Of a stretch of DNA of 64,000 bases, positions 1 through 64,000 are shown piece by piece. Position 1 is the stretch's first letter; each line of letters begins with the position of its first letter. This DNA is from Paraglaciecola polaris LMG 21857 (GTDB lineage Bacteria > Pseudomonadota > Gammaproteobacteria > Enterobacterales > Alteromonadaceae). Position numbers and translations under genes: made by a program. The DNA lies in the NCBI RefSeq assembly GCF_000315055.1, contig NZ_BAER01000035.1, positions 1-64,000 on the forward strand. The letters are read 5' to 3'. Under the pieces are notes generated by a model, which worked only from the letters and a program-made list of their open reading frames with translations, had not been told where the DNA came from and did no database searches.

Positions 1-1
1 G

Positions 2-205
2 GGAATATTTAGATCAATAAACTATTTCAATCTGCACAATACCGTTTATACAGATCGACTTCATGGCTTTATTCTTGCCTATTTATTGGGCAAAAACATT
101 AAACTTTTAGACAATTCCTATGGCAAAAACTTGAATTATTTTAAGCAATGGATTAATGATGAAAATCTTGTAGAAGTATTGGCACAAGAACAAAAAATCG
201 ATTAG
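2..205 (+). CDS. C-terminal fragment of a polysaccharide pyruvyl transferase-like protein (partial)
   Basis: An open frame enters from the left edge and ends at TAG 203-205, giving the last 67 residues of a protein. The segment TDRLHGFILAYLLGK, followed by LLDNSYGK, matches the conserved C-terminal region of the polysaccharide pyruvyl transferase family (WcaK/AmsJ/CsaB type). In that family the RLH segment belongs to the nucleotide-sugar fold. The family adds pyruvate ketals to EPS or cell-wall sugars. The gene converges on the large minus-strand glycosyltransferase operon and shares the hairpin terminator at 232-275. Assignment is by recalled motif only, and most of the protein lies outside the window. 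Confidence 0.7.
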   Translation, partial: GIFRSINYFNLHNTVYTDRLHGFILAYLLGKNIKLLDNSYGKNLNYFKQWINDENLVEVLAQEQKID

Positions 206-231
206 CAAAGCGGGTATTAAAGCTTCATTTA

Positions 232-275
232 CAGCTAAAAACTGACAGCGACTATATTCAAATAGTTGCTGTCAG
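232..275 (-). terminator. Terminator at the end of the glycosyltransferase operon, possibly bidirectional
   Basis: Arms 242-255 and 262-275 form a 14-bp stem with one G-T pair around a 6-base loop. Read on the minus strand, the stem is followed by a T-run (complement of the A-run at 237-241). It lies 130-160 bases beyond the stop of the last operon gene and 37 bases after the stop of the converging pyruvyl-transferase fragment. On the plus strand the T-tract is poor. Confidence 0.7.
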
Positions 276-402
276 CTTAGTTAAACAGCGCCCTTCACAA
301 AACCATCATTAACAGTATCATCCACATCTATTAAAAAAACTGTCCAAAATATGTTTCAACACATTGAGCTTTACTTATTTAGCCCAAGCCATGGCCACTA
401 CG

Positions 403-1362
403 TTAGCTTTTCTTTAAAGTATCTACCAATTTATTATAAAATCTGGGTGACATAATACGCAGACGTTCTTTAAAAGTTAATATACTATTAAATGTAGAAA
501 TGAGTTCAATTTTTCTAGTAAAACTCATATGGCCCTGCCTGATTTCCCTCTCGATTTTAATTCCTGTGTAAATCATATAATTATAATATTCAGATAATTC
601 TTTCGATTGAATTGATTTCTCCGATAACTCTTTATGAAGAATTGCTGCCGTTTCATAGTAACCAGTAGCGTGTTTCATAGACAGTGAACTCGTTGTAATC
701 GAGTTTTTACGGATACGTCGTTGAAAGAATCGATCGGTTAAGACATGGATGTTGGAGGAACTTAAAAATAGTGACGTACTAAAGTAATGGTCTTCATGCA
801 GAATACCCTCGATAAAACGCAGAGCAGGATGGCTGTTATAGCGATAAATGTAGCAACAAGACTGCACAATGTAAGTACCTTCACATCTTGAGTCTACAAA
901 CAACTGATGGCCGTTATTATAGTGCTCTTTAGGAAGGTTTCGAGTGTAATCAAGTTTGTCTAATAAACCTACAGGCATATCATCACAAAATGCCTTGGCA
1001 TTAAACACAACCAAATCGGAATTATCTTTGACCAGCGTATTTACACATTTTTCTAAGGTGTCAGTTAGGATCCAATCATCGCTATCGAGAAAGTAGACAA
1101 ATTCGCCTTTAACTTTGTCTAACCCCGTATTTCGTGCTGCCGACAAGCCTTTGTTGGGTTGCTCAACAACTACTAATTTTTCAAGAAACTTATCTTGATA
1201 TTCTAATAATATATTATTCGAATTATCTGTAGAGCCATCATTTACTGCAATTAATTCAAAGTTACGATAACTTTGAGTCAAGACCGAGTCTAAGCATTCA
1301 GCCAAATACAATTCGACGTTGTAGACTGGCAATATGATACTTACTAACGGTGATTCTTTCAT
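403..1362 (-). CDS. Family 2 glycosyltransferase
   Basis: Probable inverting GT-A glycosyltransferase that adds one sugar to the lipid-linked EPS repeat unit on the cytoplasmic side of the inner membrane. The N-terminal half has the GT2 signature: SIILPVYN near residue 10, VNDGSTD, the GLSAARN segment and the metal/nucleotide-binding FLDSDDW. The C-terminal half is basic with no clear membrane span and would set acceptor specificity. I prefer ATG at 1362; the in-frame TTG four codons upstream has no better ribosome site. It is the last gene of the minus-strand operon, separated from wzx by a 280-base gap containing a long inverted repeat. Donor and acceptor cannot be read from the sequence. 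Confidence 0.85.
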   Translation of the reverse strand: MKESPLVSIILPVYNVELYLAECLDSVLTQSYRNFELIAVNDGSTDNSNNILLEYQDKFLEKLVVVEQPNKGLSAARNTGLDKVKGEFVYFLDSDDWILTDTLEKCVNTLVKDNSDLVVFNAKAFCDDMPVGLLDKLDYTRNLPKEHYNNGHQLFVDSRCEGTYIVQSCCYIYRYNSHPALRFIEGILHEDHYFSTSLFLSSSNIHVLTDRFFQRRIRKNSITTSSLSMKHATGYYETAAILHKELSEKSIQSKELSEYYNYMIYTGIKIEREIRQGHMSFTRKIELISTFNSILTFKERLRIMSPRFYNKLVDTLKKS

Positions 1363-1396
1363 GGTTAAATTCAACTCTACTTTGCTATCTTAAGAA

Positions 1397-1458
1397 GCCA
1401 AAACCTTATTATTGCTGGTAAAAAAATATCACATCGCGTTTTATAATAAGGTTTTGGC
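1397..1458. repeat. Perfect 15-bp inverted repeat with 32-base loop
   Basis: Arms 1397-1411 and 1444-1458 are perfectly complementary (left arm GCCAAAACCTTATTA). The repeat lies in the 280-base gap between the flippase gene and the last glycosyltransferase gene. The loop is too long, and no T-run follows, for a standard terminator. It may be an mRNA stability or processing element, or an old insertion footprint. The rest of the gap shows nothing I recognise. Confidence 0.6.
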
Positions 1459-1643
1459 GTTAATATCATTAAGAACAACCGACACAGTGTCGTTATAAAA
1501 AACTAACAATAATTCAACTATGGATTAGAACTCGTTCCAGAGTTAAAATTGTAACTGACTTTCTAAATTCTAAACTAAAAATTATATTTGCGATCCAGCC
1601 TAAATTTTAGATAATTTTCGGTAAAAAATTGATTTTAAAAAAA

Positions 1644-3107
1644 TTAGGATTTAAGTTTCTTGCGACCGAAAAACATATCGTTAATTTCATTAACTTGTTC
1701 CTTTGTATTCTTATAAAAGAGAATAAAAGCGAGTAGGGGATACGAAATCCCGCCTATAACAATTAACACCATAAGCAAGACTATGTCGTTAGCAATAAAA
1801 TCATCAAGGTAAGTTTTACTACCTGACACACATAAAAACAAGCCTAACGCACATACAAAAGGTGGAACAAGTGTCTTAATCAGTTTCTTGATATCGATAT
1901 CGATATGGCGAGCAACAATACTGAAGCGCAATGGCAATATCAGGAAGTTAGTGATGACTAAAGCGGTGAGCATCACTGTAACACCAAACCATATAGTTGC
2001 CCCGGCAACCAATATATTACTCAGCACACTAATCAGCGTCAGCTTGAACGCCTCTTTGGTTTTTGCTCTGGATATTAATAAATTAGGTAAAAACCAAGCA
2101 ACGACTGACGGGAACATAATAAAGGCAGAAATCGTCATATAAATTGCGCTGGGGGCAAATTTATCACCGAAGGCGACCACTACAAACGGGTCAGCTATAG
2201 CCGCTAAGCCCATAAAAATAGGCAGTACTAGGGTTGCGGTAATCGCCACCATTTTAATATACAGGTCGCCTATATTCGCGCTCTCTTTGGCACGAGAAAA
2301 GCTCGGCACCACCATCGAATTAATAGAGCTCATAGTGATTTGATTGATGACTAATTCACCCTTTTTAGCTGCCGCTAATAGTGCAAAACTTGCTGGCCCT
2401 AACACGATACCGGTAAACATGTTACTGGCTTTGCGATGAAAGAAGGTCATGATCGTCATCCATAGCAGGGGTAAGCAGAAGCTAATTAGCTCTTTATTGT
2501 CTTCTCGGTCGAAGTGAAACCTTGGCTTGAACCCAGAAACATAGGTGAGCAAGGCGAATTCCAGCACGGCATTGACCAACTTACCAATGACCAACGACCA
2601 CAAGCCATAACCCATTTCCGCTAAGACGATGATCAATATCCCAGAGAAAACAGTGGCAATAAACTTGGCGGTCCCCATTTGCTTATTTTTAAACTCACGC
2701 AGTAGTTTACCTGTTACCACCACCTGTAAACTCATAATAATGGTTATGGGTGCCAAGCTGGCCACTACATAAGCGGCTACGGTAGAGTATGAGTAATGGG
2801 CGATAGGCGCACCAATAAAGACTAAGCACGCAGCCACCACTAAGCCCATACCAGAAACGAATGTCATGGTACTGGCGGCATATCCGTCGTCCCAGGTTTT
2901 ACGCTGTACTAAGTTTTGGTTGATACCGGCATTGACCAGAGTATTGGCAAACTCGATAAATAAGAAACAGAAACCCACCAGGCCAAATTCTTCCAGGGTG
3001 AGAATACGCGCCAAATAGGCATAAACGGCAAAGTCTATGACGTTCATGCCTGTGCGGGTGATTGAAATCCACATACTGCCTTTTGTGGCTTGTTTTTTAA
3101 GTGGCAT
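1644..3107 (-). CDS. Wzx-type polysaccharide flippase (MOP/PST family)
   Basis: A 487-residue integral membrane protein with about 12-14 hydrophobic segments. It starts with the family-typical basic N-terminus and the first span ending near residue 60 (LARILTLEEFGLVGF). This is the polysaccharide-transport branch of the MOP exporter superfamily (WzxC-like), which flips undecaprenyl-diphosphate-linked repeat units to the periplasmic face. The length fits the family. It sits among glycosyltransferases and with a Wzy-like polymerase at 8,539, which supports a Wzx/Wzy-dependent route. ATG at 3107 is used; the ribosome site is weak. Confidence 0.9.
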   Translation of the reverse strand: MPLKKQATKGSMWISITRTGMNVIDFAVYAYLARILTLEEFGLVGFCFLFIEFANTLVNAGINQNLVQRKTWDDGYAASTMTFVSGMGLVVAACLVFIGAPIAHYSYSTVAAYVVASLAPITIIMSLQVVVTGKLLREFKNKQMGTAKFIATVFSGILIIVLAEMGYGLWSLVIGKLVNAVLEFALLTYVSGFKPRFHFDREDNKELISFCLPLLWMTIMTFFHRKASNMFTGIVLGPASFALLAAAKKGELVINQITMSSINSMVVPSFSRAKESANIGDLYIKMVAITATLVLPIFMGLAAIADPFVVVAFGDKFAPSAIYMTISAFIMFPSVVAWFLPNLLISRAKTKEAFKLTLISVLSNILVAGATIWFGVTVMLTALVITNFLILPLRFSIVARHIDIDIKKLIKTLVPPFVCALGLFLCVSGSKTYLDDFIANDIVLLMVLIVIGGISYPLLAFILFYKNTKEQVNEINDMFFGRKKLKS

Positions 3108-3198
3108 TGCTTATTTACTCATCCATTTAATCTGCGTGTATCAGTGTTGTTGTATAGCGTGTTATTAATTTTAGGCTTTTATGCTGCCACTCATTTTC

Positions 3199-4140
3199 TT
3201 AAACTCTGTTTGCCTCTTTGCCCCACATTAGCTTTATTAATTCAGCTAAGCTGATGGTCATAATTTGCAGTAACAGGTACACGAGTTGAATCCGCCGCTG
3301 GGTAGATAAAGAGGGGCTGGTTAGTACTTTTTTACTCCGCCCGAGAAACATTTTAAGCAGTCGCCAGCAAAAGTGTAATTTTGCCCCTGCCCCACTGGTC
3401 GCCAACTGTGCATCCCATGTACCGCCAATAATACGCTGGCGCTTAATGAGTAATTCGCTGACGTTACGTGAAGGGTGCGTTACCAGTGCTTTTTCGCAAT
3501 AAATAACCTGACCACCGCCTTTTACCACCCGGGTGCTTAGCTCTACATCGCCGCCGGATTTAAGTTTTTGATCGAAGCCATTATATTTTTGCAACAAGGC
3601 CATTGAACAGAAAAAATTGGCAGTGATGCATTTTCCATTTTGGGCATTTTGGTCTTGCTTCATGGAAAACAAATTTTCGAAATCAATCGCACTTTGCTCT
3701 GTGTGTTTGTTTGGGTCAGGGAAAAACGTCATTTTACCCGCCACTATCACATCACCCGCGACGGCATTGGGCTGTGATTCAATCACTTCTAACAGCGCGG
3801 TTAACCACTGGGCTGAGACAATGCAATCAGAGTCAGTAAATGCAGCATATTGCCCATTCATTAAGGTTAAACCGTGATTTCGTGCAGCGTACGAGCCGGG
3901 AGTTAGGCACTGAGTTACGGTAAAACCGACATTAGCACTGGGAGCTGTGATTTGTTTTAACAACTCGTAGGTACCATCTGTCGACCCATTATCAATGACG
4001 ATAATTTCATAGGTATCTCGCGACATACTTTGTTTTTCAAGGGAGCTTAAGCAAGCTTCTATCCGGTCAATATCATTATAAACCGGTATCAGCACACTGA
4101 TTTTTGGTGATGTAACTGTTGTATTAACGCTGGTATCCAC
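3199..4140 (-). CDS. Family 2 glycosyltransferase
   Basis: GT-A glycosyltransferase of 313 residues. SVLIPVYND near residue 15, IDNGSTDGT near residue 50 and AFTDSDC near residue 115 carry the nucleotide-sugar and metal-binding positions. The C-terminus has a weak hydrophobic stretch (LVYLLLQIMTISLAEL), so the protein may be membrane-associated. The start is GTG at 4138-4140, preceded by a strong AAAGGA site. It lies 58 bases after the next operon gene's stop and 91 bases before wzx. Its sugar specificity is not visible. Confidence 0.87.
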   Translation of the reverse strand: MDTSVNTTVTSPKISVLIPVYNDIDRIEACLSSLEKQSMSRDTYEIIVIDNGSTDGTYELLKQITAPSANVGFTVTQCLTPGSYAARNHGLTLMNGQYAAFTDSDCIVSAQWLTALLEVIESQPNAVAGDVIVAGKMTFFPDPNKHTEQSAIDFENLFSMKQDQNAQNGKCITANFFCSMALLQKYNGFDQKLKSGGDVELSTRVVKGGGQVIYCEKALVTHPSRNVSELLIKRQRIIGGTWDAQLATSGAGAKLHFCWRLLKMFLGRSKKVLTSPSLSTQRRIQLVYLLLQIMTISLAELIKLMWGKEANRV

Positions 4141-4164
4141 TTTGTTTCCTTTTGTATCGGGTAT

Positions 4165-5151
4165 TTAGCTGTGATTTGACGTTAGTACGTTTGCCCACGC
4201 TGCAGATACTTGTTTTTCGCCGTAACACGCCAGCGCTTCTCGCATTACCTGTGTACGGTCTACATAAATCGCGTTTAAATATTTGCGGGAGGTAACCGCC
4301 GGATCGAAAATGGTTACAAATTGATGTTGTGATGCTTTCGCACGCCCGAACTTAGTGTCACTGGCAATAATATTACACCCTTGGCCAATTGCATGATAAA
4401 ACGCTCCGGAACTGATAACAGTCGAATCAGCATGGGGGAGTAACACGAATTGAGTCTTTTTCAATAGGTCGTCCAATTCATCGTTATGCAAAAACTTATT
4501 TAGCCATTGCACCTGTAACCCTCGCCGTCCAACTTTTTCTTGCAATAAAGAGTTGTAGTCTGCATCACTACAACGACCCGCTATCTTGAGGGGAATGTCT
4601 TTGGGCCAAGTATCCAGTACGTCGTGCAAATTTTTATACGGTTTTACCGTGCCGAAAAACGCTACGAGATAGTCTCGCTTCTCATCTATTAGCAAAGGCT
4701 TGTTTATATCTGCAATTAAAGTCGCGTCTTTTTTATATAATGGATGTAATAATGAAGGTTTAGAGCAGTACGCTTCTAAGGAGGTCGCTTTAATCCCCAT
4801 CACCTTATATAAACCACATAAAAACTTATAGCGGTAATTCGTTTTGCTACCATTATGGGGTTGAAAATTATGTCGCACCCAAATAACTTTTTTAGCGAAC
4901 AGTTTTGCGAAAATGATCAGTGCTACCATCTTAAAAAAATATTGGCATACCGTTTTGTAGGAACGTCCATAAACACGATCTTCTACCCAGTTCAGTACCA
5001 CTATGCTGTCTTTTTTAAAACGTAATAAATCAAAAACAAACGAGTGATCTATTTTTTTAACTGGAAAATCAAGACTGCGTAACGCATCTTTATTCAATTC
5101 TAAGAACTTGTTTTTGCTACGTGTTGGGTAGATATATAAATTCATACTCAC
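4165..5151 (-). CDS. GT-B fold glycosyltransferase
   Basis: A 328-residue protein whose C-terminal half looks like a GT4-type GT-B donor domain: a strand plus loop at VAFFGTVKPYKN near residue 165, then KIAGRC, and a segment LLPHADSTVISSGAFYHAIGQG in the position of the donor-binding glutamate loop. The N-terminal half is divergent, and a short hydrophobic patch near residue 70 may bind the membrane. It lies between two GT2 genes in the EPS operon, so transfer of one repeat-unit sugar is the expected role. The start could be GTG 5151 or ATG 5145, and neither is clearly better. The family assignment is less sure than for its neighbours. Confidence 0.7.
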   Translation of the reverse strand: MSMNLYIYPTRSKNKFLELNKDALRSLDFPVKKIDHSFVFDLLRFKKDSIVVLNWVEDRVYGRSYKTVCQYFFKMVALIIFAKLFAKKVIWVRHNFQPHNGSKTNYRYKFLCGLYKVMGIKATSLEAYCSKPSLLHPLYKKDATLIADINKPLLIDEKRDYLVAFFGTVKPYKNLHDVLDTWPKDIPLKIAGRCSDADYNSLLQEKVGRRGLQVQWLNKFLHNDELDDLLKKTQFVLLPHADSTVISSGAFYHAIGQGCNIIASDTKFGRAKASQHQFVTIFDPAVTSRKYLNAIYVDRTQVMREALACYGEKQVSAAWANVLTSNHS

Positions 5152-5221
5152 GGCTTACCAAATATTTAAAGCGTCTTAATATTAATGAAATTGGATATCG
5201 GTTTTACATTTATCTTTAATG

Positions 5222-6088
5222 TTAGGGAAGCTTACTTTTACCCAATAATTTTGGCATCAATCTTCGCATGATAAGCGCATTCCAGGTCGCGACCAATCCC
5301 GCTTCTTTGATCGATACCCAGATCCACTGCAATTTATTCGATTTGTCACCGATAAAACTCAACACTTGCTCTGACACCCTCTCGCTATATGCATGGGAGC
5401 CTAAAAACGCTTTATGCTTTTTAAATGCCTTTAATCTGGGGTAAACCTTTTCGATGGGCATGCTCTTCACTTCGGTCGAAATACTGACGTGCCCCCGGCG
5501 ATAGTGATAAATGGGTTTAGGGATATTTACGAAAGTTGCCCCCTCAAGTGTGATACGTACAAAGAAATCCCAGTCTTGGCTATTTTTCAGTTCGACGTCA
5601 AATTTAAGCTTTTTCGCCAACTCGGCTTTGCAGGTCATGCCACTCATACCGCAAAACTTATTGCCGTTTTTAATCACTTCTTGGGTGATATTGATGATGG
5701 GGTTAATGCGGGTTTTGTCTGGGGTTTCCAAGAAGCGAAAGCCGCAAGTCACAGCATCGGCGGTTTGCAGCTCAGCTAAATGTTGTTCAAGATAATCATT
5801 ATCCCACACATCATCGTCATCAAGAAAGGCAATCACGTCCCCAGTGGCTAGCTCTAAACCGGTATTTCGTGCCACATTAGCACCAGAGGGCTGTTTCAAT
5901 TTAATATATTGAAATGTGCTGCGATCAAACTGGTCAAGCACATCCTGATAATCCTTTGACGAGTAATCATCAATCACCAATATCTCTTTAGGTTTTACCG
6001 TTTGATTAAGCGCCCCTTTGAGTGACTCCAACAGGTAGTCTGGTCGATTGTAGGTCGTGATAACCACGGTAAAGCTGTATTGTTTCAT
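5222..6088 (-). CDS. Family 2 glycosyltransferase
   Basis: GT-A glycosyltransferase of about 288 residues. TVVITTYNRPDYL at the N-terminus, VIDDYSSKD, ANVARNTGLELATG and the metal-binding FLDDDDVWDNDYL place it firmly in GT2. The YHYRRGHVSISTE region is the acceptor-side loop common in this group. ATG at 6088 is chosen over an in-frame TTG four codons upstream because GAG sits about 9 bases before it. It lies in the EPS operon, 110-120 bases from the next gene upstream. The gap holds no clear promoter. Confidence 0.87.
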   Translation of the reverse strand: MKQYSFTVVITTYNRPDYLLESLKGALNQTVKPKEILVIDDYSSKDYQDVLDQFDRSTFQYIKLKQPSGANVARNTGLELATGDVIAFLDDDDVWDNDYLEQHLAELQTADAVTCGFRFLETPDKTRINPIINITQEVIKNGNKFCGMSGMTCKAELAKKLKFDVELKNSQDWDFFVRITLEGATFVNIPKPIYHYRRGHVSISTEVKSMPIEKVYPRLKAFKKHKAFLGSHAYSERVSEQVLSFIGDKSNKLQWIWVSIKEAGLVATWNALIMRRLMPKLLGKSKLP

Positions 6089-6211
6089 ATTTTTACTCAA
6101 TTCAAATGTCCCTACATAAATAGGACTATATAATTACCTTAACGGGGTGCGACTAGGCGGTTACGATACTTGCAAAGCTAACGTGCCCAAATAGCAATTA
6201 AACAGATTTCG

Positions 6212-7339
6212 CTAATTCACCATTTCATCAATCACGTCTTTATATTGCAATGCCACTGCCGCCCAACTGAACTTACTGGCCTGAACCATGGGCTTGCTTT
6301 GCCAATCGGTTTCCAGAGCGGTTGTTAGTGCCTGTGCGTATTGTTCGCAGCTCTCAACATCACACACTATGCCTGCGTCACCGATAATAGTACGGCGCAT
6401 GGCATCGTCAGGGGCAACGACCGGTGTACCACTGGCGAGCGCTTCAAGGTATACCCTGCCAAACGGTTCGTTAGCCGACGGTAGGGTGAACAAATCAACA
6501 CTGCGGTAGAGTTTGGGCATTTCATCAAAGGTTAATGACATTTGCATGAAACGGTCTTCGCCCAATAATTCATGCCCTAGGGCGATATAGTAGTCTTTGT
6601 CGACGCCGTCGCCGCACAATACCAAGCTGGCTTGAGGTACGTTTGCCATCGCGCTAATAATGAGCTCCATGCGCTTGTGATTTTTGCGGTTTAGTGTGCC
6701 CACGCACAGCACTAACTTGCCAGTTAGCGAAAATTCAAATTTGTCGCCGTTTGTGGAAAAACGGCTTAAATCCACACCGTTTGGAATAGCACTAACAGCT
6801 TGATCTGGGTACCAAGCGTTAACGGCTTTCACCGTATCTTCGTTGAAGACTACCAAATGATCAGGCTTAAATTTCATGTTGCGCTTAAGAACATGACCAT
6901 CGCTTAGTAAGCCCGCTCGCTCGGTATACAGAATTTTACTGCCGATAAGGCGTTTTAATACCCATGCGATAGCCAAGCCCCCATAATCATTATTTGGGTA
7001 GACGACATCGGGTTTAGACTTTAAAAGGTGAAACAAGTAAGGGAAAAAGCTGGTAGCTGCTTCAATCACCATACCTGGGTAGCCAAACATTTTGCGAAAT
7101 AAGCCACCGATAAAAGACGTAGCAAGCCAGTTGGCTGAACGTCCTCTTGGCACGCAGGGTAATACCACACTGACAGTGCCGACTTTTTCAGCGCACAGTA
7201 GCTCAACATCGTAATGTACCGCCAGGTGCTCGGCCATTTCATAGGCGCTGATTTGCGAACCGCCGTTCCAGCTCACGCCACACTCAGGGTGAATAACCGC
7301 GATTTTAATCCGTTTGTTATTTTTATTCGTGGGACTCAT
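6212..7339 (-). CDS. Family 4 glycosyltransferase
   Basis: Retaining GT-B glycosyltransferase of 375 residues. KIAVIHPECGVSWNGGSQIS is the N-terminal acceptor-side loop. IPNGVDLSRF near residue 190, LCVGTLNRKNHKR and the donor loop PFGRVYLEALASGTPVVAPD (EX7E-type) are diagnostic. The true start is ATG at 7339: it overlaps the upstream stop in an ATGA arrangement and has a GGCGGT ribosome site, whereas the longer frame would run 57 bases into the previous gene. Translational coupling to that gene suggests the two enzymes act in sequence. Confidence 0.9.
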   Translation of the reverse strand: MSPTNKNNKRIKIAVIHPECGVSWNGGSQISAYEMAEHLAVHYDVELLCAEKVGTVSVVLPCVPRGRSANWLATSFIGGLFRKMFGYPGMVIEAATSFFPYLFHLLKSKPDVVYPNNDYGGLAIAWVLKRLIGSKILYTERAGLLSDGHVLKRNMKFKPDHLVVFNEDTVKAVNAWYPDQAVSAIPNGVDLSRFSTNGDKFEFSLTGKLVLCVGTLNRKNHKRMELIISAMANVPQASLVLCGDGVDKDYYIALGHELLGEDRFMQMSLTFDEMPKLYRSVDLFTLPSANEPFGRVYLEALASGTPVVAPDDAMRRTIIGDAGIVCDVESCEQYAQALTTALETDWQSKPMVQASKFSWAAVALQYKDVIDEMVN

Positions 7340-8433
7340 GATTTGTTTACCGCCTGGTTCAGCATTAACAATGAATGCTGGGCGATTTGATCCCAATCAT
7401 ATTTGGCCAAAATGTCAGCTTTTGGGGCTTTAGGTATATCAAGCGCTAACTTTTTGGCTAAATCAGCATGGTTGCCCACTTTGAAATAATGCTCTGCTCC
7501 TAACTCGATATCGAGGTTAGGCATGATATCACTGAGTAAAACAGGTGTGTCAGCACTGATGGCTTCTAGTGCGACTATGGGTAGGCCTTCGTGGTAAGAC
7601 GGCAATACAAACAACTTGGCAAACTTGTACAAGGCTTTGAGCTGAGCGCCTTCCCGGCGACCAGCAAAAATAACTCGCTCTGATGCCTTACTAAGCAACT
7701 CACGTGAATATTCGTCTTGGTGATCAGTGCTGCCCACTACGACTAATTTTTGCGTAATATCAGTCATCAAATATGCTTGCACCAGATCGTGAAAGCCTTT
7801 TTCGGGCACTAAACGCCCTACCGTCACTATGTAGTTTTGTGCCTCGAGTGCCAGGCCCGTTGCCTGCAAATCGTCGAGTGTCACATTGTTATCAAAGTCA
7901 GCTAGTGCGCCGTTAGGCACAAACTCAATTTTATGCGCCTGTTTCGGGTTTTCTTGCTTCAGCCTATCTGTTAATGACTTACCCACCACTAATATTTTAT
8001 TGGCAAAAGTAATGGCCATGGTTTCGCCTGTTTTTAGCAAACCTTTGGCAAAGGCATTCCATTTTTGCCTGTCGTAATCAGCGCCATGGTGGGTTACCAC
8101 GACTTTCATCCCCAATAAGCGGGCTAGTGGGGTAAATAATGCTGGGCCAATAGCATGTAAATGGATCACATCAGGGTGCACAAACAAACGGGCATAAAAT
8201 ATGGCTACAAAGGTATGCAAAAACGTCTCTAGAAATTTATGCCGCATAGCCCATACAGGAATGACCTTCACCCCTTGGTATTCATAGGGAGTGCTTTTCA
8301 CATAGGGTGAACGCGCCAATATGGTGACTTGGGCACCTTGGGCGACTAGGCGTGGGTAAAGCTGCTGACAATGGGACTCTATACCGCCCATGACATCGGG
8401 TATTCCCCGCAATCCTATTGCACACAATTTCAT
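7336..8433 (-). CDS. Family 4 glycosyltransferase
   Basis: GT-B glycosyltransferase of 365 residues. The N-terminus CAIGLRGIPDVMGGIESH is typical of the EPS GT4 subgroup that starts with a G-RGIP-GG loop. Further on are VPNGALADF, VTVGRLVPEKGFHD and the donor-binding SYHEGLPIVALEAISADTPV. ATG at 8433 has AAAGG about 11 bases upstream. Its stop overlaps the next start by 4 bases (ATGA). It probably adds a sugar of the EPS repeat unit; the identity of the sugar cannot be inferred. Confidence 0.9.
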   Translation of the reverse strand: MKLCAIGLRGIPDVMGGIESHCQQLYPRLVAQGAQVTILARSPYVKSTPYEYQGVKVIPVWAMRHKFLETFLHTFVAIFYARLFVHPDVIHLHAIGPALFTPLARLLGMKVVVTHHGADYDRQKWNAFAKGLLKTGETMAITFANKILVVGKSLTDRLKQENPKQAHKIEFVPNGALADFDNNVTLDDLQATGLALEAQNYIVTVGRLVPEKGFHDLVQAYLMTDITQKLVVVGSTDHQDEYSRELLSKASERVIFAGRREGAQLKALYKFAKLFVLPSYHEGLPIVALEAISADTPVLLSDIMPNLDIELGAEHYFKVGNHADLAKKLALDIPKAPKADILAKYDWDQIAQHSLLMLNQAVNKS

Positions 8434-8466
8434 ACTGCTATTACCTTTAATCTTAAATAATCTTCT

Positions 8467-8503
8467 ATTCGTGTAGCGTTTAAATTCGAAACGCTACACG
8501 AAT
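8467..8503. repeat. Perfect 15-bp intercistronic hairpin
   Basis: Arms 8467-8481 and 8489-8503 are perfectly complementary (ATTCGTGTAGCGTTT) around a 7-base loop. The hairpin lies in the 105-base gap between the polymerase gene and the next glycosyltransferase gene. No T-run follows on either strand, so it is not a standard intrinsic terminator. An mRNA-stabilising or processing hairpin that sets relative expression within the operon is more likely. Confidence 0.65.
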
Positions 8504-8538
8504 GACTGCAAACTTAATGTATCCACACCGAATGCCGT

Positions 8539-9828
8539 TTAGACGGTCTCTCGGGATATAGGTGGTTGCCCTTTGGCAAAAATGGCACCGGCGATGAGCG
8601 CGTAACAAATCAAGCCTTCTATGTTCCATAAAGGCATAGTAGATAAGTTCATGACCATGATACCGAGCACCGAAAAAAACAACTTTTTACCCAGCACTTT
8701 TGAGCGATTATTCAATGCTTGCTTGAGCAAGTAAAAGTTCATTCCCAAGAAAAGCGTAATCCCTATATAACCGTATTCGTAGATATATGACACGTACGCG
8801 TTATGTGCATAGTGGCTAAATCGTCCGGACCAGTGTTCCGGCCCTAACCCAACCCATTGATTTATCCAGTCAGAAGTAAAAAATGCATATAGGTACTGAC
8901 TCCATAGGTACACCCGAGATGAGAAAATATCTTTGTCTGCCTCAGAATAATAAATTGGGGCCTTTAGAAGACTGTCGAAATTGGTAAATACCAGGGTAAT
9001 ATCACTAAAGCGCTCGGCCAGACTAGATGACACAACTAAGCCAATGATAATAAAAGGGATCGATGCGAAAGCCAAAATCGGTAACTTGTATTTTGACTCG
9101 AATCGCTCACTTAACATGGTTAAAATAAAGATAAGCACCACAGGTAATACTGCCAACATGGAGGTACGATAGTTAACCAATACCAGCAGAAACACGGCTA
9201 AAAAAAATATCGGCGCATGAAATCTTATGGTTTTTCGCTCTAACCAACCCAGCACTAAAATAAAGCCAACAATGATCATTGAGAAGGCCGCTTCGTGGTT
9301 GTAACCACCTATATAACTAGCAGAACCGTCTGCTTCTGTTGCTTTCACTTCACCCAATAGTATCGATAATATTTGCAGTGATACGGGTAATAAAAATGGT
9401 ACCAAAAGGGTCTTAAACACTACTTTTGCCGACTGCAAACGTAAAGCCAAGAATACCCCTGCGCTCAGTACAAAAAAGTAGCCCCACTTTACGAGTACGT
9501 TAATTAACCCTTTGTATTCTTGATTGATGACACCACTTACAATAATTACGGCAAAAAATGCGTAAAAAATTAGGTATTGGCGCAAGCGAAACGTAATGTT
9601 CGGTAGTATTAAAATACCCAACAGCACCACCGAAATTGAACCTAAGGCATTAAGTGAGAACCCGGCAATGAAAGGGTCATAGGTGATTTGATGAAATGCA
9701 GATAAGGTGTAACGCAGCCATAAAGCAAAAACGACGAATATCAGGTATTTATTCGCAGTATTTTTGCAGGTTCTAAATACAATTATCCCGCAAATCAAAG
9801 CCATAATTATTTTTACAATATCAAACAT
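8539..9828 (-). CDS. Wzy-like EPS polymerase / O-antigen ligase-family membrane protein
   Basis: A 429-residue polytopic membrane protein with about 10-12 hydrophobic segments. It has a long periplasmic loop (about residues 270-340) ending in GRFSHYAHNAYVSYIYEYGYIG. The H-N-x-Y/L motif in this late loop is typical of the Wzy/WaaL superfamily (O-antigen ligase-like). In this setting, with a Wzx flippase and Wzc kinase, it most likely polymerises repeat units in the periplasm. A second member of the superfamily lies at 17,290, so polymerase and ligase roles could be swapped. Confidence 0.8.
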   Translation of the reverse strand: MFDIVKIIMALICGIIVFRTCKNTANKYLIFVVFALWLRYTLSAFHQITYDPFIAGFSLNALGSISVVLLGILILPNITFRLRQYLIFYAFFAVIIVSGVINQEYKGLINVLVKWGYFFVLSAGVFLALRLQSAKVVFKTLLVPFLLPVSLQILSILLGEVKATEADGSASYIGGYNHEAAFSMIIVGFILVLGWLERKTIRFHAPIFFLAVFLLVLVNYRTSMLAVLPVVLIFILTMLSERFESKYKLPILAFASIPFIIIGLVVSSSLAERFSDITLVFTNFDSLLKAPIYYSEADKDIFSSRVYLWSQYLYAFFTSDWINQWVGLGPEHWSGRFSHYAHNAYVSYIYEYGYIGITLFLGMNFYLLKQALNNRSKVLGKKLFFSVLGIMVMNLSTMPLWNIEGLICYALIAGAIFAKGQPPISRETV

Positions 9829-9864
9829 AAACGAGAGTTCTCATTTTTTGCAAAAACGTCATGA

Positions 9865-10461
9865 TTATTTCTTACCCGAATCGCTTGATAGGCCTAAACT
9901 AGATTTCTTCAAAATATCAAGAGGCCCTTTTTCCGAGATAACTTTCGCAGGTATCCCCCCAACAGTGAGATTGCTATCGAAAGATGTATTTACCACTGCG
10001 TTAGCCCCCACTGCAACATTGTTGCCTAATGTAATATCACCGTATATTTTCGCACCAGGACCAATATAACAGTTGTCGCCAATCACGGGCGGGTTAGCTT
10101 TTTTCGACAATCCCCCTCCAACATTGACGCAAACATGAATTCGACAATTTGCACCGATCTTACACCTTCCGTTGATTACTATCGTTCCTGCGTGAGCAAT
10201 AGAAAGACCTGGACCAAAAACATTTGCAGGTATTGAAAACCCCAATTTTCTTCCTAAGCGCCTGACTTTTAATTGTAAATAAGCGGCATAACTTTTTGTA
10301 AGGATATTTGATGCGGTGTTTTTTACAAATTCAAGCTTACGTAGTGCTTTTTGAAAATGCCAGATGTCATGCGTTAGGTGATCTTTTAAACTACCTTTTA
10401 CGTTCAGCGCCATGCGATCTTGTTCTAAATAATGATAATAGTCAGATTTTGTTTTAATCAT
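9865..10461 (-). CDS. Hexapeptide-repeat O-acetyltransferase (serine acetyltransferase-like)
   Basis: A 198-residue protein. An alpha-helical N-terminal third is followed by left-handed beta-helix repeats from about residue 75 (IAHAGTIVINGRCKIGANCRIHVCVNVGG). The CysE-like coil GDNCYIGPGAKIYGDITLGNNVAVGANAVV and GGIPAK near the end follow. The H in SIAHAGTIV is at the CysE catalytic position. In an EPS operon this family usually acetylates sugars rather than free serine. It overlaps the upstream glycosyltransferase by 8 bases, which supports a shared role in decorating the polymer. A VpsC/VpsG-type role in Vibrio is the closest analogy I can offer. Confidence 0.82.
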   Translation of the reverse strand: MIKTKSDYYHYLEQDRMALNVKGSLKDHLTHDIWHFQKALRKLEFVKNTASNILTKSYAAYLQLKVRRLGRKLGFSIPANVFGPGLSIAHAGTIVINGRCKIGANCRIHVCVNVGGGLSKKANPPVIGDNCYIGPGAKIYGDITLGNNVAVGANAVVNTSFDSNLTVGGIPAKVISEKGPLDILKKSSLGLSSDSGKK

Positions 10462-11626
10462 TTGTCGTTTCTTTAATTTCAGTTTTTTTAAGCGCCTTAT
10501 TCATTACATTACTAAAGGTCGCCTGCATATGTTGATATGAAAAATCCAGCGCTCGTTGTTGGCTTTTTTGCTGGTATTTTTCAATCGAACCTTGTTCTTC
10601 CATGACATTGATGGCGCTTTTAACTGCATCAATATCATTCACTTTACATAAAACCCCGTGCTCGGCCGCCAAGTAACTCTCTGTTCGGGTGTTGTTGTCC
10701 CCGGTGAGTATTTCAGCTGGGCCAGATTGGCAATTCGTGGCAATAACGGGTTTACCTAAACACATGGCCTCGGCAATACCGTTCGGAAACCCTTCCGCGT
10801 TAGAAGTAGAGACTAAATAATCGGCATTGACTAAATAGGGGTACGGGTTTTCTCTGAAACCGAGTAAATGCACTCTTGATTCAACGCCCTGCTCTTTTGC
10901 CAGAGCTTTAAGTGCTGGCATGTCTGGCCCTTGGCCTAAAATCACCAAATCGCGCTGACTGTCGCTTTTCGCAAATGCCTTGATCATTAAGGTGAAGTTC
11001 TTGTTTGCCACTAAGCGGCCAATCCCAATGCAATAGGTTTTTTGCGGCAAGTCATTGACGGTTATTTGAGATTTTTCGAGTAGGCTTGCCTGATCATAAG
11101 CGTTATACATTACGCTGCATTTCACTGCAGGAACCGCGTAGTTGTCGACTAAGTCTTGCATCACCCCTTGGGACACAGGCACCACACATGTGGCTTTAGG
11201 GTACACGGCTTTGACCATGAATTTACTGATGAAACCGGTGCGAGATGTCGCAAAATGGCTACTGGTATTGACCCGTTCGCTTATTACGCTCGGAATATTT
11301 TGCCGCTTACCAATGATAGTACTGACCACATTACTACGTGTTAAAAAGCTAACGAGTAAATCAGGCTGAGTTGTTTTTACCCATTGACTCAACTGGCGAT
11401 AGCTGGGGATTAATTTACCCTTAGCATTTAAGGTAACCTTTTCAACGTAATCTGGACACTGCTGTTCTTCAGGTAAATCATCCAGCAATAATAGGTAAAC
11501 TTTACACTTTTGACTGGTAAAAGTGTCTTGCATGGTGCGTAACAAGTTGCAAATAACCCGTTCTGCTCCGCCGCCTTCAAGGGAATTGATCACAAAGGCG
11601 ATAGATTTATTACTGTTATTAAACAT
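10454..11626 (-). CDS. Family 4 glycosyltransferase, first gene of the operon
   Basis: GT-B glycosyltransferase of 390 residues. FVINSLEGGGAERV is the GT4 N-terminal glycine-rich loop. IGIGRLVANKNFTL and LVSTSNAEGFPNGIAEAMCLGKPVIATN form the donor site. It is the first gene of the minus-strand operon that runs to 403. The 470-base gap upstream separates it from the epimerase gene and should contain the operon promoter, although I cannot identify a convincing -35/-10 pair. The C-terminal tail is charged and reads into the acetyltransferase start. Confidence 0.9.
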   Translation of the reverse strand: MFNNSNKSIAFVINSLEGGGAERVICNLLRTMQDTFTSQKCKVYLLLLDDLPEEQQCPDYVEKVTLNAKGKLIPSYRQLSQWVKTTQPDLLVSFLTRSNVVSTIIGKRQNIPSVISERVNTSSHFATSRTGFISKFMVKAVYPKATCVVPVSQGVMQDLVDNYAVPAVKCSVMYNAYDQASLLEKSQITVNDLPQKTYCIGIGRLVANKNFTLMIKAFAKSDSQRDLVILGQGPDMPALKALAKEQGVESRVHLLGFRENPYPYLVNADYLVSTSNAEGFPNGIAEAMCLGKPVIATNCQSGPAEILTGDNNTRTESYLAAEHGVLCKVNDIDAVKSAINVMEEQGSIEKYQQKSQQRALDFSYQHMQATFSNVMNKALKKTEIKETTND

Positions 11627-11778
11627 TGAATGCTACATCTCTAAATTAAATCAAAATCCATATTGCTTTAGTGGCAGCAATGCATGATCACGCTTGTTTG
11701 TTGTTGCTTCACCTTGATTACGAGATGCGACAATCTTTAGCCTTCAAGCAAGCATAATACCAAAATTATGCAGCGAGC

Positions 11779-11940
11779 ACATAAAAGACAGAAGGCTTTC
11801 TTATTCGGGTTCAAGTTAACCCAGCAACCATGCTCATTATTCATCTGGTATATTGCCCTCGCTTTATTATGAGCGTAGCGCTTGTGCATTTAATTATTAT
11901 GACACGAGCATTCGGTTATTGTCGTGATGACGGCTGCAAT
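11779..11940 (+). repeat. Degenerate dispersed repeat, copy A
   Basis: About 160 bases resemble 13433-13596 in the same orientation. The best part (11853-11925 against 13511-13584) aligns without gaps at roughly 78% by hand. Similarity upstream of 11779 is weaker. The two copies flank the epimerase gene. The rest of the 470-base intergenic region holds three tandem GTTAGGC units at 11949-11969 and no gene I can support. Confidence 0.6.
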
Positions 11941-11948
11941 CGCTATAA

Positions 11949-11969
11949 GTTAGGCGTTAGGCGTTAGGC
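11949..11969 (+). repeat. Three tandem GTTAGGC units
   Basis: The 7-base unit GTTAGGC occurs three times without interruption in the gap downstream of the epimerase gene. No function is apparent. Confidence 0.8.
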
Positions 11970-12096
11970 CCTATACGATAGCCGCTTTGCACAAAAGCTC
12001 ACCGCAATCACGATGAGTGTTACTATGCATGATAGTCACCTAAATATGATTGCCGTAAATTTCTGCGCTAACGCGCGTCAATTTCAACACCTAAGG

Positions 12097-13086
12097 CTAG
12101 TGATAATCTTTAAACCACTGAACAAAATTATTGATCCCGTCTTGTAGTTTTGTTTCTGGCTTGAAGCCTATTTCTTTTTCTAAGTTGGTAATATCAGCAA
12201 AGGTTCTGACCACATCACCGTCTTGCATAGGTAAATAGTTTTTGACAGCTTTTTTCCCTAATGCATTTTCTATGCAGCGAATAAACTCTTCTAACTCTAC
12301 AGGCGTGTTGTTGCCTATGTTATACAGTTTATAAAAGGGAGATGATTCTGACGAAGCTGCCGCCTCTGTGTTTGGCTGAGGTATCACGTTCTGTATGCGC
12401 AAAATGCCTTCCACTATATCGTCTATATAGGTGAAATCTCGCTGCATCTTGCCTTGATTAAACACTTTAATCGAGCGGTCGTTGACCACTGCATCAGTGA
12501 AAAGGAACGGTGCCATGTCTGGGCGCCCCCAAGGGCCATAAACAGTGAAAAAGCGTAAACCGGTTGTCGGCAGAGAATACAAATGGCTATAGGTATGTGC
12601 CATAAGCTCATTGGACTTTTTCGTTGCTGCATACAGTGACACAGGGTAATCGACCCGGTCATTTTCAGAGAAAGGGATTTTTTTATTCGCGCCATAAACT
12701 GAACTGGAAGACGCATACACCAAATGCTCAACGTTATTATGCCGACAACCTTCAAGGATTGTGGCCATTCCCGTTAGGTTCGAGTCGATATACGCCATTG
12801 GGTTTTCAATCGAGTAACGTACCCCTGCTTGCGCCGCTAAATGAATAACTCGCTCAAACTTTTCTGCAGCAAATAACGCGGCAATAGTGTCTCGGTCAGA
12901 AATGTCTAACTTTACAAAGGTGAAATTAGTGAAATGCTCAATACGTTGCAGGCGGGCTAATTTTAGTTTTGGATCATAATAGTCATTCAGGTTATCGAGT
13001 CCGATCACCTCATGCCCTTGTGAACAAAGTTTCTCAGCAACATAATTACCAATGAATCCAGCGGCGCCGGTTACTAAATATTTCAT
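12097..13086 (-). CDS. NAD-dependent UDP-sugar epimerase, UDP-glucuronate 4-epimerase type
   Basis: Extended SDR enzyme of 329 residues. The NAD-binding glycine motif TGAAGFIG is at residues 6-13. S-x24-YxxxK catalysis is represented by SSSSVYG near residue 127 and YAATK near residue 152. The stretch LDNLNDYYDPKLKLARL and the end YNIGNNTPVELEEFI are characteristic of the CapI/UDP-glucuronate 4-epimerase group, which makes UDP-galacturonate from UDP-glucuronate. A uronic acid in the EPS repeat is therefore likely. It is a single-gene unit flanked by two copies of a degenerate repeat. ATG at 13086 has a GAG site about 10 bases upstream. Confidence 0.85.
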   Translation of the reverse strand: MKYLVTGAAGFIGNYVAEKLCSQGHEVIGLDNLNDYYDPKLKLARLQRIEHFTNFTFVKLDISDRDTIAALFAAEKFERVIHLAAQAGVRYSIENPMAYIDSNLTGMATILEGCRHNNVEHLVYASSSSVYGANKKIPFSENDRVDYPVSLYAATKKSNELMAHTYSHLYSLPTTGLRFFTVYGPWGRPDMAPFLFTDAVVNDRSIKVFNQGKMQRDFTYIDDIVEGILRIQNVIPQPNTEAAASSESSPFYKLYNIGNNTPVELEEFIRCIENALGKKAVKNYLPMQDGDVVRTFADITNLEKEIGFKPETKLQDGINNFVQWFKDYH

Positions 13087-13432
13087 ATGTGATCTCGTTA
13101 AAAATGTGTTGTGAATACCAACTCATACGGTGACAAGTCGCTCATCTTGCCTTGGTAGGCTTGGTATAGCGCAATTATGCGGCTATTGATTGTTCTAATG
13201 CTGCCAGAAGTGCATTATCTCAAAGCCGAAGGCTTTAATGTAGTTAAATATCGCTGCATCAAAGAATGCATTTATCTTATTCATATACCTTTTGCATAGA
13301 TTGCCCCTGCACATATTGCACCATTTCACGCTGTGGAATAACAGGTTTGTTGCTATCCACTGGCTAATCAAGTTCGTTTTGGCTGCGATGAAATACCCCC
13401 GAATGCCCCGAAGCAAGATGATGTTGCCGCCA

Positions 13433-13596
13433 ACATAAAGGCGAAAAATAAGAATGCTTTGCCATTGCCAATTAGGTTAACGTACTATCCATTCTCAATA
13501 TTAACATATTGTATTGCGTCGGCTTTATGGTGAGCATAGCGCTTTTGCGTTTTATTATTATGCCATGAGTGCTCGGTCATTGTCGCCTCGAGCAAT
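13433..13596 (+). repeat. Degenerate dispersed repeat, copy B
   Basis: Second copy of the repeat at 11779-11940, in the same orientation, located between the epimerase gene and lapG. The 578-base gap 13087-13665 otherwise holds an open frame of 73 codons at 13195-13416 on the minus strand. That frame has no recognisable product and I do not call it. Confidence 0.6.
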
Positions 13597-13665
13597 CAGG
13601 TTAATCACGTTTGATTGCATTATCCCCAACCGTTGTTTAGGTGGGTAAAGGATTTCGTTAGGCCC

Positions 13666-14313
13666 ATGCGTTTTTTTTGTTTCATCATTACTACAGTGTT
13701 GTTTTTATTCCTGTTACGTGCGGTAGCGGATAGCAATATTGTATTTAATGACGCGCTGTTTAACAAAATTCGTGATCAATACGATGACGACGCCCTTGAG
13801 CGCGTGCAGAACTGGCAACAGTTGTTGAACGACAGCCACGCCCTGCCCATTGATGAAAAACTCTACCAAATAAATAACTTCTTTAATGAACTTGATTTCG
13901 TCGATGACATTGAACATTGGGATCAAGATGACTACTGGGCCACACCGGTAGAGTTTTTAGCCACCCATGGCGGCGACTGCGAAGATTTTGTGATCGCTAA
14001 ATTTTTTAGCTTGAAAGAGCTTGGCGTACCCGCTGAAAAGTTGCGTTTAATGTACGTTACCGCAACCCGCATAAGGCAAGCGCACATGGTGCTGGCCTAC
14101 TACGAAGAACCAAATTCAGTACCCTTGGTACTCGATAATATCAACCGCCGTATTTTACCCGCTTCGCGTAGACGTGATTTGTTGCCAATTTATAGCTTTA
14201 ACGGTGACGGTTTATGGTTGGCGAAAGAGCAAGGCCGTGGGCAAAAAGTGCAGCAAGGGGGCAACAATAATTTATGGAACGATTTAAACAAACGAATGCA
14301 AATGGGCGATTAA
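13666..14313 (+). CDS. lapG: LapG-type periplasmic cysteine protease (transglutaminase-like)
   Basis: Periplasmic bacterial transglutaminase-like cysteine protease. In the Lap system it cuts the N-terminus of a large surface adhesin and releases the cell from the biofilm when c-di-GMP is low. Numbered from ATG 13666, the triad is Cys105 in GGDCEDF, His140 in QAHMV and Asp157 in LVLDN. A signal peptide (MRFFCFIITTVLFLFLLRAVA) follows this ATG, which is why I prefer it to the in-frame TTG at 13615 that would add 17 residues. lapD follows after 21 bases. No LapA-like adhesin or its type I secretion genes are in the window. Confidence 0.88.
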   Translation: MRFFCFIITTVLFLFLLRAVADSNIVFNDALFNKIRDQYDDDALERVQNWQQLLNDSHALPIDEKLYQINNFFNELDFVDDIEHWDQDDYWATPVEFLATHGGDCEDFVIAKFFSLKELGVPAEKLRLMYVTATRIRQAHMVLAYYEEPNSVPLVLDNINRRILPASRRRDLLPIYSFNGDGLWLAKEQGRGQKVQQGGNNNLWNDLNKRMQMGD

Positions 14314-14334
14314 TGATGCGTAAGGAAATCTGTT

Positions 14335-16287
14335 ATGCCGTTGTCTAGACAACTGGGGTTAAGCCTACTGGCTGTGCTGATATTGGTGTTTATTGGTACG
14401 CTTTGGATCAACGTAAACAACACCCGTGATTTCGTCGCTCAGCAGCTCGCGTCACACGCGCAAGACACGGCAACGTCCTTGGGCTTGTCAATCGCACCTT
14501 ACATGGCTGAAGCCGATGACTTGCCTGTGGTTGAAACCATGATGAACGCTATTTTCGACCGAGGCTTTTATCAGAGCATGGTGTTACGTGACGCCAAAAA
14601 ACACATTTTGCTCGAAAAACACAATCCTAATAACGTTGAAGATGTGCCTAAATGGTTTCGGGAAATGCTGCCCCTTGAGCCCCCTGAAAGTGCCACCGAT
14701 ATTAATGACGGCTGGACGATGGCAGGTTCCTTAACCGTAAAAAGCCATCCTGGTTTTGGTTACCAACAATTATGGCAAAACGCGGTGCAAGCATTTTGGA
14801 TGATTTTAGCCGTTTTCATCACAGCGCTGTTGATGTTATATGCCTTGGTCAAAATGATCACCACACCACTGTTGGCGGTGGTAAAACAAGCCGACGCCAT
14901 CAGTCAGCAACAATTCGAGCAAATCAAACAGATACCCCGCACACCAGAGCTCAAACGTATTGTGACGGCAGTTAACCGCATGTCCGCTCAACTGGCTAAA
15001 TTATTTACCCAATTAACCAATCAGGCAGAACGTTACCGTAATTTCGCCTATCAAGATCCATTAACGGGTGTGGCCAATAGACGTGCCTTCGAGCTGGCTT
15101 TTGAGCAACTGTTAGCTGATTCAGAGCAGCACTCTCAAGGCTACTTATTGCTCATCCGATTAACCAGCTTAAATGAAGTCAACAGCGAACAGGGTTATCA
15201 AGCCGGCGACGAATATGTGAAGCTGGTCAGCCAAGAATTAAAAAACGCACTCAAGCAACCCGAACTAAATGGGGTTTTATACCGTGTGTCTGGGGCTGAC
15301 TTTGTTGTCTTGCTTGAAGACGCCGCAAAACAGCCTTGCATTAGCTTCACTCAGGCCATTATTGCCCAGCTAAATGCCATTGAAAAAAGTGAGTATAGAT
15401 TAGGCACTGCACACGTAGGGGTGGGCTCTTTTAGTTTTGGTGATTCACGAACCGATGTATTAGAGCGCGCTGACACGGCATTATCTGGCGCCAGTGTAAA
15501 CAGCGAAAAATGGCAACTGGCCCAGCAACATGATGTGCAACACAGTAATACCCAGTGGCGCACTCAGTTGAATGCCATTTTACAGCAGAACCACGCGGAT
15601 TTTGTCGCCCAACCGATCAAAAACCACAAAGGCGACACATTATACGCTGAGTGGTTTGCCCGTTTTAGTACCGGCCAAGCGCAGGGCTATTTACCCATGG
15701 GACAATTGGTCCCGGCATCGGTGCGACTGAACTATGCTCAAAAATTAGATGAACTGCTGATTGCCAGTGCCCTCGCCCAACTAAATGACACACCACATGT
15801 CATTGGTTTGAATGTGTCCCGTTTATCCCTTAGCCAAGCAAGCTTTCATCAATGGTTAATGAATACTCTACCCCAAGATGGTGCGACGTGCGCCAAGCTG
15901 GTGCTAGAAATACCTGAGCGTGCGCTTGTTAACGGCACCCAAGACCTCGTCCATTTTATTGGGCAGTTAAAATCTCGCGGCGTGCGAATCACTGTTGAGC
16001 GGTTTGGCGCACAATTAGCCGCGATCACCCATTTACGTAAAATTCGCCCCGATTATTTGAAACTAGATGGCCGCTTTGTTCGTAATATACATAACGAACC
16101 GGATAATCAGCTATTTGTGCAGTCGCTGGTTAATATTGCCCATGGGCTAAATATTCAGGTGATTGCCGAAATGGTCGAGTGTGATGCAGAGGCGCAGTGT
16201 TTGCTGGACTTGTTTGTAGACTACTTACAGGGCTATCACATTGGTATGCCTACCGATACCAGCGTATCGACTTCAAACGTTAGCTAA
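14335..16287 (+). CDS. lapD: LapD-type c-di-GMP receptor (degenerate GGDEF-EAL)
   Basis: Inner-membrane receptor of 650 residues. A first span (residues 6-25) is followed by a periplasmic LapD/MoxY-type sensor with the W-x-x-x-FREM region, a second span near 152-178 and a HAMP segment. A GGDEF domain and an EAL domain complete it. Both output domains lack catalytic residues: SGADF (319-323) replaces GGDEF and EWF (439-441) replaces EAL, as expected for a binding-only receptor. In known systems c-di-GMP-bound LapD sequesters LapG in the periplasm. The tight linkage to lapG supports the call. Confidence 0.9.
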   Translation: MPLSRQLGLSLLAVLILVFIGTLWINVNNTRDFVAQQLASHAQDTATSLGLSIAPYMAEADDLPVVETMMNAIFDRGFYQSMVLRDAKKHILLEKHNPNNVEDVPKWFREMLPLEPPESATDINDGWTMAGSLTVKSHPGFGYQQLWQNAVQAFWMILAVFITALLMLYALVKMITTPLLAVVKQADAISQQQFEQIKQIPRTPELKRIVTAVNRMSAQLAKLFTQLTNQAERYRNFAYQDPLTGVANRRAFELAFEQLLADSEQHSQGYLLLIRLTSLNEVNSEQGYQAGDEYVKLVSQELKNALKQPELNGVLYRVSGADFVVLLEDAAKQPCISFTQAIIAQLNAIEKSEYRLGTAHVGVGSFSFGDSRTDVLERADTALSGASVNSEKWQLAQQHDVQHSNTQWRTQLNAILQQNHADFVAQPIKNHKGDTLYAEWFARFSTGQAQGYLPMGQLVPASVRLNYAQKLDELLIASALAQLNDTPHVIGLNVSRLSLSQASFHQWLMNTLPQDGATCAKLVLEIPERALVNGTQDLVHFIGQLKSRGVRITVERFGAQLAAITHLRKIRPDYLKLDGRFVRNIHNEPDNQLFVQSLVNIAHGLNIQVIAEMVECDAEAQCLLDLFVDYLQGYHIGMPTDTSVSTSNVS

Positions 16288-16316
16288 AAATGGAGTCCTA
16301 TTAACTAAATAACGAC

Positions 16317-16350
16317 CGCTAATATTTATAAGCCTTTATAAATATTAGCG
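16317..16350 (+). repeat. Perfect 15-bp hairpin after lapD
   Basis: Arms 16317-16331 and 16336-16350 (CGCTAATATTTATAA and its complement) enclose the 4-base loop GCCT. The stem is A/T-rich and has no T-run after it. It lies 30 bases after the lapD stop. It may be a weak terminator or an mRNA 3'-end stabiliser. Confidence 0.65.
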
Positions 16351-16526
16351 AAATAGTCAGCTAACCGTTACTTGATCGTTAATAATGACCATTAGCAAAT
16401 CACTGAAAAGGTACGTTTTTTTACCTGGTCGACCTTAGTCTAATGTTGCTTTTTCAGTCAACTAAACTTATCATCCCAGTGTTGTTAGTGAGATCCACGC
16501 TCACACACTTATATATTGGAGCTTTT

Positions 16527-17195
16527 ATGCGACGTTTACTCATTTCCTTATTGTTGTCTGGTGTCATGATTGCACCTGTCGCGCTAGCACAGCAGGCTGG
16601 GGTAAAAAATCAGCCAGCACAGATAAATGCTGAACAGCCCGCTACAAAAGCTGCGCAACCTGACGAGCCGCAAAACATATTGTTTGGTGATGACAAGCAA
16701 CCAGGTCGCACTATCCATTTAAAAATAATCGAGTTAACCACCAGTGGTATTGCCTTAAATGACGCGGTAGAGCAAACGATTGCCAATGTCACTCGGGAAG
16801 AGGATGCTTTATTGAGCGGCACGGCTAGGTTAGTGGTGGGCTTGAATAAAGGAATTAGTGCCAATTTCATGCGCAACATGGTGAATTTCAATAAATTAAC
16901 CGATACCACCAAAGGCTCAATCGAAACATTTCCAGGCGATGCTGCCAACATTATTCAGCTTGCGGTAACGCTTTACCCTAGTTTTGCCCAAGACGTCATC
17001 GACGCCGCTATTACGACCGGTGAAGTCGAGCCCAATGATGCGTTATTGGCCGCTATTGCTGCAGGTGCGGATCCAACTACTGTATCTTCCGCTACAGCTG
17101 CGGGTGGTAATGTTGCTGTTGCTGGTGTCCCTGCGGGCGCAGGTGTCGGTGCTGGCGGTGCTGGCGGTGGCGATACCACTGCCTCAACGAACTAG
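16527..17195 (+). CDS. Secreted protein of unknown function with Ala/Gly-rich tail
   Basis: I do not recognise this family. A Sec signal peptide (RRLLISLLLSGVMIAPVALAQ) is followed by a low-complexity Gln/Ala/Pro segment. A folded-looking core of about 110 residues (ILFGDDKQPGRTIHLKIIEL onward) comes next. The last 45 residues are almost only Ala, Gly, Val and Thr (AGVPAGAGVGAGGAGGGD). ATG at 16527 is chosen because GGAG lies 5 bases upstream and the signal peptide begins there; a longer frame starts at 16443. It has its own strong terminator. Position between lapGD and an EPS ligase-like gene suggests an extracytoplasmic matrix or EPS role, which is inference only. Confidence 0.75.
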   Translation: MRRLLISLLLSGVMIAPVALAQQAGVKNQPAQINAEQPATKAAQPDEPQNILFGDDKQPGRTIHLKIIELTTSGIALNDAVEQTIANVTREEDALLSGTARLVVGLNKGISANFMRNMVNFNKLTDTTKGSIETFPGDAANIIQLAVTLYPSFAQDVIDAAITTGEVEPNDALLAAIAAGADPTTVSSATAAGGNVAVAGVPAGAGVGAGGAGGGDTTASTN

Positions 17196-17214
17196 TCTTA
17201 TTCTGTTTAACAAA

Positions 17215-17240
17215 AGCCAGGTTTAAAACCTGGCTTTTTT
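17215..17240 (+). terminator. Intrinsic terminator
   Basis: AGCCAGG (17215-17221) pairs with CCTGGCT (17229-17235), with additional A-T pairs towards the short loop, and is followed by six T. It ends the secreted-protein transcript, so the next gene at 17290 probably has its own promoter. Confidence 0.85.
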
Positions 17241-17289
17241 ATTTATAATCATTACGTTATAACCAATATCTATTTTCCAAGCGGCTAAA

Positions 17290-18708
17290 ATGGCACAAAG
17301 GGATCTTTTGAACACCAAACTTCATCGCTACTCATTTTACGTCTTATTAGGTTTGCTTATTTGGCTACCTATTCCCCTAGGTTCAAATCGCCCTTGGGCT
17401 TGGGGGTTAATGGAATTAGTTATTTTTTCGCTATCGTTAACCTGTGCTTATTTACGCAAACAACAAGCATGGATGGGTTTACGCGCCTACAGATTACCCA
17501 TAGGACTATGGTTAGCATTTTTAGCCTTAGCAACGCTACAAGTTATTCCAATGCCGGCGCAGTTAGTTGCATTTTTAAGCCCCACCAGTTACGACACTCA
17601 ATTAGCTTATGGCGTAGCGCAATTTCACCTATCGCTGGATGTGGGGCAAAGTCAGATAAATTTACTCAAAAGCCTGAGTTATTTTTGCTTGCTGATTGTC
17701 GTTTTGGTATTGGTTAACACGGAAAAACGTTTACGCTTGATATTGCTGACCATACTTGCCAGCGGCGCCTTACAAGCACTGTATGGTACCTTAGAAATAT
17801 TATCAGGCACGCAATACAGTTTATTATTCGGTCTACCTGTTGCTGACGTCGCCACGGGCAGCTTTGTGTATAAAAACCATTTCGCAAACTTCATCATGCT
17901 ATGTTTGTCCGCAGGCATAGGCTTGATGGTTGCAACACTGCAAGGTAACCAAGGTGGCACCCGTCGTGATTTTATCCGTTCTATTCTTTCGACACTTTTG
18001 GGCAGTAAGGCGCTGATACGAATTAGTCTAGCCATTATGGTGATTGCTTTGGTTATGTCCCGTTCACGTATGGGTAATGTTGCGTTTTTTGCGGCTATGA
18101 CACTGATTGGTATATTGGCTTTGCTCATCATCAAAAACCGCAGCCGAAGCTTGTCTATTTTAATTATAAGCATGTTTGTGATCGACGTATTTATTGTGAG
18201 TGCTTGGTTCGGTTTAGATAAAGTACAGGAGCGCTTAGAGGCAACTAGCCTTAGCCAGGAGGGGCGCGACGAAGTGGTTATCGACGCTTTGCCCATGGTA
18301 CAAGACTTCCCCGTATTTGGTTCCGGTGGCGGTAGTTTTTACAGTACATTCCCAAGCTATAAAGTGGCCAATATCAATTCGTTTTATGACCATGCCCACA
18401 ATGACTATCTGCAAATGGCCATAGAATACGGCTTATTTGCAACGTTACTATTAGCCATGTTGGTCATTTGGTGTTTCTTAAAAAGTATCCGGGCCATGCG
18501 AAAGCGTAGGCCGTCGATATTTAAAGGGACTGCCTTTGCTTGCTGTATGGCAATGCTTGGTATGGCGATCCATATGACGGTAGATTTTCCGCTGCAAGCT
18601 CCGGCCAATGCCTGCTATTTTGTGGTTTTTTTGGCGCTGTCATTGTCGATAAACCAATTAAAAGTCACAACGGGTAAAAAGCGCCGCGTTAAACAGGTGA
18701 GCACATGA
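17290..18708 (+). CDS. O-antigen ligase / EPS polymerase-family membrane protein
   Basis: A 472-residue polytopic membrane protein with about 11-12 spans and a large periplasmic loop near residues 320-365. The loop contains FGSGGGSFYSTFPSYK followed by NSFYDHAHNDYLQMAIEYG. This AHNDYLQ motif is the hallmark of the Wzy_C/O-antigen ligase superfamily (PF04932 type). The product joins or polymerises undecaprenyl-linked glycans in the periplasm. It is the second such protein in the locus (other at 8,539), so one could be polymerase and the other ligase or a chain-end enzyme. Its stop overlaps the next start by 4 bases (ATGA). Confidence 0.85.
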   Translation: MAQRDLLNTKLHRYSFYVLLGLLIWLPIPLGSNRPWAWGLMELVIFSLSLTCAYLRKQQAWMGLRAYRLPIGLWLAFLALATLQVIPMPAQLVAFLSPTSYDTQLAYGVAQFHLSLDVGQSQINLLKSLSYFCLLIVVLVLVNTEKRLRLILLTILASGALQALYGTLEILSGTQYSLLFGLPVADVATGSFVYKNHFANFIMLCLSAGIGLMVATLQGNQGGTRRDFIRSILSTLLGSKALIRISLAIMVIALVMSRSRMGNVAFFAAMTLIGILALLIIKNRSRSLSILIISMFVIDVFIVSAWFGLDKVQERLEATSLSQEGRDEVVIDALPMVQDFPVFGSGGGSFYSTFPSYKVANINSFYDHAHNDYLQMAIEYGLFATLLLAMLVIWCFLKSIRAMRKRRPSIFKGTAFACCMAMLGMAIHMTVDFPLQAPANACYFVVFLALSLSINQLKVTTGKKRRVKQVST

Positions 18709-19109
18709 GTACTAAGTTCAGTGGGCCGATAGAACAAGACCCCGCGATTGTGAATTTGCTTGAACGCATGCCTCCCGCGGTGCAAGCGTCATTTAGCGAA
18801 GAGCAGTTATCCCACCTTAGAAATGCGGTCAGTAGTCGTCAGTGGGGTCATCATCCTATCGATTTACGCGGCACTATACCTTGGCTTAAATATCGTTATT
18901 ACTACGTGATACTCGCGGGGAAAAACCACCGTAATATGACCCGAGCGCAATTGCGTGCAAGCCGATTCGTTAACGCACTCATGTTAGCTGGGTTTATGAC
19001 CTTCTCTGCCGTGATAGGGTTATTATTACTGTACTTATTGAAATCAGCCGCAGGTATCGACTTATTACCCGATTACTCATTTGGGATTTGGGACTGGTTT
19101 AAGAGCTAA
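18705..19109 (+). CDS. Small membrane protein of unknown function, coupled to the ligase-like gene
   Basis: A 134-residue protein. A soluble N-terminal part has SQDP-like and LRNAVSSRQWGHHPIDLRGTI segments, and a WLKYRYYYVILAGKN patch follows near residue 65. One long transmembrane segment (about residues 96-115) comes before a short tail ending GIWDWFKS. I recall similar short proteins beside EPS genes in Vibrio and Alteromonadales, often mislabelled in databases, but cannot give a function. Overlapping ATGA with the upstream gene means translational coupling, so it may be a partner of the ligase/polymerase. It ends 10 bases before the converging vpsP-like gene. Confidence 0.75.
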   Translation: MSTKFSGPIEQDPAIVNLLERMPPAVQASFSEEQLSHLRNAVSSRQWGHHPIDLRGTIPWLKYRYYYVILAGKNHRNMTRAQLRASRFVNALMLAGFMTFSAVIGLLLLYLLKSAAGIDLLPDYSFGIWDWFKS

Positions 19110-19119
19110 CGTATTTGCC

Positions 19120-19875
19120 TTAACGCAGGTATTTAGCTAGGTCTTTTCGACTTGGACAATGAGGGATCATGCGCTGAACAGACAAAGGTTCGTTTCTAAG
19201 CCATCGGCAGACACGTTTATCTGCTTGGTATTGTTTTATCAAAGCTAGCACTTTTGCTCTACTTTTCGAGTCGCGCAAACCTAAGCTTATGCGCTGGTAA
19301 AACGTTTCACGAATAGACAATAACATAGGGTGATTGGAGGCATATAACGCCATACCTAATTGCACATAGAGCAGATGTACTTCAGGTTTTTTCGGTCCCA
19401 GCGCATTGGCATGCTGTAAATAGGTCAGCATTTCGTCATCAAACTCTTGTTGGCGCCATTTAATCATAGCCAACGACGCCCAGGTAACGGGCCATAACGG
19501 ACGCAACTGGGTTGCTTTTAAATAATGTGCTTTGGCCGCACTGAGCGCTTGTTCTTTGTCCTCGTAGCCTGCTAACGCACCCCACTCATAGACTTGGCCT
19601 AATAAATCCTGATAAAGCGCATGACTAGGCTGGCTATCTATAGCTGATTCAATTGCTGTTTTGGCTAACTGGTATTCACCCACTGTTTGCTCGTTGCCCT
19701 GCTCTTGCCAAGAAGCCAAGATATTGCGCACTTGATAATAATCAAAGCTGGCCGCGGTAAACTTCAGGGCAGCGATAAGACAGACAAAGGCCAAGAATGC
19801 AAAACACAATACCGCCACATACTGCTTAATAAATACTCGAGCGTCAGTAATCGTGCGGGGAAATGCTATTGCCAT
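19120..19875 (-). CDS. VpsP-like membrane-anchored TPR-type EPS protein
   Basis: A 251-residue protein with one N-terminal transmembrane segment (about residues 18-40, YVAVLCFAFLAFVCLIAAL). A helical periplasmic region with TPR-like repeats follows (ALYQDLLGQVYEWGALAG, AKAHYLKATQLRPLWPVTW). This architecture fits the VpsP family in Vibrio-type EPS loci, where it follows the BY-kinase gene. It overlaps the phosphatase gene by 10 bases. A role as assembly scaffold of the export complex is plausible but unproven. Confidence 0.72.
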   Translation of the reverse strand: MAIAFPRTITDARVFIKQYVAVLCFAFLAFVCLIAALKFTAASFDYYQVRNILASWQEQGNEQTVGEYQLAKTAIESAIDSQPSHALYQDLLGQVYEWGALAGYEDKEQALSAAKAHYLKATQLRPLWPVTWASLAMIKWRQQEFDDEMLTYLQHANALGPKKPEVHLLYVQLGMALYASNHPMLLSIRETFYQRISLGLRDSKSRAKVLALIKQYQADKRVCRWLRNEPLSVQRMIPHCPSRKDLAKYLR

Positions 19876-20594
19876 TGGTTACCTTGGGTAATCAACCAGG
19901 GGGTGGTTTTAAATAAACGCTGGGCACAGTCCTTGCCATTTAACGCTGCGACTTCCATATAAGCTTTATCCATATCATTTGGCCGGCGATGTATGCTATG
20001 CGTATCGGACGCCACATAAGTGATCAGGTCCTTTTGTAAAAAGACTCTGGCGGTCTCACGCACTGCATCAGAGAAGCGTCCAATGAAAGCGCCTGCTGTG
20101 ATCTGAAATAAACAACCGATGCGCTTAAGCATATAGATACGCTCAGGATTGGCAATAATCTCACGGTTGCGTTCAGGGTGAGCGATAACCGGCTGAATAT
20201 TATTCTTAAGCAGCCAACGTAATAAATTTTCTGTGCCTGGCGGAATATGACTATGGGGCAACTCAAGCAACATAACGTCTTTGTCGTGCCAGCGCCCTAA
20301 GAACGGAATTTGTCCTGTTTTGTGCCACAGCATAATATCTGGGGTAATTCTCAACTCTGCGGCAAAGGATAATTTAAGAGGACATTGTGCTTGGGCTAAA
20401 TGTGAAACAAGAGATTGGTAGGCTTGGGAGATTGTACTTGGGTCATTATCAAAATAACCTTGATGGATATGAGGAGTGCACACCATGTGTGTCACCCCCA
20501 CCGCAACCGATTGCTCTGCCATTGCTAACGACGCAGCTAAATCAGCGGCGCCGTCGTCAATTCCGGGCAATATATGGCTGTGTAAGTCGATCAA
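19866..20594 (-). CDS. PHP-type protein-tyrosine phosphatase for the BY-kinase (CpsB/YwqE family)
   Basis: Metal-dependent phosphatase of 242 residues. The PHP-fold metal ligands are visible as DLHSHILPGIDDG at residues 3-15, CTPHIHQGYF near residue 39, PVIAHPERN near residue 135 and ASDTHSI near residue 195. It would dephosphorylate the C-terminal tyrosine cluster of the Wzc-like kinase encoded just upstream. The start is TTG (20592-20594), overlapping the kinase stop as TTGA, so the two are translationally coupled. Gram-negative EPS loci more often use a low-molecular-weight Wzb phosphatase; none is seen here. Confidence 0.88.
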   Translation of the reverse strand: MIDLHSHILPGIDDGAADLAASLAMAEQSVAVGVTHMVCTPHIHQGYFDNDPSTISQAYQSLVSHLAQAQCPLKLSFAAELRITPDIMLWHKTGQIPFLGRWHDKDVMLLELPHSHIPPGTENLLRWLLKNNIQPVIAHPERNREIIANPERIYMLKRIGCLFQITAGAFIGRFSDAVRETARVFLQKDLITYVASDTHSIHRRPNDMDKAYMEVAALNGKDCAQRLFKTTPWLITQGNQWQ

Positions 20595-22852
20595 GATTGT
20601 TTGCTATTTTCGGCCTTCATGTCGGTATTATAACTGTGATATCCATACTGGTCATAAAAACCTGTGTATTCACCGTGTTTTTTTGCTTTGCGCAAATCAA
20701 CTTGGTTTAACACCACACCATCGACTCGGTGACCCATTTGCAAGAAACGGCTCAAACCGCTGGTTATCAACTTGTCACTGGTACTATCAGCCTTAACCAC
20801 ATACACAACAGAGTCACATACTTTAGACACCACTATGGCATCACTGACTGCTTGGGTTGGCGCGCTATCCACGATTATGTGCTCGTAACGCCCTTTCAAG
20901 TCTTGCATCAAAACTTTAAAGCTGTCAGAAGCCAATAGCTCTTGCGGGTTTGGCGGTACAGTACCTGCACAAATTAAATCAATCCCTGACATTTCGTCAG
21001 TCACTATGCACTCTTCCAACGTATGGGTGCCTGCAATTAAATTAGCAATACCTGGCTGAAAGCCCGGCAGACCAAATTGACTGGCGAGCGTTGGGCGGCG
21101 CAAATCAGTGTCAATTAATAACACTTTACTCAATTGGCCTATAGCGAATGCTAAGTTAATAGATACGGTACTTTTACCTTCTTTGGGCACACTTGATGTA
21201 ACCAAGATGGTTTTTGAAGGCTTGTCGATATTCAGTAATTGTAAACTGGTTCTTAAGGTACGCACTGCTTCACTAAAGGTGTGTCGTTTGCCGTCGAAGA
21301 AATGCCTGATAGATAAGTTTTTCTTCTTATTGTGTGCTTCCCATGGGATCAAGCCCAACATACGTTGGCCCAGTTTGCGCTCCACATCTTCCACTGAACG
21401 TATGCCGCTATTGAGTGCATCCATGGCAATGGCTAAGAACACACCAAAGCCCAGACTGACAATAAATGCAGCCGCAATGATGAGGCCTTTTTTAGGTTTA
21501 AACGGACCGCCTGGCGGTACCGCTAAATCGAGCATACGCGCATTGGCTGACTCAAAACCACCTAATTCAGACGTTTCGTTGAGACGAGTGAAAAACGAGC
21601 TATACAACTGCTGGTTGATGTCCACTTCGCGCTGCAGCGCTTTATGCCGACTTTCGAGATTGGTTAAACTACGGAAGTTCTCTTTGTTGTCATTTACTTC
21701 TCGTTTAAGGGCAGCTAGTTTAAGTTTAGCTGTGCTGAATTCAGTATTCACCCCTGAGACCAAAGAACGAATTTGATCGTTCAAGCTGTCTTGAATTGAA
21801 CGCAGTTCTGCTTGAGCGGCAATCATCTTAGGATGCTTGGGGCCGTATACCTTATTTAATTCAGACACACGACTTTGGGCACCTATTTGCTCACGCTTAA
21901 CATTTTGCACCGCAGGGTGATTAATGACTTCGGGTAAATCAGCTAACTCACTGATTGTGGCACCTGAATTAACTTGATTGTATAGGGTCTCAGCGCGGTT
22001 ATAGGCGGCTTGGGCACTAAGCAGTTGTTGACTGAGTTCTTGCAGTTCATCTGCCGCTAAACCAACCACACCGTCTATGTTCACTAACTTTTCAGTTTCA
22101 TAAAACTCAGACAGGCGCTTTTCCGCAGTGCTTAACTTGGTGCGCAACCCTTGCAGGCTTTCGTTTAACCAAGTGGTCGCTTTGGTGGTCATATCTAATT
22201 TAGACTCAAGGTAATTTTCGATATAGACATCACCTACTGCATTAGCCGCAAGGGCGGCAAACTGACGATCTTCGTGCTCGAAACTTATCTCAACAATTTG
22301 CGTATTAACTAGCGGGTTAATCTCCAGCGCCTGCATCACTTTGGCTGTGGCATATCGTTTGCGTGCATCAAGTTGCTGCGCTTCGGTCAATACCACAGTC
22401 TCTTTTTGCGGTAAAAACGGCAATGCACTGATAGCACTGGCTTTAATCGCGGCCAGTTGCTTGCTAATAAAATTTGCTTGGCTATCTGCGTACCCAGGTG
22501 CAAAGGTAGGATTCTCATAAAGTTTCAGCTTTTCAACTACTTTTTCGGCGATTTGACGAGATTTTAAAATTTCGTATTGAGTTTGAAAGTACTCTTTGCG
22601 ACTGGAATCAAGGCCGTATACTTCTTCAATCGAAAGCACCTTAGCTTGATTCGATTCAATCAGTAATTTAGCCGTTGCCTTATATTCTGGCGTGATCGAC
22701 ATCACGATAAGGGCTACCAGTACGGTAATAAAAACCGCAAGACTGATTATACGCCACAAATAACGACGAATAGTTTGCCAATAATGGCCTAAATCGATCA
22801 TTTCTGAACTCAGCAATTTCGCCTCTAATTGTCCGTTTGATTGCGCTGACAT
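20591..22852 (-). CDS. Wzc/VpsO-type polysaccharide co-polymerase and BY-kinase
   Basis: A 753-residue inner-membrane protein. The N-terminal Wzz domain has a first span near residues 34-55 and the PEYKATAKLLIE segment. A long periplasmic coiled-coil part (about 190-440) and a second span near 452 follow. The cytoplasmic BY-kinase has Walker A SSVPKEGKST, Walker A' VLLIDTDLRRP and Walker B HIIVDSAP. The C-terminal Tyr cluster GEYTGFYDQYGYHSYNTD is the autophosphorylation tail. It controls chain length and opens the export channel in concert with the Wza-like protein. It couples to the phosphatase start by a 4-base overlap. Confidence 0.92.
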   Translation of the reverse strand: MSAQSNGQLEAKLLSSEMIDLGHYWQTIRRYLWRIISLAVFITVLVALIVMSITPEYKATAKLLIESNQAKVLSIEEVYGLDSSRKEYFQTQYEILKSRQIAEKVVEKLKLYENPTFAPGYADSQANFISKQLAAIKASAISALPFLPQKETVVLTEAQQLDARKRYATAKVMQALEINPLVNTQIVEISFEHEDRQFAALAANAVGDVYIENYLESKLDMTTKATTWLNESLQGLRTKLSTAEKRLSEFYETEKLVNIDGVVGLAADELQELSQQLLSAQAAYNRAETLYNQVNSGATISELADLPEVINHPAVQNVKREQIGAQSRVSELNKVYGPKHPKMIAAQAELRSIQDSLNDQIRSLVSGVNTEFSTAKLKLAALKREVNDNKENFRSLTNLESRHKALQREVDINQQLYSSFFTRLNETSELGGFESANARMLDLAVPPGGPFKPKKGLIIAAAFIVSLGFGVFLAIAMDALNSGIRSVEDVERKLGQRMLGLIPWEAHNKKKNLSIRHFFDGKRHTFSEAVRTLRTSLQLLNIDKPSKTILVTSSVPKEGKSTVSINLAFAIGQLSKVLLIDTDLRRPTLASQFGLPGFQPGIANLIAGTHTLEECIVTDEMSGIDLICAGTVPPNPQELLASDSFKVLMQDLKGRYEHIIVDSAPTQAVSDAIVVSKVCDSVVYVVKADSTSDKLITSGLSRFLQMGHRVDGVVLNQVDLRKAKKHGEYTGFYDQYGYHSYNTDMKAENSKQS

Positions 22853-22869
22853 AGTTATCTAGATACCTT

Positions 22870-23406
22870 TTAAAAGAAGCTTTGCTGCACGGTAACAATG
22901 TCACCCGGCAATACCACATCAGTAGATCGAGCGCTCAACTGTTCTTGTTGACCTGACTCATTCTCCCTGCGTATGAAAATTTTTGTTTTTGAGGCTCGCT
23001 CTGTGTAACCTCCCGCCAAAGCAGCGGCTTTATCCACTGAAAGACCAGGCTGATAAGGGTAACCACCGGGTCGTTTGACTTCACCATCAATAAAGAAGGG
23101 GCGATAATCAATCACAGTCACGGAAACTGAAGGCTCAATGAGGTAATCCCCTTTAAGACCCGCATACAGCTTGGCCTCAAGTTCGGCCCCAGTTAAACCA
23201 ATAACGCTGAGGTCCCCTAAGAATGGGTAATTTATTACGCCATGATTAGGTAACTTAGTCGTCAAGGATAAATCGGGTTGGCCAAAAACGGTTACTTTTA
23301 TTACATCCCCTGAACCCAGTTTATATTGACTCAAGCTTGCATCTAACGACCAAGCTGCACTGCTAAAAAGCACAAGCCACAACCATAATACGGTTTTTGC
23401 TTTCAT
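22870..23406 (-). CDS. Short Wza/VpsN-like polysaccharide export protein
   Basis: A 178-residue periplasmic protein. The signal peptide (cleaved after AAWS) carries no lipobox cysteine. A poly-export domain follows (YKLGSGDVIKVTVFGQPDLS, residues 28-47; VIDYRPFFIDGEVKRPGGYPY), then one SLBB-like segment. E. coli Wza is about twice as long, with a lipid anchor and a C-terminal amphipathic helix barrel, both absent here. The protein therefore probably needs a separate outer-membrane pore, and the beta-barrel gene 24 bases upstream is the obvious partner. GGAG lies 5 bases before ATG 23406. Confidence 0.87.
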   Translation of the reverse strand: MKAKTVLWLWLVLFSSAAWSLDASLSQYKLGSGDVIKVTVFGQPDLSLTTKLPNHGVINYPFLGDLSVIGLTGAELEAKLYAGLKGDYLIEPSVSVTVIDYRPFFIDGEVKRPGGYPYQPGLSVDKAAALAGGYTERASKTKIFIRRENESGQQEQLSARSTDVVLPGDIVTVQQSFF

Positions 23407-23430
23407 GTTTACTCCAAAAAGGGATGAAGA

Positions 23431-24621
23431 CTAAAGGGTCACTTTTGCCGTTAAACGATAAATATTTTGATCAAAATCAATAACATCTTGGTTACTATCA
23501 CGTTCGCTGTAGGTGTAACCTAAATTAAGCGTTAACCAACGTCTAAACTCATAGATTACAGCAAAGTTCAGATCAGTAATATCGTCAGTGCGCCCACTTC
23601 CCTCGTAACTGTCGTCACCTACTGCCACACCCGCTTCTGTTCTTAAGCGTTGTAGCCATGCATGACGCCAACGTAAAGAAATATCTTTGCGTCGAATAAA
23701 GTCACCATCTCCGTTGGTTTCTCTCGCTTCATTTTGCGAATCAAGAATAAAGCTTGTGCGATCTATAGGCTCCCAAACTATGCCGGCTTGCCATTTCAGA
23801 CCGCTAAAGCTAGTGCGCCCTGCGGCATCAAAATCTTTATTTTGATAACCAATCTTGGCATATCCAGACGTTGACGCTGTGGACTGCCACTGAGCACCGA
23901 CCAAATAACTGGTTTCAATGCTGTCTCGTGTGGCTGTTCCTTCAGGTAAAAATTTATATTCTACGTTGGATAACGTCGTTTCAAAAAGTAAATCAGTCGC
24001 TGAACCAATGTTGTAATAAAAGGTTCCACCAACTGTACTTTTGGAACGATCACGAGCCATATAAGAGTCAGTATCAATTTTGTAATCTAAATCACGATAA
24101 TTGACGTTGAGATCCAATCTTGCTTGGGCGCTCAACGCGCCGTATGAATATGTAAAATCGACTTCACTCTCTTTAAATTCATCAGGTGATGAAAGTTCGG
24201 CTCCTGCTCCTCGAGAAAATGCGGTCCCGCGACCATCATGACCATCTTCGAAGTCTATACTGCTTTTAATGCGATGCCGGCTGTTTAACTCATAATCTAC
24301 TGCTGCGAATAGCAAGTGATCTGTGTAATCATCAGCAGAACTGGAAAAATAATCGCCTCGGGAAAGCTGGTATCCAAAACGCAAGCTATTCAAACCAAAG
24401 TTATTGACCAGGGTAAACTTGGGCACAACGATGCTAAACCAACTGTCTATTTCTTCTTCATTAGCCCGAGATTGGGTTACGTTGTCATTAAATCCAACGG
24501 TAGTGGTTAAAGTAGGCACTAATTCAAACGCACCTAAGTCAATTCCCACTTCTTCTTGAGCAAATGAAGATGAACATACACATGCCAATCCTATAGCGCT
24601 TGCTAATTTAGTCTTACTCAT
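23431..24621 (-). CDS. Outer-membrane beta-barrel of the EPS export block (VpsM-like)
   Basis: A 396-residue protein with a signal peptide ending SSSFAQ and alternating short amphipathic strands throughout (GYQLSRGDYF, VDYELNSRHRIKSSIDFEDG, LNLGYTYSERDSN). The C-terminus ends in a strand of the type recognised by BAM (IYRLTAKVTL). It resembles the outer-membrane beta-barrel group found next to short Wza-like proteins in EPS loci. It is first in the minus-strand export operon and is followed after 24 bases by the Wza-like gene. A role as the EPS exit pore is inferred from this context. Confidence 0.78.
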   Translation of the reverse strand: MSKTKLASAIGLACVCSSSFAQEEVGIDLGAFELVPTLTTTVGFNDNVTQSRANEEEIDSWFSIVVPKFTLVNNFGLNSLRFGYQLSRGDYFSSSADDYTDHLLFAAVDYELNSRHRIKSSIDFEDGHDGRGTAFSRGAGAELSSPDEFKESEVDFTYSYGALSAQARLDLNVNYRDLDYKIDTDSYMARDRSKSTVGGTFYYNIGSATDLLFETTLSNVEYKFLPEGTATRDSIETSYLVGAQWQSTASTSGYAKIGYQNKDFDAAGRTSFSGLKWQAGIVWEPIDRTSFILDSQNEARETNGDGDFIRRKDISLRWRHAWLQRLRTEAGVAVGDDSYEGSGRTDDITDLNFAVIYEFRRWLTLNLGYTYSERDSNQDVIDFDQNIYRLTAKVTL

Positions 24622-25292
24622 TCAGTCATCTCTGTTTTAAAAGTTAAAATGTCATTTTAATGAAACTAAGTGTATCAATTATCTAATGAAATTAGTGTTT
24701 TGTTAGTTAAAATTTGTGAAATTTTTTTACTAATAAAGGTTTCAAAGTAAACAATGCGAAAATTACATAAGGCAGTCGGCTAAGCGAAATCTATGCCATA
24801 AAGCGTATGTTCGCTTAACTAGTGCTATATAGCCTTTAATGATAAGCCGAGCTTGTTAAACCAAGACGACGCCATGTAAAGCATGTAACTATTGCAAAAT
24901 ACGGATGACAAATATTCCTGCGGCTCACTCATGTAGTGGGTTAGCAAACCCATGATCATCCAAGACAAAGCCATTTTGGCGCTTATTGGCGCCTTAATTT
25001 GACGATTATATTACGGTTAGGTTTTAAACAAACAAGACTTTTCTGTTTATTTTTCATACGCTTCATGTCATCCAATATTCATATTTTGGCGCTTTACTAA
25101 CATTAAGTGAAGCTCTTCCATCGAAACTTTGGCCTTATTTTTGCTTAGAGATTAACAGACAAACAGAAAAACCATGGCTCATTAAGCGAATAGGTTGAAG
25201 ACGGCAAACGATAGCATGCTTTATTTAGCAATAATTTCTCTGAGTGTCATAAAAGAAACAGAAATATGTCGTAATTATACAACAGAATAGCG

Positions 25293-25301
25293 TGGTATAA
25301 T
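25293..25301 (+). promoter_or_regulatory. Extended -10 promoter for the priming transferase gene
   Basis: TGGTATAAT is a perfect extended -10 element. No good -35 is seen upstream, which is tolerated in extended -10 promoters. Transcription from about 25308 would give a leader of about 195 bases before ATG 25505. Confidence 0.55.
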
Positions 25302-25321
25302 GGGCAATGCTGATTTGAGGC

Positions 25322-25352
25322 AACTTCAACTTTTCATCAAGATGTTGAAGTT
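25322..25352 (+). other. Leader hairpin upstream of the priming transferase gene
   Basis: AACTTCAAC (25322-25330) and GTTGAAGTT (25344-25352) form a 9-bp stem with a 13-base loop close to the predicted 5' end. A T-rich run follows at 25361-25367, about 8 bases after the stem, so attenuation is possible but the spacing is not that of a standard terminator. Confidence 0.45.
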
Positions 25353-25504
25353 AAATGGAATTTTTTAAATTTATAGATTTATTAATGTTGGAAATTAGCG
25401 ACATTTGCGTGTCGCAAAATAAAGACAACATTTATTCGAGGAACAATTATCTTCGAGTCCTATGAATTTAAATCGTTGTACGTAACGTTTATGGTAGAGA
25501 CATC

Positions 25505-26914
25505 ATGCATAATAAAAGCCCTGGTGGCATTATTCAAAGTAACCAAAGCAGCTTTTCAACTCTTTATCGTTTAGTCGATATGGTTATCATTACCTTAGTG
25601 TATTTCCTTGTTCTGTTATATCAGGGCTTGCCCATAACATCTTCCGAGCTATTGTTACTTTTTGTCAGCATTATCTCTTATATGTTATGTGCTGAAGCCG
25701 TAGATTTATATCGCTCGTGGCGCACCGCACCCAATACCATGATGATTAAATGGGCAATGATCGCCTGGGGCGTTTCTTCTCTTGCCACCACCACTTACGC
25801 CTTTATTTTCCCTGACAGCATTATAGCGTCAAATTTCGTTATTTTAGCGTGGCTGGTAATGTGCGCACCGACGTTAGTTGGCTGGCGAGTCGCATTTCGC
25901 GAAATCTTATTTCGCCATCGTAAAAAAGGTCATAATACCCGCAAAGCGATCGTTATTGGTGCAACGCAATCTGGTTATAGTTTAGCGACGCAAATAATGG
26001 AAAATGATCAATTGGGGATCATTTTCAAAGGTATGTACGACGACCGTGCACCTGCCCGTATACCCCATGAAATTCAGCATCAAGTGATGGGAAATGTTCA
26101 AGACGCCATCACCCTAGCCAAAGAAAGTCAAATCGATTACATCTACATTGCTATGCCCATGAGCGCTGAAAAACGCATCATGCAGATATTGAACATGTGC
26201 AGTGATACCACAGCAACGGTTTATATTATTCCTAACTTCTTTATGTACAACCTGCTGAATGCTCGTTGGCAGAGTGTTGGCTCTATTCAAACCTTGAGTG
26301 TGTTTGATACCCCCTTTCAAGGCGCTGGTGACGTGACAAAACGTCTCGAGGATATAGTGGTTTCATCGCTTATATTAACCATGATAGCCATACCCATGCT
26401 GTTTATAGCGCTTGCGGTAAAATTGACATCCAAGGGACCGGTTATTTTCAAACAGAACCGCTATGGATTGGATGGCAAGAAAATAAAAGTCTATAAGTTT
26501 CGCTCCATGACGGTGCAAGATAACGGCGATAATGTTCAACAGGCGACCAAAAATGATGTACGTATTACGCCTTTAGGTGCCTTTTTACGCAAAACGTCGT
26601 TAGATGAATTACCCCAATTTATTAATGTGCTGCAAGGCCGTATGTCAGTGGTTGGTCCCCGCCCTCACGCAGTAGCACACAACGAAGAATATCGTAAGTT
26701 GATTGAAGGCTATATGTTACGCCATAAAGTTCGCCCAGGTATTACCGGTTGGGCACAAATTAACGGCTTTCGCGGTGAAACTGAAACCATCAATAAAATG
26801 ATTAAGCGTGTTGAATATGATTTAGATTATATTCATCGCTGGTCGGTATGGATGGACATTCGCATTATATTAGCCACTGTGACTCGCGGTTTTATCAATA
26901 AGAATGCTTATTAA
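25505..26914 (+). CDS. Undecaprenyl-phosphate sugar phosphotransferase (WcaJ/VpsL-like priming enzyme)
   Basis: A 469-residue polyisoprenyl-phosphate hexose-1-phosphate transferase. Four N-terminal spans are followed by a cytoplasmic nucleotide-binding-like domain (KAIVIGATQSGYSLATQI). A further span near 283-305 precedes the catalytic domain with FKQNRYGLDGKKIKVYKFRSM, TSLDELPQFINVLQGRMS, VGPRPH and VRPGITGWAQINGFRG. It starts EPS synthesis by transferring a sugar phosphate, usually glucose, to undecaprenyl phosphate. It is monocistronic, with its own promoter and a strong terminator, and diverges from the export operon. Confidence 0.92.
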   Translation: MHNKSPGGIIQSNQSSFSTLYRLVDMVIITLVYFLVLLYQGLPITSSELLLLFVSIISYMLCAEAVDLYRSWRTAPNTMMIKWAMIAWGVSSLATTTYAFIFPDSIIASNFVILAWLVMCAPTLVGWRVAFREILFRHRKKGHNTRKAIVIGATQSGYSLATQIMENDQLGIIFKGMYDDRAPARIPHEIQHQVMGNVQDAITLAKESQIDYIYIAMPMSAEKRIMQILNMCSDTTATVYIIPNFFMYNLLNARWQSVGSIQTLSVFDTPFQGAGDVTKRLEDIVVSSLILTMIAIPMLFIALAVKLTSKGPVIFKQNRYGLDGKKIKVYKFRSMTVQDNGDNVQQATKNDVRITPLGAFLRKTSLDELPQFINVLQGRMSVVGPRPHAVAHNEEYRKLIEGYMLRHKVRPGITGWAQINGFRGETETINKMIKRVEYDLDYIHRWSVWMDIRIILATVTRGFINKNAY

Positions 26915-26937
26915 CTCTGGTTAATTCTTTACCAATG

Positions 26938-26966
26938 AAACGCCGAGCTAGTCGCTCGGCGTTTTT
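26938..26966 (+). terminator. Intrinsic terminator after the priming transferase gene
   Basis: An 11-bp stem (26938-26948 with 26954-26964, core CGCCGAGC) and a 5-base loop are followed by a T-run to 26966. In reverse it is followed by only three T, so it can serve the converging hydrolase gene at best weakly. Confidence 0.85.
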
Positions 26967-26994
26967 GTATGCGCTTCAATAATTTACGCTATGG

Positions 26995-29733
26995 TTACTC
27001 ATTTTCACTCGGCTTATAAATTTTAAACTCTCCACCAGCATGCAAAAGACCAAACATATGCAATAAACCATCGTAGTAACGATACATGCCTGTTGGCGCA
27101 TCCTGCTGCCACAAGTAATTTAACATTTCGGTGGAAAACGGGTTTTCACTAATAGATGCGCCCACGCCGTTCATTGCGGTGCGTCCGTGGCTGCGATAAT
27201 CAATACCTGGCTCTCTCGTACCATCGACTTCGTAAACCGCAATGAAGTCTCCGTATTGCTGTACTTCACTTTCGAAGAAACTGACTTGGCGCTCAACCAA
27301 TGCTTTTAACTCTGATGATTGACTGACCCAATGGTAATCCATGGCCATATTGCCCATTACACGAAATGAGTCATAAGCACTTTTATGACTATCAGGATTG
27401 AAGCTTGTGGGCTGCGGTAAGCCGTCATGGCTTGCATAATCACTGAACAAACCCGTTTGTAGATGGGCCGCTTTTAGTAAGTACTGGCGACTGATTTCAG
27501 CGGTTTCATGCCAATAATCGTTGTTTTCATCTGCCCACAAAGCCCACATTTCATAGAATGCGGGTAAGTGATATGACGGATCAGAGAAACTTTCCACGTT
27601 GGTGGTGGTAACAAACTCCACTTGTTGATAAACAGGATGCATCATTAGCCGCGTGCTGCTGTTATCAGATTTAGTAAAAATCATGTCATGGAGTATGTCA
27701 TTCGCTTCTTGCTGGTAATCAAATATACCTTCGCGACTTCCCCAGCGATTATTCGCAAGGAATAGCGCCATCGCAAAATATTCTTCGCCATCAGGTGCAG
27801 GGTTAGTATCGATAGCGATGTAAGGCGCATTTGCGCTCAACCGCCACGCGAAAAAGTCTTTGCTGCTACCGGTCTTGTTTTGCATTTTCGCTTTAGTGAA
27901 GCGCCACAATTTGTCGAAGGTATCTTGATCGTTCATCATTACAGAAATCATCATGCCGTATGACATGCCTTCTGAGCGAATATCATCAGAATCAATGGCT
28001 TTAATAAATGCCATATCATCACCGACACCAAACAACACACTAGTGTCAGATAATTCAGGTACAGGCTGACTTGGCATGTCCCCAGCGATGAAAAAATTGT
28101 CGACTTGTATATCTTGCGACACGTCAGCCGCTTTGCCATTAGCAACAAATTGCACTCCAATACCGCGCAACTGACTAAAGTCGAAAGCATCACTGATGTA
28201 GCCAAAGTCGCTATTAGCGCCCACGTGACTAAATCTTAGGGTGACAAATTCATCCGCCGTGAACCCCGCCACCATGGTGTACCCCAAATAAGCAGGTTGA
28301 TAATTGGCGTCTTCTAAAAAGAGTTGTAGCGCCATATTGCCATCTTGCACATAAGCAGATGGTAGTTTGATATCAAAACTGATATCTCGGCCTTCGTTTA
28401 TATCTAACGCTGGGAATTGCTGGTACTTGACTGTAAATGCATCGTTTTCGGTAAGCCAATTTGGTTTGATTGCCAAAACATTATTATTTGCGCTATCAAT
28501 TTCGTCTGCACTAATATTACGCACCGACAGACTAGGCGCAATAACACTCCCGTTATCGACTGACACGTTCCATTGGCCTAGCCCTTCATCAAACGAATCC
28601 TCGAAGCCTGGACTGGTATCACTGCCGTCTAAACTTGGGGGTTGGTAAATACTTACTTGTGAAACGCCTATTTCTCCACCGACTTCAGTACTTTTGCCAT
28701 TACTTAAAAACTGAAAGCCAAGTTTCGCTACATGACTAAAATCAAATCCTTGTGAAAGATAACCAAAGTTTGTATCAGGCCCCACGCCATTAACCGAGAT
28801 GGCGTTTGTCGCAGATTGCGTTAATGCACGATAAGCGAAAAAACCTATCCCACCAGATGTGCCTTGAATAAATAGTTGAACCGCCATCATGCCATCATCG
28901 GCATATGCCTGAGCAATCCCCATCTCATACTCTACGTTTACCCCTTCGGTAGTATCTATCGGGGTAAAATTATTCGACACAACGGCCAATGTATCGCCGT
29001 TGCTTTGCCACGAAGGAGTGATAATCAGGGCACCTTCTCTTTGCGATAATTTAGCATCAACTTGTGTGCCGTTGTCAGCATACCATTGCCAATTTTCAGT
29101 GTTTTCTGCAAAACCAGCATTATAAACTCGCTCACCTCGGCTAACTTCTGGTGGCTCTTGATCTGGCATCAACTCAAACAATTGCTGATAAGTGGCATTA
29201 ATTTTGGCCGTGACCTGTTCTTGTGTCGCTAAGCCTCGCTCGACAAAATAATTATTGTACTGTCCAGTATGGTAAGCAGAGCCTGACGAGAAATCATCAC
29301 TGATCCTATTCCCCATTTGCTGATAATCTATCTGCCAGTTAAAGTCATTCTCATTGAATCTGACTCTTCGGTTCTGAATGAGAACGAAGGGAGTTCCAAG
29401 CTCCAATGAACTATTGGCCGCAATATCGTCAGCGTGCAGCGACCCCGTCACAATATTCGAATTGGGATTAGACGACGTAACATCAATAACTACGTCTTGT
29501 ACTGGGCCAGCGTCGTTTTTAAGCATCACTAGAAACTCATAGCGATAATCACTGCGCCCTACCCGACTTTTACTTTTTAATGTTAACCCTTCAACACTGA
29601 CTTCGCCGTATGACAAGGTACTAATTGACGAGCACAAGACTGTCCCCAGAGCGAGAAGAATGCCTTTGCTGACGACACTTGGCTTCATAGAAGGAGTTAC
29701 GCTGGTGTATTCATTCAAAGGAGTGGTTTTCAT
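26995..29733 (-). CDS. Glycoside hydrolase family 8, with two beta-sandwich modules inside the catalytic domain
   Basis: A 912-residue secreted enzyme. The residues around E588 (RSEGMSYGMMISV) and D788 (AYDSFRVMGNMAMDY) match the general acid and base of GH8 enzymes of the reducing-end xylose-releasing exo-oligoxylanase (Rex) type. DPSYHLPAFYEMW and TGMYRYYDGLLHMFGLL also fit. The usual first helix of that domain (TGQYNNYFVERGLATQEQV, about 156-188) lies 375 residues earlier. Between them are two homologous beta-sandwich modules (about 200-372 and 383-553) that share AYxxDGxMAxQLF and NGKxxxV. A further N-terminal domain spans 45-150. AAAGGAG precedes ATG 29733. Substrate could be the cell's own EPS or an external xylan-like glycan. 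Confidence 0.87.
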   Translation of the reverse strand: MKTTPLNEYTSVTPSMKPSVVSKGILLALGTVLCSSISTLSYGEVSVEGLTLKSKSRVGRSDYRYEFLVMLKNDAGPVQDVVIDVTSSNPNSNIVTGSLHADDIAANSSLELGTPFVLIQNRRVRFNENDFNWQIDYQQMGNRISDDFSSGSAYHTGQYNNYFVERGLATQEQVTAKINATYQQLFELMPDQEPPEVSRGERVYNAGFAENTENWQWYADNGTQVDAKLSQREGALIITPSWQSNGDTLAVVSNNFTPIDTTEGVNVEYEMGIAQAYADDGMMAVQLFIQGTSGGIGFFAYRALTQSATNAISVNGVGPDTNFGYLSQGFDFSHVAKLGFQFLSNGKSTEVGGEIGVSQVSIYQPPSLDGSDTSPGFEDSFDEGLGQWNVSVDNGSVIAPSLSVRNISADEIDSANNNVLAIKPNWLTENDAFTVKYQQFPALDINEGRDISFDIKLPSAYVQDGNMALQLFLEDANYQPAYLGYTMVAGFTADEFVTLRFSHVGANSDFGYISDAFDFSQLRGIGVQFVANGKAADVSQDIQVDNFFIAGDMPSQPVPELSDTSVLFGVGDDMAFIKAIDSDDIRSEGMSYGMMISVMMNDQDTFDKLWRFTKAKMQNKTGSSKDFFAWRLSANAPYIAIDTNPAPDGEEYFAMALFLANNRWGSREGIFDYQQEANDILHDMIFTKSDNSSTRLMMHPVYQQVEFVTTTNVESFSDPSYHLPAFYEMWALWADENNDYWHETAEISRQYLLKAAHLQTGLFSDYASHDGLPQPTSFNPDSHKSAYDSFRVMGNMAMDYHWVSQSSELKALVERQVSFFESEVQQYGDFIAVYEVDGTREPGIDYRSHGRTAMNGVGASISENPFSTEMLNYLWQQDAPTGMYRYYDGLLHMFGLLHAGGEFKIYKPSENE

Positions 29734-30338
29734 GGGGCTTCTCCTTTACCGATCATAAGCGCGTGTTGATTGCGACTATTCTTGCTCGCCTGACGGGATC
29801 TTCTTGACGTTACAAAAACGAGGCCAAATATACAGACACTTATCAAATACAATGCCACCCCACTTGGCGCGTTAACGGCTTGTACTTTATTAAGTTGGAA
29901 TTGACCTGCACTTGTCACAGCAAATGTATTGGCATCATACGTTTCAAAGCGCTGTATCGTTCCCAGTGCATCTAATGCCCCTAGCCAATCAAACATAACT
30001 GACATGCCGCTTAAAGTTTCACCCGCAAGTAAAGGAGAGGCAAGTGCAAGGCCATCAACGAAACCGTCTTCCTGAAAGCCAAATATGTCTTGTGCCGGCG
30101 CAACAAACATATCCCAATCGATGGGACTGCTTAACAGCGCTAGGTTGTCGAATAACCCATATTCGAAATATACGATAAGTCCATCAATGCTACTTTGACC
30201 ATCGTTGTAAAATTGATAGTTCGCTTGATATTGTTGATCGTTTAATTTAGTTACATCAGTGCGAACCAGCAGCGCTTTGGCATCTAAGCTGCTAAATAGA
30301 AGGGTGGTTGTAAGAGCCAAGAACAGTATTATTTTCAT
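29730..30338 (-). CDS. Secreted protein with PEP-CTERM-like C-terminal sorting tail
   Basis: A 202-residue protein of unknown function. A signal peptide (ILFLALTTTLLFSSLDAKA) precedes a beta-rich middle part (QYQANYQFYNDGQSSIDGLIVYFEYGLF). The C-terminus is tripartite: VNAPSG, a hydrophobic segment ALYLISVCIFGLVFV and an Arg/Lys-rich end. This is the PEP-CTERM architecture with a variant motif and an unusually long tail of about 25 residues. PEP-CTERM proteins are processed by exosortases in EPS-producing Gram-negatives; no exosortase is in the window. Its stop overlaps the hydrolase start (ATGA), so the two are translationally coupled. AGAGGAATTAG precedes ATG 30338. Confidence 0.72.
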   Translation of the reverse strand: MKIILFLALTTTLLFSSLDAKALLVRTDVTKLNDQQYQANYQFYNDGQSSIDGLIVYFEYGLFDNLALLSSPIDWDMFVAPAQDIFGFQEDGFVDGLALASPLLAGETLSGMSVMFDWLGALDALGTIQRFETYDANTFAVTSAGQFQLNKVQAVNAPSGVALYLISVCIFGLVFVTSRRSRQASKNSRNQHALMIGKGEAP

Positions 30339-30656
30339 CTAATTCCTCTTTTATATCTTCTCGTGTGTAAGTTATGTCGTGATGCGTTTCAATTTTGTAC
30401 AAGGTGCAGTCGATAGTATTTGCATCAATGCTACTGATAGAAACATGCCGCCCACCTTATAGTCACAAAGACTACTCCGACCAAGACAGGAAATTAACAC
30501 AAAATTTACATTTGGGGTTTTTCATAAAAGTAAAATAAGACTGCATAAAAAATGAGCGCCTTAATATCTGTGACTTTTAAGCATAAAAAGCCGAGACACA
30601 TCGAAGATGTGCTCGGCAAAAGGTGTTACACAATGAAATCTTTTTACGGGTAACTA
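30339..30656. other. Intergenic region with a minus-strand terminator
   Basis: These 318 bases hold the presumed promoter of the PEP-CTERM-like gene (no clear hexamers found) and the hairpin listed at 30585-30617. I see no coding sequence. Confidence 0.5.
30585..30617 (-). terminator. Intrinsic terminator downstream of the ahpF relic
   Basis: GCCGAG and CACATC (30590-30602, one bulged A) pair with GATGTG and CTCGGC (30606-30617) around GAA. On the minus strand a T-run follows (complement of 30585-30589). It is probably the original terminator of the decayed ahpF gene. Confidence 0.75.
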
Positions 30657-31020
30657 TTAGGCCGCCTCGATCTCATCGTTCGCACTTTCATCTGGGGGAG
30701 CGGAGTAAGTAATCAAATGCGCCGAGTGTCGTTTGGATCCATCGCCCGTCGCAATAATAATTTGTTTGTAGAGGGGAGTAGTGACATCAACGGCAGCAAA
30801 AACACCTTCAATAGTGGTTTTTCCTCGCTGACCCACTTCAATCTCACTGCGTGCGGTCAATTCGATATCGCCTTTGAGCTACTCCATGTCTGCCACTAGA
30901 GCGATTTGCATAAATATTCCCATCAACACGACTTGTTTATTACCTTGGCTCACTCGGTTTTGATAGGTCAACCCTGTTACACGTTTACCATCACTAATAA
31001 CTTAAGTGGTCATAGCAAAT
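30657..31020 (-). pseudogene. ahpF: Decayed C-terminal remnant of alkyl hydroperoxide reductase subunit F
   Basis: Reading minus from about 31020, the conceptual translation follows the end of Ahp[59 protein letters not shown]. It carries a TAA at 31002-31004, a TAG at 30879-30881 (where AhpF usually has Trp before LKG) and a frameshift after GDGSK. The proper AhpF ending ([10 protein letters not shown], stop at 30688-30690) continues in the next frame. Full AhpF is about 520 residues, so roughly the first three quarters are missing. No ahpC lies alongside. The functional enzyme was an NADH-dependent flavoprotein that reduces AhpC. Confidence 0.85.
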
Positions 31021-31110
31021 AGATAATATGAATGACTGTAAATTGCTTAAATTAATTAAAATCGATTATCCCCACAGTCAGCTTTATAAATAAGTGTGAA
31101 CGCTAGATAG

Positions 31111-31142
31111 AAAAAAACCGCTTAGCAAGATGCATAAGCGGT
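31111..31142 (-). terminator. Intrinsic terminator of the TonB2-type operon
   Basis: ACCGCTTA (31117-31124) pairs with TAAGCGGT (31135-31142) around a 10-base loop. On the minus strand a run of seven T follows (complement of 31111-31117). It lies just beyond the stop of the TPR gene at 31245. Confidence 0.85.
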
Positions 31143-31244
31143 AAAAATATCTCTGCTAACGCGCCGGAGCACACTAGAATTATTGATTTTATTATACTGA
31201 GTGAACTTGAGAAATGTTATCGATTAACCTCTCGTAAAAAGCGC

Positions 31245-32591
31245 TTAACGAGAAAGCGAAACGGTGAGCTTTTCAGCGCTGACTTTTTCGGTTTCAACAA
31301 ACTTAGACCATTGCTGAGCCATACCTTTACTGCTTTTAAACGCTTCGGCTTTGGCAAGCTCATTTAGTGCTTCGTTATATTGGCCTACATTGAAAAAGGC
31401 CATGCCTTTAACCAAATGAACGGTACCTTCGTTACGCAAACCACCCTTGCTAAGTGCAGCTTCAGATGCAGCAATCGCTTGTTGCCATTTTTCCATGTTC
31501 AAGAAAATTTGCCCTAACTGAGCATCTAACTCACCGTCGTCAGACAAGTCCGCTGCGGCTTTCATCACGGGAACCGCTTCATCGTTTTCTTTGGCCAACA
31601 CCCAACATTGAGATAAAAACTTGAGGTTTTTAAGGTTTTTCTCTAGCGCACCACTGTCAAAGCCTTTCTCAATCAATCGTGCTCCTTTAAAGGGCATTTG
31701 ATGGTAATAGTACAACTGCGCTAGATTGAACATATCAGAACCGCTTTGAATATAACCTTGTTGATAGGCCGTTTCTAAAATAGCAAGCTGCTGTTTTTCT
31801 TCCCCTAACTCACCATACATGCCACCAAGTTGCAGCCAATACTTTGGCTCATCAAAATGCTTAACTAGCTTCAATAATATGTCTTTGACTTTTTCTGGCT
31901 GTTTTAACTCGTAATAAACAGCGCGCTGCAATACATACCAATTTTCATCGGGAATATCGTTTTTTGCTTCTTCTAATGCAACGGCTTTGTCAATGTAGCT
32001 AGCCGCTTTAGCATAAGACTTCTGTTGATACATCGCCTGAGCTTTGAGTACGTAATTTTTGGCAGGTATTTCAATATTTGGATTGACCGCTGCATTTAAT
32101 GTTTCCCAGCGCTCTAAAAATGCCACGGTTTTATCATAATTACCCCGCATCATGTGCAGTTGCGCCAAGCTAAACAAGGTACTTAGCTCGAATGATTCTG
32201 GGATCGGCTGCTGCTCAACCACCTGCTCAAATGCAGCAATAGCCTCGTCAAAACGCTCCACGTTGTAATAAACAAAACCATAAAAGTTGTACATCATCGC
32301 TAGCTCATAACTGTTCATAGAGCTTGCTTTGCTTTTCACGTTATCTAACGCTTCTATGGCCTCAGCGGTTTTGCCCTCGTCAGCCAAGCCCTGAGAGCGT
32401 GACAATTGGTCGTAAACCTTGACTCTAAGTGCCGGGGTTCTGCGGGTTTCACGCTTACTCGCTTCTTGTGCTTGTGCCCCTTTAACAGCGAAGGGGGATA
32501 GGTTGACACCAAGGCCAACTAGCGCACATAACACCAACCCTAAAGCCTTGCATGATAGGTTATTGTTTCTGATATTTATGACGTTCATCAT
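31245..32591 (-). CDS. TPR-repeat periplasmic protein of the TonB2-type operon
   Basis: A 448-residue protein. A signal peptide region (LVLCALVGLGVNLSPFAVKGAQA) is followed by at least six to eight TPR-like helical pairs (AEAIEALDNVKSKAS, FDEAIAAFEQVVEQQP, GQYNEALNELAKAEAF). It is the last gene of the operon, 8 bases after tonB. TPR proteins are a regular companion of DUF3450/TtpC-type TonB systems in marine gammaproteobacteria, where they may organise the transducer on the periplasmic side; the detailed role is unknown. ATGATG at 32591 gives two adjacent starts. Confidence 0.8.
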   Translation of the reverse strand: MMNVINIRNNNLSCKALGLVLCALVGLGVNLSPFAVKGAQAQEASKRETRRTPALRVKVYDQLSRSQGLADEGKTAEAIEALDNVKSKASSMNSYELAMMYNFYGFVYYNVERFDEAIAAFEQVVEQQPIPESFELSTLFSLAQLHMMRGNYDKTVAFLERWETLNAAVNPNIEIPAKNYVLKAQAMYQQKSYAKAASYIDKAVALEEAKNDIPDENWYVLQRAVYYELKQPEKVKDILLKLVKHFDEPKYWLQLGGMYGELGEEKQQLAILETAYQQGYIQSGSDMFNLAQLYYYHQMPFKGARLIEKGFDSGALEKNLKNLKFLSQCWVLAKENDEAVPVMKAAADLSDDGELDAQLGQIFLNMEKWQQAIAASEAALSKGGLRNEGTVHLVKGMAFFNVGQYNEALNELAKAEAFKSSKGMAQQWSKFVETEKVSAEKLTVSLSR

Positions 32592-32599
32592 GCCCCCAA

Positions 32600-33208
32600 T
32601 TAACCATCAATCTGGAAAGTAATGCGGTTTTGTACTCCGGCTACTTCAGCCGCTTCACCGTTTACTACCCGTGGTTTGTATTTAAATTTAAGTGCCGCAT
32701 CGATAGCAGCCTGATTAAATAAATCAGCAGGTTGCGCCTCAACAACGAACGGGTCTTTTACGGAGCCTAGCTTGGACACCGTAAACTCAACAATCACAAA
32801 GCCTTCTATCCCCCGTGATAATGCACGACGAGGGTAAACTGGTGCGACCTTCACAATGGGTAAATATTCACCGTCTCCTGACTCAAGCGCTAAACCACCG
32901 TCGAGGGATAATCCTTCGTTAACGTCGGCACCGAAGTCCATAGCGTTACCTTGTGCATTAGGTGTTGGCGAGTCCATTTGCGGCTGTTCCATTGCGGGTG
33001 GTGGCTGCTCAGGTTTAGGCGGCTTCTTAGGTTTACGATCTTTTTTCTGGGCGGATTCTTCTTTTTTCACCCTGACAAAATCGAGCACACTGCCCTTTGC
33101 CGGCTCTGTTAACGCACTGCCACCACTTTTAATCAGTGATTGCATAACGAAGAACAAGCTCAAAGTCACAACGGCCGACAGAACGATTGCTAGCAAATAT
33201 CTAAGCAT
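32600..33208 (-). CDS. TonB-family energy transducer
   Basis: A 202-residue protein. One N-terminal span (YLLAIVLSAVVTLSLFFVMQSLI) is followed by a Lys/Pro-rich linker (KPKKPPKPEQPPP) and a C-terminal TonB domain (VAPVYPRRALSRGIEGFVIVEFTVSKLG, ALKFKYKPRVVNG). It carries proton-motive-force energy from the ExbB/ExbD complex to outer-membrane TonB-dependent receptors such as those at 36,977 and 50,430. The short linker is typical of TonB2-type proteins, which work with a TtpC-like partner. The gene follows exbD after 3 bases. Confidence 0.9.
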   Translation of the reverse strand: MLRYLLAIVLSAVVTLSLFFVMQSLIKSGGSALTEPAKGSVLDFVRVKKEESAQKKDRKPKKPPKPEQPPPAMEQPQMDSPTPNAQGNAMDFGADVNEGLSLDGGLALESGDGEYLPIVKVAPVYPRRALSRGIEGFVIVEFTVSKLGSVKDPFVVEAQPADLFNQAAIDAALKFKYKPRVVNGEAAEVAGVQNRITFQIDG

Positions 33209-33211
33209 GAT

Positions 33212-33619
33212 CTAGGGCTCTTGAGCGGCTATAGAGACATCAGTAATACCCGCGGCACGCGACGCGTCCATCACCTTAATCAAGGTTTCTGTGGTCGACT
33301 TTCTATCCGCTTGAATCACCACAGTACCTTGTGGGTTTTCAGCATGAAGGCGCTCAATATTGGCTTGCACGGCGCGTACGTCGATACGGCGTTTGTTGAT
33401 CCAAATTTCACCTTTATCACTGATTGCTACCAAAATATTAGCGCGATCTTTTTTTACGGCAGTAGCAGCCTCTGGGCGGTTTACATCGATACCCGACTCT
33501 TTTACAAAAGACGCGGTGACAATGAAGAAAATCAACATGATAAATACCACGTCAAGCATAGGCGTCATATCAATTGCCGCTTCTTCTTCGTCCATCAAAT
33601 TTTGAAAATGTTGTTTCAT
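33212..33619 (-). CDS. exbD: ExbD-family biopolymer transport protein
   Basis: A 135-residue protein. A single N-terminal span (MLDVVFIMLIFFIVTASFV) carries the essential membrane aspartate in DMTPMLDVVF. A periplasmic domain follows (GEIWINKRRIDVRAVQANIERL; VVIQADRKS). It is the proton-pathway subunit of the TonB2-type motor with the ExbB proteins encoded upstream. The length is normal for the family. Confidence 0.92.
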   Translation of the reverse strand: MKQHFQNLMDEEEAAIDMTPMLDVVFIMLIFFIVTASFVKESGIDVNRPEAATAVKKDRANILVAISDKGEIWINKRRIDVRAVQANIERLHAENPQGTVVIQADRKSTTETLIKVMDASRAAGITDVSIAAQEP

Positions 33620-33649
33620 ATCAGTCTCTTTTTAGGCGCAGTAGGCTGG

Positions 33650-34171
33650 CTACTGGCGCTCTATTGTCAATGCGTCTTCAAGATGCGTGCGTTCTGATTT
33701 AGTCGTACGGGCTAACCATGTTGAGGCAAAAACCCCAGATAGCGCGCCGACCATACCGGCCATAGTAGGAATGGTTGCTTTTGACACACCCGATGCCATA
33801 GAGCGTGCACTACCGGACCCCGAAATAGCCATTACATCGAACACTTCGATCATGCCGGTTACCGTTCCCATTAAGCCCAACAACGGGCATAGCGCGACTA
33901 ACGCTTGAATGATGGGAATGCCAGATCCTAGGCGCAGACTGACCCGGGAAATCATGGCTTGGCGAATTTGCTCAGCATTCCATGAACGGCGATCTTTACG
34001 GGCCTTCCAGGCAGCGATGGTTTCTTTTTTATATGCCTTGTGCCAAATGAACACGTATAACGTTCTTTCTAGAATGAGCAACCACATAACGAATATCAGG
34101 AACCCAATGACCAATAAAACTTGGCCACCGGTTTCAGTAAAATCTCGTATCGCTTCGAAAAATTCCAACAT
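33650..34171 (-). CDS. exbB: ExbB-family MotA/TolQ/ExbB proton channel
   Basis: A 173-residue short ExbB2-type protein. It has three spans: near 17-38 (VLLVIGFLIFVMWLLILERTLY), near 92-115 (LVALCPLLGLMGTVTGMIEVF) and near 130-155. The conserved GLMGTVTGMIxxF and the Thr/Gly-rich third span are the MotA/TolQ/ExbB signature. It is the second channel protein of the operon and is followed after 30 bases by exbD. Confidence 0.92.
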   Translation of the reverse strand: MLEFFEAIRDFTETGGQVLLVIGFLIFVMWLLILERTLYVFIWHKAYKKETIAAWKARKDRRSWNAEQIRQAMISRVSLRLGSGIPIIQALVALCPLLGLMGTVTGMIEVFDVMAISGSGSARSMASGVSKATIPTMAGMVGALSGVFASTWLARTTKSERTHLEDALTIERQ

Positions 34172-34182
34172 AGCTAATTACC

Positions 34183-35592
34183 TTAAGCGCTTGGCGTTGA
34201 ACTTGTTTCCATACGCTCAGCACGCTCTGCAATCACACCTGACGCCTGCTCTTGTAAGATAAAAACCACATCTTTTGAGCGCGTGTTAAGCATGGCGTAT
34301 AACAGGGTCATAGGAATAGCGACGACTAAGCCAAGTACTGTCGTTACCAACGCAGTAGAGATACCGCCCGCCATCAACTTAGGGTCACCGGTGCCGAACA
34401 AGGTAATAGCTTGGAAGGTATTGATCATGCCGGTAACTGTGCCCAGTAAACCCATAAGCGGAGCAACAACTGAAATGATTTTGATCATCGTTAGGTTACG
34501 CGACAACTTAGGTATTTCACCCAAAATTGCTTCCGTTAAATGCAGCTCTAGTGACTCTGTATCTGCTCGAGGATATTTGTCGCGTACTTGCATCACACGG
34601 CCAAGAGGATTGTTATCGGTAAACTTGTCAGACTTAAGCTGCTTATTTACTTTGGCTTTGATCAAGGTCAGTGTGATTAAACGCTCTAGTGCTAACAATA
34701 AACCGAGCGCGCCCACGATAAGTATGATGTAGCCGACTAAACCACCCTGCTCAACACGTTCTTTTAAGCTTGGTGCTTGCACTAATAACTTAAGAATTGA
34801 ACCGCCTGTGGGGTCTAAACCGAATTCAACCAAATCACCGTTTGATGTTTGTAGCTCCTGGGCACTAGCGGTATAACGACCCGCTGGCTGGCGAATTAAC
34901 TCACCTAGGGAATTTGTTGCGCCTTCATAGTCTAAGTATTTACCATCAGCAATAAGCGCGAACGTACCAACACGCACTACTTCCTTGCTCACTTTCGCGC
35001 CACCGGCTTCGACCACGTCTGCGTTGAAACGTGTGACCTTACCTGACTCGGTCATTTCACGTTGCATTTCGAACCAAACACGTTCGATTTCATCAATAGA
35101 CGCCAGCTTTGAGCTTGAACCCATTGATTGTGCCATCTCGTCTAGAAATTCGGCGCGGTTAGGAATTTGCGCTGAAATAACAGAATTGAAGAATTTACTC
35201 TTGGTATCGCCAGCCACTTGTTGAAGCACACCGAACAACTCTTTAAGCGAACCCAAACGTTTTGTTAATGCGTCGTTTAAATCGCCTAATTTGAATTCAT
35301 TTTCTTCAAATTGGGTCTCTAATGTTTCTGAAGTAGTAAGCGCGTTGTCACGCAACTTTCCCGCATCACGCAGCATTTGATCTTGTTCTGCGCGTTGTTG
35401 TGCAAAGTCTTTCTCACGTTGAGTATTTTGTTTGCTTTGTTGAAACTGACCTTGCTCAAGTTGCTTTAACAATGCGTCTAAATCTAATGCTGATTCTTTC
35501 TTAGGCAGGGGATCAGCGGCCATCGCCGTGTTTGCCATTAACGAAACCATCAACGTAAGTGCTATATTTTTAACTAATTGATTCATCTTCAT
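34183..35592 (-). CDS. TtpC-like long MotA/TolQ/ExbB protein
   Basis: A 469-residue protein with a signal peptide (ALTLMVSLMANTAMA). A periplasmic coiled-coil region occupies about residues 28-270 (ALLKQLEQGQFQQSKQNTQREKD is the start of the coil). A C-terminal ExbB-like channel domain has spans near 282-300, 375-400 and 415-440, with GLLGTVTGMINTFQ. This is the layout of TtpC, the extra component needed by TonB2 systems in Vibrio and relatives. It lies between the DUF3450 gene (7 bases upstream) and exbB. Confidence 0.88.
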   Translation of the reverse strand: MKMNQLVKNIALTLMVSLMANTAMAADPLPKKESALDLDALLKQLEQGQFQQSKQNTQREKDFAQQRAEQDQMLRDAGKLRDNALTTSETLETQFEENEFKLGDLNDALTKRLGSLKELFGVLQQVAGDTKSKFFNSVISAQIPNRAEFLDEMAQSMGSSSKLASIDEIERVWFEMQREMTESGKVTRFNADVVEAGGAKVSKEVVRVGTFALIADGKYLDYEGATNSLGELIRQPAGRYTASAQELQTSNGDLVEFGLDPTGGSILKLLVQAPSLKERVEQGGLVGYIILIVGALGLLLALERLITLTLIKAKVNKQLKSDKFTDNNPLGRVMQVRDKYPRADTESLELHLTEAILGEIPKLSRNLTMIKIISVVAPLMGLLGTVTGMINTFQAITLFGTGDPKLMAGGISTALVTTVLGLVVAIPMTLLYAMLNTRSKDVVFILQEQASGVIAERAERMETSSTPSA

Positions 35593-35599
35593 CGTGCTC

Positions 35600-36370
35600 T
35601 TAATCTGTGATCGCGACAGGCAACATCAGTAAGTCTGGTGCCATTTGTTTTTTGGCCATACGCAGACCTTTTGTCACTTGGGTACGGTAACTAGACGGTA
35701 ATGTGTCCCACTGTTGGGTTTTAGCATTCCACATACCTTGCATGCCTGCGTCACGCGTTTGGTATATCAACGCGGTACGACCAACACGAAGGAAGTCAAC
35801 GTTGCATTCTTGTCCATCTATGGTTTGCAAACCTGCGTAAGCTTCAAGTGTGCGCCCGTAGTCCATTTCGACTTGGTAGGCTTCCATCACGCGGCGGAAT
35901 TTTTCAGATGGGGCAACATCGGCTTTATCCATCATGCGCTTCAAATCAGCAATTCGTATTGCCCGCTCCTGGGCTAAAAAAGGGACGTCTAATGCGATGA
36001 ATTGCTCTAAGCCGTCTATCATGCGCATCATTAGCGGCGTAATTTGACGCTCGATGACACTGACATCATCAATTGCTGCATTTAAATCCGCCATTTCTTG
36101 TACTTGATTGGCTATTTGCTTACGCAACTGGGTGTTGTATACATCTAACCCTTCCGTCTCTTTATTAATCGTCTTGAATTGCTGCAACTTGTTATCAATC
36201 TGGTCATTGATCTTATTGATTTTCTGTTGAGACGTAGCAGCTGAGTCATTGATCTCTGTCGCTTTTTCAACGGCTGGCTTAAGGTATGCATCTTCTTGGG
36301 CATAACCAGATGCAGATAAAAGCAAACTTACACTGAGTAAGCTAGCTGTTAACTTAGTAGTAGACTTCAT
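35600..36370 (-). CDS. DUF3450 family periplasmic protein, first gene of the TonB2-type operon
   Basis: A 256-residue protein with a signal peptide (LTASLLSVSLLLSASGYA). A long coiled-coil (about residues 35-100, QQKINKINDQIDNKLQQF) precedes a C-terminal domain with VDFLRVGRTALIYQTRDA. DUF3450 proteins are known as partners of TtpC/ExbB/TonB2 clusters, and their coiled-coil probably packs against the similar coil of TtpC. The biochemical role is undetermined. The 606-base gap upstream must contain the operon promoter. Confidence 0.85.
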   Translation of the reverse strand: MKSTTKLTASLLSVSLLLSASGYAQEDAYLKPAVEKATEINDSAATSQQKINKINDQIDNKLQQFKTINKETEGLDVYNTQLRKQIANQVQEMADLNAAIDDVSVIERQITPLMMRMIDGLEQFIALDVPFLAQERAIRIADLKRMMDKADVAPSEKFRRVMEAYQVEMDYGRTLEAYAGLQTIDGQECNVDFLRVGRTALIYQTRDAGMQGMWNAKTQQWDTLPSSYRTQVTKGLRMAKKQMAPDLLMLPVAITD

Positions 36371-36976
36371 GTACTCAAACCCTATTTGAAGGAAATGGCG
36401 AAACAGCGTAAACCTTTCGGATTAGCCAGTTTCATTAAGAATTTGCGCAAGGATAGGGGTTACTCGTGGCATTTTTATGACAGCGATATGACGTATAAGT
36501 GACAGTAATATTTCACTAATGTGACATCCTTGTGGGGTATAGGCTGCCTGCTTATGTATCAGGCAGGTCAGTCAATCATCGTCCTATTATTTTGCTTAAT
36601 TCCCAGGGCATTTCCGTCATTCCACTGCGGAATCCCCTCCTTTATGACACTTGTCTTTACTTTTTATTACTCGCAAGGCTAGCAAGTTGTTCAAATGTCT
36701 CTAATATTTGCAGCGTAAACGAGGCAAATACTGACAATGTGCTAAAGTGCAAAGCGCGAAATTAGCAAGACATTAATACAAGACTTAGGCACAATATGCC
36801 GCCTTATTAGTCTCGTTTTTTGTATGAAATATCCGGGCAAGGTTAATAACCTTAACGTGTGATATTTAAGCATTTGATTCGACTAAAGATTAGCTCTTCG
36901 CAATGCGAAAAAATGCGATGATACAATCGTAGAGTTACATACTTACTATAACCACACATTTACTAGCGGTGACACA
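36371..36976. promoter_or_regulatory. Divergent regulatory region between TonB2 operon and receptor gene
   Basis: No gene is supported in these 606 bases. Three symmetric elements are visible. CTGCCTG/CAGGCAG forms a 7-bp stem around 36543-36566. AAGGTTAATAACCTT is a 15-base palindrome at 36839-36853. TTCGCAATGCGAA is a 13-base palindrome at 36897-36909, 13-25 bases before a possible -10 TACAAT (36922-36927). The last two are candidate operators for the receptor gene. No Fur-like box is seen. Confidence 0.45.
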
Positions 36977-39286
36977 ATGACCAATTTACATAAAGCAGCA
37001 TTAGCGGTTTGTATTCAAAGTGCACTTTTCAGCCACGCCCTTAATGCCCAGGAAGCCCCTGCAGCAAAAGACAAAGGCTTAGAAAAGATCACAGTTACAG
37101 CGCAAAAACGTACGCAAAGTATTCAAGAAGTGCCTATCTCCATTGCGACCTTAAACGGTGAGCGTTTCGAAAGCATTTTCTCTGGTGGTGACGATATTCT
37201 CGCCCTTGCCGTACGTGTTCCTGGCTTATACGCCGAATCGTCTAACGGCCGAGTTGCCCCACGTTTTTATATTCGTGGTTTGGGTAACACTGATTTCGAT
37301 TTAGCCGCCTCACAGCCCGTATCCATAGTGATGGACGATGTTGTAAAAGAAAACGTGATCCTGAAAAGCTTTCCGTTATTCGATGTTGAGCAAGTCGAAG
37401 TGATCCGCGGACCACAAGGGACTTTATTCGGTCGTAACACCACAGCGGGTATAGTTAAGTTTGACTCGGTAAAACCCACGGAAGATTTTGACGCTTACGC
37501 CAAAATGAGCGTAGGTAATCTAGGTACCGTTAATTTTGAAGGCGCGGTCGGCGGCGGTTTAGCGGAAGATCTTTCTGGTCGTTTTTCGGTGTTATCACAA
37601 GACCGTGACGATTGGATCGATAACGGCTTTACCGGTGAAAATGATGCCTTCGGCGGCTTTGACGAAAAAGCTTGGCGTGCTCAACTGCTATACTCGCCAA
37701 TGGAAGACTTCTCTGCCTTACTTAACGTTCACGGTCGCGAGTTAGACGGTACCGCATCGGTATTTCGCGCTAACGTATTCACCAAAGGCAGCAACGATTT
37801 AAATCAAAATTTTGACCGTGACAAAGTTTATTACGATGGCGACATCGACGGAAACGGTGCTGACAACAACCCACAAGAATATGAAAACTACGGTGCATCA
37901 CTTAAGCTTGAATTTGGCTTAGACAACATGTCATTTACCTCTATCACAGCCTATGAAGAAGCGGAAGGCACAAGCCTTGGTGATATTGATGGTGGCGTTT
38001 ATACAAATGACTTAACCACACCCGTGCCCGATGGAATTACCTCGACCATTTTTAACGCAGGATTCGAAGACGTCTTAACCTTCCCCGGCACTATCGGCTT
38101 CAGTGCGGTGACGCAAGATCGGTTAAACGACTTGGAGCAATTCACCCAGGAAATCCGTTTAGCCAGTGAAACCGATGATGCCCTTAGTTGGCAAACCGGT
38201 GCATTTTATTATGATTCATCATTTAACGTGACCAGCATCGATGGCTTCTTTGGCGCAACCACAGTATTCCATGAAAACACCACTTGGGCAGTGTTCGGTC
38301 AAACCTCGTATGAAGTGAACGAGCGCTTGAACGTCACCGGCGGCGTGCGTTACACCCATGACAAAAAATCGTTGCGTGTGGGCGAGCAAAACGTCAACGG
38401 CTTCGCATTAGTTATCGGTGCAGCCGAAGTTCAAGACTATGACGACATCAATGTAGATGACGGACAAGTTAGTTGGGAGCTAAGCGCTAATTATAAGCTA
38501 AATGACGATACTTCAGTATTTGCGCGTTTAGCCAATGGCTTTAGAGCACAATCAATTCAGGGCCGAGACGTTGCCTTCGAAGGGGCTCCTTCAGTAGCCG
38601 ATGCTGAAACCATTAACTCTATCGAATTTGGATTTAAGTCTGATTTACTTGATAACACTCTACGTTTAAACGCCGCGACGTTTTATTATCAAATCGATGA
38701 TATGCAGTTATCTGCCATTGGCGGTGGTGCCAATAACGTTGCGTTAGTTAACGCTGATAAGGGCACGGGTTACGGCTTTGAAATTGATGCCCAATACGTT
38801 GCCAGTGATTATTTGACGTTCACAGCCGGTTATAGCTACAACAAAACGGAAATTAAAGATAATGCACTTACCCTGTCACCCTGTGGCGGAAACTGTACCG
38901 TTCTTGATCCTGTAGTCAATGGCTCCAATGTGTTAATCGATGGCAACCCGTTCCCACAAGCACCTGAAACGATCTTTACCTTCACAGCACGTTATGCAGT
39001 ACCGGTCGGAAATGACGGCGAGTTCTTCGCGTTCACAGACTGGGCTTACCAAGGCGATACGAACCTATTCTTATATGAGTCAGTTGAGTTTCAAACAGAC
39101 GGCAATGTAGAAGGCGGTTTGCGCATCGGTTACGAAAACTTCGAACATAACTACACAGTTGCATTGTTCGGCCGTAACATCACAGATGAAGAAAACGTAA
39201 AAGGCGCGATCGACTTTAACAACCTAACCGGTATCGTTAACCAACCGCGTATCTTTGGTATCGAAGCGAAAGTAAGCTTCTACTAA
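36977..39286 (+). CDS. TonB-dependent outer-membrane receptor
   Basis: A 769-residue receptor. A signal peptide (ending ALNAQ) and the TonB box region LEKITVTAQKR are followed by a plug domain with VPGLYAESSN, PRFYIRGLGN, VEVIRGPQGTLFGRNTTAG and the 22-strand barrel. It ends in a C-terminal phenylalanine/tyrosine strand (PRIFGIEAKVSFY). IRGLGNTDF and the FGRNTTAG plug motif are typical of the large siderophore/carbohydrate-type TBDR family in marine bacteria. It is monocistronic, divergent from the TonB2-type operon that may energise it, and ends at a strong terminator. The ligand is unknown. Confidence 0.9.
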   Translation: MTNLHKAALAVCIQSALFSHALNAQEAPAAKDKGLEKITVTAQKRTQSIQEVPISIATLNGERFESIFSGGDDILALAVRVPGLYAESSNGRVAPRFYIRGLGNTDFDLAASQPVSIVMDDVVKENVILKSFPLFDVEQVEVIRGPQGTLFGRNTTAGIVKFDSVKPTEDFDAYAKMSVGNLGTVNFEGAVGGGLAEDLSGRFSVLSQDRDDWIDNGFTGENDAFGGFDEKAWRAQLLYSPMEDFSALLNVHGRELDGTASVFRANVFTKGSNDLNQNFDRDKVYYDGDIDGNGADNNPQEYENYGASLKLEFGLDNMSFTSITAYEEAEGTSLGDIDGGVYTNDLTTPVPDGITSTIFNAGFEDVLTFPGTIGFSAVTQDRLNDLEQFTQEIRLASETDDALSWQTGAFYYDSSFNVTSIDGFFGATTVFHENTTWAVFGQTSYEVNERLNVTGGVRYTHDKKSLRVGEQNVNGFALVIGAAEVQDYDDINVDDGQVSWELSANYKLNDDTSVFARLANGFRAQSIQGRDVAFEGAPSVADAETINSIEFGFKSDLLDNTLRLNAATFYYQIDDMQLSAIGGGANNVALVNADKGTGYGFEIDAQYVASDYLTFTAGYSYNKTEIKDNALTLSPCGGNCTVLDPVVNGSNVLIDGNPFPQAPETIFTFTARYAVPVGNDGEFFAFTDWAYQGDTNLFLYESVEFQTDGNVEGGLRIGYENFEHNYTVALFGRNITDEENVKGAIDFNNLTGIVNQPRIFGIEAKVSFY

Positions 39287-39356
39287 ATGGTTTTAGCCGT
39301 TGTTAGCTATGTATTTCAAAAGATGCATGGGTAACAATCGCAGGCACAACAAATAC

Positions 39357-39386
39357 AAAAAAGGCAGATGATGATCTGCCTTTTTT
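39357..39386 (+). terminator. Intrinsic terminator after the TonB-dependent receptor
   Basis: A perfect 13-bp stem (39357-39369 with 39374-39386), loop GATG, contains the GGCAGAT core and an A-run/T-run base. The symmetry makes it bidirectional, so it can also stop the FTR1 transcript converging from 39469. Confidence 0.9.
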
Positions 39387-39468
39387 ATGTCCGTTGGTGA
39401 ATGCCCAATTAGAAACACTCAGGTATCAACAACTAAGGGCAAACGCTTTCGCTGTTTGCCCGTAAGTA

Positions 39469-41484
39469 CTAAATAGCCGTACTCGGCGTTTTCTCTTTAC
39501 GTATCGCCATCACCATAAATAACAACACAATTACCCCTTGGGTCAACAACCCTTGCCACGTAGCAGATATCCCCAACCAACTCACGGACACGTCCATGGG
39601 GAAAGGCGCAATGCCAACCACCGCCGCTTCTTGTAGCGCAGAAATTCCTTTACCCGCCAACACAAAGGCCAGAATAAGCATAAAGTACGAGCTAAGCGCA
39701 AAGAATCGTCCAATTGGCAATTTCACCGAGTATTTAAGCATCAACCAAGTAATGAGCGACAGTGCGGCCACAGCAGCCAGTAATCCGTACCACACATAAC
39801 TCACTTGGCTACCATCACCCACAGCTTGGGTAAGCAGAGACTGGTAGAACAAAATGGTTTCAAAGACTTCACGATAAACCGAGATAAACGCCAGCCCAGT
39901 TAAGCCCCATAATGTACCTGTGCTTAAATGGCGCTCTACGTTATTTTGAATATACTCCTGCCACACAGAGGCTTGCGTTTTGCTGTGCATCCAGTAACCC
40001 ACATAGAATAGTATACCGGCAGCAAGCAGTGCAGCACCGCCTTCCATTAACTCACGGGATGCGCCACTGATATTAATCAAGTTCTCTGCTGCCCACCATG
40101 TCAAGCCACCAGCAATTAACGCTGACACCCAACCCAAATGCACGTAACGAATGGCGTCATAGCGCTGGGTTTTCATAAGCACAGTGATCAACGCCAATAC
40201 AATTAATAGTGCTTCTAAACCCTCGCGTAATAATATAATTAACGAAGCAGAAAACATCGCATTATTAGACAGCACTTGGCCGGTTAAGGTGTTATCAACT
40301 TGCTCGAGCTGCCCCAGAATTTGCTGTAATTCTGTCGTTACCTGTTGCTCATTTGACGCAACACTGAGTACATTGCGAAAACTGAGTAACTGACGCTCCA
40401 CCGACTTACGCAACGCGCTGTCTCTGGCATCTAGGTTATTTTCAATCAGCTCAAAGCCATCTAAATAGGCACTAACGGCTAACGTCTGTGCCTGGGCTAA
40501 ATTACCTTCTTGGTACGCCTTTACCGCTGCAATTAAATTCGTTTTGGCGGTCGCGATAGGCGAGTCTGATTGGCTAAAAAACACCTCAGGCATCCCGCGC
40601 CATTGCTCAACTTGGGTCAGGGTTAAATCTTCATGCTGACCAGCAATTTGCACTGGGTTATTGTTGATCCAGCTTTGCAGCGTCATATTCGGTTGAACGT
40701 CATTGACGTGGGTCTTATCAGAAGTTTGAGCAAACGCTAAGCTGCCGGCATAAAACGCCAAAGACCAACGCTGTTGATCGTTAAGCTCGGTAAAAGCACG
40801 CATCGCGGTATCGTTCAAACCGGCGCTAATAGCATCATACAAACCCAACAATGAACGATTTAGCGCACGCTCTTTGTCGGTGAAATTGGTTGGTTGCGGG
40901 CTAAATGATTTCGCTAGGGGGCCATTGCCCTCTCCCGCCGGGCCATGACAGGCAGCACAATTAGTCGCGAACAGTGTGTCCACTTGTGACTGAGGCAACA
41001 GCTGTGCAGGTAATTGAAGTGCAGGCGACATGGCCAATAACTGTTGGCGTATTTGCTGGGTCAAGCCCTGAATTTCATCCATAGACGACTTAGCTAAAAT
41101 CGCCCGTTGTAATGCCTGGGCATTGGCTATCACTGAAGTTTGGCTTAAATCAAAACTCGCTTCGTTTGCATCTCGCAGCGCTGTGCCCTTTTGCAAAATC
41201 AAGCTGGCAAATTGCTGCATTTCTGCAAATTCATCTTCACTTGCTACTTCGCCATTGACCACAGCTTCAGAGTAATCAACACCTATGTACTCAGCCATCT
41301 GCAATATTTGACGGCTTTCTTTAACCACATCAATCTTGCCCTGTTGCTGCGCCGAAATAGAGGCAGAAAAAAACGTACTCATCATGAGCAGCAAAGCCAA
41401 TACCAGTACTTTTGAGCCCGACGGGCTCTGGCGCATAGTGAGTGAAGAAAGTAAGCATTGTAGATAAGGGGGTGAAAATGTCAT
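39469..41484 (-). CDS. FTR1-family iron permease with an N-terminal cytochrome c domain
   Basis: A protein of about 671 residues. A signal peptide (VLVLALLLMMSTFFSASISA) is followed by a periplasmic part with one c-type heme site (CAACH, then a distal Met region). A helical linker precedes a C-terminal FTR1/EfeU-like permease of about seven spans. The two REXXE iron-binding motifs are LREGLEALLIV and YREVFETILFY. Such proteins import iron, with the cytochrome perhaps acting in redox handling; this last point is inference. Starts are uncertain: ATG 41484, the adjacent upstream TTG, or ATG 41436, which would directly begin the signal peptide. A Fur-like box lies about 75-95 bases upstream. Confidence 0.87.
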   Translation of the reverse strand: MTFSPPYLQCLLSSLTMRQSPSGSKVLVLALLLMMSTFFSASISAQQQGKIDVVKESRQILQMAEYIGVDYSEAVVNGEVASEDEFAEMQQFASLILQKGTALRDANEASFDLSQTSVIANAQALQRAILAKSSMDEIQGLTQQIRQQLLAMSPALQLPAQLLPQSQVDTLFATNCAACHGPAGEGNGPLAKSFSPQPTNFTDKERALNRSLLGLYDAISAGLNDTAMRAFTELNDQQRWSLAFYAGSLAFAQTSDKTHVNDVQPNMTLQSWINNNPVQIAGQHEDLTLTQVEQWRGMPEVFFSQSDSPIATAKTNLIAAVKAYQEGNLAQAQTLAVSAYLDGFELIENNLDARDSALRKSVERQLLSFRNVLSVASNEQQVTTELQQILGQLEQVDNTLTGQVLSNNAMFSASLIILLREGLEALLIVLALITVLMKTQRYDAIRYVHLGWVSALIAGGLTWWAAENLINISGASRELMEGGAALLAAGILFYVGYWMHSKTQASVWQEYIQNNVERHLSTGTLWGLTGLAFISVYREVFETILFYQSLLTQAVGDGSQVSYVWYGLLAAVAALSLITWLMLKYSVKLPIGRFFALSSYFMLILAFVLAGKGISALQEAAVVGIAPFPMDVSVSWLGISATWQGLLTQGVIVLLFMVMAIRKEKTPSTAI

Positions 41485-41505
41485 CAAAAGTATTGCCTTA
41501 GAAAT

Positions 41506-41511
41506 ATTATA
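41506..41511 (-). promoter_or_regulatory. Candidate -10 (TATAAT) of the FTR1-type permease gene
   Basis: A perfect TATAAT on the minus strand lies 22 bases before ATG 41484. The -35 position (about 41529-41534) reads CTGGTT, a weak match. Confidence 0.4.
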
Positions 41512-41559
41512 TGCCTTTGTTATACGCTAACCAGTCTGTACTAGGCCGAGCAACACACA

Positions 41560-41578
41560 ACAAATGAGAATCATTGCC
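41560..41578 (-). promoter_or_regulatory. Fur-like box
   Basis: ACAAATGAGAATCATTGCC matches 13 of 19 positions of the classical Fur box, including the central AATGAGAATCATT core. It lies in the 300-base gap upstream of the FTR1-type permease, where iron repression is expected. The remainder of this gap holds no gene I can support. Confidence 0.65.
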
Positions 41579-41784
41579 ATTCTACTTTTTCAACCATGCT
41601 TAAGCAAACTTATTGGCACACAACATTCGCTTTAGCCATGAACCACAAATAAAGGGTAACAATATGATTTATAATTAAATTATTGACATTCCAGCGTAAG
41701 AGATAGCCGATACATAAGATGTTACAGAGTGAGTATTTTTGCTCTTTGCCCAACGAGCACACATCAGCACTGTTGTTATCAGGC

Positions 41785-43182
41785 TTAAGCGGCCTTGTGC
41801 AGCAAGATACTAAATTCAGTTTGCCCGTTTGCAGACTCGACGTTAATCGCCCCCCCTTGGGCTTCGATGATCGCTTTGGCGATGGCCAACCCCAAACCTG
41901 CCCCATCACTGTGTCGTTGGCGGGAAGGATCAACTCGATAGAAACGGTCGAACAGATGTGTTAAATGTTCCTGAGGAATTGTTTCTCCAGGATTTTGTAC
42001 CGAAATACTGATCATATCGCCGTTTTGTTCACTAAGTCTGACGGTGACGGTTTGCCCAGCCACAGTATGGCGGATCGCATTCGATAATAAGTTTGTCAGC
42101 GCGTGACGAAGCAAGGTCTGATCTGCACTGACATAAGTCACGTTTCCTGTTAGTTCCAGCCCTATCTGTGACTCTTCTGCTAACGCTTCAAAGAATTCAA
42201 ACAAGGCATTGATTTCCTCTTTAAGAGACAGACTCTGTTTTTGCGGCTTGATTAAACCATTTTGACTCTTGGCCAGCAGCAACATGTCGCTGATCATTTT
42301 ATTCAACCGTTCTTGTTCTTCTAAGTTCGAAAATAACAGGTCACGATATTCATCGTTACTGCGTGCTTTAGACAAGCTCACTTGGGTTTGGGTAATAATA
42401 TTTGTTAAAGGGGTGCGCAATTCGTGGGCAATATCGGCACTAAAATAAGACAAGCGCAGAAATCCCTCTTCTAGGCGGTCAAGCATATGATTGAACGAGT
42501 ACACCATATCTTCCAGTTCAGAGGGCACTGCATGTTTATCTAGCCGCACATCGAGCTTATTGGTTTGTATATGCCGCATTTTGTCACTTAAACCACGTAA
42601 AGGACTCAACCCCTGATACACAGCAAGCCATGCGGCTAATAAAGTGAGTAGGCATGAACCTAACAATATGTACCAGAGGCTATGTCGTAATTCCGTTAGA
42701 AAATGTGAATGAAAACTCATGTCTATAGCGCTGATCACGCGATACTCTGCATTCGAAGTTTTAATTAAGGTCACCACACCGCGGAACATATTATCGCCGA
42801 GCTGCCATTGCTGAATATCGCTTTGCGTGAATTGAGTCGAAACGGGGGCGTTTTTCGCCACGTCGACGAAATCCAATGCGGAATTACTGAAAAAAGGCCC
42901 ACTGCCACCAATAGCCACTTGATAATAAACCCCGTGATGCCCTGCCACGGCTAACGATAAATTCTGTTGTTCGTCGGCGACTTGCCCATTGTGCTGCACT
43001 AAAGCTTCTTCAATGGAATGCACAATAACGGCGAGTTCTTCCCCATCTTGCTGAACAAAATGGTGTTCAATGGAGCTGATCAATAAATGGCGTACGAGAA
43101 TAAGGCACACTGAAATGGTTATCGCAACAAACAGCACCACTCTGATGGTGAGTGACATGGGTCTTCGATTAACGATTGTCAT
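41785..43182 (-). CDS. copS: Copper-responsive sensor histidine kinase (CusS/CopS-like)
   Basis: Inner-membrane kinase of 465 residues. A first span (about 15-35, [21 protein letters not shown]) and a periplasmic sensor of about 125 residues precede a second span ([21 protein letters not shown]) and HAMP. Then come HisKA with the phospho-acceptor in [11 protein letters not shown] and HATPase_c ([24 protein letters not shown]). The heavy-metal sensor type fits the divergent copABCD operon. ATG 43182 overlaps the regulator gene by 14 bases; a longer frame to 43218 would run deeper into it. Confidence 0.88.
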
Positions 43183-43861
43183 CAGATAGCTCTTCGTCCA
43201 GTTTGTAGCCCATACCACGAACGGTATGAATTAATTTCGGCTCAAAGTTATCGTCAATTTTTGCCCGTAAGCGCCGTATGGCCACGTCAATCACGTTGGT
43301 GTCACTGTCAAAATTCATATCCCACACCTGAGATGCAATCAGCGAACGAGGTAACACTTCTCCTCGTCTGCGCACCAATAATTCAAGTAAACAAAACTCT
43401 TTATGACTCAAGGAAATTTTCGTCCCATTGCGCATCACCTTACGCTTAGGCAAATCCAAGTGTAAATCTGCCACATGCAGTTGATCTTGCACTTGAGTAA
43501 TGTGACCACGCCTGAGTAATGTGCGTACCCGTGCTAACACCTCAGAAAAAGCGAACGGCTTGGTTAAATAATCATCAGCCCCTAATTCAAGGCCTTTTAC
43601 CCTATCGTCAACACTGTCTCGTGCTGACAAAAAAAGGACGGGTGTATGATTATTCGCCTCACGCATAGACTGTACTATACGCAAGCCACTTACATCGGGC
43701 AGCATCACATCTAAAATAATCACGTCAAAGGATTCAGTCATCGCCTGATGGTGCCCATCTAAGCCATTACGCGCCAATGCCACCATAAACCCGGACTCAG
43801 TTAAGCCTTGCTTCAGATAATCACCGGTTTTTACTTCATCTTCTACTATCAGTAATCGCAT
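43169..43861 (-). CDS. copR: Copper response regulator (CusR/CopR-like, OmpR family)
   Basis: A 230-residue regulator. The receiver domain has the acidic pair in VEDE, the phospho-Asp in [13 protein letters not shown] and Lys in LTKPFAF. A C-terminal winged helix follows ([46 protein letters not shown]). ATG 43861 begins the usual MRLLIVEDE; a longer frame adds 19 atypical residues. The predicted binding site ATTACAACTTTGTCAT lies 70 bases upstream of its own start, in the divergent promoter region with copA. Confidence 0.9.
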
Positions 43862-43930
43862 ATTCAGTTTTAGCCTTGGTGGATGTTCATAAGCTTGCGC
43901 TAGTTTACCTAACAGCAAGGTGACCGTAAG

Positions 43931-43946
43931 ATTACAACTTTGTCAT
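43931..43946. promoter_or_regulatory. CusR/CopR-type operator between copR and copA
   Basis: ATTACAACTTTGTCAT differs at one position from the inverted repeat ATGACAA-N2-TTGTCAT bound by CusR/PcoR-type regulators. It sits in the 166-base gap between divergent copR (start 43861) and copA (start 44028), 34 bases before a possible copA -10 (TAGACT, 43980-43985). Confidence 0.7.
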
Positions 43947-44027
43947 CTTTGCGTCATGTCGGTGACAGGTGCATTTAAGTAGACTGGCAGCATTGAAATA
44001 GAAGATAAAGGTTAAAGGTGATAAAGA

Positions 44028-45776
44028 ATGAATTCGTTTACTCGGCAGTTTCCTGAGTCATTACCACGTCGCCGCTTTGTGCAAGGATTGGCAATCGGCG
44101 GAGTATTGACCTCGGTTCCCACGGTATTACACGGCGCGCCTCGCTCTCAGGACTTAACCTCGACAGGTTATGCACCACAACTGAGTGGCAAGACTATTAA
44201 TTTGGAAATTGGCGCTGCCCCTGTCAATTTCACCGGTGTTGTGCGTATGGGAACCACCATAAATGGCTCTATTCCTGCGCCAACGATTCGTCTCGTTGAA
44301 GGCGACGAAGTTACTATTAATGTAACAAACCGCTTGAACGTGCCGAGTTCCATTCATTGGCATGGCATTATTCTGCCTTACCAGATGGACGGTGTGCCAG
44401 GTTTGAGTTACCCCGGTATTATGCCGGGTGAAACCTTCACCTACCGCTTCACCTTAAAACAAAGCGGCACATATTGGTATCACTCTCACAGTGGCTTTCA
44501 AGAAATGACCGGCATGTATGGCGCGTTAATTATCGAGCCAAGAGAAACCGACATTATTCACAGCGATCGGGATCTTGTGGTGCAGTTATCTGACTGGACA
44601 GATGAAAACCCCATGCAAGTGTTTGGTAAGTTGAAAACCCAAAGTGATTATTACAATTTCAATCAACCCACAGTTCAAGACTTTGTTAGAGATGTAGCAA
44701 AGAATGGCCTTAACAGTGCACTCGCTAACCGAAAAATGTGGAATGAAATGCGCATGAGTCCCACAGACTTGGCTGATTTGTCAAACGCCACATTGACCTA
44801 TCTGATGAATGGCACAACCCCCATGGGCAATTGGCATGGTATCTTCAAACCCGGTGAAAAAGTGCGTTTGCGCTTTATTAATGGCTCAAGCAATAGCTTT
44901 TTCGATGTGCGCATTCCTGAATTAAAAATGACTGTTGTTCAGGCTGATGGACAAAACATTGAGCCGGTCAGCGTCGATGAATTTCGTTTTGGCCCGGGAG
45001 AAACCTATGACGTCATTGTGCAACCTAAAAATGATGCCTACACCCTGTTTGCGCAAAGCATGGACCGTAGTGGCTACGCCCGTGGCACGCTAGCCATAGC
45101 AGAAAGTCTAGACGCCCCGGTTCCGGCACTGGATCCGGTGGAATGGCTCACCATGTCTGACATGATGGGCGATATGTCAAACATGTCAGCGATGAACTCG
45201 TCAACGGATCATAGCCAACACAATATGCAAAGTGGCTCTTTGGCTGTCGCATCAAGCACGGTGCGCCATGCCAGCACCGAATATGGCCCGTCGGTAGACA
45301 TGCGCGTCGATACGCCACGTACTAATTTAGACGACCCAGGTATTGGCTTAAGAAAGAACGGACGCCGGGTACTCACCTTAGCGGATTTGCATTCTCTGGC
45401 TGGTATTACCGACCACCGTGAGCCGGAGGCAGAAATAGAGCTGCATTTAACGGGCAATATGGAACGCTACAGCTGGTCAATTGATGGACTCGAATTCGGC
45501 GAAAGTACACCGGTACATATGAAGCACAATCAACGTGTCAGGGTCATTTTGCAAAATGACACTATGATGACGCACCCGATGCACTTACATGGGATGTGGA
45601 GTGATTTAGAAAACCAACAATCGGCAGTGCAAGTAAGAAGACACACTATTCCGGTACAACCGGCACAGCGAATTAGCTTCTTAACGACGCCTCATGATGT
45701 GGGCCGCTGGGCTTGGCATTGTCATCTTTTATTTCATATGGACGCGGGCATGTTCCGTGAAGTGGTGGTCGCATGA
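44028..45776 (+). CDS. copA: CopA multicopper oxidase
   Basis: A 582-residue periplasmic copper-resistance oxidase. The N-terminus has a twin-arginine signal (RRRFVQGLAIGG). Copper ligands appear as SSIHWHGI, YWYHSHSG, HPMHLHG and AWHCHLLFHMDAGM, the four blocks of the type 1, 2 and 3 centres. A methionine-rich insert (MSDMMGDMSNMSAMN, about residues 375-400) is typical of CopA. It oxidises and sequesters Cu(I) in the periplasm. Its stop overlaps the copB start by 4 bases. Expression is expected to depend on the operator at 43931. Confidence 0.95.
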   Translation: MNSFTRQFPESLPRRRFVQGLAIGGVLTSVPTVLHGAPRSQDLTSTGYAPQLSGKTINLEIGAAPVNFTGVVRMGTTINGSIPAPTIRLVEGDEVTINVTNRLNVPSSIHWHGIILPYQMDGVPGLSYPGIMPGETFTYRFTLKQSGTYWYHSHSGFQEMTGMYGALIIEPRETDIIHSDRDLVVQLSDWTDENPMQVFGKLKTQSDYYNFNQPTVQDFVRDVAKNGLNSALANRKMWNEMRMSPTDLADLSNATLTYLMNGTTPMGNWHGIFKPGEKVRLRFINGSSNSFFDVRIPELKMTVVQADGQNIEPVSVDEFRFGPGETYDVIVQPKNDAYTLFAQSMDRSGYARGTLAIAESLDAPVPALDPVEWLTMSDMMGDMSNMSAMNSSTDHSQHNMQSGSLAVASSTVRHASTEYGPSVDMRVDTPRTNLDDPGIGLRKNGRRVLTLADLHSLAGITDHREPEAEIELHLTGNMERYSWSIDGLEFGESTPVHMKHNQRVRVILQNDTMMTHPMHLHGMWSDLENQQSAVQVRRHTIPVQPAQRISFLTTPHDVGRWAWHCHLLFHMDAGMFREVVVA

Positions 45777-46978
45777 TAAATCCTCTAAACACGCTTTCAG
45801 CTGCGGGTATCTTATTCTCTTGCAGTGCTTTGCTGACCAGCCAAAACGTTGAGGCGCAGCAATATTCTGAGCAGAGCGCCGCTGCACAAGAGCAGGCATC
45901 TGGCGCAATGGATCACAGTAAGATGGCCCATAGCAAGATGGATATGGACGCCACGGATCAAGACGCCATGGATCAAGACGCAATGGATCACAGCAAGATG
46001 GACCATAGCAAGATGAACATGGACGCCATGGATCAAGGCACTATGGATCACAGTAAGATGGACCATAGCAAGATGGACATGGACGCCATGGATCAAGGCA
46101 CTATGGATCACAGTAAGATGAACCATAGCGAGATGGACATGGACGCCACGGACCAAAGCACCATGGATCACAGCAATATGGACATGGACGCCATGGATCA
46201 AGGTGCAATGGATCACAGTGCAATGAAAATGCAACCTCAAGGCGGGGAGGCACCCGCGAATGCTCGCGATCCCCATGCTTATTCATCAGGTTATACCTTA
46301 ACGGACGGGCCCTATGCGCTGGCTATCCCGAAGCGACTTACCTTAGCGGACGAACACAGCTTTTGGTCAGTATTAGGTGACCGACTAGAGTACAACAACG
46401 ATGAAAACAGTACTGTCTATGACGTGCAAGGGTGGTATGGCACTACTTTTGAGCGTGCAGTCGTAAAAGCAGAAGGCGACGTCGTTCAAGGCCAGCTAGT
46501 AGAAAGTCAGACTGAGCTGCTCTGGTCCCATGCGTTTGCTGCTTATTGGGATACCCAGTTAGGCATTAGATATGATCAATTTGATGAAGGTGAAGATCGC
46601 CGTTGGTTAGCATTTGGCTTTCAAGGCCTTGCCCCTTATTGGTTTGAAGTCGATGTCAGTGCTTATTTAGGTGAGAATGGCCGTACAGCAGTGTCTGCTG
46701 AAGCAGAATACGAGTTGCTTCTCACCCAACGTTGGGTATTGCAGAGTCGCGTTGAAATGAGTCTGAACGGCAAAGATGACGAAATAAATGGCGTGGGGAA
46801 AGGACTATCGTCCCTTAGCGCAGGCCTGCGTTTACGCTATGAATTTTCACGCCAATTCGCGCCCTATGTCGGCATAGAATGGACACAGAAATACGGTAAC
46901 AGCGCTGACTTTGCCCGAGCACGGGATGAAGAAGCCAGCAACACCAGTGTGGTAGCCGGATTGCGCTTTTGGTTTTAA
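45773..46978 (+). CDS. copB: CopB outer-membrane copper-resistance protein with long Met/His/Asp repeat
   Basis: A 401-residue protein. A signal peptide is followed by an N-terminal metal-binding region (about residues 46-152) built from MDHSKM-type units. The C-terminal 230 residues form the CopB outer-membrane beta-barrel (ending VVAGLRFWF) with SFWSVLGDRLEYNN at its start. The repeat shows a 20-residue (60-base) period with about four to five copies, longer than in the plasmid-borne CopB I recall. Translational coupling to copA (ATGA) is clear. Confidence 0.93.
   Translation: MINPLNTLSAAGILFSCSALLTSQNVEAQQYSEQSAAAQEQASGAMDHSKMAHSKMDMDATDQDAMDQDAMDHSKMDHSKMNMDAMDQGTMDHSKMDHSKMDMDAMDQGTMDHSKMNHSEMDMDATDQSTMDHSNMDMDAMDQGAMDHSAMKMQPQGGEAPANARDPHAYSSGYTLTDGPYALAIPKRLTLADEHSFWSVLGDRLEYNNDENSTVYDVQGWYGTTFERAVVKAEGDVVQGQLVESQTELLWSHAFAAYWDTQLGIRYDQFDEGEDRRWLAFGFQGLAPYWFEVDVSAYLGENGRTAVSAEAEYELLLTQRWVLQSRVEMSLNGKDDEINGVGKGLSSLSAGLRLRYEFSRQFAPYVGIEWTQKYGNSADFARARDEEASNTSVVAGLRFWF
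45908..46230 (+). repeat. 60-base tandem repeat inside copB
   Basis: Repeating units encode about 20 residues of the form MDHSKM-DHSKM-DMDAMDQGT. The three central copies are close to identical at nucleotide level, and the outer copies are shortened or variant. A repeat of this kind can change copy number by slippage or recombination, altering copper-binding capacity. Confidence 0.85.
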
Positions 46979-47044
46979 GCAAATCCCAGCCACCTAAACC
47001 CTTTTTAATCACCAAATAACATCAACACTATTATCGAGGTTCAA

Positions 47045-47452
47045 ATGAAAAGAGTAAAAATCGCCGCTTGTATATTAGGCTTAGCCATCAGTGCCTCCAG
47101 TTGGGCCCATGTAGGACTAAAACAGGCCTCTCCGGCACAGGACGCTATGCTGATGCAAAGCCCGAGCAACTTGTCACTGACCTTCAGTGGTAAAGTTCGC
47201 GTCATTAAGTTGAGCATCAATGCTGACAATAAAACTCCTGTGGAATTTGGTTTCAAGGCAAATGCGGATGCTGAGTCAATGTATGAGTGGCCCTTACCCA
47301 CCCTTGCAGCAGGCAGCTATGGGGTTAATTGGGTCGCCTTAGGTGAGGACGGGCATAAAATGTCTGGCCAATATCAATTTACTTTGCACGGGCAAGGCAT
47401 GATGAAAGATATGCCTATGGAAGATACCTCTCACAACGCACATAAGCACTAG
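47045..47452 (+). CDS. copC: CopC periplasmic copper-binding protein
   Basis: A 135-residue protein with a signal peptide ending SSWA, so the mature N-terminal His (HVGLKQASPAQDAML) would be a Cu(II) ligand. The CopC beta-barrel follows (LSLTFSGKVRVIKLSI, YGVNWVALGEDGHKMSGQYQFTL) with the DGH region as the second ligand site. The Met/His-rich tail (MMKDMPMEDTSHNAHKH) is added beyond the usual fold. It delivers copper to CopD, encoded 13 bases downstream. Confidence 0.93.
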   Translation: MKRVKIAACILGLAISASSWAHVGLKQASPAQDAMLMQSPSNLSLTFSGKVRVIKLSINADNKTPVEFGFKANADAESMYEWPLPTLAAGSYGVNWVALGEDGHKMSGQYQFTLHGQGMMKDMPMEDTSHNAHKH

Positions 47453-47465
47453 GTAACGCAAGCTA

Positions 47466-48407
47466 ATGGATGTATCCACTTGGTCAATTTTATTACTACT
47501 AACAAAACTGATTAGTTATGTAGGCGTAGCTGCTTTCTTCGGTGGCTTATTGATAACCTACATGCTGGTAAAAGACCAAGGGGGTAGCACGAGCAGCAAT
47601 GATGAATATTGCTCGGTTATTTATCGCTGGCAACTAAAATGGCTCGTCGCATCCCTAATTGCGGCCCTGTTGTACCTGCCATTGCAGGCCGGCTCAATGG
47701 CAGAAACTGGATTATCTGGCATGGTTGACAGCATGATGCTAAACATCGCTTGGCAATCTGTGCTGGGCACGCAAACCTTGTGGCGGATATTGAGCCTAGT
47801 ATTAATAATCGGCTGGCTGCTATGGATACACCTAAGCCAAGGTAAGATGCCGCTAAATTCCAACTCAGCTCAAGGCCGTTACAAACCGAGCCAATACGCC
47901 TTAGGCTTGATATTTGGCTTGATACTCGCGGCAAGTTTTTCCCTATCAGGTCACCCGGTTGAACTGGGATTAACGGCACAAGTACTATTAACCTTGCATG
48001 TCATCGCAATGGCGAGTTGGGCGGGTGCGCTATGGCCACTATATATAAGTTGTCGCCTACTCCCCAGCGATAAGCTTGGCCTTATCATGCATCAATACGG
48101 GCAAATCGCTATGGTCATAGTCGCCATGTTGATCATATGCGGCGGTATATTAATTGTGCAGCTACTCGGCTCAGTTGGCGAGTTATTTACTTCTGGCTAC
48201 GGGCAATTAGTTTTGCTCAAATTAACATTAGTCAGCAGTATGTTACTGTTAGGCGCATGGCATAAGTTTTCTTTGGTACCTGAGTTGCTCCGCAGCCATA
48301 ACCCTTCACCGCTCAAAAAATCCATCGCGTTCGAAGGCATCATTTGCGTTGGTGTGTTACTTGTCACCAGTATATTTACTACTTTAGTGGGACCTGTGAT
48401 GCATTAA
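47466..48407 (+). CDS. copD: CopD inner-membrane copper transport protein
   Basis: A 313-residue membrane protein with about eight spans and the CopD domain. Histidine-bearing segments SLSGHPVELGL, LTLHVIAMASWAGALWPLY and GAWHKFSLVPELL are the expected copper-binding positions. It takes copper from CopC into the cytoplasm. It lies 13 bases after copC and 35 bases before the NTF2-like gene, consistent with one operon. Confidence 0.9.
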   Translation: MDVSTWSILLLLTKLISYVGVAAFFGGLLITYMLVKDQGGSTSSNDEYCSVIYRWQLKWLVASLIAALLYLPLQAGSMAETGLSGMVDSMMLNIAWQSVLGTQTLWRILSLVLIIGWLLWIHLSQGKMPLNSNSAQGRYKPSQYALGLIFGLILAASFSLSGHPVELGLTAQVLLTLHVIAMASWAGALWPLYISCRLLPSDKLGLIMHQYGQIAMVIVAMLIICGGILIVQLLGSVGELFTSGYGQLVLLKLTLVSSMLLLGAWHKFSLVPELLRSHNPSPLKKSIAFEGIICVGVLLVTSIFTTLVGPVMH

Positions 48408-48442
48408 ATGCAGCTAACAATTACAATAAAAAAGGCAAAAAT

Positions 48443-48931
48443 ATGTTAATAAATACCGTACGTAATACATTGATAGCAAGCGCAGTCATATTCTGCGCAT
48501 CATTCTCATTAAATATTTATGCCCATGGCAATGAAGTGCATGAAACAAAAGATCCCATGTTTGTCGGTCTAGAGTTAGCACCCGCAAAAACCGTAAGCGC
48601 TTTTCATCAAGCTTTAAAACAAGGTGACCAAGCCGCGGCCCGGGCGACACTGGCTGATGATGTGTTAATATTTGAGGGGGGTGTCGAGCGCTCAGCCGAC
48701 GAATATGCCAACCACCATATGTTAACCGATATGAAGTTTTTAGCTCAGATGAACAGTACCCCGTTAGAGCAACAAGTCTATGTGTTAGGTGATCTTGCTT
48801 ACTCAGTTGCCAGAAACCGTACCCAGGGTGAATACAAAGACAAAACCTTAGACTATATTGGCTTTGAAACCATTGTGCTTAAGAAAGTCGATGCTCTATG
48901 GAAAATTGCTCATATTCACTGGTCAAAATAA
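48443..48931 (+). CDS. Secreted NTF2/SnoaL-like protein (DUF4440 type) in the copper operon
   Basis: A 162-residue protein with a signal peptide (NTLIASAVIFCASFSLNIYA). The NTF2-like core has VSAFHQALKQGDQAAARATL, LADDVLIFEGGVERSADEYANHHM and a closing TIVLKKVDALWKIAHIHWSK strand. ATG 48443 with AAAGG 7 bases upstream is the better start; the frame extends upstream without signal. Periplasmic proteins of this kind accompany copper operons in several marine bacteria; the role is unknown. The HGNEVHE segment after the signal peptide could bind metal. Confidence 0.8.
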   Translation: MLINTVRNTLIASAVIFCASFSLNIYAHGNEVHETKDPMFVGLELAPAKTVSAFHQALKQGDQAAARATLADDVLIFEGGVERSADEYANHHMLTDMKFLAQMNSTPLEQQVYVLGDLAYSVARNRTQGEYKDKTLDYIGFETIVLKKVDALWKIAHIHWSK

Positions 48932-48941
48932 CGAGGTGTAC

Positions 48942-49469
48942 ATGCATTCACAGCATATTATTCTTTTACTCACGTTGGCATTACCGATATTAGCTGGCTG
49001 TTCGGAGCCGGTACCGGCGCCCTTAGAGCAAACGACTCAGCGTATACCTGATTCAGCACAAAGCGAGCAAAGCGTCAGCTTAAGGGTTTACAAAACGCCG
49101 TCTTGCGGCTGTTGTAAAAAATGGATAAGTCATTTGGAAGATCAGGGCATATCCACCAGCGCCGTCAATTTACCTGACTTGGAAGAAGTAAAATTTAATT
49201 TTGATATCGCTCCACGTTATCGTTCTTGTCATAGTGCAGTTTCTGAAAACGGTTATGTATTTGAAGGACATGTACCGAGTAAATTCATAAAACAGTTTTT
49301 AAATGATGTGCCAGCAAGAGCTATCGGCCTTGCAGTACCTGGCATGCCCGCCGGCTCTCCGGGTATGGAAATGGGTGATAGATTTATGCCTTATCAAGTG
49401 CTGCTATTGCAACGAGATGGCAGCAGCCGAGTGTATGCAGAGGTAAGCAGTTATGAGGAACAATTTTAA
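48942..49469 (+). CDS. DUF411 metal-binding lipoprotein
   Basis: A 175-residue lipoprotein with the lipobox LPILAGC. A DUF411 domain follows with the thioredoxin-like CGCCKKW near residue 57, RYRSCHSAV near residue 99 and GLAVPGMPAGSPGMEMG. DUF411 proteins often accompany copper or mercury resistance genes and are thought to bind metal through the CXCC and Met residues. GAGGTG lies just before ATG 48942. It is probably the last gene of the copABCD operon and is followed by a hairpin at 49496. Confidence 0.85.
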   Translation: MHSQHIILLLTLALPILAGCSEPVPAPLEQTTQRIPDSAQSEQSVSLRVYKTPSCGCCKKWISHLEDQGISTSAVNLPDLEEVKFNFDIAPRYRSCHSAVSENGYVFEGHVPSKFIKQFLNDVPARAIGLAVPGMPAGSPGMEMGDRFMPYQVLLLQRDGSSRVYAEVSSYEEQF

Positions 49470-49495
49470 CCCTTAACCTCTTGCGTGTGGCTTTA

Positions 49496-49524
49496 CCCCT
49501 TGATACCCAATCAGGGGGCTTTCT
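49496..49524 (+). terminator. Probable terminator of the copper operon
   Basis: CCCCTTGAT (49496-49504) pairs with ATCAGGGGG (49510-49518), with one T-G pair, around a 5-base loop. A short T-rich segment follows (CTTTCT), so efficiency may be modest. Confidence 0.6.
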
Positions 49525-49665
49525 CATAAAAATTCATGCCAATTGACATACAGTCACCTACATTTCAATCAGAATCACAGTGCTAAAGTACTATGTCTGA
49601 TGTCTTCGCTACCGCCTATATTCATTGCTGTCACACGATAAGAATAACGAACGAGGACAGCAAAA

Positions 49666-50370
49666 ATGAACATAAAAGAGAATTACAGAATACAACTTTT
49701 TACGCTGCTAGCCTGCCTAGTACTGCCTTTTTATGCCTTCGCCTGCAAAGATGCAGTCGTACTGGTACACGGCAATACTGCCACCCCAGCTAGCTGGGAT
49801 AATACTTACAACTATCTATTGAGTAATGGTTATAGCAGCAGCGACATATATCGCCCTGATTGGGGCTCAAAATACTGCGCAGCGTGTAATAATCATAGCG
49901 GCAGTGAAGAACCCCCTGTGCGCCAAGCAATACAGAGTGCCTTAGCCTCCTCCTGTACAGGCAAAATTGATGTCATCGGCCATTCTATGGGTGCAACCTT
50001 AGCCGCACAGCAAATTGATAAGTTAGCGGCGGCCAGTCAAGTGGATACCTTTGTGGGGATTGCTGGGGCATTTTTAGGGCTCAAAAGTTGTGGTTATTAT
50101 CCTTATAATGTGTGGAGTTCCACTTGTGGTTCAGCTGGCTTATCCGTTAGCAGCCCATTTTTGGATAGTATTTATAATGTCCCGCTGGCCTCTAAAGTCT
50201 ATTCGATCAAAAGCTATATAGATCAGATCGTATGCTCGACTGGCAGCTGTACCATAGGTGGTGTGCACAGTAGTCGTATTGCAAATGAAGACGCTACGTT
50301 TAGTTATTCATTAGGTCATTTTGGCTTACAAACCGATACCGCACAGAAGCAGTATCAGTTAATTCAATAG
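49666..50370 (+). CDS. Small secreted alpha/beta-hydrolase lipase (lipase class 2 type)
   Basis: A 234-residue protein with a signal peptide (LFTLLACLVLPFYAFA). The oxyanion-hole segment AVVLVHGNTATPASW starts near residue 30 and the nucleophile elbow is VIGHSMGATL (GHSMG, near residue 108). The catalytic Asp lies in SYIDQIVCS near residue 187, and the His in LGHFGLQTD near residue 224 completes the triad. Eight or more cysteines suggest disulphide bonds. ATG 49666 has GAGG 9 bases upstream. It has its own gap upstream and is not obviously part of the copper operon. Confidence 0.83.
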   Translation: MNIKENYRIQLFTLLACLVLPFYAFACKDAVVLVHGNTATPASWDNTYNYLLSNGYSSSDIYRPDWGSKYCAACNNHSGSEEPPVRQAIQSALASSCTGKIDVIGHSMGATLAAQQIDKLAAASQVDTFVGIAGAFLGLKSCGYYPYNVWSSTCGSAGLSVSSPFLDSIYNVPLASKVYSIKSYIDQIVCSTGSCTIGGVHSSRIANEDATFSYSLGHFGLQTDTAQKQYQLIQ

Positions 50371-50383
50371 CATTTAGCAGGCA

Positions 50384-50412
50384 AAAAAATAGCCGCAATG
50401 CGGCTATTTTTT
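50384..50412. terminator. Bidirectional terminator between lipase and TonB-dependent receptor
   Basis: A perfect 13-bp stem (50384-50396 with 50400-50412), loop AAT, has a GCCGC core and an A-run/T-run on the outside. It serves both the lipase (stop 50370) and the converging receptor (stop 50430). Confidence 0.9.
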
Positions 50413-50429
50413 GAAGACCTAAAAAACGT

Positions 50430-53096
50430 TTAAAAATCGTATTTATAACTCAGCTTGACTGTGGTTCCAATAGAACGCGTTCTTACCGAAAGGCCATTCT
50501 GCGTGACGTCCTGATCCTCACCTAACAGATTTTTAAGCGTCAACTTTACGGTTGAGTTAAAATCTGGATAGTATGAGTAGGTTGCGTCTAAAGAATGAAA
50601 CGGTTGTTCAAACGAATCTTCACGACCATTGATCCCTGACGCCAGAATACGCTCACCAAATACGTTGTACACCAGTGAGCCACTGTGGTTGCCATTTGCA
50701 GAATCGTAACTTAATTGCATATTTACAACATATTGAGAATGACCCGTCATTCGTTTTGATGTATTCGTTAGGTTACCCGCTGAAGCTGCATCAATTTGTA
50801 CTTCGGAGTCACTTAAAGTGATATTCCCTGAGGTAAAGAATCCGTCAGATACCCAACTCAAGTCATATAACCATTCAGCTTCAACACCATATACTTCTGC
50901 TGTTTCGCCGTTCGTGAAACTCGCTGTGTAGCTCGAATCACCTACATTTAAGACGGTTTCAATCGGGTTAGCGATATCTTTGTAAAAAGCGGAAAGCGCT
51001 AAGTTATCACCATCATCGAAATACAATTCATAACGAAGGTCATAGTTTTTCAACGTTGTTGAACTAAGCGTCGTACTGCCCGTTGTACGAATGTCCGTTA
51101 ACGGATCGTTGTAACCAACCGGCACCACTTCACGTAAGTCGGGACGCACCACGGTCTCCCCATAACCGAAGCGTAACTGGTAATCATCACCGCCGACGTA
51201 AGTTAAGCTGAGCGCTGGATAGAAGTCATCATCATTTACGGTGCCGTTAAGAATATCTTCTTCGCTGTAATAATTATCAGAATCTTCTTTAGTGAATATC
51301 AAGCTCGAAGATGACAATGAAACTTGCTTAAATGATTCGTAACGTAAACCACCGCTAATACGCCAGATGCCTTTATAAAAAACATCAAAGGCTGCATAAC
51401 CTGCATCGATTTTCTGCGCGGCTAAGTAATCATCCGCTTCGGGAGCAATAGGTTCATTAAAGTTAATCAACATATTCGTATCAATGAACGCGTCGCTTAG
51501 ATAATTCGTTAACGACAGAATTTCTGACTCGTTATCATTCACAACAATCGACGAATTGCTATTATCAAGGAAGAAGCTTGAGGTTGTATAAATACGAGCT
51601 CGGTCAACAAAATCCCAACCACCTGTTATCTCGACTTCCAGATCCTTGAATGTCAAAGGCAGCGTGATATTGCCACCCCAAGACTTCATGTTGTCTTCCA
51701 TATCAACGAACTGATAATTTGCCCGCCCCTGAGCACCATCAATGAATGAGCCCGTGTAGGCGCCATTATCATACGTATCAGTGAACTCGTACGCGACATT
51801 TAAAGGGTTATTCGTTTCCGCACTCGATTCTGTGTATTGCCAATCAACACCGACCCCCATGTAGTCAAGGAATGTGTGCTGCCCACGAAATTGATCTACA
51901 TCCAGAGTGCGTTCTTCGTAGTTGAAACTATGAGTGCGATCGGCTTCATTATCAGCAGCAATAGTAATGTTTTGGCTCGGATTTTGTGAAATTGAGATTT
52001 CCGATTCATCTTCATTATCTTCGATGTAAATTTTGGTATAGCTAACACTGTGATTATTTAACTTATAACCGAGGCTCAACAGTCCGTTAAGGCGCTCTTC
52101 TTGAGTGGTCATCTGTGACTCAGAAAAAGTATCAAAACAAGAGTTTTGCACATCTTGTGCGGTAGCAAGTTCACTCGAGCAATCACTGATTGGTGTTGCA
52201 CTGGTCACTGCGCTAGAGCGGTCTGAATACGTCCACTTATTGTCATACGCTAAAGAGGCTAAAAAGCCAATTTGACCACCTAAAAATTCTTCGTCGACAC
52301 TATTGCCTATAAAAGCTTGGGCTGAATAGTTAGGGTCTAACGATTCATCTTTTAATGTGAAATTCCGTGGAAGCGACTTAGCCAAGGTTTTGTTAATGAC
52401 ATTTGCTTGCGCTGCGGCTGTGGTATCACCTGAAACCAAATTATCTTTAGCAATAATATTAGCTAAACCAAAATCCCCGCGATAAAAAGGAATAGCATCA
52501 GCTAATGCTTGAGGGAGCCCATCATCATTTCGATCATAGGTGTAGCCGTCTGAGTTATTACTATTACCTTCGATACCCACTTGAATGCCAGCAACAAACT
52601 CGCTCGGTATCGCTTTGGTACGAATATCAACATTTCCCCCACCAAAGGCAGCGGGCATATTGGGCGAATACGCTTTTTGAACAGATAAACTTTCGATCAC
52701 GTTTGCTGGAAAAATATCCAGCGGGATAACGTTACGTGTTAAATCTGGGCTGGGAATACTCGCACCGTTTAACCGCGCGCTGGAGTATCTCTGACCTAAG
52801 CCACGCACATAGATAAACTTACCGTCTACCAAGGTTAAACCCGTCACTCGGCGAAGCGCTGACGCAGCATCGCTGTCACCGGTACGTGAAATTTGCTCTG
52901 CGCCAAGAATATCTGCGACAAAAGCCTGATTTTTGCGCTCTTCGATTACGGCTGACGCCGTGCCTTGTAGTCGAGAACCTGTCGCAACGACCTCTTCCAT
53001 GACCTGGCTTTCTTGCGCGAACGCGTGACCGGCACTCACCAAAAGCCCTAGTCCTACCGAGTAGGCGACCTTTTTAAGTTTGTATTGATTGCTCAC
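50430..53096 (-). CDS. TonB-dependent receptor, probably Pho-regulated
   Basis: An 888-residue outer-membrane receptor. A signal peptide ends HAFAQ and a TonB box-like MEEVVATGSRL follows. The plug has SDAASALRRVTGLTLVDGKFIYVRGLGQRYSSARLNG, FPANVIESLSVQKAYSPNMPAAFGGGNVDI, of the class that carries a SPNMP-FGGG plug motif. The barrel ends in VKLSYKYDF. The start is GTG (53094-53096) with AGGAG 6 bases upstream. It lies 68 bases after the stop of the upstream lipoprotein, so the two are probably cotranscribed and share the Pho-box promoter at 54819-54851. The ligand is unknown; a phosphorus source is suggested by context. Confidence 0.87.
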   Translation of the reverse strand: MSNQYKLKKVAYSVGLGLLVSAGHAFAQESQVMEEVVATGSRLQGTASAVIEERKNQAFVADILGAEQISRTGDSDAASALRRVTGLTLVDGKFIYVRGLGQRYSSARLNGASIPSPDLTRNVIPLDIFPANVIESLSVQKAYSPNMPAAFGGGNVDIRTKAIPSEFVAGIQVGIEGNSNNSDGYTYDRNDDGLPQALADAIPFYRGDFGLANIIAKDNLVSGDTTAAAQANVINKTLAKSLPRNFTLKDESLDPNYSAQAFIGNSVDEEFLGGQIGFLASLAYDNKWTYSDRSSAVTSATPISDCSSELATAQDVQNSCFDTFSESQMTTQEERLNGLLSLGYKLNNHSVSYTKIYIEDNEDESEISISQNPSQNITIAADNEADRTHSFNYEERTLDVDQFRGQHTFLDYMGVGVDWQYTESSAETNNPLNVAYEFTDTYDNGAYTGSFIDGAQGRANYQFVDMEDNMKSWGGNITLPLTFKDLEVEITGGWDFVDRARIYTTSSFFLDNSNSSIVVNDNESEILSLTNYLSDAFIDTNMLINFNEPIAPEADDYLAAQKIDAGYAAFDVFYKGIWRISGGLRYESFKQVSLSSSSLIFTKEDSDNYYSEEDILNGTVNDDDFYPALSLTYVGGDDYQLRFGYGETVVRPDLREVVPVGYNDPLTDIRTTGSTTLSSTTLKNYDLRYELYFDDGDNLALSAFYKDIANPIETVLNVGDSSYTASFTNGETAEVYGVEAEWLYDLSWVSDGFFTSGNITLSDSEVQIDAASAGNLTNTSKRMTGHSQYVVNMQLSYDSANGNHSGSLVYNVFGERILASGINGREDSFEQPFHSLDATYSYYPDFNSTVKLTLKNLLGEDQDVTQNGLSVRTRSIGTTVKLSYKYDF

Positions 53097-53164
53097 CTTA
53101 AACTCCTCGCTATAAATCGAAAAATAGGCGCTACTAGGCGCCTATTTATCTGATACAAAATGGG

Positions 53165-54766
53165 TTACTCGTCTGCAGCTGCGTTTGTAAACGCGTCGTT
53201 CGCCCAGTTGTACCAATCAGAAGTAGTATCGGTGTCAGATACAGCACCAATGAAGTCTGTCGCTTCAAAGAATGCATCTAGCGTAGAAGCATCAAATGCG
53301 GGAACAGTGATATCAGCACTACTCGTCAAGGTTGCGAAACCATTGGCAGCTAACACATCTGCATTTCCGCCGACAACTTCACTCGAGTTTGCCTCAAACC
53401 ATTCTTGAACTGTTGTTGAATCGCTACCAGAGGTAACCGTTTCATTGCCAGCGTTAGCAAGCTGAGCACATGCGGCAACTGAGTTATGAATTGAAGCTGA
53501 GCCGTTAACGATAACCTCAGCAGCATCACCGCTATAGTTAATACACCAAGTTTGCGTGGCAACTGGTTTCACTAATAAGGTGTTGTACCAAGTAGCAGAA
53601 ATCATATCGTCTAACTTAATAGCGATTGATTCGTCATCATCACGGATAGATAAACCGTCAGTGGTCAATACCGTCACGTTAGCGATAACAGGTGCTGATG
53701 CAGGCGCTTCGGCAGAAGACGTACCTTTAACACCATCAGACTCAAAACCACCGTTACCCATATTAACGGTAACGCCACTAGCGTTAACCACAGTACCTTG
53801 CTTGATTAACACGTACTGAGCACGACCCTGCCAACCCGCATCAATGTCTAAGCTGTCATCTTGGGTGTCAGTAATAACTATGTGCTTAAGATCGACAGCG
53901 CCACCGAATAACTCAATACCGTCATCAAAGCCTTGATAGATATCAACATAATCAATTTCAGTACCTGAACCAACGGCAAACAAGCTTAGCGAATTCAAAT
54001 CGTTACCTGCTTCTTGGCCTGCTGGTAAACCACCAGCATAATGAATTTTTACGAACTTGATTGTTCCACTATCATCAGCATTGTCACTTCCGCCGTAGTA
54101 GCTGGTGACACCTTCGCTTTCTGCGCTACATGTGCTTGCTGCACGTTGAGCATCGGTACACTGATCAGTAATACCAAAACCATCAATCATCATGCCGCCC
54201 CAGTCGCCGTACTGAGGACCATTACCAACTGAGTCGAGACGAGTAAATTCATTTACTGACGTAAAGGTAATTGGATCGACAAGTGTACCTTCAGCCTCAA
54301 TATTCGCGCCACGATTCACCAAAACGAAAGAAGTAGACTGGTTAAATGCCACCGTTGCCCCCGCTTCCACAGTGAGTGTTGGGCCATCTGTGTCGATAGT
54401 GCAGGTGCCGCCGTCAGTGTTACAGCCTTCGCCAACCACAAGTGAGCCGAGGAAATAATGGACACCATCATTACTCAAATCAACAAGCGTCACATCTGTG
54501 CTCAATGGATTACTCGCACTTACGAAAGCGGTAGAATATGAACAATCTTGGCCGTCATATGTTCCTTGAACCGTCTCACCACTCGTATTTTCATAAGAGG
54601 CACAAACGTTGGTTGTGCTATCACCACCACCCGTTGAAGGATTAGTTACGCTGTTATCTACACTATTATCTACAACAGTTGGAGTAACATTGATGTCTCC
54701 ACCACAACCGGCTAGTAATAAAGCAGTTGCGACTGCTGATGCTTTGAAAAGGTTTTTAAGTTCCAT
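53165..54766 (-). CDS. Beta-helix-like outer-membrane lipoprotein, probable partner of the downstream receptor
   Basis: A 533-residue lipoprotein with the lipobox LLLAGC and a Gly/Ser/Thr/Asn/Asp-rich linker. Repetitive short beta-segments follow (ILTVEAGATVAFNQSTSFVLVNRG, DWGGMMIDGFGITDQ, GGSDNADDSGTIKFVKIHYAGG, IDYVDIYQGFDDGIELFGG). They resemble a right-handed beta-helix with GFDDGIE and DDSLDID acidic stretches able to bind divalent ions. Cysteines near the start and end suggest disulphides. I do not know a defined function; databases often give misleading names to this family. It shares a transcript with the receptor and lies next to phoBR. Confidence 0.8.
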   Translation of the reverse strand: MELKNLFKASAVATALLLAGCGGDINVTPTVVDNSVDNSVTNPSTGGGDSTTNVCASYENTSGETVQGTYDGQDCSYSTAFVSASNPLSTDVTLVDLSNDGVHYFLGSLVVGEGCNTDGGTCTIDTDGPTLTVEAGATVAFNQSTSFVLVNRGANIEAEGTLVDPITFTSVNEFTRLDSVGNGPQYGDWGGMMIDGFGITDQCTDAQRAASTCSAESEGVTSYYGGSDNADDSGTIKFVKIHYAGGLPAGQEAGNDLNSLSLFAVGSGTEIDYVDIYQGFDDGIELFGGAVDLKHIVITDTQDDSLDIDAGWQGRAQYVLIKQGTVVNASGVTVNMGNGGFESDGVKGTSSAEAPASAPVIANVTVLTTDGLSIRDDDESIAIKLDDMISATWYNTLLVKPVATQTWCINYSGDAAEVIVNGSASIHNSVAACAQLANAGNETVTSGSDSTTVQEWFEANSSEVVGGNADVLAANGFATLTSSADITVPAFDASTLDAFFEATDFIGAVSDTDTTSDWYNWANDAFTNAAADE

Positions 54767-54818
54767 GGTGCTCTCCGATAAACGCGTGATTTTTTAATGT
54801 GTTTAAAAATTTGCACGA

Positions 54819-54824
54819 AGATTA
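54819..54824 (-). promoter_or_regulatory. Candidate -10 (TAATCT) of the Pho-box promoter
   Basis: TAATCT on the minus strand is 10 bases downstream of the putative Pho box at 54835-54851 and 52 bases before ATG 54766. This is the spacing of PhoB-activated promoters, where the box replaces the -35. Confidence 0.5.
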
Positions 54825-54834
54825 CCGTGGCTCG

Positions 54835-54851
54835 GTGACATTTTTGTTACA
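54835..54851 (-). promoter_or_regulatory. Pho-box-like direct repeat upstream of the lipoprotein-receptor unit
   Basis: TGTAACAAAAATGTCAC matches 13 of 17 positions of the E. coli Pho box core (two TGTCA-type half-sites, 11-base spacing). It lies 69 bases upstream of the lipoprotein start, with a -10 at proper distance. Confidence 0.6.
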
Positions 54852-54860
54852 TATAAAAAG

Positions 54861-54888
54861 TGTCAGAAAAGTTTAATAAAAGTGTCAT
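54861..54888 (+). promoter_or_regulatory. Second Pho-box-like array in opposite orientation
   Basis: Three half-sites at 11-base spacing on the plus strand: TGTCAG (54861), TTTAAT (54872) and TGTCAT (54883). The last two with their spacer match 13 of 17 positions of the Pho box core. It lies directly behind the minus-strand box. No plus-strand gene follows, so it may act as an extra PhoB site for the lipoprotein promoter. Confidence 0.5.
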
Positions 54889-55015
54889 GAACAAAGTCAG
54901 CATCAGAGCGGTAAATCGTTACCAGAAAAAGGATTTTCTTTTTATTTCAAGGAACTAAGGCGGCGACATCAAAACGTCATTAGATGTCAGCCATTAGACA
55001 ATTTTGCGCTGGGGG

Positions 55016-56317
55016 CTACGGCTTTACTGACAGTTCAGGGGAAAAGGCAAATGAGAACTCACTGCCCTCACCTACTTTACTCTTAATCCGCAGGCGCGAA
55101 TTATGATGATTTAATACATGCTTGACGATTGATAAGCCCAAACCTGAACCGCCAGTTTTACGTGAACGTGCTTTGTCCACGCGATAGAATCGTTCCGTCA
55201 AACGGCCAAGATGTTTAGCTTCAATACCGTATCCATTGTCTGTGACTAAGTAGGTGGCTTGCTGATCGATGAGTTTCCACTGCAGATGTATTTGACCTTT
55301 TTCTTGGGTGTAATGAATAGCGTTAAATAATAGATTTGAAAAAGCGCTACGCAGCTCGGTTTCTACCCCATAAACACGCAGTTCGGGGTCAATCTCCATT
55401 GTTATAGTGTGTTGTTTAGCGTCATTTAAGGTATCCGCTTCAAGTTTAATGGTATTAAGAATTTGCGGCACATCGACGATATTTTCAGTCGCGCGTTCGT
55501 TACTGGCTTCGATACGTGATAACACTAACAGCTCTTCAATCAAGCATTGCATGCGTGTCGACTGCGCGCGCATCTCATCAAATGCTTTGGCTAAAAAGGC
55601 CTCTGAAATATTCGTTGCCCCGGGCAAGGTTTCCAAATAACCATTTATCACAGTTAATGGCGTGCGTAACTCGTGAGATACATTTGCCACAAAGTCTTTG
55701 CGCATTTTTTCAATTTGGGTGAGTTTGGTCACATCCCTTATCAGCAATAAAAGATGCTGGTCGCCATAGGGCATAATGCGGTATTCAAGAATTCGTTGAT
55801 CGTTGACTGGCGAGGGAACCTCAATCGGTTTTTCATACTCTTTATTATGATAAAACTCCACAAACTGTGGATGGCGAACCAGGTTGTAAATTCTACGACC
55901 AGCATCATCAGGCCAGCGCAAACCAAGTTCAATACGCGCCAAGCGGTTACACCAAATAATAGCAGCGTTGGCATCAACGACGACCGCGGCATCAGGCAAG
56001 GCCTCAGAGCCTTCCCTAAAACGCTTCACTAACACGCCTAGCTCTTTACGCTTTGCTCTATTGCGTCGTTGCAGGGTATATATGCCATCATAAATATGCT
56101 CCCAAACTCCATTAACTTTGGGAGGCGTTATTTTCTTGCTCTGCCACAACCAATGATTAAGGCGATAGATATTCCAGTAGTGACTGGCAAGCAGCAGCAG
56201 TGCACCAATAGCGATGGCCCAACTCAGTTCTGAAAAATACCAGCCAAGTAGGATCACCACCAGAAAATAGGCCGCAACACGGCCAAGGCTTCTTAGCCAT
56301 GAGAAAGGGTAATACAT
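55016..56317 (-). CDS. phoR: PhoR phosphate-regulon sensor kinase
   Basis: A kinase of about 433 residues, close to E. coli PhoR in length. Two adjacent N-terminal spans (VAAYFLVVILLGWYF, WAIAIGALLLLASHYWNIY) are followed by a charged linker and a PAS domain (FREGSEALPDAAVVVDANAAIIWCN). HisKA has [18 protein letters not shown] and HATPase_c ends with GSGLGLSIVKHVL. ATG 56317 has AGGAG about 13 bases upstream. A TTG-started extension of 12 residues is possible. It lies downstream of phoB and is likely cotranscribed with it. Confidence 0.93.
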   Translation of the reverse strand: MYYPFSWLRSLGRVAAYFLVVILLGWYFSELSWAIAIGALLLLASHYWNIYRLNHWLWQSKKITPPKVNGVWEHIYDGIYTLQRRNRAKRKELGVLVKRFREGSEALPDAAVVVDANAAIIWCNRLARIELGLRWPDDAGRRIYNLVRHPQFVEFYHNKEYEKPIEVPSPVNDQRILEYRIMPYGDQHLLLLIRDVTKLTQIEKMRKDFVANVSHELRTPLTVINGYLETLPGATNISEAFLAKAFDEMRAQSTRMQCLIEELLVLSRIEASNERATENIVDVPQILNTIKLEADTLNDAKQHTITMEIDPELRVYGVETELRSAFSNLLFNAIHYTQEKGQIHLQWKLIDQQATYLVTDNGYGIEAKHLGRLTERFYRVDKARSRKTGGSGLGLSIVKHVLNHHNSRLRIKSKVGEGSEFSFAFSPELSVKP

Positions 56318-56374
56318 GGCAGCAACTGTTCTCCTTTGCAGCCGAATTAGCAACGAAAGCGGGAATTTCCCTAA

Positions 56375-57064
56375 CTACACCTTCACAGAGAATCGATAAC
56401 CAGAGCCGCGCACCGTTTGGATCATGTTGTCATGACCAAAACGTGAAATAGCCTTACGCAAGCGCCTAATATGCACATCGACTGTTCGGTCTTCTACGTA
56501 CACGTTAGTACCCCACACATTATCTAGCAATTGTTCACGGCTATAAACGCGCTCAGCATGAGACATAAAGAAGTGCAGTAACTTAAATTCCGTCGGCCCC
56601 ATATCTAAAGGTTCATCATTAGCGCTGGCTCGATGAGAAACAGGATCGAGTTTTAAACCGCTAAACTCGATAAGTTCATCACTGGACGTAGGCGTAACCC
56701 GTCTGATAACCGCTTTTATTCGCGCCACTAGCTCTTTAGGTGAAAAGGGTTTAGTCACATAATCGTCGGCGCCAGAATCTAGGCCGCGCACCTTATCTTC
56801 CTCTTCACCGCGAGCGGTAACCATGATAATTGGAATGTCACGGGTAAATTCATGTTGTTTCAAACGTTTGGCCAATTGCACACCGCTGCCACCTGGCAAC
56901 ATCCAATCCAATAGAATCAGGTCCGGATAGGGTTCAACCATCTTTTCCAGCGCAACATCAAAATCTTCAGCTTCAATGGTTTCATAACCCGATTGCTCTA
57001 AGACAAATTTCAACATTTCTCTGATTGGTGCTTCATCTTCAACCAGTAATACTCGTTTGGCCAT
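56375..57064 (-). CDS. phoB: PhoB phosphate-regulon response regulator
   Basis: A 229-residue OmpR-family regulator, the same length as E. coli PhoB when started at ATG 57064 (AGGA 8-9 bases upstream). The receiver has VEDEAPI, phospho-Asp in ILLDWMLPG and TKPFSP. The winged helix has [30 protein letters not shown] and [16 protein letters not shown], almost identical to PhoB. It activates phosphate-starvation genes. A Pho box upstream suggests autoactivation. Confidence 0.95.
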
Positions 57065-57111
57065 TTTGGCTTTCCTGTTCATGACAAAGTCCGTAATTAT
57101 TCGTTAGCTCT

Positions 57112-57128
57112 GTGACATATTTATTAAA
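57112..57128 (-). promoter_or_regulatory. Pho box upstream of phoB
   Basis: TTTAATAAATATGTCAC on the minus strand matches 14 of 17 positions of the Pho box core, TGTCATAAATCTGTCAC. It lies 48 bases before ATG 57064, with an A/T-rich -10 candidate about 10 bases downstream (57095-57101). Confidence 0.65.
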
Positions 57129-57321
57129 GTTACCATAAAGAGTGTAATAACCATGCCTAAAAGCATCAAAAGCAACTGGGTTTTTGTCATATCATGGGAA
57201 TATATCTATTATTTTCAAATACTTGCTTTTTATTACAACGAGATGGCAATGATTGATAGTGACTTGTTAATTTTATCCATTACGCATATTCTTACTTTTC
57301 ATCGTTCTCACGGATTGACAA

Positions 57322-59049
57322 ATGACTAACGAAAAAAGCACGTTATCAAAGAAGCTTTTAACACGTGTTCTGTCGGTTTATTTTATATTAACCCTCATAG
57401 TAACAGCGGGACAAATATTTACCGAGTATGTGAATGCAAAAAGTCATATTGCTGGTGAGTTACAAACCCTCAAAAACACCTTCAGCACAAGCTTAACGCG
57501 CGCCATGTGGGAGTTAAACATGGCCCAGGCTAAGTCAATTGCCACGGGATTGATGGAATTGCCCATAGTCGAAGGCGTGCAAATTCGTGATGAAAATGGC
57601 CAATACATTGCCAACTTAGGCCGCACCACAGAACAGTCCCAGTCGCCCATAATTAAGGGCACAGTGCAGGATAATATCGGTGGAACATTTGGCTATAGCT
57701 TTCCGCTGATATTTGAATTTTCAGGGCGTACCTCTTTGGTGGGCGATGTAACCTTGTATTCCAGTGCACAAATTATTTTCAGTCGTATTGAAGTGGGTAT
57801 TTTCTTTCTGATTGGCAATGCCATCGTCAAGACTGCATTTTTAGTATTCCTGTTTATGAGTGCCTTTCGCACCATGCTAACCAACCCCTTAAACGAGTTA
57901 CGTCAACAGATATCTGATTTCGACATCGACGATTTAGAATCGTCTAAATTACATCTAAACGTGTCAGATGATAACGAATTCACCTTGTTAGAACATGCGT
58001 ATAATGGCTTAGTGGACGGAATGGCGGACTTTCAAAGCCGCCTGAACGGTGCACAAGTTGAACTACAAGAAGCCAATCGAATGCTCGACGACCACAATAT
58101 TTCATTGGAACAGGAGGTCGCCAAAAAAACCGCCACATTGAGTAAAATAATGCTTGATTTGGAACAACAAAAAGATGAGTTGATTATTAATCAGCGAGAG
58201 CTTCGTCAGGAAAATGAAAATCGCCAATTTATCGAAGATGAACTGCGTAAGAGAAACAGTGAATTAGCCTCATCTATGGATACTCTGCAATTAGCCAAAG
58301 ATCAGTTGGTTGAATCAGAACGTATGGCTTCACTGGGTGGCTTGGTAGCGGGTATCGCCCACGATGTGAACACCCCTCTAGGAGTAGGCGTTACGGCCAC
58401 CAGCTTTTTGCAAGAGCGGCTAAACACACTGGAAAAAGCCTACCAAGAAAAGACCTTAACAGGCAGTACAATGAACACCTTTTTATCAGATGCTCAACAA
58501 ACCATCACCCTGTTAACCAATAACTTAAACCGAGCATCGAACTTAATATCCAGTTTTAAACAAGTGGCGGTAGACCAAGCCAGTGAAGCTGAGCGAGAAA
58601 TTAACCTTAAAGAATACCTCAATGAAGTCATTCAATCTTTGGCCCCAAGTCTGAAAAAAACCCAGCATGTCATTAACATCAGTTGTCCCGATCAAGTCAT
58701 CATAGTGCGCGCGCCAGGTATGCTAGCGCAAATTTTTACCAATATGATCATGAATTCAATCATTCATGGTTTTGAAGATATCACCAAAGGCACCATCAAT
58801 ATTAGCGTTAACCAATCGCCTGATTCCTTGAGCATTGATTACAGCGATAACGGTAAAGGCTTGCCAAGTAGTTCACTGGCGCAGCATTTTGATGCCTTCT
58901 ATACCACAAAGCGCGGTAAAGGCGGCAGCGGCTTGGGCACTCACATTATGTACAACCTTGTCACCCAAACGCTTAAAGGCGATATTGAAGTATTTAGCGA
59001 ACCAGACAAAGGCTTACAATACCGAATCACCATCCCGCTACATTCTTAA
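57322..59049 (+). CDS. Membrane sensor histidine kinase, function unassigned
   Basis: A 575-residue kinase. A first span (about 12-30, VLSVYFILTLIVTAGQIF) and a periplasmic sensor region (residues 35-150, with AMWELNMAQAKSIATGLMEL) precede a second span (about 155-178). A long cytoplasmic coiled-coil of about 100 residues leads into a HisKA-like segment with GGLVAGIAHDVNTPLGVGV and an HATPase_c domain (MIMNSIIHGFED, YSDNGKGLP, GGSGLGTHIMYNLVTQTL). The H-box HDVNTP is typical of this subfamily of sensors with short receivers encoded elsewhere. No cognate regulator is adjacent, since PhoB belongs to PhoR. A terminator-like hairpin follows at 59050. Confidence 0.87.
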   Translation: MTNEKSTLSKKLLTRVLSVYFILTLIVTAGQIFTEYVNAKSHIAGELQTLKNTFSTSLTRAMWELNMAQAKSIATGLMELPIVEGVQIRDENGQYIANLGRTTEQSQSPIIKGTVQDNIGGTFGYSFPLIFEFSGRTSLVGDVTLYSSAQIIFSRIEVGIFFLIGNAIVKTAFLVFLFMSAFRTMLTNPLNELRQQISDFDIDDLESSKLHLNVSDDNEFTLLEHAYNGLVDGMADFQSRLNGAQVELQEANRMLDDHNISLEQEVAKKTATLSKIMLDLEQQKDELIINQRELRQENENRQFIEDELRKRNSELASSMDTLQLAKDQLVESERMASLGGLVAGIAHDVNTPLGVGVTATSFLQERLNTLEKAYQEKTLTGSTMNTFLSDAQQTITLLTNNLNRASNLISSFKQVAVDQASEAEREINLKEYLNEVIQSLAPSLKKTQHVINISCPDQVIIVRAPGMLAQIFTNMIMNSIIHGFEDITKGTINISVNQSPDSLSIDYSDNGKGLPSSSLAQHFDAFYTTKRGKGGSGLGTHIMYNLVTQTLKGDIEVFSEPDKGLQYRITIPLHS

Positions 59050-59100
59050 CGCTAGGTTTGGCAGTTTTGTTTAAAGACTGCTAGGCTAGCGAACATTTTT
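59050..59100 (+). terminator. Probable terminator after the sensor kinase gene
   Basis: CGCTAG (59050-59055) with CTAGCG (59086-59091) and GCAGT (59061-59065) with ACTGC (59077-59081) form a two-part stem with an interior loop. Five T follow at 59096-59100. Confidence 0.5.
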
Positions 59101-59146
59101 ATTTACCTCCAAACGTTTTCATTTCTTTATCAACGGACATTAATTT

Positions 59147-60052
59147 ATGTGGTTCAAAAATCTTAAACTTTATCATCTGACCCAAGTACTCGAATTAACC
59201 GAGGACGACATCCAAGATAAGCTCGCCGAGTTTCCATTTCGTCCTTGTGGTTCACAGGAATTAGCCACCATGGGCTGGACATCGCCGCTTGGTCAGGGCG
59301 ATATGTTAGTGCACAGCGCAGCAGGAAAATTCTGGGTAACACTTAAAAAGCAAGAGCGCCTACTGCCCGCTGCCGTCATCAATGCTGAGCTTGCTGAAAA
59401 AGTCGCGCTGGTCGAAGCCGAAACAGGATCGAATGTCGGTAAAAAAGCACAACAAGAAATGAAAGAAGAGATTGTTCAGCGGCTGCTCCCTCAGGCTTTC
59501 ACCAAGAATAGTTTTAGTCATGGTTTTATTTCGACCCAAGATAACTTAGTGGTTGTAGATGCGAGTGCCGATGGCAAAGCCGAAACCTTTTTAGCTATGT
59601 TACGCAAAGCACTAGGCTCTTTACCCGTGGTGCCATTAGCCAAGCAAAGTGTACAAGCAGAATTAACCCATTGGCTGACTGACAATTCAGTGCCCAATGA
59701 CGTGGTTATTCTAGAAGAAGCAGAATTACGCTCGATGGAAGAAGACGGTGCTATCGTACGTTGCAAAAATCAAGATCTTGCCAGTGAAGAGATCATGAAC
59801 CACTTGAGCGCCGGTAAAACGGTTCAGAAAATTGCTATTGAGTGGGATGAAGCGTTCAGCGCGTTATTACAAGAGGATATGGCGGTTAAACGTTTAAAAT
59901 TCACTGATGTGATGACCGAGCAAAACGATGATATTCCTAGGGAAGACAAGCTCGCTAAAATGGACGCTGATTTTGCTCTTATGTCAGCCGAAATAGTACG
60001 CTTCTCAAAACGCTTGGTTGAGATATTCAATCTACAGCAAGAGCAAGAATAA
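59147..60052 (+). CDS. rdgC: RdgC recombination-associated protein
   Basis: A 301-residue protein, matching E. coli RdgC (303) in length. The start MWFKNLKLYHLT is the usual RdgC N-terminus. FRPCGSQELATMGWTSPLG, RLLPQAFTKNSFSHGFIST and IEWDEAFSALLQEDMAVKRLKF are strongly conserved family segments. RdgC forms a ring on DNA and limits RecA-dependent recombination. It is monocistronic with a terminator at 60089. The ribosome site before ATG 59147 is weak. Confidence 0.95.
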   Translation: MWFKNLKLYHLTQVLELTEDDIQDKLAEFPFRPCGSQELATMGWTSPLGQGDMLVHSAAGKFWVTLKKQERLLPAAVINAELAEKVALVEAETGSNVGKKAQQEMKEEIVQRLLPQAFTKNSFSHGFISTQDNLVVVDASADGKAETFLAMLRKALGSLPVVPLAKQSVQAELTHWLTDNSVPNDVVILEEAELRSMEEDGAIVRCKNQDLASEEIMNHLSAGKTVQKIAIEWDEAFSALLQEDMAVKRLKFTDVMTEQNDDIPREDKLAKMDADFALMSAEIVRFSKRLVEIFNLQQEQE

Positions 60053-60088
60053 CGCCTAAACTCGGTTGAAATACGCCTTGTTAACGCA

Positions 60089-60119
60089 AAGAAGCCAGCA
60101 TATGCTGGCTTCTTATTTT
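60089..60119 (+). terminator. Intrinsic terminator after rdgC
   Basis: A 12-bp stem (60089-60100 with 60103-60114), core AGAAGCCAGCA, is followed by TATTTTA. The A/T flanks on both sides allow some bidirectional activity towards the HDOD gene converging from the right. Confidence 0.75.
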
Positions 60120-60162
60120 ATTAAATTGACCCATTGTTTTAGCAGACTTACCAAAACGACAA

Positions 60163-60999
60163 TTAAGCGAAAATAGCGGTCGCGCTGTCGTATAACTCAC
60201 GGTATTCGTCTGATTGTAACGCAGACAAATCGGTCAAGATCTCTTTTTGCACGGCCAAATTCAAAATCGCATCCTTTTGAGAATCAAACTGTCCGGCCAT
60301 TACCGCACCTAAGCGAGTGAAATCAAGATACGAAATCAAATCGGTTTGTACTGACATATCACGCCAATTCTCAGCAACGTTAACAAATTCAATTTCAAAT
60401 CCCCATTCGCGCATGATGCTTGCACCTATTCGTCCGGCAAGTTTATCAATCGCCACATTCAAGAATGTTGGGTTGGCAAACACTTCAGGGTGACGTTCAG
60501 CTTCGGTTAAAATAGGCAATACGCCGATATTATGTACCAAGGCTGCCAAGGTCATAGTGTCAAGGTTGAGCGTACGGTTCTTCTTTTCCTTAACATGCAA
60601 CTGCATCACGGCCATAGAGGCTGCAACTACTTTTAAATTCTGTTGCCACACTTTATCTAAATAACTTTTAACAATATCGTTTTTAGAAACGAATAACTGT
60701 TCCATGGCCAGTGCGGTGGCAATATTCTTGATTTGACGCAAGCCGATACGTGTTACCGCCTGCGTAGTAGAGGTCACTTTTACACTGCGCCCCATGTATG
60801 AACTATTGGAAATTTTAATCATGCGCGCACTAAGCGAAGGATCTTGCCCAATCACGTCGGCCATAGCGTTCAGATTGATGTTAGGATCATCAGCAGCTTT
60901 GCGCACTTTCAAGGCGATTGCCGGAAGCGTTGGCAAGACCAAAGTATCGTTGTTAATTTTTTCGACCAAGATGGTTAATAACGCGTTTTCTGTAGACAT
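60163..60999 (-). CDS. HDOD domain protein
   Basis: A 278-residue cytoplasmic protein. The HDOD domain spans about residues 20-215: LPTLPAIALKVRKAADDPNINLNAMADVIGQDPSLSARMIKISNSSYMG style N-terminus, TTQAVTRIGLRQIKNIATALA, then LAALVHNIGVLPIL where the usual HD pair is replaced by HN. HDOD proteins lack phosphohydrolase activity and act as signalling or scaffolding proteins. No partner domain is present. The start ATG 60999 is preceded by GGTTGGAAA. Role unknown. Confidence 0.88.
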   Translation of the reverse strand: MSTENALLTILVEKINNDTLVLPTLPAIALKVRKAADDPNINLNAMADVIGQDPSLSARMIKISNSSYMGRSVKVTSTTQAVTRIGLRQIKNIATALAMEQLFVSKNDIVKSYLDKVWQQNLKVVAASMAVMQLHVKEKKNRTLNLDTMTLAALVHNIGVLPILTEAERHPEVFANPTFLNVAIDKLAGRIGASIMREWGFEIEFVNVAENWRDMSVQTDLISYLDFTRLGAVMAGQFDSQKDAILNLAVQKEILTDLSALQSDEYRELYDSATAIFA

Positions 61000-61084
61000 T
61001 TTCCAACCTATTGTGTGTCACTTATTTGCTAAGCTAGCTCGCCTATTTTGACGTTACAGCACCAACCCGCATCCAAGCGTTTGA

Positions 61085-61090
61085 TATAAT
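61085..61090 (+). promoter_or_regulatory. Candidate extended -10 promoter upstream of the truncated peptidase gene
   Basis: TATAAT at 61085-61090 is preceded by TGA, giving the extended -10 form TGATATAAT. Transcription from about 61097 would give a leader of about 170 bases that ends in the hairpin at 61226-61256. Confidence 0.45.
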
Positions 61091-61225
61091 TGACTAAGCT
61101 ATTGAAGTAATAGCCCGTACTTTTCATCCGCGACGTTCAAATAATCCTAACATAGAATTTTCATTTGACGATCAGACTTTAATATTATCTAGCGGCAAGG
61201 ACAATTTACTATAGGCTTTTGACAT

Positions 61226-61256
61226 GGTAAAAGAAGACTTACTTTTACCCTTTTTT
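61226..61256 (+). terminator. Terminator-like hairpin directly before a start codon
   Basis: GGTAAAAG (61226-61233) pairs with CTTTTACC (61242-61249) around an 8-base loop, with C and six T at 61250-61256. The AAGG ribosome site and ATG 61268 follow immediately. It may attenuate the gene or end a small leader RNA from about 61097. Confidence 0.5.
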
Positions 61257-61267
61257 AAGGTTTTGTT

Positions 61268-62458
61268 ATGTGGAAAAAATCCATTATCAGCACCCTATGT
61301 TTCGCGGCATTGACCGCAGGTTGCGCTCCATCCTCCAACTCAGTTTCTGACGCTACCGTCACCCCTATTGCCAACATATCCAAACTGAGCTTAGCCACCG
61401 ATGCCAAAGACCGTTTAAATATTTATCAATCCGTTCCCTTAAGTGCTGATTTATCGTCACTATCAGCCAATCAGAAACAGATGCTCAGCTTACTTATTGA
61501 TGCCAGCGAAATTATGGATCAGCTCTTTTGGCAACAAGCCTACGGAGCAAATAAAGAGCAATTTCTCGCTCGTATAGCGAACGATGAGGTACGTGGTTTT
61601 GCTGATGTTAACTATGGCCCGTGGGATCGTCTTAACGGTGATAAACCCTTTTTAAATGGCGTTGCAGAAAAGCCGTTAGGGGCGCAGTTTTACCCAGACG
61701 ACATGAGTAAGGCTGAATTTGAAAAAGCGCAATTTGCCGATAAAACCAGTTTATATTCCATGGTGGTACGTGACGAAAACGGCACCTTAAAAGCCATACC
61801 TTATGCACAATATTTTGCGGATCCACTGCAAGAAACAGCCAAGCTTTTAGATGATGCAGCTGAGCTAGCTGACGATCCTGCTTTTGCTAACTACCTACGT
61901 CTGCGTGCCAAAGCCTTGCTGAGTAACGATTATCAGCCATCTGACTTCGCTTGGATGGACATGAAGAGTAATCCCATCGAGTTAGTCATAGGCCCGATAG
62001 AGACGTATGAAGATCAATTATTTGGTTATCGCGCAGCATTTGAAGCTTATGTGTTGTTAAAAGATCTCAGTTGGAGTGAGCGCCTGAGTAAATACGCGGC
62101 CTATTTACCTGAGTTACAAACTAATTTGCCTGTGGCAGCCGCTTATAAAAAAGAAATGCCGGGCGCAAATGCGGACCTAAATGCATATGATGTCATTTAT
62201 TATGCGGGACATTCTAATGCCGGTAGCAAAACTATCGCCATCAACCTGCCCAATGATGAGCAAGTGCAATTGGAAAAAGGCACCCGACGTTTACAATTAA
62301 AAAATGCTATGCGGGCTAAGTTCGAGAACATTTTGGTGCCTATCGCCGATATGCTTATGGTGCCTGAGCAACGTAATAACATTACGTTTGATGCTTTTTT
62401 TGCGAATACTATGTTCCAAAATGTTCGACTCACCCAACAGTTAGGAAATAACTGTTGA
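61268..62458 (+). pseudogene. Truncated M49-like (dipeptidyl-peptidase III-like) lipoprotein peptidase
   Basis: Of 396 residues, about the first 383 look intact: the lipobox TAGC, LSANQKQMLSLLIDASEIMDQLFW, VNYGPWDRLNG, AFEAYVLLKDLSWSERL and IYYAGHSNAGSKTIAINLPNDE. The family I recall continues after NITFDAFFANTMF with the zinc-binding HEVAHGLG and about 170 more residues, giving roughly 560. Here the text changes after MF to QNVRLTQQLGNNC and stops. The zinc motif and the C-terminal half of the active site are thus missing, so the product should be inactive. The junction coincides with the start of an apparent integrated element. Confidence 0.8.
62435..62457. repeat. 9-bp inverted repeat at the island junction, candidate recombination site
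   Basis: CAACAGTTA (62435-62443) and TAACTGTTG (62449-62457) are perfect inverted arms around GGAAA. The repeat lies between the end of recognisable peptidase sequence (about 62415) and the putative integrase start (62517). Inverted arms of this length with a short spacer are what tyrosine recombinases bind, so it may be part of an attachment site. It could also be a weak hairpin. Confidence 0.45.
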
Positions 62459-62516
62459 CCAGACTAATATCGAGAGTATAGTACAATGCTGAATCTCTTA
62501 ACCGTTTAATGGAAGT

Positions 62517-64000
62517 ATGCCTCGGAAAAATCCTTTTACTGACATAGCTTTAAAACAAAAAGCAACTGATAGTATCGCTAAGACATCTGATTCACCAATC
62601 AGTTCAACATCATCATTAGATGATTTTCCGCCTCTTGACATGTCCAGTTCCAATATTGAATTTCAGTTTACTGACAATAAAGGAGAGCTAGAAACTCTTT
62701 GTCTCGATTTTGAAACTCAAATCCATCCCTTGAAAGTCCCTGTTAAAGAGAAAACTGGAAAAACCTATTTAACATGGTTTCATGAGATGTTTCTTAAATG
62801 TCCTCAAGACGCAATGATTCTCGCAAGAATGTATATTCACCTTCGCCAGATTGAGGGCGCACCCAATCACAAAAAGCGAGCGTTTATCTGGTTAGCTAAT
62901 TACCTTTGCATAAATAACAAAATCCTTATTGATTTTTCTTATAGTGACCTAAATAGTATCACTAAAGAAAAAAGTCATATCGCAAGAACCACCTTAACAA
63001 CCACTGTTAATATCATTAAGAACATCATAAAAATAACCCCTCAAATACCTGAAAAAATTAAACAGCAAATTAGTAATTATGCTCCCCCAAACGCTTTGTT
63101 CAATAACAACGCTCCTCTCAGCGCGAAAGAAAGAATACAAAAATCTAAAATAAATAATGACTACCCCGAATACATAATGTTTCAGATATATGCATACACA
63201 AACGCTTGTTTAATGGAGATAAAAGAAGCGAATGTTAGACTTAAGGCTTTACAAGGTTCATCACATTACCCTGACCTTTTTTCGGAAAAGGGATTAAATC
63301 AGTTTAGAGAGTTCGTCTATAGCAAAGACTATTCTAATTACGAAAAAGCTCTTGATATGGAATTGATCGCCTATGCACGTTGTAATGACGCGTTAAAAGA
63401 AATTTTCTGGGGAAAAATAAATCAAGATGAAATTGAGTTAATTAAAAATAAACTTATAACGTATCGATATAGTGAAGCTTACCAAGTCCTACCCGATCAT
63501 ATTAGAAATAATGCCAATGTAGAATACCTTTTTAAAGGCATTGGAAAAGTAGGTATTGCCGAGAACAGTAAATCACTCATACCCTTGCTACGAGTAATTG
63601 GGAGCGACAAATCTCTCGACATTCAATCAATTATTAATTTGAGAATGCACAAGCCTGTTAGCTGGAGAAAATATAAACTGTATCTTGCCCAAACATATAT
63701 TAACTATGAACTTTTTTACGGAATAAGAAAGGATAAGATGTTTATATTTGCTGCCCACGCCAACTCATTCCATGATGTTTTGTTAGGCCGTAGCGACAAA
63801 TTCGACTTCCTTTTGATTTTATTACTGCTTTGTGAGTCTGGAAGAAATTTAGAGGTAGCAATCAACCTCCCAGCAAGTGTGAAGCTTGGGAAGGACTTAA
63901 CATCAATACTAGAAGTAAAAGCACCATTTGCCTCTGAGCCATCTTGCTGGCTGTCCAGTTTCAAAGTTAGAGGGCACGTAACAGGTCTTGGCGTTCAAGA
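62517..64000 (+). CDS. Large putative tyrosine recombinase/integrase, 3' end outside the window
   Basis: An uninterrupted frame of 494 codons runs from ATG 62517 to the right edge; a TAA at 62499-62501 limits the start. The N-terminal 60 residues are Ser/Thr-rich. A helical region with WFHEMFLKCPQDAMILARMYIHLRQ follows, and then a long all-helical part. Near residue 443 the segment LLLCESGRNLEVAINLP resembles the arginine-I box of tyrosine recombinases (TGLRxSELxxL type). The His-x-x-Arg and Tyr boxes would lie beyond the window. The stretch is visibly richer in A and T and Asn/Lys/Ile codons than the genes to the left. Linkage to a truncated host gene supports the call, but the family is not certain. 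Confidence 0.6.
   Translation, partial: MPRKNPFTDIALKQKATDSIAKTSDSPISSTSSLDDFPPLDMSSSNIEFQFTDNKGELETLCLDFETQIHPLKVPVKEKTGKTYLTWFHEMFLKCPQDAMILARMYIHLRQIEGAPNHKKRAFIWLANYLCINNKILIDFSYSDLNSITKEKSHIARTTLTTTVNIIKNIIKITPQIPEKIKQQISNYAPPNALFNNNAPLSAKERIQKSKINNDYPEYIMFQIYAYTNACLMEIKEANVRLKALQGSSHYPDLFSEKGLNQFREFVYSKDYSNYEKALDMELIAYARCNDALKEIFWGKINQDEIELIKNKLITYRYSEAYQVLPDHIRNNANVEYLFKGIGKVGIAENSKSLIPLLRVIGSDKSLDIQSIINLRMHKPVSWRKYKLYLAQTYINYELFYGIRKDKMFIFAAHANSFHDVLLGRSDKFDFLLILLLLCESGRNLEVAINLPASVKLGKDLTSILEVKAPFASEPSCWLSSFKVRGHVTGLGVQ

Follow-up and report, generated by a model that had tools for sequence, protein, structure and literature searches.

A GH8 barrel parted after its first helix by two tandem CBM-like modules in Paraglaciecola polaris

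The question at this locus is whether the catalytic domain of a secreted GH8 enzyme is interrupted, after its first barrel helix, by two homologous beta-sandwich modules, and what modules in such a place would do. The gene lies in a 64,000-nucleotide stretch of Paraglaciecola polaris LMG 21857 (contig NZ_BAER01000035.1), here called the window. Its parts, and the gene next to it, are as follows.

26995..29733, minus strand: secreted GH8 enzyme of 912 residues whose catalytic domain is split; orthologous to XynB from Glaciecola mesophila KMM241
29605..29733, minus strand: signal peptide region, residues 1-43 (alignment with XynB, Glu44 matching; pLDDT 26-33)
29314..29604, minus strand: N-terminal beta-domain (residues 44-140) that is not part of the GH8 fold (strands, pLDDT 72-91, homologues in non-GH8 proteins)
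29173..29277, minus strand: region of GH8 barrel helix alpha-1, residues 153-187 (alignment, helix-1 HMM, model helices)
28636..29136, minus strand: inserted CBM-like beta-sandwich module M1, residues 200-366 (homology to M2, module HMM, model, module tree)
28075..28617, minus strand: inserted CBM-like beta-sandwich module M2, residues 373-553 (own model, Foldseek match to CBM11)
28036..28074, minus strand: residues 554-566, the insert's C-terminal linker, which contains Pro (pLDDT <50 over 553-561)
27010..28035, minus strand: remaining GH8 barrel, helices alpha-2 to alpha-12, residues 567-908 (acid E588, base D788, conserved D648)
29730..30338, minus strand: partner gene directly upstream, overlapping by 4 bases, with a PEP-CTERM-like end

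PF01270 (GH8) matches residues 585-899 (E 6.1e-28, 98.3 bits against a cut-off of 24) and is the only Pfam family to match the 912-residue protein at E <= 1; residues 42-368 searched alone matched no Pfam family. All 35 PDB sequence matches at E <= 0.1 have their best stretch from residue 563 onward, and xylanases and Rex enzymes of GH8 lead the list. Counted on the PDB alignment, the TtGH8 residues Glu73 and Asp281 correspond to E588 and D788, and both are invariant in 26 of 26 rows (nine split proteins and 17 uninterrupted GH8s). The catalytic acid is on alpha-2 and the base at an end of alpha-8, as in GH8. The first-pass annotation had likened the first helix to that of Rex-type GH8 enzymes; the label is apt for the nearest solved fold, Rex8A, but not for activity, since the orthologue XynB is a strict endo-xylanase (Guo et al. 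2013, PMC3705397). Leu-His-Pro is absent at the site aligned with Rex8A; BeRex8A also lacks that loop, and XynB released no xylose. We took the signal peptide boundary from the alignment with XynB, for which 43 residues are predicted (PMC3705397). A frameshift or wrong start as the source of the split was ruled out, the gene being a single open frame with the same layout in nine proteins.

We confirmed that the first barrel helix (residues 153-187) is parted from the barrel remainder, which starts at about residue 567, by two beta-sandwich modules. The first-pass annotation had recognised residues 156-188 as this helix, and had placed the VGDD continuation near residue 564 after an interval of 375 residues; the displacement is real, and the figures have been adjusted. 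TGQYNNYFVERGLATQEQV corresponds to residues 156-174, and the continuation VGDD...DIRSEGMSYGMM begins at residue 570. F186, in helix 1, is separated from G571 of VGDD by 384 residues in the query; the interval is 371-386 across the nine split proteins, orthologues that all keep the insert, as against 13-17 in the 17 rows of uninterrupted GH8s. Linkers included, the insert takes up about residues 188-566. When the nine long and 17 uninterrupted proteins are aligned, YNNYFVERGLATQEQVTAKINATYQQLF of the query falls on YRNAFVELGIASPEQVNKKVQDTYQQLF of the uninterrupted GH8s. A helix-1 HMM trained on uninterrupted proteins alone, with no long protein included, matched residues 153-186 of the query at 51.6 bits and nine of nine split proteins at 28.1-56.4 bits. 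Among 1000 shuffled versions of the query 447 gave any reported match, the top one at 6.0 bits; in the query the best score elsewhere in residues 190-600 was -4.5 bits, and no match was reported in residues 553-912. With phmmer, residues of about 141-187 and about 562-910 of the query aligned separately to one and the same frame of 449-531 aa in each of ten proteins (L007-L016), and this pairing recurred in six larger GH8 frames that carry other modules (L030-L035). The helix-1 stretch was found by phmmer in L007-L018, L030-L035, L045, L046 and L048, and not in L019-L021, L047 or L049. Residues 5-38 of 6g00, the best PDB match, also pair with residues 152-186 of the query at just 1.1 bits, which alone proves nothing.

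The full-length AlphaFold2 model (mean pLDDT 77.1, pTM 0.53) was built from nine long rows and 11 GH8 rows trimmed to begin near VGDD, so that these uninterrupted relatives, having lost helix 1, were unable to show AlphaFold2 where that helix goes. Helices at 162-165 and 171-185 are nevertheless confident, with pLDDT of 94, 95 and 86 in the blocks of residues 161-190. Beyond the insert the model has helices at 587-599, 603-617, 647-664, 673-686, 724-733, 738-755, 789-798, 800-805, 807-827, 849-861, 866-876 and 887-899. We read 789-798 and 800-805 as probably one broken helix, which would give eleven, alpha-2 to alpha-12, with 171-185 as alpha-1. E588 stands at the start of 587-599 and D788 at the start of 789-798; on that count E588 would open alpha-2 and D788 would sit at the start of alpha-8, like TtGH8. 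Foldseek matched the full-length model to Rex8A at E 1.3e-25 (TMt 0.83). The pLDDT values, the helix count and homology together suggest that helix 1 packs in the barrel. A helix after residue 553 filling the helix-1 slot, the alternative that the first-pass annotation had named, was rejected: the model has no helix between 553 and 587, and the HMM has no match there.

A different domain order has been published for the orthologue. The text and figure legend of the XynB paper describe an N-terminal domain of residues 44-584 and, from residue 585, a complete catalytic domain; the N-terminal domain binds insoluble xylan and Avicel, and the authors suggested a CBM of a new type (PMC3705397). Applied to the present protein, this would mean an N-terminal xylan-binding domain at 44-584, a complete catalytic domain at 585-912 and a resemblance to helix 1 that is coincidental. 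The Pfam GH8 match is indeed confined to residues 585-899, but uninterrupted GH8s start alike, so it does not discriminate. On the same ground we do not count it in favour of the split that the match begins at profile position 52: uninterrupted L019, L030 and L031 start at 49-53, and the Pfam start neither supports nor opposes a split. The scores of the helix-1 HMM in all nine split proteins, set against those of shuffled proteins, go against coincidence, as do the confident model helix at 171-185 and the helix-free stretch after 553. So does conservation among the split proteins, in which identity to the query is 52-85% in helix 1, above that of the insert (38-68%) and below that of the catalytic rest (70-94%). 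In the C-terminal linker (554-566) identity is 15-36% in the three most distant orthologues. We regard the ordinary order as hardly credible.

The protein of P. mesophila KMM 241 (L003) is 73% identical to the query with the same architecture, and has Glu44, Arg584, Glu586, Asp646 and Asp786 at XynB's printed positions; it has 910 residues against the 912 given for XynB. The XynB forward primer matches L003 exactly, and both reverse primers were found in L037, not in L003; the primers had been designed on another strain (PMC3705397). Helix 1 of L003 ends with TYEQLF at residues 181-186, within the published N-terminal domain. As that construct takes in both modules together with helix 1 and the N-terminal beta-domain, it does not map the binding to the modules. 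XynB is an orthologue of shared architecture in which the region holding the modules binds xylan and Avicel; neither an interrupted barrel nor nesting nor a homologous pair of modules is mentioned in the available part of its paper (PMC3705397).

The two modules are homologous, as had been proposed: M1 and M2 agree in 50 of 173 columns (29%; pairwise E 1e-27) and share both motifs named in the first-pass annotation (DDGMMAVQLF and QDGNMALQLF; FLSNGKSTEV and FVANGKAADV). M2 modelled alone with 34 rows gave a mean pLDDT of 93.6 and a pTM of 0.90, and its best PDB match by Foldseek is CBM11 (E 2.1e-8, 18% identity). CBM4, CBM22, CBM15, CBM27, CBM28 and CBM30 are among its other matches, along with beta-sandwiches that are not CBMs, such as a viral turret protein, ranked second, and MAM domains. 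A module profile search found one PDB sequence, the mannanase 1pmh (E 4.1e-5), whose module we take to be CBM27. The models indicate that M1 and M2 have a beta-sandwich fold like that of CBMs, which they share with CBM11 and CBM27; they differ in the low identity to CBM11 and in that neither M1 nor M2 matches a Pfam CBM family at E <= 1. PF21253 was matched by seven of the 34 module rows at E <= 1, M2 of the query not being one of them. In three GH10 proteins (L056, L057, L058) the module family HMM detects one or two copies following the catalytic domain; three GH5 proteins (L059, L060, L061) contain three or four there. In L059 and L060 the GH5 domain is followed by four tandem copies, which match PF21253 (mannanase galactose-binding-like) in part. 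In a module tree the M1 and M2 modules of the nine proteins form one group (96/99), which points to a common origin from one module or one pair; M1 is a separate group within the tree (99/98) and M2 is not. Derivation of both from one module or one pair is, on the sequences, the most likely history.

We consider it very probable that this GH8 barrel has been split by a once-inserted, flexibly linked pair of CBM-like modules that can hold insoluble xylan near the active site. The pair was inserted once, in an ancestor of a clade of Alteromonadaceae, and would be tethered by short flexible linkers to the connection between alpha-1 and alpha-2. This connection runs into alpha-2, whose first turn bears the catalytic acid E588. 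The modules would therefore come in from the side of the cleft and could keep insoluble xylan close to the active site. Carbohydrate binding by M1 and M2 on their own is a predicted function. We infer that the binding seen in XynB is due to the modules themselves and not to the N-terminal beta-domain (44-140), and they probably lie by the cleft and feed substrate to the enzyme.

The first-pass annotation had imagined a substrate-presenting lid. The first half of that phrase has partial support, in that the modules look like CBMs and the XynB region containing them binds xylan and Avicel (PMC3705397); the second half has none. The segments flanking the insert in the model, 192-198 and 553-561, have pLDDT below 50, and with a pTM of 0.53 the orientation of the modules is undefined, which suggests flexible tethering. 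Were the insert instead a lid or steric cap, narrowing the cleft and conferring chain-length selectivity and not serving as a carbohydrate-binding device, its entry at the connection preceding the catalytic helix would be apt, as would the aromatic residues at alignment columns 66, 70 and 112, present in nine of nine M2 and missing from most M1. A lid sits poorly with the flexible linkers, with the CBM-like fold and with the occurrence of the same modules in GH10 and GH5 enzymes. It also sits poorly with XynB, whose module-containing region binds insoluble xylan and Avicel and whose kcat and Km on polymeric xylan are near those of the mono-domain rXyn8 (PMC3705397). In GH10 enzymes with nested CBMs the modules act independently of the catalytic site, and by analogy tethered binding modules, not a lid, would be expected here. 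A rigid lid is not supported; flexible modules that bind substrate beside the cleft are the likelier arrangement, and we judge a steric cap to be quite unlikely.

Full-length split genes were found in seven of 22 genomes of the genus (an eighth match there is merely a module of a GH5 protein) and in eight of 246 genomes of the family draw. The order draw (295 genomes) and the class draw (369) yielded one each, in either case the query's own genome. A contig scan returned five relatives, of which four are split, and our comparisons drew on nine distinct split proteins. In a tree of 36 GH8 domains these nine form one clade (100/100) with one change, which indicates one insertion event, and ten uninterrupted proteins (L007-L016) are their sister (branch 97/92). 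The tree omitted L032 (like L031), second copies of proteins already in the set (L006, L038-L040, L043) and distant or partial matches (L005, L024-L029, L050, L051, L053, L054). A recent mobile insertion was rejected on account of the single origin and the retention of the insert in nine split proteins. Eight of the ten sister proteins (L007-L009, L011, L012, L014-L016) begin with LASC or LAAC, which we take to be lipobox-like, of lipoprotein type. Anchoring seems to have changed along with the insertion, the split clade having the N-terminal beta-domain in place of a lipoprotein-like start. Short GH8 pieces were also seen in family genomes, in frames of 119 aa (L051; 60% identical to the query over 70 residues) and 307 aa (L050); these are possibly decayed GH8 genes.

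The surroundings of the gene raise a further alternative. In the window it is convergent with a WcaJ-type transferase gene and lies between an exopolysaccharide locus and DUF3450, ExbB, ExbD and TonB genes. BcsZ trims bacterial cellulose, and the split enzyme might likewise trim the cell's own exopolysaccharide in this genus rather than serve to feed on foreign xylan. The gene does adjoin the WcaJ-type gene of a VpsP-family polysaccharide locus in the window and in L001, L002, L065 and L067 (the L003 contig ends before that position). Yet it is convergent with that gene, on the TonB/ExbD/ExbB side, and is found elsewhere in L063, L064 and L066, in L064 near a tryptophan halogenase gene with a TonB receptor about 6 kb away. 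The genome also has one GH10 match and two GH43 matches, and with cellulose, laminarin, mannan, chitosan or starch as substrate no activity of XynB could be detected (PMC3705397). We rejected exopolysaccharide trimming as the main role and retain it as a rival that is unlikely.

Other features of these neighbourhoods deserve record. Two genes stand between the TonB operon and the partner gene in L002 (4695-7061), L003 (4635-6958), L067 (11286-13648) and L065 (17292-19634), and presumably they resemble ahpC and ahpF; in the window no ORF of at least 120 aa occupies that position. At 45773-46978 the window encodes a protein whose many repeats are rich in Met and His (MDHSKMDMDAMDQ); it lies downstream of a gene at 44028-45776 that we assume to be multicopper-oxidase-like, the two together resembling a copper-handling operon. 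At 13615-17195, beside the VpsP-type exopolysaccharide locus, there are a LapG-like protease (NCBIfam 222 bits, below the cut-off of 320) and a protein of 250 aa that weakly matches LapA retention; the protease's neighbour is presumably a GGDEF/EAL-like protein.

The gene directly upstream is a more constant companion. A homologue of this partner precedes nine of nine split GH8 genes, including those of L063, L064 and L066. The N-terminal beta-domain, searched alone, matched in 15 of the 246 genomes of the family draw, and all 15 have a partner homologue upstream on the same strand (one weak): eight at split GH8 loci and seven others within about 0.7 kb (L101 weak, E 4.4e-5). Conversely, all ten partner matches in the genus adjoin an N-domain frame, of which seven are split GH8s and three are others (L084-L086). 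L084 and L085 are N-domain proteins with MopE, Ig-like and other repeats in place of GH8, and the N-domain frames of L095-L101 are 1216-1450 aa long. The partner ends with APSGVALYLISVCIFGLVFVTSRRSR, and relatives have ends of VPEPS or VPAPA type; several of these tails we take, by motif recognition, to be PEP-CTERM-like. NCBIfam returned no family for the partner at E <= 0.01, and the genome has one exosortase match. We treat a partner/N-domain cassette as a lead, in which the two would place the enzyme at the cell surface. In a bolder proposal the enzyme would serve as catalytic arm in a novel type of gammaproteobacterial surface complex, its N-domain docking onto a co-translated, exosortase-sorted partner and its CBM pair, nested next to the catalytic helix, clamping xylan over the cleft; this is tentative and on balance doubtful.

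Nested CBMs have precedents in other folds, which tempers the first-pass view of an unusual design. Xyn10C-like GH10 xylanases (Pm25) carry two CBM4 modules in tandem within the catalytic domain, with CBMs and catalytic site acting independently, and in the GH13 amylase SusG a CBM58 is inserted in the B domain (PMC7848910). The Pm25-type enzymes resemble ours in having two tandem CBMs of about 160 residues inside a xylanase catalytic domain, a signal peptide and an upstream gene for a xylan-binding protein. They differ in their unrelated catalytic fold, a TIM barrel, in the site of insertion between beta-3 and alpha-3, in the CBM4 family and in belonging to Bacteroidetes. SusG is likewise a surface enzyme with a CBM nested in its catalytic domain, but the CBM is single, the fold GH13 and the substrate starch. 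Rex8A, TtGH8 and PhXyl have the same barrel with conserved catalytic acid and base; their alpha-1/alpha-2 connection is uninterrupted, and Rex8A is an exo-oligoxylanase. The literature searched (titles and abstract openings) describes no CBM nested in GH8, and CBM-like modules nested in a GH8 barrel appear to be an undescribed case.

Our findings revise the domain border of the published XynB: one helix of the barrel is lost if the domain is taken to begin at residue 585, which is relevant to expressing the catalytic domain alone. They also delimit a family of CBM-like modules common to GH8, GH10 and GH5 enzymes of related bacteria. With CBMs nested in GH10 and CBM-like modules in GH8, nesting in xylanases arose independently in two unrelated folds. 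If the surface complex is real, it would be a convergent counterpart of the SusG and Xyn10C systems of Bacteroidetes, and the partner/N-domain cassette would also carry unrelated cargo.
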